A stretch of 21,599 bases of DNA from a virus. The stretch covers positions 1 through 21,599 of IMG/VR virus record IMGVR_UViG_3300025732_000311, one strand, 5' to 3'. Each line of letters begins with the position of its first letter. Positions within the stretch are counted from its first letter, which is position 1. This document shows positions 1 through 21,599 of this stretch, piece by piece. The notes under the pieces were generated by a model. It was given only the letters and a program-made list of their open reading frames with translations, did not search any database and had not been told where the DNA came from. Both the position numbers and the translations under genes were made by a program.

Positions 1-2
1 AA

Positions 3-3000
3 ATCCTGAAGGAGAAGTTTGGGAATGACTTGTCTTGGATTGATCAGGCAGATCTGAACGCTGCCGCTTCGTTTGTCTTGGCGGGCAAGGAAGATCAACT
101 CCGAGCACTGATCGACTCCGGCCAGTTTGGCAAGTCAGGCCAAAACCTTGGTGCCGGTGAGTATGGCTTCTACAGGCCCAGAGACATCACGTCAGTGGAC
201 CGTGATTACGTTCCGCCTGAGGGCTACCGTATTGCAGGCCCCAACGAGCGCAACACCGCCACCGTTGCTTATGACGCAAACGGTATCCCTGTCTACGTTA
301 CGCAGTCATCCGGCGCCTCTGCACAGCGTCTGACCGCTGCCGAGCAGATTGCCCTTGACATCAAGGAAGGCCGCCTCAAAGAGGGCGACATCGAGATGTC
401 TGATCCCTTGACGGGTCAGATCTACGGCGCTGTTGCTGATCCCTACTCTCCAAGCAGCACTTTGGCTCGAGGCATCGTCGCTACGGCGAAGAAGGGTTTT
501 GGCGAGCAGATTGGTTACGTTGGCGACATCATCAACTCCGACAGGCTGCGTGAGATCGGCGGAGAGATGAATCTCAGTGGTCAGGCCATGACACCTGACA
601 TTGTTCGTCAAGGCCAAAAGAGCGTTGCTGACACTTTGACCAACACAGAGGGCGGCGCAAATAAGTTGATTGCCCTGTGGGAGTTGGCGAAGTCCAATCC
701 CGGCGCGATCGGAGCGGCCTTTGGTGATTGGGTTGGAACTGAGTTGTGGCAAGAACTTCTTCCCGTTGGGGGATCTGTTGCTGCGGGTAAGTTTGTCAAC
801 AACGCCGCCAAACTGGCCTTCTCTGAGAAGATTGCCGAGAAGATCGGCATGAGTTCTGCGGTTAGCGTTAACGCAGGTCTTGACGGTGCGGAGGCTTATG
901 CCGCCACTTACCGTGATGTCAAGGATCGCCTCCTTGCCATGGGTTTTAGCGAAGCACAGGCCAACACCAACGCAAACTTGGCCGGTATTGGTGCTGCAGT
1001 CGCCGAGATTGGGGCGTCTGTTATCGGCGAGGGGCCAATTGTTGCTGCTGCGACCAAAGGCATTCCGACGAAGTTCCTGCGTACAACGGTTACTGAGTCT
1101 CCATCTGAAGCGCTTGCAAGCGGAGCCCAAGAAACACTTACTCAACTTGCAACTCAACGTGCGGGTACTGGCCTTGATGTTGGCTCTATCCAAAACCAAG
1201 CAATCATCGGTGGACTTGTTGGCCCCGGAACAACTGGAGCGGTTGCCGGTGCGGCCAACTTGGGTGCAGCAGTTTCCGGCGGAACTGACGCGGCGGCCGC
1301 AACCGGAACAGGCGCAGGCAACGCTTCTGGCACGACCACTTCCGTCTCCGGCGGAACGGCAACGGTCACGAATGCTTCTGGTCAGACGACAGAAATCTCC
1401 GTTACGAACGACGACATCTCCAGTGGCAACCTGACAAACAACGTCACGACGGCTGTTGATTCTGGAGCGGATGCCGCCTCTGTGGTCAGTGCTGCGACAA
1501 ACGCCGCGGCAAACTCCGGCGCTGATACGAACGCAGCCACCAACGCTGCTGTCAATGCGGCCAACGCTGCAGGCGCTAACGTATCCGTGTCTGGCGGGGT
1601 TGTCACAAGCACCCAGACTCAAGGCGGCGTGACGACCAACTCTACGGTGGACAACAACACCGGAGTCAGCCAGTCCACCTCTACGAACGCAAATACGGGA
1701 ACGACTACTCAGTCTTCGTCTGATGCGAACACTGGGGTGTCTCAGTCCACGACCACGAACCAGAACACTGGCGCAACGACTCAGACGGCTACCGATACCA
1801 AGAGCGGCACGACTACGCAAACCGACTCCAGTGGCGGCGTCAACACGCAGACTCAAACCAACAACAACACTGGTACTCAGGTTCAGACTCAGACCGACAC
1901 CACTACCGGGACCACCAGTCAGACTCAGACGAACAACAACGTCACCACTCAGACCAACAGCAACGCAAACACTGGGGTCAACACTCAAACGGCTACTGAC
2001 TCCAACACCAATACGTCTACGACTACGCAGACGGATACGAACACGAACGTCACGACGCAGACTTCCACGAACAACAACACTGGAGTCACAACCGAGACGA
2101 CGACGGACGCGAACACGACAACGTCCACGACGACTGATACCAATACCGGAACGACGACTCAAACGTCCACCAACACCAATACCGGAGTTACGACTCAGAC
2201 TTCGACCAACTCCGGGGTGACGACGGAGACGCAGACGGATACCAATACGGGTGTTACGACTCAAACCTCCACCGATACGAATACGGGCGTCTCAACAACG
2301 ACCAATACGGACACCAACACTGGCGTCACGACTCAGACTCAAACCGACACCAACACTGGGACAACGACTGAGACTCAGACGGACACGAACGCGGGTGTTA
2401 CGACTCAGACTCAGACAGATACCAATACTGGTGTAACAACTCAGACGACAACCGACACCAACACGAACGTCACGACTCAGACGACGACGGATACGAATAC
2501 CAACGTCACGACTGAGACAAAGACTGATGTCAGCACTGGTGTCACAACGTCCACGTCCACCAACACCAATACTGGCGTCACGACAACCACCGAGACCAAC
2601 ACGACGACTGGTGTTACGACTCAAACCACGACCGACGACAACATCTCTGTCACGACGACGACTGACTCGAATACCGGGGTCACCAATAGCGTAGTGACGG
2701 ATCTGACAACAGGTACGCAAATCGTCGTTGACTCTCCGCCTGTTGACCCGGTCAAGCCTGTTCCGCCGGTCAAACCTTTGCCGCCGGTCACTCCGATTGA
2801 TCCCGTTCCGCCCGTCAAAACGGTGGACCCTGTTTCGCCTATCTCTACCGTCAACCCAGTCAATCCGGTAACTACGCCCCCGAAGACAAGCGTATCGTTC
2901 CCATCCGTTGCGGCTGCTTCTTTGCCTGCTTTTATCGGAGGCGGAGAACTGGGGCGTCTTGCACCTCAATTCCTAGAGTCCAAGGTCACCCAAGGCTATG

Positions 3001-3572
3001 TTGATCCTCTTGCCCAATTCCGTCAGGCACAAGAACAGTTTGAAAGAGAAGCCATGATGCAGAACATTGACCCTCGTCTGATGCAGATCCTGTCCCAACG
3101 AGCAGGCCAAGAAGAAGGGGCTCTTGGGCAGGCCGTCAATCAGCCTCACTACACCTACGGGCAGGAAGACTCGATCGACGACATCCTTGGTGGTCAGGCT
3201 GCCAACTATGCCAAGGGCGGGTACGTCCAACCCCTGATGGCAAAAGAGGGCGGGATGGCCTTACCCCTCTTGGCCAAGGAAGGCGGACTTCCGACGCACC
3301 GCGGTGGCCGAGAGGACTTTAAGCACGGCAAGCACGTCGCCGGAGAGGGTGACGGGCAGTCTGACGACATCCCGGCGTGGCTTGCAGACGGGGAGTTTGT
3401 CTTCCCGGCGGACGTAGTTTCTGCCCTTGGAAACGGCTCTACCAAGGCCGGAACTGACAAGTTGTACGAGATGATGCACAGCATCCGGGACAGGGCGCGG
3501 TCGAAAGGTCCAAAAGATCTTCCTCCACCCGCTTTGAAATCTCCCCTTGACTACCTAAAATCGAAGCGGTAA
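3..3572 (+). CDS. Large virion protein with Thr-rich repeat (5' partial)
   Basis: Probable structural or internal virion protein, judged from position and composition. The frame is open to the window edge: the nine codons before the TTG at 30 are in frame and lack a stop or good start, so the gene begins upstream. Residue numbers count from that TTG. The N-terminal 400 residues are Ala/Gly-rich with amphipathic stretches (about 220-420), as in internal virion or ejection proteins. Residues about 528-898 are degenerate 12-residue units such as TTQTQTDTNTGV. Residues 902-951 are a PVxPV proline-rich hinge. The C-terminus carries SDDIPAWLADGEFVFPADVV (1111-1130), a motif I recognise from virion proteins of environmental phages. 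Three more virion genes follow in the same direction. The exact virion role is not established from sequence; a fibre or tape-measure-like function is possible. Confidence 0.8.
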   Translation: MLKEKFGNDLSWIDQADLNAAASFVLAGKEDQLRALIDSGQFGKSGQNLGAGEYGFYRPRDITSVDRDYVPPEGYRIAGPNERNTATVAYDANGIPVYVTQSSGASAQRLTAAEQIALDIKEGRLKEGDIEMSDPLTGQIYGAVADPYSPSSTLARGIVATAKKGFGEQIGYVGDIINSDRLREIGGEMNLSGQAMTPDIVRQGQKSVADTLTNTEGGANKLIALWELAKSNPGAIGAAFGDWVGTELWQELLPVGGSVAAGKFVNNAAKLAFSEKIAEKIGMSSAVSVNAGLDGAEAYAATYRDVKDRLLAMGFSEAQANTNANLAGIGAAVAEIGASVIGEGPIVAAATKGIPTKFLRTTVTESPSEALASGAQETLTQLATQRAGTGLDVGSIQNQAIIGGLVGPGTTGAVAGAANLGAAVSGGTDAAAATGTGAGNASGTTTSVSGGTATVTNASGQTTEISVTNDDISSGNLTNNVTTAVDSGADAASVVSAATNAAANSGADTNAATNAAVNAANAAGANVSVSGGVVTSTQTQGGVTTNSTVDNNTGVSQSTSTNANTGTTTQSSSDANTGVSQSTTTNQNTGATTQTATDTKSGTTTQTDSSGGVNTQTQTNNNTGTQVQTQTDTTTGTTSQTQTNNNVTTQTNSNANTGVNTQTATDSNTNTSTTTQTDTNTNVTTQTSTNNNTGVTTETTTDANTTTSTTTDTNTGTTTQTSTNTNTGVTTQTSTNSGVTTETQTDTNTGVTTQTSTDTNTGVSTTTNTDTNTGVTTQTQTDTNTGTTTETQTDTNAGVTTQTQTDTNTGVTTQTTTDTNTNVTTQTTTDTNTNVTTETKTDVSTGVTTSTSTNTNTGVTTTTETNTTTGVTTQTTTDDNISVTTTTDSNTGVTNSVVTDLTTGTQIVVDSPPVDPVKPVPPVKPLPPVTPIDPVPPVKTVDPVSPISTVNPVNPVTTPPKTSVSFPSVAAASLPAFIGGGELGRLAPQFLESKVTQGYVDPLAQFRQAQEQFEREAMMQNIDPRLMQILSQRAGQEEGALGQAVNQPHYTYGQEDSIDDILGGQAANYAKGGYVQPLMAKEGGMALPLLAKEGGLPTHRGGREDFKHGKHVAGEGDGQSDDIPAWLADGEFVFPADVVSALGNGSTKAGTDKLYEMMHSIRDRARSKGPKDLPPPALKSPLDYLKSKR
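1611..2724 (+). repeat. Degenerate 36-bp (12-residue) coding repeat, Thr/Gln/Asn-rich
   Basis: Inside the first virion gene, about 1.1 kb is built from imperfect units encoding TTQTQTDTNTGV-like dodecapeptides. Threonine falls at every second position for long stretches (TQTDTNT). Synonymous codons vary between units (ACT, ACG, ACC, ACA), so the peptide is better conserved than the DNA, which argues for selection on the protein. The alternation fits beta strands with one Thr face, for example a beta-solenoid rod. Fold is inference. Confidence 0.85.
2733..2882 (+). repeat. Proline-rich PVxPV coding hinge
   Basis: Directly after the Thr-rich tract the same gene encodes about 50 residues of the pattern VDPVKPVPPVKPLPPV. 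This is a stiff, extended linker type that separates the repeat rod from the C-terminal domain. The DNA shows repeated CCGGTCAA/CCGGTCA words. It marks a domain boundary and not a separate gene. Confidence 0.8.
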
Positions 3573-3582
3573 AGGAGCGATC

Positions 3583-4563
3583 ATGTCACTTTTCGAAGGC
3601 ACCGCACCGCCGAATGTAGAAACCACCCGGACTACAGCGGCGACTGCTCCACAGTACCTTACTGACTATCTGACTCAACTGGCCCAGACCGGCCAAGCCC
3701 AACTGGGTTTGACTGGTTCGGATCTGGTTGCTGCTCCTTCTGCCTTGCAGCAGCAGGCGTATCAGATCGCTCCGGGGGTGGCCACGGCCTACCAACCGGC
3801 CATGACTGCAGCCCTGCAGGCGGGTCAAGGTGCAGCCGCTCCGGTCACACAGCAGGACATCTCTGCCTTCTACAACCCCTATGAGCGGGCTGTAGTCGAT
3901 GAGATGCAGCGCCAGAGTGCCCAAAACGTGCAGCGCAGTATGCTGCCTCAACTGCGGTCTGCCTTCGGCGGAACTGGAGCATTCGGCAGCCAACGCTACG
4001 CAGGGGCCATTGGACAGGCTCTGGGCGACGTTCAGGCCGATCTTCTAGGTCAGCAGTCCAAGTACCGTGCTGCAGGCTACCAGAGCGCTCTGGATGCGGC
4101 CATGAAGCAAAAGCAGACGCAGCAGGCTGCAGCAAGCGCTCTTTCCGGCATTGGAACGGGATCTGAGACTGCGGCAACTTCTGGCCTCAAGGCTCTTGCA
4201 GATCTCGGTGCAACGCAGCAGGCCTACGAGCAAGCCAAGATCGAAGCCCCGACCGTCCGGGCTCAGAACATCGCTCAGATCCTGCGTGGATATACCTACC
4301 CGACCACGACGACTGAGAAGTACGTTGGACCGGCGTCCTCTTATGGACCATCTCCGCTGTCTCAAGTTGCGGGCCTTGGAAGCCTGATCGGCTCTATGTT
4401 CGGTAACGCAATTGATCCGAAGACTGGTCAACCCATTCAAACTGGCATTGGGTGGAAAGCCTTGGGAGGTCTTAAAGATCTATTTACCCAAACCGGCGAC
4501 ACCGTGAAGGGAATTAATCCAATCTTCACCGGCATTGGTGGCACCGATGGCATTGAAATCTGA
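3583..4563 (+). CDS. Virion structural protein, Ala/Gln-rich
   Basis: 326 residues starting at an ATG with an AAGGAG ribosome site 10 bases after the previous stop, so co-transcribed with the upstream virion gene. The region around residues 95-150 (YNPYERAVVDEMQR, then RSAFGGTGAFGSQRYAGAIG) is a signature I know from structural proteins of freshwater and marine podovirus-like phages. Most of the protein is predicted helical, rich in Ala and Gln, followed by a Gly/Ser-rich hydrophobic stretch near residues 245-270 (SQVAGLGSLIGSMFGNA). It may be an internal virion or head-tail component. Exact role unknown. Confidence 0.75.
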   Translation: MSLFEGTAPPNVETTRTTAATAPQYLTDYLTQLAQTGQAQLGLTGSDLVAAPSALQQQAYQIAPGVATAYQPAMTAALQAGQGAAAPVTQQDISAFYNPYERAVVDEMQRQSAQNVQRSMLPQLRSAFGGTGAFGSQRYAGAIGQALGDVQADLLGQQSKYRAAGYQSALDAAMKQKQTQQAAASALSGIGTGSETAATSGLKALADLGATQQAYEQAKIEAPTVRAQNIAQILRGYTYPTTTTEKYVGPASSYGPSPLSQVAGLGSLIGSMFGNAIDPKTGQPIQTGIGWKALGGLKDLFTQTGDTVKGINPIFTGIGGTDGIEI

Positions 4564-4584
4564 CCAGTCGGGAGATAACTAGCC

Positions 4585-6009
4585 ATGGCAACCGCTCAAC
4601 GTACTCCTCTGTCTCTGCTTGCCGAGTCTCCGGAGGAGCAGGCGACGATCGACAAGGTCATTCAAAGCCGTAAGGCTCTTGAGGCGGCTTTGGCCTCTCG
4701 AGAGCAACAACTGTTCGATCCAGTTCTCTTGGCGATGGCGCAGGGATTTTTGGCGCCTACCAAGACGGGCGGCTTCGGCGAATCTTTGGGCAATGTTGCG
4801 GCGACGGTTGGCCCTGCTCAAGAGGCTCAAAACAAGAGGGCCATTGAGAACGCCCAGATGCGGATGGAGTTGGCTCAGATGGAAGCGGGTGAGGCTCAAG
4901 CCGCCCGCGGAGAGCGCGAATTCAATCGTCTTATCGGCGGTGTCTCGCCGTCTGGCGCCGCCAAGGCAGCACCCGATGCCACCACCGGAACCGCCCCTCA
5001 ACAAGGTATGCGACCGCTGAATGAGTCTGATATTGCTCGTCTTGCTGCCATGCCCGGGATGGAGGGAAAGGCAAAAATCCTTTCCGACATGGTGAAGTCT
5101 CAGCGCGATCGATTCAAGATCTCCATGAACGGCATCGTGTTTGACAGCGACACGCAGCAGTATCTGGATCTACCGATCCCCGGTCAGAAGCAGGAGGAGT
5201 TCACCACTCCTTACGGCAAGTACATGATGACGCCTTGGCAATACTCTCAGTACGAGAAGGCCGAAGCGGAAGGCAAGGGCGCTGAGTGGATGGACAAGTT
5301 CCGTCGTCCCGGCGGGGTTGCAAAGCCCACAGAACAGGCTCCGGGGCGCCCAACGGTTGGTGAATCGGCTGCCGCTCAAAAGCAACGAGAGGCGGAGGCG
5401 GAAGCCGCGGGTAAGTCTCGTGCAGGCCAAACGACTCAAGTGCGAGAGGCCGGTAAGGCGGCTCTTAGTCTGATTCCTACTTACGATCGGATGGAGTCTA
5501 TTCTTCGCACCCCCGGCATCGATCAAGTGCTTGGTGTTCTTGAGCGCGGAGATGTTGTCTCTGGACTTGGAAGTCTGGTGGAAGAGGCTCTTCGAGTCGG
5601 CAACTTTTCTGTTGGCATTCCTGCGGTTCGCAAACTGGTGGCCCAAACTGGCGCCTCGCAAGATGTGATTGATGCTGCGGCGGAACTTGGCCAACTCTTG
5701 GCTATGACGCAGTTTGAGCAGCGCAAGGGTCTTGGATCTGGAACCTCTGTATCAAACTTTGAGCAGCAGATGGTCAATGCCATGGGCCCAAATATGACGG
5801 ATACCCTGCGGGCGTTTGGAAAGAAGTTGAACTTCATGCGCGAGAAAGCCAAGTTTGAGCATGAACTGTCTTCCGCTTTGCGTAAGAGCAAGATGCAGTA
5901 CGAAGACTTTGAGGACACGCCTGAGTTCCAGAAGATCTTCTCTGACTATCAAAAGCGTGTGACCAACATCGTCTATCCCGGCAAGAAGCCTTTCACCGTC
6001 GTGAGGTAA
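4585..6009 (+). CDS. Putative virion protein, helical/coiled coil
   Basis: 474 residues, ATG preceded by a GGGAGA ribosome site, 21 bases after the previous gene. The first 110 residues are charged and helical (EEQATIDKVIQSRKALEAAL, AQMRMELAQMEAG) and include LAMAQGFLAPTKTGGFGESL, a stretch I associate with structural proteins of environmental phages. A middle segment (about 245-285) is low-complexity Ala/Glu/Gln. The C-terminal 200 residues are well ordered, with a helical segment containing TGASQDVIDAAAELGQLLAM and EQRKGLGSGTSVSNFEQQM. Its place in the late cluster supports a structural or ejection role. No enzyme motif was seen. Confidence 0.7.
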   Translation: MATAQRTPLSLLAESPEEQATIDKVIQSRKALEAALASREQQLFDPVLLAMAQGFLAPTKTGGFGESLGNVAATVGPAQEAQNKRAIENAQMRMELAQMEAGEAQAARGEREFNRLIGGVSPSGAAKAAPDATTGTAPQQGMRPLNESDIARLAAMPGMEGKAKILSDMVKSQRDRFKISMNGIVFDSDTQQYLDLPIPGQKQEEFTTPYGKYMMTPWQYSQYEKAEAEGKGAEWMDKFRRPGGVAKPTEQAPGRPTVGESAAAQKQREAEAEAAGKSRAGQTTQVREAGKAALSLIPTYDRMESILRTPGIDQVLGVLERGDVVSGLGSLVEEALRVGNFSVGIPAVRKLVAQTGASQDVIDAAAELGQLLAMTQFEQRKGLGSGTSVSNFEQQMVNAMGPNMTDTLRAFGKKLNFMREKAKFEHELSSALRKSKMQYEDFEDTPEFQKIFSDYQKRVTNIVYPGKKPFTVVR

Positions 6010-6012
6010 CTC

Positions 6013-7002
6013 GTGGCTGACAAAAAATTCAAGGTTGAAGGCCCAGATGGGCGGGTGATCATGGTCACTGCCCCGGAAGATGCAACCGATGCCCAGATTG
6101 AGGCGATTGCTTCCGCAGAGTTCTACAAGAAACCCGCTCCTGAACGCCCTAAAGCCGTCATGGATGAAGAGGGCCGCATGAGGATTTTGCGTGCCGAGCA
6201 AGAAAGGGCCGTTCGAGTACTCAAACGTGCCAACGACTCTGGCGATATGCAGGCTATTCGTCGCGCTCAAGGCGACTTGGATGCAGTTTTAAGAGAAATT
6301 CGCAACAGTCCTATTTCTGGCGGCACCACAGAGCCCCCCAAACCCCCTCCCGTCTCTCCGGCTCAGACACTGGCCACAAAGGCTCGTGAGATGACGCAAA
6401 GCGTCGATCCGACTCGAGCCATAATTGATCTTGCTGCTGCTGCGGGTGGTGCAGGCGGTGCTCAGGTAATGCAAAGCCTTGGCGCTGCCCCCGGCGTTCA
6501 GATGCCTCAACCTACTCGAGGGGTGGCGGGATGGACCGAGCAGATGGGATATGGTCAGCGCGGAGGTCAGACTTACAAACAGGCTCACGAGTTTGAGCAA
6601 GGACTTCGCAAAGGCGCCAAGATTGGCGGCATTCAACCTGAGTTTCGGTTTGCAAAGCCTCCTGTGATGGAGCCATCCGGATTGCAGAGAGCCAGTCAGT
6701 TCATGTCCTCTATGCCCAAAACCGTGGGCGCTCTTGGAGGGTTGGGAATGGCCGAGTCCGGCATGGAAGCCATGCGTCGGATGGATCAAGGTGACCCTGT
6801 TGGAGCCTCAATCGCCGGTATGGGCGCGATTGGAGGTGGCGCAGCAATGATTCCGGGTGGTCAACTTTTGGGAACTGCCATGAGCGTTGGCTCCCCCCTA
6901 ACCCTGTACCTGCTAGACAAGATGCGCTCCCGCGGAATCTCTGGCCCTGAGGCTCAACGGATGTTGACAAACGTAGACCCTATGGGCAACCCAATGCCTT
7001 AA
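6013..7002 (+). CDS. Putative virion protein, last gene of late cluster
   Basis: 329 residues from a GTG codon three bases after the preceding stop. A GAGG sits just upstream and no better start follows before the conserved N-terminus. Residues 4-32 (KFKVEGPDGRVIMVTAPEDA, then TDAQIEAIA) match the short N-terminal module common at the start of phage structural proteins ('GPDG...P.GAT..QI'). A charged helical region follows (50-95), then a Pro-rich linker (about 103-116). The C-terminal 90 residues are Gly/Ala/Met-rich and hydrophobic (GGLGMAESGMEAM, AGMGAIGGGAAMIPGGQLLG) and could insert in or cross a membrane during ejection. It ends 45 bases before an intrinsic terminator. Function inferred only from context. 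Confidence 0.7.
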   Translation: MADKKFKVEGPDGRVIMVTAPEDATDAQIEAIASAEFYKKPAPERPKAVMDEEGRMRILRAEQERAVRVLKRANDSGDMQAIRRAQGDLDAVLREIRNSPISGGTTEPPKPPPVSPAQTLATKAREMTQSVDPTRAIIDLAAAAGGAGGAQVMQSLGAAPGVQMPQPTRGVAGWTEQMGYGQRGGQTYKQAHEFEQGLRKGAKIGGIQPEFRFAKPPVMEPSGLQRASQFMSSMPKTVGALGGLGMAESGMEAMRRMDQGDPVGASIAGMGAIGGGAAMIPGGQLLGTAMSVGSPLTLYLLDKMRSRGISGPEAQRMLTNVDPMGNPMP

Positions 7003-7047
7003 CCGAATCTCTCCAAGTCTCTCTGCAGTTGCCAAACCAAGAGAGTT

Positions 7048-7070
7048 AGGCCCCTTCGGGGGCCTTTTTT
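7048..7070 (+). terminator. Intrinsic terminator of the late (virion) operon
   Basis: AGGCCCC-TTCG-GGGGCCT hairpin (7-bp perfect stem, UUCG tetraloop) ending in a run of six T. The stop codon of the last leftward gene lies in the T run, so the convergent operons meet here. The minus-strand side lacks a comparable T tract, so it looks directional for the plus strand. Confidence 0.93.
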
Positions 7071-7290
7071 ATGCGTGTCCTGCCGTGCAAGTGGCCAAGA
7101 AGACAAGCCTTCTGTTGTGCTCTTCCATGTCTTCTAGGGCCTGCTCGTAGCCCTTATCAAAGATGAGGGAGAAGATCTTGCTCATGTACGCATCTTCGTG
7201 CTTGGAGCCCTTGTCGTACTCTTCTGCAAGAGCAACGATCTCTTCCCAGTTGGCCTCCAACTTCCCGTCGGTGACCTTGATGAGGATCAC
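7069..7290 (-). CDS. Small phage protein, last gene of leftward operon
   Basis: 73 residues if started at the GTG at 7290, which overlaps the stop of the upstream gene as GTGA, the coupling pattern used through this operon. A longer frame to 7326 exists but would read far into its neighbour. The protein is acidic and helical (KLEANWEEIVALAEEYDKG, then DAYMSKIFSLIFDKGYEQAL). I do not recognise a function. Its stop lies in the late-operon terminator. Confidence 0.65.
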   Translation of the reverse strand: MILIKVTDGKLEANWEEIVALAEEYDKGSKHEDAYMSKIFSLIFDKGYEQALEDMEEHNRRLVFLATCTAGHA

Positions 7291-7490
7291 TTTTGAGCCT
7301 TGAGCCACTTCTTGAGCAGGACGCACTGTTCAACGATTTCGTCTGTCAAGGACGTAGCCTCTTGGTACTTCTTCTCGAGGCACAGATCGTGGATTTGACG
7401 CTCCAGTTGCTCGACCTTGATGAGCATGGGGGCGTAGTCAAACAGGTCCGGCATATCGGGCCGCTTCGTCAACCAAGTCATCAAATTCAC
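7287..7490 (-). CDS. Small phage protein, coiled-coil-like
   Basis: 67 residues from GTG at 7490, with GGAAG seven bases upstream. ATG codons at 7481 and 7454 are alternative starts without a better ribosome site. The core (IKVEQLERQIHDLCLEKKYQ, then EATSLTDEIVEQCVLLKKWL) has a heptad-like spacing of Leu/Ile/Val and is probably a helical hairpin. It overlaps the upstream gene by up to 53 bases and the downstream gene by four. No function recognised. Confidence 0.6.
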   Translation of the reverse strand: MNLMTWLTKRPDMPDLFDYAPMLIKVEQLERQIHDLCLEKKYQEATSLTDEIVEQCVLLKKWLKAQK

Positions 7491-7662
7491 GGAGTTGCTT
7501 CCTTGTTGCGAAAAGACCAGACTCGTTCGTTAGCAGTTCGCGGACCTCGTGATACCTCTTGGAGTCCTGATCAAACTTCTTGACGATCTCGAGGAAGAGG
7601 GGCAGTTGATCGTTCGTCCACCCCTTTCCGAAGAGTGCATCAATGAACTCCTCAGGCGTCAC
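7438..7662 (-). CDS. Small phage protein
   Basis: 74 residues from a GTG at 7662 with AGGAGA seven bases upstream. The start overlaps the end of the preceding gene by 11 bases. The long frame extending to 7782 would be antisense-free but reads through the neighbour out of frame with a Ser/Arg-rich, non-protein-like sequence, so it was not used. The sequence begins TPEEFIDALFGKGW and is helical and acidic, ending in FDDLVDEAARYAG. No known domain recognised. Confidence 0.65.
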   Translation of the reverse strand: MTPEEFIDALFGKGWTNDQLPLFLEIVKKFDQDSKRYHEVRELLTNESGLFATRKQLREFDDLVDEAARYAGPV

Positions 7663-7873
7663 GGCGCTTCTCCTGCAGGGCGTCCGCCACAACCCCATTG
7701 AGGCTGCGGACGAACTCGATGCACTTCTCGCGCTCTGCTCGGGCGATTTTAGGCGCAGCCGCTGCGATAAAGCCATTGGCAAGTTTCACTAGGTCTTCCT
7801 CGAGGAAGGCGTAGTTCTCCTCCAACCAGACGCTGCGGAAGGCCTCCTTGACCTCTTCAGTCGTCAGGTTCAT
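7652..7873 (-). CDS. Small phage protein
   Basis: 73 residues; ATG overlaps the upstream stop as ATGA. Acidic N-terminal helix (TTEEVKEAFRSVWLEEN), then FLEEDLVKLANGFIAAAAPK and a second helix with a Cys (EREKCIEFVRSLNG). The pattern 'A..EREKCI/A' recurs in many short phage proteins of this kind, also in the proteins encoded at 10178 and 10426 here. Biochemical role unknown. Confidence 0.65.
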   Translation of the reverse strand: MNLTTEEVKEAFRSVWLEENYAFLEEDLVKLANGFIAAAAPKIARAEREKCIEFVRSLNGVVADALQEKRRDA

Positions 7874-8091
7874 GAGCGCACCTTCTTGCGTCCGGGAGCC
7901 TTGCGGGGGGTTCCGTCCTTCTTCAGGCCGTACTTGGCGGGGCGAACCTGTGCCGTCACAGGGCTGTTGACTGTAACGATCGTCACAGCGGGTTCCTGCT
8001 GCTCAATAGCCTTCATCAGGCCATCGCTGTAGGCCTCAACTGCTGCCTTGACGATGCTGTATTGAGTGTTGGTGAGTTGCAAAGTGATCAT
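7870..8091 (-). CDS. Small phage protein with basic tail
   Basis: 73 residues from ATG at 8091 with a strong AAGGAGAG ribosome site. The N-terminal 35 residues form a probable helix (NTQYSIVKAAVEAYSDGLMK). A Val/Thr-rich strand segment follows, then a strongly basic C-terminus (RPAKYGLKKDGTPRKAPGRK) of the type that binds nucleic acid (AT-hook-like GR/PRK residues). The tail suggests a DNA- or RNA-associated accessory protein, which is inference. It opens the run of four small coupled genes at the operon's distal end. Confidence 0.65.
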   Translation of the reverse strand: MITLQLTNTQYSIVKAAVEAYSDGLMKAIEQQEPAVTIVTVNSPVTAQVRPAKYGLKKDGTPRKAPGRKKVRS

Positions 8092-8100
8092 GTTCTCTCC

Positions 8101-8271
8101 TTAGAAGATGCCAAACCAAACCCCGGTGCCGTGGACACAGCCCACCGGGAAGAAGATCGACCCAACAAGCAGAAGCATCCACTTGCTCGTTGAGATCGAC
8201 ACCACAACGTGGGTCAGCCATGCCAACCCAGTCCAAACGAGGAGCAAAAGGCCCCAGAATCCTTCTTCCAT
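8101..8271 (-). CDS. Small two-helix membrane protein (56 aa)
   Basis: Short frame read directly from the sequence: ATG at 8271, one base after the stop of the exonuclease gene, with GGAGAGG upstream, ending TAA at 8101. The peptide has two hydrophobic segments, about residues 5-25 (FWGLLLLVWTGLAWLTHVVV) and 31-50 (WMLLLVGSIFFPVGCVHG), and ends in VWFGIF. The 'LTHVVV...FFPVG..HG.G.W.G' pattern is one I recognise from small inner-membrane proteins of freshwater phages. Function is unknown; superinfection control or a membrane anchor are possibilities. Confidence 0.75.
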   Translation of the reverse strand: MEEGFWGLLLLVWTGLAWLTHVVVSISTSKWMLLLVGSIFFPVGCVHGTGVWFGIF

Positions 8272-9039
8272 TTACCTCTCCAATCCGCTCTTCGCGTACC
8301 AATAGTTGAGCAACGACTCGAACATTGCCCGACCCCTGTTTAGGTCTTCTTGAGACCACTCCCTGACTACAGCCAGTCCCGGCTCTGTGACCGAGACGAA
8401 CACGTTGGCGCATCGAGCATCAGGCAGATCAAGCCCAATCCTGTAAGCAGCCAGTTGCATGAGGTGCTCGTCGTATCCCTGAATCTTCTCCATTTGGTCA
8501 CGACTGAACTCCTTTGTCTTAAAATCGATCACAACGCCATTCCCGTCGCGGGAATGAAGGTCTACTTTTCCCCCAAAACCCATGGGGTGGCCAAAAGACT
8601 TCTCCGTAGACCACTCAAGATCGCCAAAAATCTTGATGACCTCGTCCTCCGTACCCAGTACGGCGTCGGAGAACTTCATCGTGACGTGACGGGTCTCGAA
8701 GAAGGATTCAAGGGCAGCATGGACCTCTGATCCCCTGTCGGCGGCCTGCTTGGCCTGCTCCTTGGAGTCGGTCTGGATCCTCGAGATGAAGGACTCTTCC
8801 GTCTCCTCCGGCGCCCGCGGAAGGGTCAGGGCGGCCATCATCATCTGCTGCAACTTCCAAGCCTCAAGGCCCGGAGATGCCGCGCACTTGATGATGGTGG
8901 TCACCGAGGGCACCAACTTGAGTTTGCGGGCGTCCCTGAGGTTTGTCGGGCGCGGTAGCCCGTTCCTGTCAGGGACTGAGTACATCGGGTCACCCTCTCG
9001 GGTATACCAATGCTGACTCTCAGATGCGCGAACGATCAT
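8272..9039 (-). CDS. PD-(D/E)XK exonuclease (RecB/Cas4-like fold)
   Basis: 255 residues. It carries the motifs of phage exonucleases of the PD-(D/E)XK superfamily: PSVTTI (44-49), RGSEVH (102-107), FGGKVD (155-160, Asp160 a metal ligand), VIDFKTK (170-176, the D-x-K catalytic pair Asp172/Lys174) and QLAAYR (195-200, the Q-x3-Y motif). Length is near the usual 220-300. Predicted role is resection of double-stranded ends to produce single strands for recombination or genome maturation. It lies 8 bases after the SSB-like gene with AGGAGT before its ATG, an SSB-exonuclease pairing typical of phage recombination modules. Exonuclease versus endonuclease activity is not decidable from sequence alone. 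Confidence 0.88.
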   Translation of the reverse strand: MIVRASESQHWYTREGDPMYSVPDRNGLPRPTNLRDARKLKLVPSVTTIIKCAASPGLEAWKLQQMMMAALTLPRAPEETEESFISRIQTDSKEQAKQAADRGSEVHAALESFFETRHVTMKFSDAVLGTEDEVIKIFGDLEWSTEKSFGHPMGFGGKVDLHSRDGNGVVIDFKTKEFSRDQMEKIQGYDEHLMQLAAYRIGLDLPDARCANVFVSVTEPGLAVVREWSQEDLNRGRAMFESLLNYWYAKSGLER

Positions 9040-9047
9040 GGGTACTC

Positions 9048-9695
9048 CTAGAAGGGGATGTCTTGGTCGATGTCGTCGAACTTGCTCTTGGTGGCCTCTG
9101 GAGCGTCCCCAGAGCGCTTCAAGGACTGGAACTCAGGTGAGGACTCAATCTTGGCTTTCAGGCCCTTGGAGAAGGTCTCATACAGTTCCCAGTCAGGCTC
9201 CCCGAGGCGGAACAACTGGAGTTCGTTGTGGCCTGCAGGAAGGCCCTTCTGCTTCAGGAAGGAAGGAACAGGGCCGATTCCTGCCACGTTGGCGAAGGTC
9301 TTATCCCCTTGACGGCCCACCTTGTGGACGACGTTCAGGAGGCACCACTGGCCGAGGATGTTCTTGAGGTCGAAGCGCTTTGCTTCGGCGTCCGTCCAAG
9401 GCTTACCCCTCCATGCCTGCAGATCCTTCCGCAGGGTGGCGGCTTCGTTCCACGACAGGGTGTAGTTCTTGAAGATGGCCATCGGCACGCCGTCTTCCGT
9501 GACGGTGGGTTCCCCGGCCTCATCTTCGGAGTGGATCTCCCATCCGAGCATGACCTGACGTTGGAACTTCACATCGGCCTCGTAGCGGCGCTCCTGTGTA
9601 CCCAGATCGACGATCCGGTACAGGCGAGCCAGATGATTGCCGGGAGGAACCAACTTGAACTCACGACTTCCGCTGCTTTCTACAAAGAAACTCAT
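9048..9695 (-). CDS. SSB-like ssDNA-binding protein with acidic DxDIPF tail
   Basis: 215 residues. The C-terminus ends KFDDIDQDIPF, closely resembling the acidic tip of bacterial SSB (DDDIPF) that docks partner enzymes. The preceding region is lower complexity (SSPEFQSLKRSGDAPEATKS), as in an SSB linker. The N-terminal 150 residues are strand-rich (EFKLVPPGNHLARLYRIVDL; VKFQRQVMLGWEIHSE; CLLNVVHKVGRQGDKTFANV), consistent with an OB-like fold, though I could not verify it. The start overlaps the upstream gene as ATGA, and the exonuclease gene follows directly. It may coat resected DNA and, like T7 gp2.5, also assist annealing. The annealing role is inference. Confidence 0.78.
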   Translation of the reverse strand: MSFFVESSGSREFKLVPPGNHLARLYRIVDLGTQERRYEADVKFQRQVMLGWEIHSEDEAGEPTVTEDGVPMAIFKNYTLSWNEAATLRKDLQAWRGKPWTDAEAKRFDLKNILGQWCLLNVVHKVGRQGDKTFANVAGIGPVPSFLKQKGLPAGHNELQLFRLGEPDWELYETFSKGLKAKIESSPEFQSLKRSGDAPEATKSKFDDIDQDIPF

Positions 9696-9835
9696 TTCTC
9701 TTCCTTCACTTGGTTAACTACCGCGGTTGCGGCTGCTTCATCAAACCCTGCCTCACGCAGGTCACTCTCCAGACGCCAGAGGATGTACTCCTTCTGGGCC
9801 TCAGGATCCTTCTTCCATTCTTCGTATTCGTTCAT
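9692..9835 (-). CDS. Small acidic helical protein (47 aa)
   Basis: The start was chosen at the ATG at 9835, which overlaps the upstream stop as ATGA; the longer frame to 10018 is Gly/Glu-rich antisense-like sequence. The peptide begins NEYEEWKKDPEAQKEYILWR and has the UBA-like ending LREAGFDEAAATAVVNQVKE. Its own stop overlaps the SSB-like gene's start, so it is co-translated with recombination genes. Function unknown. Confidence 0.65.
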   Translation of the reverse strand: MNEYEEWKKDPEAQKEYILWRLESDLREAGFDEAAATAVVNQVKEEK

Positions 9836-10167
9836 GGATTCATGCACCACGCAAAGACACTGGAGGCCCTGATCTTCGCCTTCTGGCGGTGATATGCAGC
9901 CTTCCAGTGGTACTTCTTGTCCATGCCCTTTGGAGACTTCTTGTCCGCTTCCTTGGACTTCCCGACGTTCCATTGAGCAACCCACTGCTCTCTCCTGCCC
10001 ATGTTCTGCCTCTGCCACCCCGAGATGTAAATCAATGCACCTCGTGACCGCAGGCGGGTGATTGTGCCGCTAATTATCTTTGTGTCAAAGCCCGTAATCT
10101 TTTGAAGTTCTCTAATCGTGGCGGGCTGTTCGTTGATGTAGGACAGGATCACCTCTGTCTTTGTCAT
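9832..10167 (-). CDS. Winged-helix DNA-binding protein
   Basis: 111 residues; ATG preceded by AGAGGAAG. Residues 3-50 read as a winged helix-turn-helix: helix 1 (TEVILSYINEQ), ATIRELQKITG as helix 2, DTKIISGTITRLRSRGAL as recognition helix, then a strand IYISGW and wing. A basic tail follows (KSKEADKKSPKGMDKKYHWK; AAYHRQKAKIR). It is probably a transcriptional regulator of the early region, or a DNA-binding accessory protein. The position in the middle of the leftward operon, upstream of the SSB and exonuclease genes, makes autoregulation or late-gene control plausible. Target unknown. Confidence 0.72.
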   Translation of the reverse strand: MTKTEVILSYINEQPATIRELQKITGFDTKIISGTITRLRSRGALIYISGWQRQNMGRREQWVAQWNVGKSKEADKKSPKGMDKKYHWKAAYHRQKAKIRASSVFAWCMNP

Positions 10168-10177
10168 TTCTTCCTCT

Positions 10178-10429
10178 TTACTGGCGCTGACTTGGGATGC
10201 GGTTGCGGACCTGCTCTGCCAATTCTTTATGACCGGCGTTCTCGACCATCTCGGCGCAGGCGTCGCGTTCGATCATCACGGCCTGTCTTGAGGTCTCAAT
10301 GGCGATGGCCATGATCTCTGCCTTGGCTTGATTGAGTGCTTCTTCAAACTCCTTCTGAGTAAACAGGGTCTGGCCTTGAGACCCGAGGAGGAATCGTTTC
10401 TGGAAATCTGTCAGTTCTGGTTTGCTCAT
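10178..10429 (-). CDS. Small phage protein
   Basis: 83 residues; its ATG overlaps the upstream stop as ATGA. The N-terminal half (LTDFQKRFLLGSQGQTLFTQ) is followed by a long helix with the pattern ALNQAKAEIMAIAIETSR and IERDACAEMVENAG. The 'ERDACA.M.E' module is shared with the neighbour at 10426, where it reads EREACAKVCE. This module is widespread in phages of Proteobacteria and has no assigned function that I know. Confidence 0.65.
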   Translation of the reverse strand: MSKPELTDFQKRFLLGSQGQTLFTQKEFEEALNQAKAEIMAIAIETSRQAVMIERDACAEMVENAGHKELAEQVRNRIPSQRQ

Positions 10430-10806
10430 GTTCTGCTCCTAATTGCTGCGGCGCATCGTTTTGCTTCTTCGTCCTCTCGGTTGTTGTCGCCCATCACCCG
10501 CGTCTCGCACACCTTCGCGCAAGCCTCTCGCTCGGCGGCTACGCCACTGGCATACCCGTCTTCCCATGCGCTTTGGGATTGAATCCGTGGATGGTCTAAC
10601 GCATTGCACAGGGTGTTCTCCCACGCGAGGAATGATCCAGATGGTTTCATTTCTGCCTTGACTCGCTCTCGCTCATGCTGCTCGACAAGGGCGGCGAAGC
10701 GTTTAAGGTCTTCCGCATCGCCTTCAACCGTCTCTCGCTCATTAGTCCAAACGAAAAATCCCGCCTCCCGCGCCAGTCGGATGATGGTGTCACGATCCAT
10801 GCTCAT
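10426..10806 (-). CDS. Conserved phage protein (DRDTIIRLAREAGF family)
   Basis: 126 residues; ATG at 10806 overlaps the upstream stop as ATGA (a second ATG at 10800 is possible). It opens with DRDTIIRLAREAGFFVW, has DLKRFAALVEQHERERVKAE in the middle and ends in EREACAKVCETRV...AIRSRT. I recognise this architecture from many Burkholderiales phages and prophages, where it is annotated only as hypothetical. Predicted mostly helical and cytoplasmic. No catalytic motif. Confidence 0.7.
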   Translation of the reverse strand: MSMDRDTIIRLAREAGFFVWTNERETVEGDAEDLKRFAALVEQHERERVKAEMKPSGSFLAWENTLCNALDHPRIQSQSAWEDGYASGVAAEREACAKVCETRVMGDNNREDEEAKRCAAAIRSRT

Positions 10807-11024
10807 ACTTCCTCCTGCTTGATGCCGTGTGCGCGTTCGATGGCACGGGCAAACTCAATGAAATCATCATGCTCTGCAAACGCAGGGTCAATCGGGGGCG
10901 CGTGTTTAACTGCAAGCAATTCAATTTGATGCTCAGTCAGCGGCTTGCGCTGTTGTGCTTCTGTATAAAGCGGCACAAGACCCTCCTTGCCTTTTATCGT
11001 TGTCCACATGACGGGTTCGCTCAT
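10803..11024 (-). CDS. Conserved phage protein ('RKPLT...FARAIERAHGI' family)
   Basis: 73 residues from the ATG at 11024, which overlaps the preceding tiny gene's stop as ATGA and follows a GGGGG ribosome-like site. The GTG at 11036 is less likely. The core QRKPLTEHQIELLAVKH and the C-terminal FIEFARAIERAHGIKQEE define a module that recurs in the protein at 12326 (RQRKPLTEPELHEI, FVRAIERAHGI), so the operon carries two diverged copies. The role of the module is unknown. Confidence 0.72.
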   Translation of the reverse strand: MSEPVMWTTIKGKEGLVPLYTEAQQRKPLTEHQIELLAVKHAPPIDPAFAEHDDFIEFARAIERAHGIKQEEV

Positions 11025-11140
11025 AGCATCCCCCACAGGTAGCTAACCAACACCCCGACCAACACGAAAGGCCCGAGAAAGATCACAAGCAAGATGGCAA
11101 GTGCCCATGCAGTAGCAAGCCAATCGGTAAGCCATCTCAT
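11021..11140 (-). CDS. Single-span small membrane protein (39 aa)
   Basis: Read directly from the sequence: ATG at 11140 overlaps the transporter gene's stop as ATGA, and its own stop TGA overlaps the next gene's ATG as ATGA. The peptide (start RWLTDWLATAWALAILLVIF) is hydrophobic from about residue 9 to 34 and ends YLWGML, a single transmembrane helix. The perfect junctions on both sides are the main argument that it is translated. It could be an accessory subunit of the adjacent transporter; this is speculative. Confidence 0.68.
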   Translation of the reverse strand: MRWLTDWLATAWALAILLVIFLGPFVLVGVLVSYLWGML

Positions 11141-11616
11141 GCCTTCTCCTTTACTTTTGAAAAGACATAAGACCAAACAAAGCCACCGCCAACTTTTGCC
11201 GCAAACTGCATCAGCACGATGTGAGGCATCAGAGAACTAAATGCGATAGTCGGGAAGATTAACGAATCTACTGCAGCACCGGCCACATTTGACTTGTTGG
11301 CCTTGGCAAACCAAGTTCCCTTGGCCTTGGTAAACACCGACCAATCCACAAAGGCGGCTCCGGTGAACGCAACTGCTGAGGCAATCGCAATCATGTGCGC
11401 TGATGGGTTGGCGAGGTAGGTAATCAACCCTGATGCGACTATCAGGCATAGCATCTGAACCTGATTCAGTCGCGTCTGCAACCAATCGCGCAGTGTCAGG
11501 TCAAGGCCAATCAAGAAAAAAGCATTGATAGGGCTTACCCACGGCCCAAATGCGGCTATGGTCAGGTTGGCAACCGTCATAGCGACGGCATAGATCACGA
11601 TTGCAATGTAAAGCAC
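11137..11616 (-). CDS. VUT/YhhQ-family transporter (putative 7-deazaguanine precursor importer)
   Basis: 159 residues with about six hydrophobic spans (roughly 2-21, 27-42, 53-69, 73-92, 113-131, 133-152). Family marks are SPINAFFLIGLDLTLRDWL (28-46), VAGAAVDSLIFPTIAF (111-126) and QFAAKVGGGFVWS (137-149), which match the VUT (COG1738) family. The E. coli member YhhQ imports queuosine precursors preQ0/preQ1. The start is GTG at 11616 with AGGAGG four bases upstream, within the end of the DpdA-like gene (22-base overlap). It is shorter than YhhQ (about 220 residues) but typical of phage members. Predicted to act in the inner membrane and feed the DpdA-like enzyme. Substrate is inferred from family and neighbour. 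Confidence 0.82.
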   Translation of the reverse strand: MLYIAIVIYAVAMTVANLTIAAFGPWVSPINAFFLIGLDLTLRDWLQTRLNQVQMLCLIVASGLITYLANPSAHMIAIASAVAFTGAAFVDWSVFTKAKGTWFAKANKSNVAGAAVDSLIFPTIAFSSLMPHIVLMQFAAKVGGGFVWSYVFSKVKEKA

Positions 11617-12329
11617 AGTTCCTCCTGTGTTTCAATGAATGCCGGTGCTGAGTTGTTTGCCTCAATACGCTCGGCAATGACTTCTGCGCGTTGCGCCACG
11701 GTCGGCGGCAGATACGACCCAAACCGACTAAGCGAACCCGAATTGACTGCCGCATTGGTGGAATCGGCAGAGGACAAGGGTAGGCGCGTGAAGATGTCAG
11801 GATCAAGCATCCGAAGCCCATGCAACTTGCAAAATGGTCGGCCTTGCTCGTCGCACACGGCCTTCATTGCTTGCTTCATCCTGCCCCACCATTGCGGTGT
11901 GCCTACCGAAGAAAACTCCCCGCTAGACCCCAAAGCAACCGTTCTGAACCGCCTTGCCAACCAAGTTAGCCTCGGCGTGGGCTCATGCATATGCCACACG
12001 GGAACACCGTTCAGCACCTTCGGCCATCTCTCAACTAGCGCATCGTTTTCTTGAGCCGTACCGTCGATCACATCAGGAATCAGGGCAAAGTCAAAGCCGG
12101 GGTGTCGATGCCACTCTGCCACCCACTTGATATAACCATCGACATCAAGTTTGCCGCCTTGCTTCCACACGGTAAACGCGCCGTTGTCCAAGCAAAATGA
12201 CTGGCAAACTTCCGCAACGATGCCTATGTCATCCTGATAACTAAATGGCACAAGGGCATGGCGACCCGCCAAGAACCTAGCCGCATCCTTGCGCGGACCA
12301 CCGATGGGGGTTCCGTGGTAGTGAATCAT
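11595..12329 (-). CDS. dpdA: DpdA-like DNA guanine transglycosylase (TGT superfamily)
   Basis: 244 residues. I recognise the phage DpdA-type sequence, related to tRNA-guanine transglycosylase, which exchanges guanine in DNA for a 7-deazaguanine base. Visible family marks are IHYHGTPIGG (2-11), CLDNGAFTVW (46-55, Asp48), LIPDVIDG (83-90), VWHMHEP (111-117), ALGSSGE (132-138), CKLHGLRMLD (167-176) and SADST (187-191, Asp189). Asp48 and Asp189 are the likely catalytic pair by analogy to TGT. ATG overlaps the upstream stop as ATGA. The VUT/YhhQ-like transporter starts inside its last codons. No preQ0 synthesis gene (queC/D/E, folE) is visible, which suggests base salvage. Which base is inserted cannot be read from sequence. 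A tRNA substrate is a less likely alternative. Confidence 0.8.
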   Translation of the reverse strand: MIHYHGTPIGGPRKDAARFLAGRHALVPFSYQDDIGIVAEVCQSFCLDNGAFTVWKQGGKLDVDGYIKWVAEWHRHPGFDFALIPDVIDGTAQENDALVERWPKVLNGVPVWHMHEPTPRLTWLARRFRTVALGSSGEFSSVGTPQWWGRMKQAMKAVCDEQGRPFCKLHGLRMLDPDIFTRLPLSSADSTNAAVNSGSLSRFGSYLPPTVAQRAEVIAERIEANNSAPAFIETQEELCFTLQS

Positions 12330-12673
12330 GCCTCGCCCCCAATCCCGTGTGCGCGTTCGATGGCTCTGACAAATTCAAGCACATCTTCGTACTCCCAGTG
12401 CTGCCCGGGCGCAGGCCATGTCGGATTAATCTCGTGCAATTCAGGCTCAGTCAGCGGCTTTCGCTGCCTCGGAGCGTGAACCATGAGATTGCCTTCCCAC
12501 ACAGCGCCGCAGACGCAGGTCACAGTGTTTTGCTCAGGCTCCTGCTCAGGCTCCGCAAGCGCGGTGCGGAGGGCTTCTCTGGCTCTTAATACTTCTTGCC
12601 TGTCTTTTGCCAAGGGCGTTGTCGCAACTTCCAACGCCTCAAGCGCCTGCTGCGCTGCTTCTCGTAGGCTCAT
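12326..12673 (-). CDS. Conserved phage protein ('LREAAQQALEALE...RAIERAHGI' family)
   Basis: 115 residues; ATG overlaps the upstream stop as ATGA. The N-terminal helix SLREAAQQALEALEVATTPL and REALRTALAEPEQEPEQ form one module, and RQRKPLTEPELHEI plus FVRAIERAHGIGGE a second one shared with the protein at 10803. Between them lies CVCGAVWEG, a CxC that could contribute to metal binding. Combinations of these modules are common in Burkholderiales phages and have no known function. It sits just before the DpdA-like gene. Confidence 0.7.
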   Translation of the reverse strand: MSLREAAQQALEALEVATTPLAKDRQEVLRAREALRTALAEPEQEPEQNTVTCVCGAVWEGNLMVHAPRQRKPLTEPELHEINPTWPAPGQHWEYEDVLEFVRAIERAHGIGGEA

Positions 12674-12879
12674 TTCGTCACCACCAAAAGCAACGCCACA
12701 AGCAACCCACCATTGATGAGTGCAAGCAGCAGGATGTAGGACAAGGGGACTTTCTGAGGCTTGCAGATCAGAGCAGTCTGCAACCGCTCCATGTCGCGGC
12801 TGATCTCAGGAAGTTTGACGGGAGGCTCGTAACGGCTGCCGATGGCAACCTTGCCCGTGTTGTAGGGGACTTGCTTCAT
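12670..12879 (-). CDS. Small C-terminally anchored membrane protein, first gene of leftward operon
   Basis: 69 residues from the ATG at 12879, which has GGAGATGAA upstream and lies about 30 bases after the predicted leftward transcription start; the longer frame to 12924 would begin at or before that start. A soluble N-terminal part (KVAIGSRYEPPVKLPEISRD; MERLQTALICKPQKV) is followed by one transmembrane helix (about 45-67, SYILLLALINGGLLVALLLV) and ends in TK. The topology is tail-anchored with the soluble part probably in the cytoplasm. Function unknown. As the first early protein it could act on host membrane functions; this is speculative. Confidence 0.7.
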   Translation of the reverse strand: MKQVPYNTGKVAIGSRYEPPVKLPEISRDMERLQTALICKPQKVPLSYILLLALINGGLLVALLLVVTK

Positions 12880-12914
12880 TTCATCTCCAGTTACCGCCTC
12901 TTCGGCGTGTTGGA

Positions 12915-12943
12915 AGTAGAACACGACTTTGATCTTGCGTCAA
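12915..12943 (-). promoter_or_regulatory. Leftward early promoter (sigma70-like)
   Basis: On the minus strand, TTGACG (12943-12938), a 17-base spacer, then TCTACT (12920-12915). This puts the transcript start near 12908 and leaves a leader of about 30 bases before the first leftward gene's ribosome site. The -35 box lies inside the palindrome at 12938-12957. Confidence 0.6.
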
Positions 12944-12957
12944 CATTGTCTTTGACG
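12938..12957. promoter_or_regulatory. Palindromic operator between divergent early genes
   Basis: CGTCAA-N8-TTGACG, a perfect 6-bp inverted repeat with 20-bp total span, one of the usual sizes for a dimeric HTH repressor. One half is the -35 box of the leftward promoter, and the site also overlaps the -35 candidate of the rightward promoter. The Cro/YdaS-like gene starts 23 bases away, so it is the natural ligand (inference). Confidence 0.6.
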
Positions 12958-12974
12958 GGAAGTGCAAGTACACT
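12946..12974 (+). promoter_or_regulatory. Candidate rightward early promoter
   Basis: TTGTCT (12946-12951), 17-base spacer, TACACT (12969-12974). The start point would fall at or right next to the ATG at 12981, so the repressor mRNA may be leaderless or nearly so, even though GGGAGA precedes the ATG. A real start further upstream cannot be excluded. Confidence 0.4.
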
Positions 12975-12980
12975 GGGAGA

Positions 12981-13181
12981 ATGAACCTCAAACAATACTT
13001 CGACGAAGAGCCCATAGGCGCCATCAAGGAGATGGCCGAGTACCTAGGGGTGACGCAGTCATGGATGTCCTTGCTGATCCACGAGCGCAGGAAGCCCTCT
13101 GCGGCATTGTCCAAGCGTATCGAGGACGCCACGCAAGGGCTCGTGACGCGCAGGGAGTTGCGCCCGGATCTTTTCCTGTAG
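12981..13181 (+). CDS. Cro/YdaS-like HTH repressor
   Basis: 66 residues. The sequence fits the small Cro/YdaS-type helix-turn-helix family: GAIKEMAEYLGVTQSWMSLL (residues 13-32, with AEYLGVTQSWMSLLIHERR as helix 2-turn-recognition helix), basic RRKPSAALSKRIEDAT, and the family ending GLVTRRELRPDLF. Members bind operator DNA as dimers and switch early transcription, or are Cro-like or antitoxin-like regulators. It is the first rightward gene and faces the leftward operon across a palindromic operator, which fits a Cro/repressor role. No second, larger CI-type repressor and no integrase are present in the window, so lysogeny is not supported or excluded. Confidence 0.82.
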   Translation: MNLKQYFDEEPIGAIKEMAEYLGVTQSWMSLLIHERRKPSAALSKRIEDATQGLVTRRELRPDLFL

Positions 13182-13331
13182 TAGCATCTTGACACGCCGT
13201 GAGAAGCGTAAAAGGTGTGTCTGAGTCAGTCTCCTTGGGGGACGGCCTCAGATGCCGTTTCATCACCCGCAACGGGTGCAGACACCCCCGGTAATTCTCA
13301 CACTGGGGTCGTCCACCCAAGGAGATTGGCT
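13182..13331 (+). promoter_or_regulatory. Structured leader with competing hairpins
   Basis: 150 bases without a gene. Hairpins: ACGGC-N7-GCCGT (13242-13258); ACCCG-CAA-CGGGT (13265-13277); GGGTG-CAGA-CACCC (13274-13287), which shares bases with the previous one; and ACCCC (13284-13288) with GGGGT (13305-13309), which shares bases with the third. A TTGACA occurs at 13189-13194 but no good -10 follows. The mutually exclusive stems just before an AAGGAG site suggest an attenuator or antitermination site. Confidence 0.4.
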
Positions 13332-13565
13332 ATGCCCATATACAGGGCCATCAGTGAGACGGAAATCTCCGTCTACATCACGCACGGGGGCTTTATCGCC
13401 ATCAAGGGCGATGACAACGCCCTAGGGAAAAGCGTCCTGCTTCTGCTGTCCGCCCGTCAAGCGGAGCGGCTGCTTGCAGACCTGCCAGATCTGGTTGAGA
13501 TGGCGACCGCACAGCAAGCAGAGTATCTTGAAGGAGGCGACGATGCCGAATCGTCTAATCCGTGA
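13332..13565 (+). CDS. Small phage protein of unknown function
   Basis: 77 residues. The ATG at 13332 was chosen because AAGGAG lies seven bases upstream; the in-frame frame back to 13215 runs through the hairpin leader. N-terminal strands (YRAISETEISVYITHGGFIA) are followed by a helix LLLSARQAERLLADLPDLVE and an acidic tail. The 'LS..QAE.L...LP.L' segment occurs in short phage proteins upstream of replication genes. It overlaps the replication gene by 23 bases, so the two are co-translated. Function not known. Confidence 0.65.
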   Translation: MPIYRAISETEISVYITHGGFIAIKGDDNALGKSVLLLLSARQAERLLADLPDLVEMATAQQAEYLEGGDDAESSNP

Positions 13566-14382
13566 CGAGATGCTCGAGTCGGAGGCGATTCTCTCGCTTC
13601 CCGTTGAAGCCCGGTGGCTGTATGTCACCATCCTCCTGTCTGCCGACGACCTAGGGCTCTTTGAGGCCACCAGTTTCAAACTGGCACGCCGCGCCGATAT
13701 CCGTCGAGAGTCCGGCGACAAGTTGCTTCAGATGCTCGCCGACGCCGACCTTATCCGCCTTTACGAGGTGGCCGGGAAGCGTTACGGCTTCATTCCGAAG
13801 TTCCGACAGCGCATCCAGATCAAGTTCCCCAAGCATCCGCTTCCTCCTGTTGCCTTGATGCAGGGCGATGATGACGCTATCAGCAAAATCAACGGCTTAG
13901 GGTCAAAAACAACCGTTGGGCAACTGGAGTCCACGGATGTGCATCAGAAGTTCACTGCTGCCCAACCGCCTGAAGCGAAAGCGAAAGCGAAAGAAGAAGC
14001 GAAAGAAGAAGGAAGCATAGGAGCATCTAAGAAAGATAGGAGTGGGGTTAAGAAAAATACACGCACATCGACAGTCGTCGAGTGCTTCCCCGGTGTGGAA
14101 CCCCAAGTCTGGGAAGACTGGTTGGCCATCAGGAAAGCGAAGAGGCTGCCTCTCACAAAGACCGCGATGGATGAGATTGAGGCGGAAGTTTCTAAGGCGG
14201 GAATTTCCATGCAGGAGGCATTGAAGTTTTGCTGCCTGAATGGGTGGGGAAGTTTTAGGGCATCTTGGTATCAGAAGGAAAAAGGCTCGACCCTCAACAA
14301 GCAGGAGGCCCTCGAGCGCCGGAACAAGGAAGTCGGCCTGCGTTGGCTGCAAAACCAAGGAGCGATGAATGAAAGCGAGTGA
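13543..14382 (+). CDS. Phage replication initiation protein (O-like/DnaT-like)
   Basis: 279 residues from the ATG at 13543 with AAGGAGG upstream. The N-terminal 110 residues are the winged-helix module common in phage replication proteins: NRLIRDEMLESEAILSLPVE, ARWLYVTILLSADDLGLFEA, then KLLQMLADADLIRLYEVAGK. A basic, Ala/Lys/Glu-rich linker follows (145-175, AKAKAKEEAKEEG). The C-terminal domain VWEDWLAIRKAKRLPLTKTA and ALKFCCLNGWGSFRASW (189-242) matches the DnaT/O-type C-terminal region seen next to helicase-loading partners. It probably binds the phage origin and recruits host DnaB with the next gene product. The 3' end overlaps that gene by 14 bases. Origin not identified; iterons in the linker region were not obvious. 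Confidence 0.85.
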   Translation: MPNRLIRDEMLESEAILSLPVEARWLYVTILLSADDLGLFEATSFKLARRADIRRESGDKLLQMLADADLIRLYEVAGKRYGFIPKFRQRIQIKFPKHPLPPVALMQGDDDAISKINGLGSKTTVGQLESTDVHQKFTAAQPPEAKAKAKEEAKEEGSIGASKKDRSGVKKNTRTSTVVECFPGVEPQVWEDWLAIRKAKRLPLTKTAMDEIEAEVSKAGISMQEALKFCCLNGWGSFRASWYQKEKGSTLNKQEALERRNKEVGLRWLQNQGAMNESE

Positions 14383-14902
14383 CAAGCCTCAGTTCATGGA
14401 ACTGATCACCGATGTCTTGGCCTTCTACAAGCAGGACGTCTCGGACTTCGCCATCACCGTCTGGTGGCAGGCCGCCCAGTCCTTCGATCTCGAGCAGGTC
14501 CGCAAGGCCCTGACCTCCCACGCCATGGATCCGGAGAAGGGCCAGTTCCCCCCAAAACCCGCCGATCTCGTCCGAGCGCTCCAAGGTACGCATACGGATA
14601 GGGCCTTATTGGCGTGGAATAGGGCCTACAAGGCGATTTCTCAGGTCGGGGCATACCAGACCCTTGACCTAGGCGATCCGATCGCTCATGCGGCGATTCA
14701 GAGCCTCGGGGGGTGGGTGAAGTTCTGCCAGTCCGATGTTGACGAACTTCCCTTCCTTCAGAAGCGGTTCTGCGACTTCTACCGCACCTACACGACCCGA
14801 GGGGTCGAGGACGCCCCTGCCCGCCTGTCTGGCATCGCGGCCATCGAGAACGGAGCCAAGGGCTACATCGAGGCCGAAAAACCCCTACTACTGAGGAACT
14901 GA
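14369..14902 (+). CDS. Probable replication partner (helicase-loader position)
   Basis: 177 residues starting inside the replication gene, with AAGGAG six bases upstream of the ATG. Helical throughout: PQFMELITDVLAFYKQDVSD, VWWQAAQSFDLEQVRKALTS, then DPEKGQFPPKPADLVRALQG. This 'WW.A...FD...V..AL..H..DPE.G.F.PKPAD' pattern is a conserved phage module (I associate it with DUF6475) consistently found next to O-like proteins. The position equals that of P or DnaC-type loaders, but no AAA+ Walker motifs are present, so it would be a P-like and not a DnaC-like loader. The C-terminal half (FLQKRFCDFYRTYTTRGV) is conserved-looking and of unknown role. Confidence 0.72.
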   Translation: MKASDKPQFMELITDVLAFYKQDVSDFAITVWWQAAQSFDLEQVRKALTSHAMDPEKGQFPPKPADLVRALQGTHTDRALLAWNRAYKAISQVGAYQTLDLGDPIAHAAIQSLGGWVKFCQSDVDELPFLQKRFCDFYRTYTTRGVEDAPARLSGIAAIENGAKGYIEAEKPLLLRN

Positions 14903-14903
14903 C

Positions 14904-15248
14904 ATGGAAGATCTATCCCTGATGTGTGGCGCTCGAGGTTGTCCCAACCGTTGGAGCGTGGATGGTGGAAATGGGCGCCTTTGCTCTCGTCATGCGTGGA
15001 GTCAGCCCAAGGACTGGCCATCGATCACCGAGTCCATCAATCGGAGCCCTGTCGAGGCCATCTCTCAATCCCGGCAGATCTCTGACGAGGAGAAGTTGAG
15101 CATCCTGAGGAAGTTGGAGCAGATCGGCGCTTCTGACGATCCGAAGAGGTGGGCCAAGGCGCTGAAGGAGCGGGAGGCTCGAGGTGACCGCCTGAGTTCG
15201 TTCCAGAGATCTGCGTGGCGTGAGGCGATTGGAGAGCGCAATGACTGA
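14904..15248 (+). CDS. Small protein with Cys/His metal-binding N-terminus
   Basis: 114 residues, one base after the preceding stop, with GAGGA upstream. The N-terminus has CGARGCPNRWSVDGGNGRLC followed by SRH, that is C8, C13, C27 and H30, a plausible single zinc site. The pattern 'C..CP.RWSVD....LCS.H' recurs in phage proteins downstream of replication genes in Proteobacteria phages. The C-terminal half (EEKLSILRKLEQIGASDDPK; RWAKALKEREARGDRLS) is helical and basic. Probably a replication or transcription accessory protein; no function established. Confidence 0.68.
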   Translation: MEDLSLMCGARGCPNRWSVDGGNGRLCSRHAWSQPKDWPSITESINRSPVEAISQSRQISDEEKLSILRKLEQIGASDDPKRWAKALKEREARGDRLSSFQRSAWREAIGERND

Positions 15249-15414
15249 AAAGCAAACCGACCAGAAGACCCTGCGGGACGAGTTCGCCATGGCGGCCATG
15301 GCTGCACTCTTGGCCGACATCATCAAGCACCAGAGGGACGGTGTTGGGGAGATCGTCGCCAAGCAGGCTTACAAGATGGCCGACGCCATGCTGAAGGAGC
15401 GCAATGACCCGTGA
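15241..15414 (+). CDS. Small conserved phage protein (57 aa)
   Basis: 57 residues from the ATG at 15241 (GGAGAG upstream), overlapping the previous gene by 8 bases. The peptide TLRDEFAMAAMAALLADIIK followed by AKQAYKMADAMLKER matches the 'LRD.FA.AA..AL......A..AY..ADAML..R' small proteins found across many phages of Proteobacteria, function unknown. Its 3' end carries the AAGGAG site for the next gene. Confidence 0.68.
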   Translation: MTEKQTDQKTLRDEFAMAAMAALLADIIKHQRDGVGEIVAKQAYKMADAMLKERNDP

Positions 15415-15622
15415 AGAAGCGCACCGCCTCCTCAACAGCCTCAAAGACGGTATGGATGCCTCTGCAGATCAAATTCGAGACGCTCTTACCGCCACCGGAG
15501 ATCTGGGAGCACATGAGGAACTGCGAGGCCAGACACTGGGTGAAGAGGTTCAACGAGATCAAGTCCGAAGGTGGTTTTACTGCGGCACGAGACTGGTGGC
15601 AGAAGACCTCACAAGACATTGA
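15404..15622 (+). CDS. Small phage protein, overlapping frame A
   Basis: 72 residues. The ATG has a strong AAGGAG four bases upstream and overlaps the previous gene's end by 11 bases. The first 35 residues (TREEAHRLLNSLKDGMDASA, then DQIRDALTATGDLG) match a short phage module ending in 'AL.ATGDL'. After about 15505 the sequence is less protein-like. The reading frame is overlapped by another, apparently real frame (see 15456). The gene may be short, or its beginning may join the other frame by frameshift. Confidence 0.5.
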   Translation: MTREEAHRLLNSLKDGMDASADQIRDALTATGDLGAHEELRGQTLGEEVQRDQVRRWFYCGTRLVAEDLTRH

Positions 15623-15683
15623 GAAGAGAAGGGGGCCAGACGCACTGGCCGATTTGAAGCAAAGAATGAACAAGGTGAAATGA
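15456..15683 (+). CDS. Small phage protein, overlapping frame B (CEAR family)
   Basis: 75 residues if started at the ATG at 15456; a GTG at 15411 and an ATG at 15513 are alternatives. The segment LPPPEIWEHMRNCEARHWVK then WWQKTSQDIEKRRGPDALAD LKQRM resembles the phage family with 'CEAR.wl...R..YL......RG..A...L...M'. Third-position GC by eye is higher in this frame than in the frame starting at 15404, supporting that it is coding. It overlaps the frame A gene by 167 bases. Function unknown. Confidence 0.6.
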   Translation: MPLQIKFETLLPPPEIWEHMRNCEARHWVKRFNEIKSEGGFTAARDWWQKTSQDIEKRRGPDALADLKQRMNKVK

Positions 15684-16180
15684 TGGACGTTTTGACTGAA
15701 GCAGGTAAGAAGACTTTGATTGATGAAAAGAGGGCTCAGGAGATATTCGAGAGCAACTACCCTCGAATGGTATACGCCCACACGCCGAAGAACAAACCGG
15801 CTGACGTTGATTCGGTGCTCATTGAGGGCGGTGAGATCTGCGCTGTCGTTGAGACCAAGTGCCGGTACGACATGGATCTGGACAAGTTCAACAAGCAATA
15901 CGGCAGCGTGTGGTTGGTGACCATGAGCAAGATCGAAAAGGGTCGTGCGATGTCAGACGCCCTTTGTGTGCCGTTCGTTGGGTTCTTGTATCTCAAACAG
16001 TCCGATGTGCTTCTGGTGCAGAAGATCTATGAGGGCGGAACGTACTTTCCAAAAATCGTGATTGAAAACACGATCACTCAAAGAACCGTCAACGGGGGTC
16101 ATGTCGAAAGGACCAATGCGTACATCGACATGGCAGGTGCAAAACTTCTGAGGATGAAAAATGAGAGTGGTTGGAATTGA
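15680..16180 (+). CDS. PD-(D/E)XK-like nuclease candidate
   Basis: 166 residues; the ATG at 15680 overlaps the upstream stop as ATGATG (a second ATG at 15683 is equally possible). Residues 40-62 read ADVDSVLIEGGEICAVVETK, giving Asp44 and the E-x-K pair Glu58/Lys60, spaced as in small PD-(D/E)XK nucleases. The next segment CRYDMDLDKF and strands around 75-110 (GSVWLVTMSKI; VGFLYLKQSDVLLVQ) fit the alpha/beta core. The neighbouring RuvC-like resolvase suggests a role in branched DNA or recombination. Catalytic activity and target are not certain. Confidence 0.62.
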   Translation: MMDVLTEAGKKTLIDEKRAQEIFESNYPRMVYAHTPKNKPADVDSVLIEGGEICAVVETKCRYDMDLDKFNKQYGSVWLVTMSKIEKGRAMSDALCVPFVGFLYLKQSDVLLVQKIYEGGTYFPKIVIENTITQRTVNGGHVERTNAYIDMAGAKLLRMKNESGWN

Positions 16181-16622
16181 TCCCGGTTCGTCCGGCGCCA
16201 TGGTGGTGCTCGAGGACGGCGTGCCGATCGAGTGGGACCGTATGCCGACGATGACTGTCGGCAAGAGCGAGCGAGTTAACCCGGTTCTGGTGCATGACTT
16301 CCTCGCCAGTTCCTGCTGCGTCCACATCTTCATTGAGATGGTCGGAGCGATGCCCAAACAGGGGGTTACCTCGATGTTCAACTTCGGTCACTCTGTGGGC
16401 ACAGTGATGGGAGTGATCGGCTCCCTTGGGCTGCCTTACACCTTGGTGCCTCCGCAGGCATGGAAGAAGTCCGAAGGCCTGATCGGCACCGAGAAGGATG
16501 CTGCTCGAGTCCGGGCAATGCAGTTGTGGCCGAAGTGGGACGAACTGCACAAGAAGATCCAAGGCCGCGCCTTGGCCGACGCCGCACTCATTGCACGGCA
16601 CGGGTATGCATCGATGGTTTGA
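16161..16622 (+). CDS. RuvC-like Holliday junction resolvase
   Basis: 153 residues with the RuvC/RNase H fold motifs: VGIDPGSSGAMVVL (4-17, Asp7), HIFIEMV (55-61, Glu59), MPKQGVTSMFNFGHSVG (64-80) and GRALADAALIARHG (135-148, Asp140). The phage subgroup is about this length and resolves replication/recombination junctions before packaging. The start has GAGGATG upstream and overlaps the PD-(D/E)XK-like gene by 20 bases. Metal-dependent cleavage is family knowledge. Exact substrate (four-way versus Y-junction) not determinable. Confidence 0.88.
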   Translation: MRVVGIDPGSSGAMVVLEDGVPIEWDRMPTMTVGKSERVNPVLVHDFLASSCCVHIFIEMVGAMPKQGVTSMFNFGHSVGTVMGVIGSLGLPYTLVPPQAWKKSEGLIGTEKDAARVRAMQLWPKWDELHKKIQGRALADAALIARHGYASMV

Positions 16623-16629
16623 TGACGCC

Positions 16630-16710
16630 ATGGACGATCTTGGAATCATCCTTCTGGTCCTGCTCGCCTTCGGGTTGGGCGTGATCGCAATCTACATCTG
16701 GTGGTGGTGA
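16630..16710 (+). CDS. Tiny single-span membrane protein ending WWW
   Basis: 26 residues from ATG at 16630 (34 if the in-frame ATG at 16606 is used). The sequence DDLGIILLVLLAFGLGVIAI then YIWWW is a single transmembrane helix with an aromatic end. Its stop overlaps the next gene's ATG as TGATG. The upstream ribosome site is weak. The hydrophobic pattern and junction support translation, but the length leaves doubt. Unknown function. Confidence 0.5.
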   Translation: MDDLGIILLVLLAFGLGVIAIYIWWW

Positions 16711-17051
16711 TGGAAAAGGTAATTGACCCAAACGACGCGATCGACTTCATGATCGCCAACGCGAAGAAGTACGCCCAAGCAAAGGCCAACAGAGTCTATT
16801 GCGAGGAGTACCGCAAGACGATGAAGGCCGAACTCTGCAAGGAGGCCCTCGTGGCAGGCTTTGAGGCCGTCAACGCACAGGAGCGGGAGGCGTACAGCCA
16901 CCCAGACTACAAAGAGCACCTCAAGGCCATCAAACAGGCCATAGAGGAGGAAGAGCGCCTGCGGTGGATGCTTGTGGCTGCACAGGCCCGCATCGATGTC
17001 TGGAGGTCTCTGGAGGCCTCTAATCGGGCTCAGGACAGGGCTACCCTGTGA
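16710..17051 (+). CDS. Conserved coiled-coil phage protein
   Basis: 113 residues from the ATG at 16710; the GTG codons at 16701-16709 in frame are part of a GTG run and less likely. Recognisable family sequence: NAKKYAQAKANRVYCEEYRK, QEREAYSHPDYKEHLKAIKQ and LRWMLVAAQARIDVWRSLEA. Such proteins are abundant in phages and predicted all-helical with coiled coil. They lie near replication and recombination genes but have no assigned function. The 3' end overlaps the Ref-like gene by GTGA. Confidence 0.75.
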   Translation: MEKVIDPNDAIDFMIANAKKYAQAKANRVYCEEYRKTMKAELCKEALVAGFEAVNAQEREAYSHPDYKEHLKAIKQAIEEEERLRWMLVAAQARIDVWRSLEASNRAQDRATL

Positions 17052-17341
17052 CCACCATTGCCGAGCGCAAGCACATGAGCAGAGTGGCCGATCTGGGCTG
17101 CTCTGTGTGCCGAAGGATGGGCTATCCCGGCACGCCCGCGGAACTGCACCATCCTCGAGCCGGTGTCGGCATGGCCAAGAGGGCAAGCCACTTCGATGTC
17201 ATCCCTCTCTGTCCCGAGCATCACCGCGGCAAGACGGGAGTTCACGGGCTAGGGACGAAGGGCTTTCCCAAGCACTGGGGCTTCACAGAGCAGGATCTCC
17301 TTGAGGACACCAAGAGACTGCTAAATCCGACTGAACCTTAG
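17048..17341 (+). CDS. Ref-like RecA-dependent nuclease (HNH type)
   Basis: 97 residues from GTG overlapping the previous stop. The sequence has CSVCRR (Cys18, Cys21), ELHHPR (His34, His35), GMAKRASHFDVIPLC (41-55) and CPEHHRGKTGVHG (55-67), followed by DLLEDTKRLL. This matches the P1 Ref family, whose members cut DNA where RecA displaces a strand. The gene fits the recombination set here with exonuclease, SSB-like and RuvC-like proteins. RecA would come from the host. Requirement for RecA is family knowledge, not shown here. Confidence 0.82.
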   Translation: MTTIAERKHMSRVADLGCSVCRRMGYPGTPAELHHPRAGVGMAKRASHFDVIPLCPEHHRGKTGVHGLGTKGFPKHWGFTEQDLLEDTKRLLNPTEP

Positions 17342-17416
17342 GGTTTATCACTAGACACTGGTTTTGACTTTAGATTAAAGTTGCAACCACTGCAGCACGG
17401 TGTTGCAGGGTAAACG
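17338..17416 (+). promoter_or_regulatory. Intergenic regulatory module, copy 1
   Basis: Contains TTAGGGTTTATC (17338-17349), then TTTGACTTT and a 15-bp palindrome ACTTTA-GAT-TAAAGT (17367-17381), CACTGCA (17388-17394) and CAGGGTAA (17406-17413). A sigma70-like promoter can be read as TAGACA (17352-17357), 18 bases, TAAAGT (17376-17381). The same ordered words recur before the gene at 19442, so this looks like a phage promoter or operator type used twice. Confidence 0.6.
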
Positions 17417-17430
17417 AAAGGTAACTGATC

Positions 17431-17724
17431 ATGGACGCAAACAACATCCCTCTCCTTCACGCTGACGAACTCGGCCTCCTGTTGGCCCAGATCGCTGAAC
17501 TGACGGCCAAGGCCGAGTCGATCAAGAGCGCGATGAAGGATGTCGCCACCAACGGCGGCGGCTCGGTGTTCGAGGGCAACTACTTCAAGGCTTCGGTCAT
17601 CGAGGCCAACCGCAAGGTCACCGACTGGAAGGCGATCGCCAAGGCCTGCAACATCCCTGAGGATGTCATCGTGGCCAACACGACCGTCACCGCCGTGTTC
17701 TCTGTCAAGACCACCACCCGTTAA
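17431..17724 (+). CDS. Small conserved phage protein
   Basis: 97 residues with AAAGG upstream. An N-terminal helix of heptad character (LLLAQIAELTAKAESIKSAM) precedes a compact region (GSVFEGNYFKASVIEANRKV; TDWKAIAKACNIPEDVIVAN) with a strand-helix pattern. I recognise the family from environmental phages ('EG..FKA.V......DWK.IA....P...I...T') but no function. It is the first gene after the duplicated regulatory module, so probably strongly transcribed with the genes to its right. Confidence 0.65.
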   Translation: MDANNIPLLHADELGLLLAQIAELTAKAESIKSAMKDVATNGGGSVFEGNYFKASVIEANRKVTDWKAIAKACNIPEDVIVANTTVTAVFSVKTTTR

Positions 17725-17730
17725 TCAACC

Positions 17731-17746
17731 GGGGGCTCTGGCCCCC
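17731..17746 (+). other. GC-rich hairpin after the 17431 gene
   Basis: GGGGGC-TCTG-GCCCCC (6-bp stem) between the stop at 17724 and the start at 17787, followed by the small inverted repeat CCCCT-C-AGGGG at 17757-17767. There is no T run, so it is more likely an mRNA stability or pausing hairpin than an intrinsic terminator. Confidence 0.5.
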
Positions 17747-17786
17747 ACATCAACCGCCCCTCAGGGGTATTCACTGGAGAAAGTAA

Positions 17787-18446
17787 ATGGCAATCAAGGA
17801 AGAAACCTGCGTTATCACCCCGCCGAAGTTCGGCGTCACCGACTTCTTCATCGAGGGCGCTGCCCCTCTGGTGGTGGAGCGCTTCAGCAAGAAGGCTGAA
17901 CTCATGGCAAAGATGGCCGAGGGCCAGTCCGCCAAGAACAAGAAGAACCGCGAGGCTCGGGACTACGACAAAGAGGCCGAGGAGGCACGCTATCGCAGCA
18001 TGGACGGTTGGGAGGGCATGAACGCCGCGGCATTCCGTGCAGCCATGATCAGCGCTTGCCGACTGGTCGGGTTCAAGATGACCCTTGCGAAGTTGTCAGC
18101 GTTCGTTGAGGCTGATGGCTTCGACAAGAACGATGGCGTCCCTCTCGTCCGCATCTACGGCGAGAGCCACGTCTACACGGCACACACTCGAAACGCCACT
18201 GGCGTAGTCGATGTCCGTTCCCGTCCCATGTATCGCAACTGGGCTGCGCGTCTGCGTATCCGGTACGACATGGACCAGTTCAAGATGGCCGATGTCTTGA
18301 ACCTTGTCTCCCGGTGCGGGATGCAAGTGGGTATCGGTGCAGGTCGTCCTGACAGCAAGGCTTCTGCCGGATGTGGGTTCGGTCTGTTCAATGTGGTTCC
18401 TTCTGACAGAGAGAAGGAAGTGATCAAGAAGTTCAAGATTCAATAA
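17787..18446 (+). CDS. Conserved phage protein of unknown function, Gly-rich C-terminus
   Basis: 219 residues, GGAG upstream. The N-terminal segment (CVITPPKFGVTDFFIEGAAP LVVERFSKK) is followed by a Lys-rich stretch (NKKNREARDYDKEAEEARYR). The core has AAAFRAAMISACRLVGFKMT, LVRIYGESHVY and VDVRSRPMYRNWAARLRIRY. The C-terminus contains GMQVGIGAGRPDSKASAGCG then FGLF. I recognise it as a widespread phage family (with 'AFR.AMI.ACR.VG', 'R.RPM...W.A..RI', 'G.GRPDS..S.G.G.G.F') but know no characterised member. The Gly-rich end resembles the loop of RAMP/ferredoxin-like RNA-binding folds only superficially. It sits just upstream of the GGC repeat tract. Confidence 0.7.
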   Translation: MAIKEETCVITPPKFGVTDFFIEGAAPLVVERFSKKAELMAKMAEGQSAKNKKNREARDYDKEAEEARYRSMDGWEGMNAAAFRAAMISACRLVGFKMTLAKLSAFVEADGFDKNDGVPLVRIYGESHVYTAHTRNATGVVDVRSRPMYRNWAARLRIRYDMDQFKMADVLNLVSRCGMQVGIGAGRPDSKASAGCGFGLFNVVPSDREKEVIKKFKIQ

Positions 18447-18461
18447 GGCCGGTAAGGAAAG

Positions 18462-18488
18462 GCCGGGATAGGCGACGTCTGTCCCGGC
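18462..18488 (+). other. Strong stem-loop after the 17787 gene
   Basis: GCCGGGATAG-GCGACGT-CTGTCCCGGC, ten pairs with one G-T, 7-base loop, 15 bases after the stop. It is not followed by T on the plus strand. On the minus strand the downstream side is moderately T-rich. It marks the left boundary of the pentanucleotide repeat tract. Confidence 0.6.
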
Positions 18489-18692
18489 GAGGCACGGCAG
18501 GCGGGGCATGGCGTGGCGAGGTGATGTGTGGTGTGTCACGGTCTGGCGCAGCGAGGCAGGCATGGAGTGGCGAGGCTCGGACTGATCCGGAGCGGAGACG
18601 ATAGGCAAGGCAGGTTAGGCACGGCCCGTTCGCGCGGGTTCGGGACTGGCAAGGCAGGTAAGGCGGGGCGGGGCTGAGCAAGGCAAGGTACG
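18486..18692 (+). repeat. Pentanucleotide-period GGC-rich tract (NGGCR-like)
   Basis: About 200 bases between two genes in which GG recurs almost every five bases, as AGGCA, CGGCA, TGGCG, AGGTA and similar. Examples are AAGGCAGGTTAGGCACGG and GGCAAGGCAGGTAAGGCGG. No plus-strand gene covers it. The strand is G-rich with many GGN3GG spacings, so two-tier G-quadruplexes are possible. Periodicity is clear by eye even though the units are degenerate. It could be a replication or recombination site, a packaging site, or a structured RNA. Role unknown. Confidence 0.8.
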
Positions 18693-18732
18693 GTCTGACA
18701 CCGCAGGCATTCAACTTTGAAGGAGAGATGAA

Positions 18733-19188
18733 ATGGAAATGGAACGTAAGTACCTGACACAGGTCGCCAAGCAGAATGGCGGAATGTTGTTGGTGGATCA
18801 GGTGATTGACTTGGCTCGGGATGAGAACAACATCCTGCACAAGCACTTCACATGGGACGACTCAAAGGCGGCAGACGCCTATCGCAAGCAAGAGGCTCGA
18901 GCACTGATCCAACGGTGCCGAATCAAACTGGTGGAGACGGAAGCCATGGAGGTCCGCGCCTTCGTCAGCCTCCCGACAGACCGGGAGAACGGTGGCGGCT
19001 ACCGCCTGACCACTCGAGTGATGAGCGACGACAACCTGAAGGAGGAACTCCTGCACGACATCAAGATGACGATCCAACGGTGGAACAAGAAACTCCACCT
19101 CTTGGATCAGGATCTGGCTGAACTGCTGATGGCTGTGGAGGAGAGGCTGCAGGGCGTCCCTGTTGAGGAGCACAGGACTGCAGCATGA
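18733..19188 (+). CDS. Conserved phage protein (WDDSKAA...RAFVSLPTDR family)
   Basis: 151 residues; ATG at 18733 with AAGGAGAGATGAA upstream (a second in-frame ATG at 18739). Signature segments are HFTWDDSKAADAYRKQEARA LIQRC (37-61) and VRAFVSLPTDRENGGGYRLT (75-94), then a long helix LKEELLHDIKMTIQRWNKKL. I recognise this family from many phages, often near recombination genes, with no proven function. A helical C-terminus and conserved 'VRAFVS' strand suggest a DNA-associated protein, but that is inference. It lies between the GGC tract and a strong hairpin. Confidence 0.72.
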   Translation: MEMERKYLTQVAKQNGGMLLVDQVIDLARDENNILHKHFTWDDSKAADAYRKQEARALIQRCRIKLVETEAMEVRAFVSLPTDRENGGGYRLTTRVMSDDNLKEELLHDIKMTIQRWNKKLHLLDQDLAELLMAVEERLQGVPVEEHRTAA

Positions 19189-19194
19189 TGAGTC

Positions 19195-19222
19195 GGGAGG
19201 GCGCCTCAAGCAGGCCCCTCCC
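19195..19222 (+). other. Long hairpin between 18733 and 19241 genes
   Basis: GGGAGGG-C-GCCT-CAAGC-AGGC-CCCTCCC: eleven pairs with one bulged C and a 5-base loop, starting six bases after the stop. No T run follows; an AAGGAG site lies a few bases later. Likely a processing, pausing or protective element. Confidence 0.6.
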
Positions 19223-19240
19223 TCTGCAAAGGAGTAGCAA

Positions 19241-19354
19241 ATGAGCACAGAGCAGAGGATCGAGTCTGGCGTCAGCCTGCTGTGGTGGCTTGCTGTTTAC
19301 GCCGCGGCCATGGTGGTGGTGATCTTGGACATGACGGTCTGGCGCCCATGGTGA
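19241..19354 (+). CDS. Small single-span membrane protein (37 aa)
   Basis: Read directly: ATG with AAGGAG seven bases upstream, stop TGA at 19352. The peptide (STEQRIESGVSLLWWLAVYA; AAMVVVILDMTVWRPW) has one transmembrane helix at about residues 11-29 and a Trp-containing end. The ribosome site is good and the second regulatory module starts two bases after its stop. Function unknown; topology probably N-in. Confidence 0.7.
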   Translation: MSTEQRIESGVSLLWWLAVYAAAMVVVILDMTVWRPW

Positions 19355-19355
19355 G

Positions 19356-19441
19356 TTAGGGTTTGTCCTATCTTCCTGTCGCACTTTAACTTTGGGTTAG
19401 AATGGCATCACTGCACGACGCAGGGCAACTGGAGCAAAGAC
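19356..19441 (+). promoter_or_regulatory. Intergenic regulatory module, copy 2
   Basis: Contains TTAGGGTTTGTC (19356-19367), TTTAACTTT (19385-19393), a strong -10-like TAGAAT (19398-19403), CACTGCA (19409-19415) and CAGGGCAA (19421-19428), in the same order and nearly the same spacing as copy 1 at 17338. The -35 is poor, which fits an activated or phage-specific promoter. The downstream gene starts at 19442. Confidence 0.58.
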
Positions 19442-19660
19442 ATGAAGCACATCGCAGACTTCGAGACCACGATCAACGGCATTCCTTGCGGGGTGGTGGT
19501 GACGCAGGCTCAGTGGGATCACGCTGACGACGGTCGGTGGTTTGAGTCCGACTGGTTCCTCGTGGACCGTAAGGGCTACAAGGCCAACTGGCTTGAGCAG
19601 AAGATCACGGACGCCGACGAGCGCCGCATCTATCGTGAGATCAAGCGGGTGTACTCATGA
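19442..19660 (+). CDS. Small conserved phage protein
   Basis: 72 residues, GGAG upstream. The beginning (KHIADFETTINGIPCGVVVT) is strand-like. The C-terminal half has DWFLVDRKGYKANWLEQKIT followed by DADERRIYREIKRVYS. The 'L..RKGY.A.WLE.K.T..DE.RI' arrangement recurs in short proteins of phages and has no known function to me. Its stop overlaps the next gene's ATG as ATGA. Confidence 0.65.
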   Translation: MKHIADFETTINGIPCGVVVTQAQWDHADDGRWFESDWFLVDRKGYKANWLEQKITDADERRIYREIKRVYS

Positions 19661-19794
19661 GCCTGCAGGACTGCATCAATCTGGACGAGGCCATCGCAAT
19701 AGCGGAGGGCCTCCTCTCTCAAGCCGAGTGGTACTGGATCTGCGAGAGCGAGACAGGCTACTGGGCACAGAAGTACCCTTGGCTTTACAGTTAA
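19657..19794 (+). CDS. Small acidic, Trp/Tyr-rich protein (45 aa)
   Basis: ATG overlaps the upstream stop as ATGA, ending TAA at 19792. The sequence DEAIAIAEGLLSQAEWYWIC then ESETGYWAQKYPWLYS is acidic with five aromatic clusters and one Cys pair position (Cys6, Cys30). It is short but has a clean coupling junction and no competing frame. Function not known. Confidence 0.6.
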   Translation: MSLQDCINLDEAIAIAEGLLSQAEWYWICESETGYWAQKYPWLYS

Positions 19795-19809
19795 ACAGAG
19801 GTGACTGAA

Positions 19810-20007
19810 ATGGACATGAAAGAGATCGATCAAATTCTGGTTGGCAAGCCCCCTGAGAAGCGTCAGCCGATGGACTACGCAAAGGCCACGGGCAAGGCCG
19901 CTGCGATTATCTGGGGCCTGCTTTACGGGATGGACCCGGAGCTGAGGGAGCGGTGCGAGAAGATCCTCCGATCGCACGCAGAAAGTGTTGAAGAAACAAC
20001 AACTTAG
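19810..20007 (+). CDS. Small phage protein (65 aa)
   Basis: Started at the ATG at 19810, which has GAGGTGA upstream; the in-frame GTG at 19801 is inside that site. The middle segment (DYAKATGKAAAIIWGLLYGM) is an amphipathic or weakly hydrophobic helix, followed by DPELRERCEKILRSHAES. It could associate with membrane but is not a clear transmembrane protein. Function unknown. The promoter of the lipoprotein gene lies in its last codons. Confidence 0.6.
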   Translation: MDMKEIDQILVGKPPEKRQPMDYAKATGKAAAIIWGLLYGMDPELRERCEKILRSHAESVEETTT

Positions 20008-20016
20008 TCGTAAAAT
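19988..20016 (+). promoter_or_regulatory. sigma70-like promoter for the lipoprotein gene
   Basis: TTGAAG (19988-19993), 17-base spacer, TAAAAT (20011-20016). This is the best-matching promoter in the window. The start would fall near 20023, within the hairpin at 20020-20033, leaving a short leader before the ATG at 20046. Confidence 0.65.
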
Positions 20017-20019
20017 CAA

Positions 20020-20033
20020 GGCCCCACGGGGCC
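20020..20033 (+). other. Leader hairpin before the lipoprotein start
   Basis: GGCCC-CACG-GGGCC, 5-bp stem (6 with a 2-base loop), just upstream of AAGGAG at 20034. It may influence translation of the lipoprotein gene or protect its 5' end. No T run follows. Confidence 0.5.
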
Positions 20034-20045
20034 AAGGAGCGCATT

Positions 20046-20210
20046 ATGTTGAAGAAGATCGCGGCCGCACTGGCCATCGCCGGAACCGCCACCGCCGTCT
20101 GGGCCTCGTGCTCGACGCATACGGTGACCATCAACGGCAAGACCACCACCTGCACGACTTGCTGCACGGGACAGGGCGCATACCGCTCCTGCACCACGAC
20201 CTGCAACTGA
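20046..20210 (+). CDS. Small Cys-rich lipoprotein (moron-like)
   Basis: 54 residues, ATG with AAGGAG seven bases upstream. The N-terminus LKKIAAALAIAGTATAVWAS followed by Cys22 looks like a type II signal peptide: a Lys pair, a hydrophobic stretch, and a lipobox-like WAS-C (Trp at -3 is unusual). The mature part STHTVTINGKTTTCTTCCTG ... SCTTTCN has five further Cys (36, 39, 40, 49, 53), suggesting disulfides or metal in the periplasm. The gene has its own promoter and no coupling to neighbours, as in moron genes that alter the host surface, for example by superinfection exclusion. Role is inference. Confidence 0.75.
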   Translation: MLKKIAAALAIAGTATAVWASCSTHTVTINGKTTTCTTCCTGQGAYRSCTTTCN

Positions 20211-20543
20211 CACTCAGGAGCCGCAATCCTTAACTGCGGTGGCGGGCGGAGAAAATTAGAGCCGCTGACACTCGGAAAGACGGGGCCAACACGCATGGGG
20301 ATTGGCGTACACGACTGCAGCGTGGCCCATAAAGAGAAACCAGTCCCCAGTCGTGTTGGTGAAGGACGCAGGCTGATGCGTAAACCGTGAGCGGCAGGGC
20401 GCCCAAGGGCCTCTAACCCCGGAGGTCGAGCAGGCGTTTCACGATGAGGGGTGCCGCAAGCCGGAGATCAGCGCCGGCCATCAACTACCCAAAACCCAAA
20501 ACTGCGAGTTAAACTCCACGGCAAATGTCTCTGAAAGTACGAG
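20211..20543. other. Structured non-coding region upstream of terminase
   Basis: 333 bases without a supportable gene. Main stems: CCGCA (20221-20225) with TGCGG (20235-20239); CCAACACG (20286-20293) with CGTGTTGG (20352-20359), enclosing GGGGATTGG (20297-20305) with CCAGTCCCC (20340-20348, one G-T); CACG/CGTG (20310-20313, 20321-20324); ACGCA/TGCGT (20366-20370, 20377-20381); GCGGCA (20391-20396) with TGCCGC (20452-20457), enclosing GGCCTC/GAGGTC (20408-20427); and GCCGG/CCGGC (20460-20478). An alternative, crossing 9-bp stem pairs ACACGACTG (20309-20317) with CAGTCGTGT (20348-20356). It also holds GAGTT-A-AACTC at 20506-20516. Either a structured RNA or the packaging start region, or both. 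No database match could be tested. Confidence 0.65.
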
Positions 20544-21119
20544 ATGCCACGGAAACCCACCAAAACCGCGCCAGAGCCCTCAAATGCCCCTGACCAAGGG
20601 GTAGATACCACCGAGGCTCAGAAAACGCCCCAAGAGCCGCCAAAGAAGAAGATCGGCCGCCCATCCAAGTACACCCCAGAGATCGCCCAGAAGATGTGCG
20701 AGATGCTCAGTGACGGCATCCCACTGAGAGAGATCTGTAGGCAGGACGGATTCCCCGAGTGGCGGACGGTGTATGACTGGATGTATCGGGATGAGGCTCT
20801 TTCCGCAGCCATCGCACGCGCACGGGAGGCCGGTTATGACGCCATGGCTGAGGAATGCATCCTGATTGCCGACAATCCTCAGTGGGGTCAGGTCCAAACC
20901 ATGACGGATAAGGGAACCTCCACGACCGTCGAGGATATGTTGGGCCACCGGAAACTCCGGATCGAAACCCGGCTGAAACTGTTGGCCAAGTGGAACCCCA
21001 AGAAGTATGGGGACAAGGTTCATCTGGCCGGGGACGCCGAGAACCCCCTGAAGGTGGAAGCGGATGTGACCATCTTCGATACGGTGCTGAAGGGCCTCGA
21101 GCAGTCCCGCCGTGGATGA
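20544..21119 (+). CDS. Terminase small subunit
   Basis: 191 residues. After a disordered, Pro/Lys-rich start (to about 37) comes IGRPSKYTPEIAQKMCEMLS (37-56) then DGIPLREICRQDGFPEWRTV and YDWM, an HTH-type DNA-binding domain. It is followed by the helical AREAGYDAMAEECILIADNP and HRKLRIETRLKLLAKWNPKK YGDK, typical of phage small terminase proteins. These bind the packaging site and hand DNA to the large subunit. The ATG lacks a strong ribosome site; translation may depend on the leader structure. The large subunit starts within its last codons. Confidence 0.88.
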   Translation: MPRKPTKTAPEPSNAPDQGVDTTEAQKTPQEPPKKKIGRPSKYTPEIAQKMCEMLSDGIPLREICRQDGFPEWRTVYDWMYRDEALSAAIARAREAGYDAMAEECILIADNPQWGQVQTMTDKGTSTTVEDMLGHRKLRIETRLKLLAKWNPKKYGDKVHLAGDAENPLKVEADVTIFDTVLKGLEQSRRG

Positions 21120-21599
21120 ACTCGTCGCCGTCCTGAAGGATCAGGAGATCCGGGAGAAGTTCAAGCGTCTCCCGGCTGACAGGCAGGCCGCCTTCTCTTG
21201 GAGGGCAGGATGGCTCACCAAGGCTCACAAGCACCAGATCGTCCCTGAGGGGGATTGGAGCATCTGGCTCCTCCTCGCAGGCCGCGGCGCCGGTAAGACC
21301 CGTACAGCGGCAGAGCAGATTGGCTACTGGGCGTGGGAGCAGCCGGGAACCCGTTGGCTCGTGGCCGCACCTACCTCCGCGGATGTCCGGGCTACCTGCT
21401 TCGAGGGCGACAGCGGCCTGATCGAGGTGATTCCGTCCATCCTCGTGGCCGACTACAACCGGGCGTACCACGAGATCAAACTCACCAACGGCTCACTTAT
21501 TAAGGGCATCCCTGCGTCGGAGCCAGAGCGCTTCCGCGGTGGCCAATGGCACGGGGCGTGGTGCGATGAGTTGGCTGCATGGGACTACCTGCAGGATGC
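21112..21599 (+). CDS. Terminase large subunit, 3' partial
   Basis: At least 162 codons from GTG at 21112, which overlaps the small subunit's end by 8 bases; an ATG at 21116 is in another frame that stops soon. Visible ATPase motifs are Walker A LLLAGRGAGKTRTAAE (near residues 53-68), then GTRWLVAAPTSADVRATCFE, the strand-turn ERFRGGQWHGAW and Walker B-like WCDELAAWD at the end of the window. It is the DNA-packaging motor. The nuclease domain lies beyond the right edge. Portal and capsid genes should follow. Confidence 0.92.
   Translation, partial: MDELVAVLKDQEIREKFKRLPADRQAAFSWRAGWLTKAHKHQIVPEGDWSIWLLLAGRGAGKTRTAAEQIGYWAWEQPGTRWLVAAPTSADVRATCFEGDSGLIEVIPSILVADYNRAYHEIKLTNGSLIKGIPASEPERFRGGQWHGAWCDELAAWDYLQD

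What the first reader, a model, noticed from the sequence alone, without database searches (positions are those of the whole stretch)
11137..12329. Compact salvage-type 7-deazaguanine DNA modification cassette (DpdA-like enzyme plus VUT transporter)
Seen: a TGT-like protein with CLDNGAF, IPDVIDG, WHMHE and SADST motifs, overlapped by 22 bases by a VUT/YhhQ-like membrane protein with a strong AGGAGG/GTG start. Known: DpdA proteins place 7-deazaguanines in DNA, phages use this against restriction, and YhhQ imports queuosine precursors. Inference: the phage modifies its DNA by importing the base and not making it, since no queC/D/E/folE or other base-tailoring gene is in the window. The 39-residue membrane peptide coupled to the transporter could be a third component.
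Basis: partly seen in the sequence, partly recalled or inferred. Interest (0 to 1): 0.85.

Follow-up and report, generated by a model that had tools for sequence, protein, structure and literature searches.

The report
Mobile two-gene phage DNA-base salvage cassette
Two overlapping phage genes encode an enzyme that probably swaps a modified guanine into the phage's DNA and a membrane transporter that probably imports that modified base; the pair moves between unrelated phages as one unit, but the chemistry itself is already known from other phages.

Summary
The window (21.6 kb phage contig fragment) encodes a 244-aa TGT-type protein overlapped by 22 nt by a 159-aa VUT transporter. The enzyme falls in PHROG 887, the family of phage 9g, 7-11 and MED16 DpdA. 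It keeps both catalytic Asps (D48, D189) and the DpdA histidine (H170 = 9g H196), and its model matches TGT barrels best. The membrane protein passes the Pfam Vut_1 cut-off and models as a six-helix ECF-S-like transporter. QueC and QueD are absent from the window; QueC, QueD, QueF and FolE are absent from cassette-bearing relatives. New here: in a transporter-only search, all 79 phage loci carry an adjacent TGT-type gene, in either order. An otherwise unrelated 38.5-kb phage contig shares only this 1,192-bp stretch, from dpdA start codon to VUT stop codon, under strong purifying selection. So the pair is a genuine mobile cassette; the 39-residue peptide is not part of it. 'Import, not synthesis' fits the phage, but sampled hosts of related prophages all have QueC, so the host may also supply base. 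DpdA-only phages and phage preQ0 transporters are published; DNA modification here is untested.

The parts
11595..12329 (-). dpdA-like gene, 244 aa; catalytic Asp48 (CLDNGAF) and Asp189 (SADST), His170 (LHG; equals phage 9g DpdA His196), Asp86 (IPDVIDG)
   Evidence: PHROG 887 E 6.3e-69, the family that also holds 9g, 7-11 and MED16 DpdA; residue equivalences; D48, H170 and D189 invariant in 37 homologues; model closest to archaeal TGT 1iq8, Z 13.2
11137..11616 (-). VUT/YhhQ-like queuosine-precursor transporter, 159 aa, six transmembrane helices; overlaps dpdA by 22 nt
   Evidence: PF02592 37.5 bits over cut-off 27.2, all 33 non-redundant homologues hit PF02592; ECF S-component-like model
11620..11625 (-). 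AGGAGG Shine-Dalgarno-like site, 3 nt before the GTG start of VUT, inside the dpdA coding region
   Evidence: sequence
11137..12328 (-). mobile unit: the only stretch shared with an unrelated 38.5-kb phage contig (G001), 90.5% identical, from dpdA start codon to VUT stop codon; same limits in L007 and L008
   Evidence: blastn and all-ORF blastp
11021..11140 (-). 39-residue hydrophobic ORF coupled to VUT by ATGA; not part of the cassette
   Evidence: absent next to VUT in other lineages; in L017-L019 a homologue lies about 8 kb away on the other strand
12342..12394 (-). upstream copy of a 53-nt diverged direct repeat bracketing the cassette, at the 3' end of ORF 12673..12326
   Evidence: 79% identity, spacing 1520
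10822..10874 (-). downstream copy of the same repeat, at the 3' end of ORF 11036..10803; the two ORFs' C-termini are 50% identical
   Evidence: blastp E 1.3e-10

Best explanation
A mobile two-gene cassette for 7-deazaguanine modification of phage DNA by salvage. The VUT protein sits in the host inner membrane as a solitary S-component-like carrier and brings in a queuosine precursor (preQ0 or preQ1). The DpdA-type transglycosylase uses an Asp pair to cut selected guanines out of phage DNA and put the 7-deazaguanine base in their place, probably at low density, which hinders some restriction enzymes. The phage makes no precursor itself; the base comes from outside and, where the host has queDEC, also from the host pool. 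Shown here: gene content, family, catalytic residues, predicted folds, linkage, mobility, purifying selection, absence of synthesis genes. Inferred from relatives: DNA as substrate, identity of the base, direction of transport, protection from restriction.
For: Enzyme: PHROG 887, the same family as 9g (E 2e-98), 7-11 and MED16 DpdA; single-sequence matches to MED16 3.7e-41, 7-11 9.9e-25, 9g 1.3e-7; D48=D72, H170=H196, D189=D215 of 9g; model best matched by TGTs, Z 13.2 at 223 residues, 3.9 A. MED16 and 7-11 carry dADG with dpdA as the only pathway gene (PMC8306585, PMC6884629). Transporter: PF02592 in 33 of 33, ECF S-component fold Z 9-11; homologues inside queE-queC-VUT-queD-folE-dpdA of slur01 and yong3 and in queC-VUT and queC-VUT-queD operons of Burkholderiales. 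Pairing: in the VUT-only scan 76 of 79 loci have a neighbouring PHROG 887 gene and the other 3 a divergent TGT-like gene. Mobility. Selection. No QueC, QueD, QueF or FolE in cassette phages, with slur01 and yong3 as positive controls in the QueD and FolE searches; no QueC or QueD in the window.
Against: No nucleoside data were found for any phage with this pair. In the two dpdA-only phages measured, modification is very low (0.02% and 0.13% of G), and MED16 DNA was still cut by most enzymes tested, so protection may be weak. All 5 bacterial genomes with a related cassette encode QueC, so import is not strictly needed there. The match to E. coli YhhQ is weak (hhalign probability 18%) and the equivalog models TIGR00697 and NF008406 are hit far below cut-off. 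mEp021 has a VUT of the same PHROG with no detectable DpdA.
Confidence: 0.68

Rival explanations
1. DpdA does modify phage DNA, but the base comes mainly from the host's own preQ0 pool; the transporter only tops up supply, acts in the lysogen, or serves the host's tRNA queuosine.
For: 5 of 5 genomes with a related D+V locus have QueC; many close DpdA homologues have no VUT (56 of the loci examined); dpdA-only phages 7-11 and MED16 are modified although no transporter gene was found near their dpdA.
Against: The phage keeps VUT under purifying selection (dN/dS 0.071) and moves it together with dpdA.
Confidence: 0.18
2. The TGT-like enzyme modifies tRNA, and the pair raises queuosine in host tRNA during infection.
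For: Fold and catalytic residues are shared with tRNA TGT; VUT/YhhQ normally serves tRNA queuosine.
Against: No Pfam TGT hit at E up to 1; the protein ends about 55 residues after the catalytic Asp with a single Cys there, so the tRNA-TGT zinc site is missing; its family contains enzymes shown to act on DNA, and 9g DpdA did not complement E. coli tgt.
Confidence: 0.07
3. The enzyme attaches a deazapurine to a protein, like the TGT-like Cap10 of type IV CBASS.
For: Cap10 (9ntn) is among the best structural matches, Z 12.8, tied with TGTs.
Against: No QueC-like partner in the record or in related records; sequence family is DpdA; Cap10 shares the general TGT fold only.
Confidence: 0.03

Closest known systems
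DpdA-only phages (group 3 of Hutinet et al. 2019, PMC6884629; Salmonella phage 7-11, Pantoea phage MED16)
   Same: DpdA of the same PHROG, no preQ0-synthesis genes, expected to use precursor they do not make
   Different: 7-11 and MED16 carry no detected VUT in the stretches read; here a transporter is coupled to dpdA and travels with it
Seuratvirus and EC151-type phages (PMC8310023; slur01, yong3)
   Same: phage-encoded preQ0 transporter linked to dpdA
   Different: they also carry folE, queD, queE, queC; this cassette has none
Pectobacterium phage PEAT2, Acinetobacter phage AB3P2, Escherichia phage Lg3, Klebsiella phage Opt-79, Pseudanabaena phage Pam5 (deposited genomes)
   Same: VUT and DpdA-type genes next to or near each other, mostly unannotated
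   Different: order reversed (VUT first) in PEAT2, Lg3, Opt-79; sequence identity of the transporter below 47%
YhhQ / QPTR (COG1738, PF02592)
   Same: Pfam Vut_1 family, six helices, link to Q biosynthesis operons
   Different: 159 aa instead of 221; below the NCBIfam equivalog cut-offs; closer to short transporters in Burkholderiales queC operons

Membership tests
phage DpdA (7-deazaguanine DNA transglycosylase) | belongs to the sequence family of experimentally tested phage DpdA | tested here: met
   PHROG 887 E 6.3e-69; 9g, 7-11, MED16 DpdA in the same PHROG
phage DpdA (7-deazaguanine DNA transglycosylase) | TGT catalytic Asp pair | tested here: met
   D48 and D189 invariant in 37 homologues, aligned to 9g D72 and D215
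phage DpdA (7-deazaguanine DNA transglycosylase) | conserved histidine at position 196 of 9g DpdA (present in DpdA, absent in DpdA2; PMC6884629) | tested here: met
   window H170 aligns to 9g H196
phage DpdA (7-deazaguanine DNA transglycosylase) | TGT-type barrel fold | tested here: met
   model pLDDT 79; best VIA-align match archaeal TGT 1iq8 Z 13.2, most of the 50 rows are TGTs; Foldseek alone is weak (1j2b E 0.017)
phage DpdA (7-deazaguanine DNA transglycosylase) | match to Pfam PF23859 (DpdA) | tested here: not met
   no hit; the tested 9g DpdA also has no hit, so this model does not cover the 9g branch and is not a fair criterion
phage DpdA (7-deazaguanine DNA transglycosylase) | inserts 7-deazaguanine into DNA | not testable with these tools
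   needs nucleoside mass spectrometry
VUT / YhhQ transporter family (PF02592, COG1738) | Pfam gathering score | tested here: met
   37.5 bits against 27.2; 33 of 33 homologues hit
VUT / YhhQ transporter family (PF02592, COG1738) | NCBIfam equivalog cut-offs for queuosine precursor transporter (TIGR00697, NF008406) | tested here: not met
   15.9 of 50.95 and 18.2 of 252 bits; so a family member, not a proven equivalog
VUT / YhhQ transporter family (PF02592, COG1738) | transports preQ0 or preQ1 | not testable with these tools
   only indirect: linkage to queC, queD and dpdA
tRNA-guanine transglycosylase | Pfam TGT match and C-terminal zinc site | tested here: not met
   no Pfam TGT hit at E up to 1; one Cys after D189 in the translation
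phages with own preQ0 synthesis (groups 1 and 2 of PMC6884629) | FolE, QueD, QueE, QueC encoded | tested here: not met
   no QueC or QueD in the window; no QueC, QueD, QueF, FolE in the cassette-bearing records searched; QueE not searched; the window is a fragment

The most novel reading that the evidence does not exclude
The transporter plus transglycosylase pair is a distinct, portable 'import and insert' module for DNA base modification. It is exchanged gene-precisely between unrelated phages, has been assembled or rearranged several times in both gene orders, and recruits at least three TGT families (PHROG 887, PHROG 1279/Pfam DpdA, and the unannotated PHROG 15826, which would be a new DpdA subfamily). 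Phage DNA modification would then depend on free queuosine precursors in the environment.
Probability: 0.4. Interest if true: 0.6.

Novelty: new member of a known kind. Interest (0 to 1): 0.42.

Why it matters
The phages in which dpdA is the only known gene of the pathway form the largest published group, yet the source of their modified base is unexplained. A transporter partner that travels with dpdA gives a concrete, testable answer for part of that group: uptake. It would tie phage resistance to restriction to the supply of a micronutrient outside the cell. It also gives a handle (phage-type VUT) for finding unrecognised DNA-modifying TGT families.

Tried and rejected
The 39-residue peptide as a component: rejected. 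It lies next to VUT only in near-identical contigs; a small hydrophobic ORF follows VUT in just 2 of 36 other loci, with unrelated sequences; and the mobile unit ends at the VUT stop codon. Host deficiency as the reason for the transporter: 5 of 5 genomes with a related D+V locus have QueC, so this simple idea fails in the sample. Direct sequence match of either protein to solved structures: none, alone or as profile. hhalign of the DpdA profile with a single E. coli TGT sequence aligned only the DSGGF region. Megablast of the window against phage records found nothing. Consensus promoter and terminator scans found no more than shuffled sequence. No tRNA in the window. A DNA methyltransferase-like gene next to VUT in mEp021 was considered as an alternative partner but not pursued. 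Cui et al. 2023 (further DpdA subfamilies) is known to me from memory only and is not in the paper library.

Full report
What is there. On the minus strand, 12329..11595 encodes a 244-residue protein and 11616..11137 a 159-residue one; they share 22 nt. The second starts with GTG behind AGGAGG at a short spacing of 3 nt. The genes upstream and downstream are joined by ATGA overlaps (12329/12326, 11140/11137, 11024/11021), so the pair sits in a tightly packed operon that runs left from a divergent control region. On the other side of that region a small repressor-like gene (12981-13181) starts a replication operon. The record is a 21.6-kb virus contig, probably a fragment.

The enzyme. The 244-residue protein belongs to PHROG 887 (E 6.3e-69). 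The experimentally studied DpdA proteins of phage 9g, Salmonella phage 7-11 and Pantoea phage MED16 fall in the same PHROG. With the window protein alone as query the E-values are 3.7e-41 (MED16), 9.9e-25 (7-11) and 1.3e-7 (9g). D48, H170 and D189 are invariant in 37 homologues and align with 9g D72, H196 and D215; His196 is the residue named as conserved in DpdA and missing in DpdA2 (PMC6884629). The AlphaFold model (pLDDT 79, pTM 0.78) matches archaeal TGT best (1iq8, Z 13.2, 223 residues, 3.9 A), and most of the other best rows are TGTs; Cap10, a TGT-like protein of CBASS, scores the same (Z 12.8). Foldseek alone ranked other barrels first, with TGT at E 0.017. There is no Pfam hit; 9g DpdA has none either. 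The protein ends 55 residues after D189 and lacks the zinc site of tRNA TGT.

The transporter. The 159-residue protein passes the Pfam Vut_1 cut-off (37.5 against 27.2 bits), as do all 33 non-redundant homologues. It falls below the narrower NCBIfam models for queuosine precursor transporters and matches E. coli YhhQ only weakly. Its model has six helices (pLDDT 89), and ECF S-components (RibU, BioY, ThiT, PanT and others) fill its best structural matches, Z 9 to 11; for helical proteins such Z values are suggestive, not proof. Two independent contexts tie the family to 7-deazaguanines. In Seuratvirus slur01 and yong3 a homologue sits inside queE-queC-VUT-queD-folE-dpdA. In Burkholderiales genomes about 60% identical relatives sit directly behind queC, and in one case before a queD-like gene.

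The pairing. A scan of IMG/VR with the transporter alone, blind to the enzyme, gave 79 loci. In 76 of them a PHROG 887-type gene lies on the same strand within about 0.5 kb. The three others (L148, L153, L154) have a different TGT-like gene directly before VUT: PHROG 1279 with a Pfam DpdA match in L148 and PHROG 15826, of unknown function, in L153 and L154. PHROG 15826 resembles the DpdA profile (hhalign probability 91%, E 1e-6, keeping DNGAF, PDV and ADS). Both gene orders occur, and a tree of 50 DpdA proteins needs at least 5 changes for the VUT-first order on well-supported branches (quick tree). The reverse does not hold: many DpdA genes have no VUT. The sample consists of relatives with about 49% or more identity; more distant VUT genes (mEp021, Vibrio Queuovirinae) are not next to a DpdA.

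The pair moves as a unit. The window and a 38.5-kb virus contig (G001) share one stretch only, 11137-12328, 90.5% identical, which runs from the dpdA start codon to the VUT stop codon. No other DNA match (E below 1e-3) and no ORF match outside that stretch (E below 1e-6) exists between them. L007 and L008 show the same limits; identity drops to background in the first 60 bases on either side. Between window and G001 dN/dS is 0.012 for dpdA (dS 0.54) and 0.071 for VUT (dS 0.42), so both proteins are maintained. In L016-L018 the cassette sits at another place of the genome, beside a homologue of the window's 16701-17051 gene. In the window it is bracketed by a diverged 53-nt direct repeat (79%) at the ends of two paralogous small genes, which may have helped its exchange (inference).

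The peptide. The 39-residue hydrophobic ORF is outside the mobile unit, and other lineages have nothing like it behind VUT. In L017-L019 a homologue lies about 8 kb away on the other strand. It is not a third component.

Source of the base. QueC and QueD are absent from the window. QueC was absent from all 25 VUT-bearing records searched (8 of them isolate genomes deposited as complete); QueD, QueF and FolE were absent from the 24 cassette or mEp021 records searched, while slur01 and yong3 rang in the QueD and FolE searches. QueE was not searched. So these phages do not make preQ0. The five bacterial genomes or MAGs in which a related D+V locus was found all encode QueC, so host-made preQ0 is available as well; 'imported and not made' holds for the phage, not necessarily for the infected cell.

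Mechanism. Most likely VUT imports a queuosine precursor and DpdA exchanges it for guanine in phage DNA. Direct evidence in the family: dADG in 7-11 (0.02% of G) and MED16 (0.13% of G), both with dpdA as their only known pathway gene (PMC6884629, PMC8306585). At those levels MED16 DNA was cut by most enzymes tested, so protection could be partial or site-specific, and a transporter could be the means to higher density; this is untested.

Known or new. Hutinet et al. 2019 described dpdA-only phages, suggested host synthesis or uptake of precursor, and noted YhhQ homologues in some phages without correlation to any group. EC151 was reported with dpdA plus a preQ0 transporter in a full pathway. 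PEAT2 and others carry the pair in deposited records. What I did not find described is the near-obligate pairing of this short VUT family with TGT-type genes and its gene-precise mobility; the paper library is incomplete. I file it as a new member of a known kind.

Noticed in passing
L153:4318-4989, L154:4146-4763, L188:990-1445: A TGT-like family of unknown function (PHROG 15826 in L153 and L154; similar in L188) lies directly before a phage-type VUT; it keeps DNGAF, PDV and DS motifs and may be an unrecognised DpdA subfamily.
   Followed up: partly
L160 (Enterobacteria phage mEp021), 4956-6223: A VUT of the same PHROG with no detectable DpdA in the genome and a PHROG 757 'DNA methyltransferase' gene overlapping its end; six more records carry the same VUT. 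The partner reaction of this VUT is unexplained.
   Followed up: partly
L172:1243-2519, L175, L178:5245-7622: Burkholderiales genomes carry the short VUT directly behind queC (and before a queD-like gene in L178), i.e. a cellular operon with both synthesis and transport.
   Followed up: partly
window 10822-10874 and 12342-12394: Diverged direct repeat at the ends of two paralogous small genes brackets the cassette and the 39-residue ORF.
   Followed up: partly
window 30-3572: 1180-residue ORF with a long Thr/Asn/Gln/Ser-rich repetitive middle (TNTGVTTQT-like units) and no PHROG match, just before an ejection-protein-like gene.
   Followed up: no
L002 (Pseudomonas phage Epa33) 8001-10830: The close VUT-less DpdA homologue (68% identical) is followed directly by a C5-cytosine DNA methylase gene.
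   Followed up: no
window 15680-16180: Protein with a sub-threshold match to a phage PDDEXK endonuclease family (PF24579, 22.4 of 25 bits).
   Followed up: no
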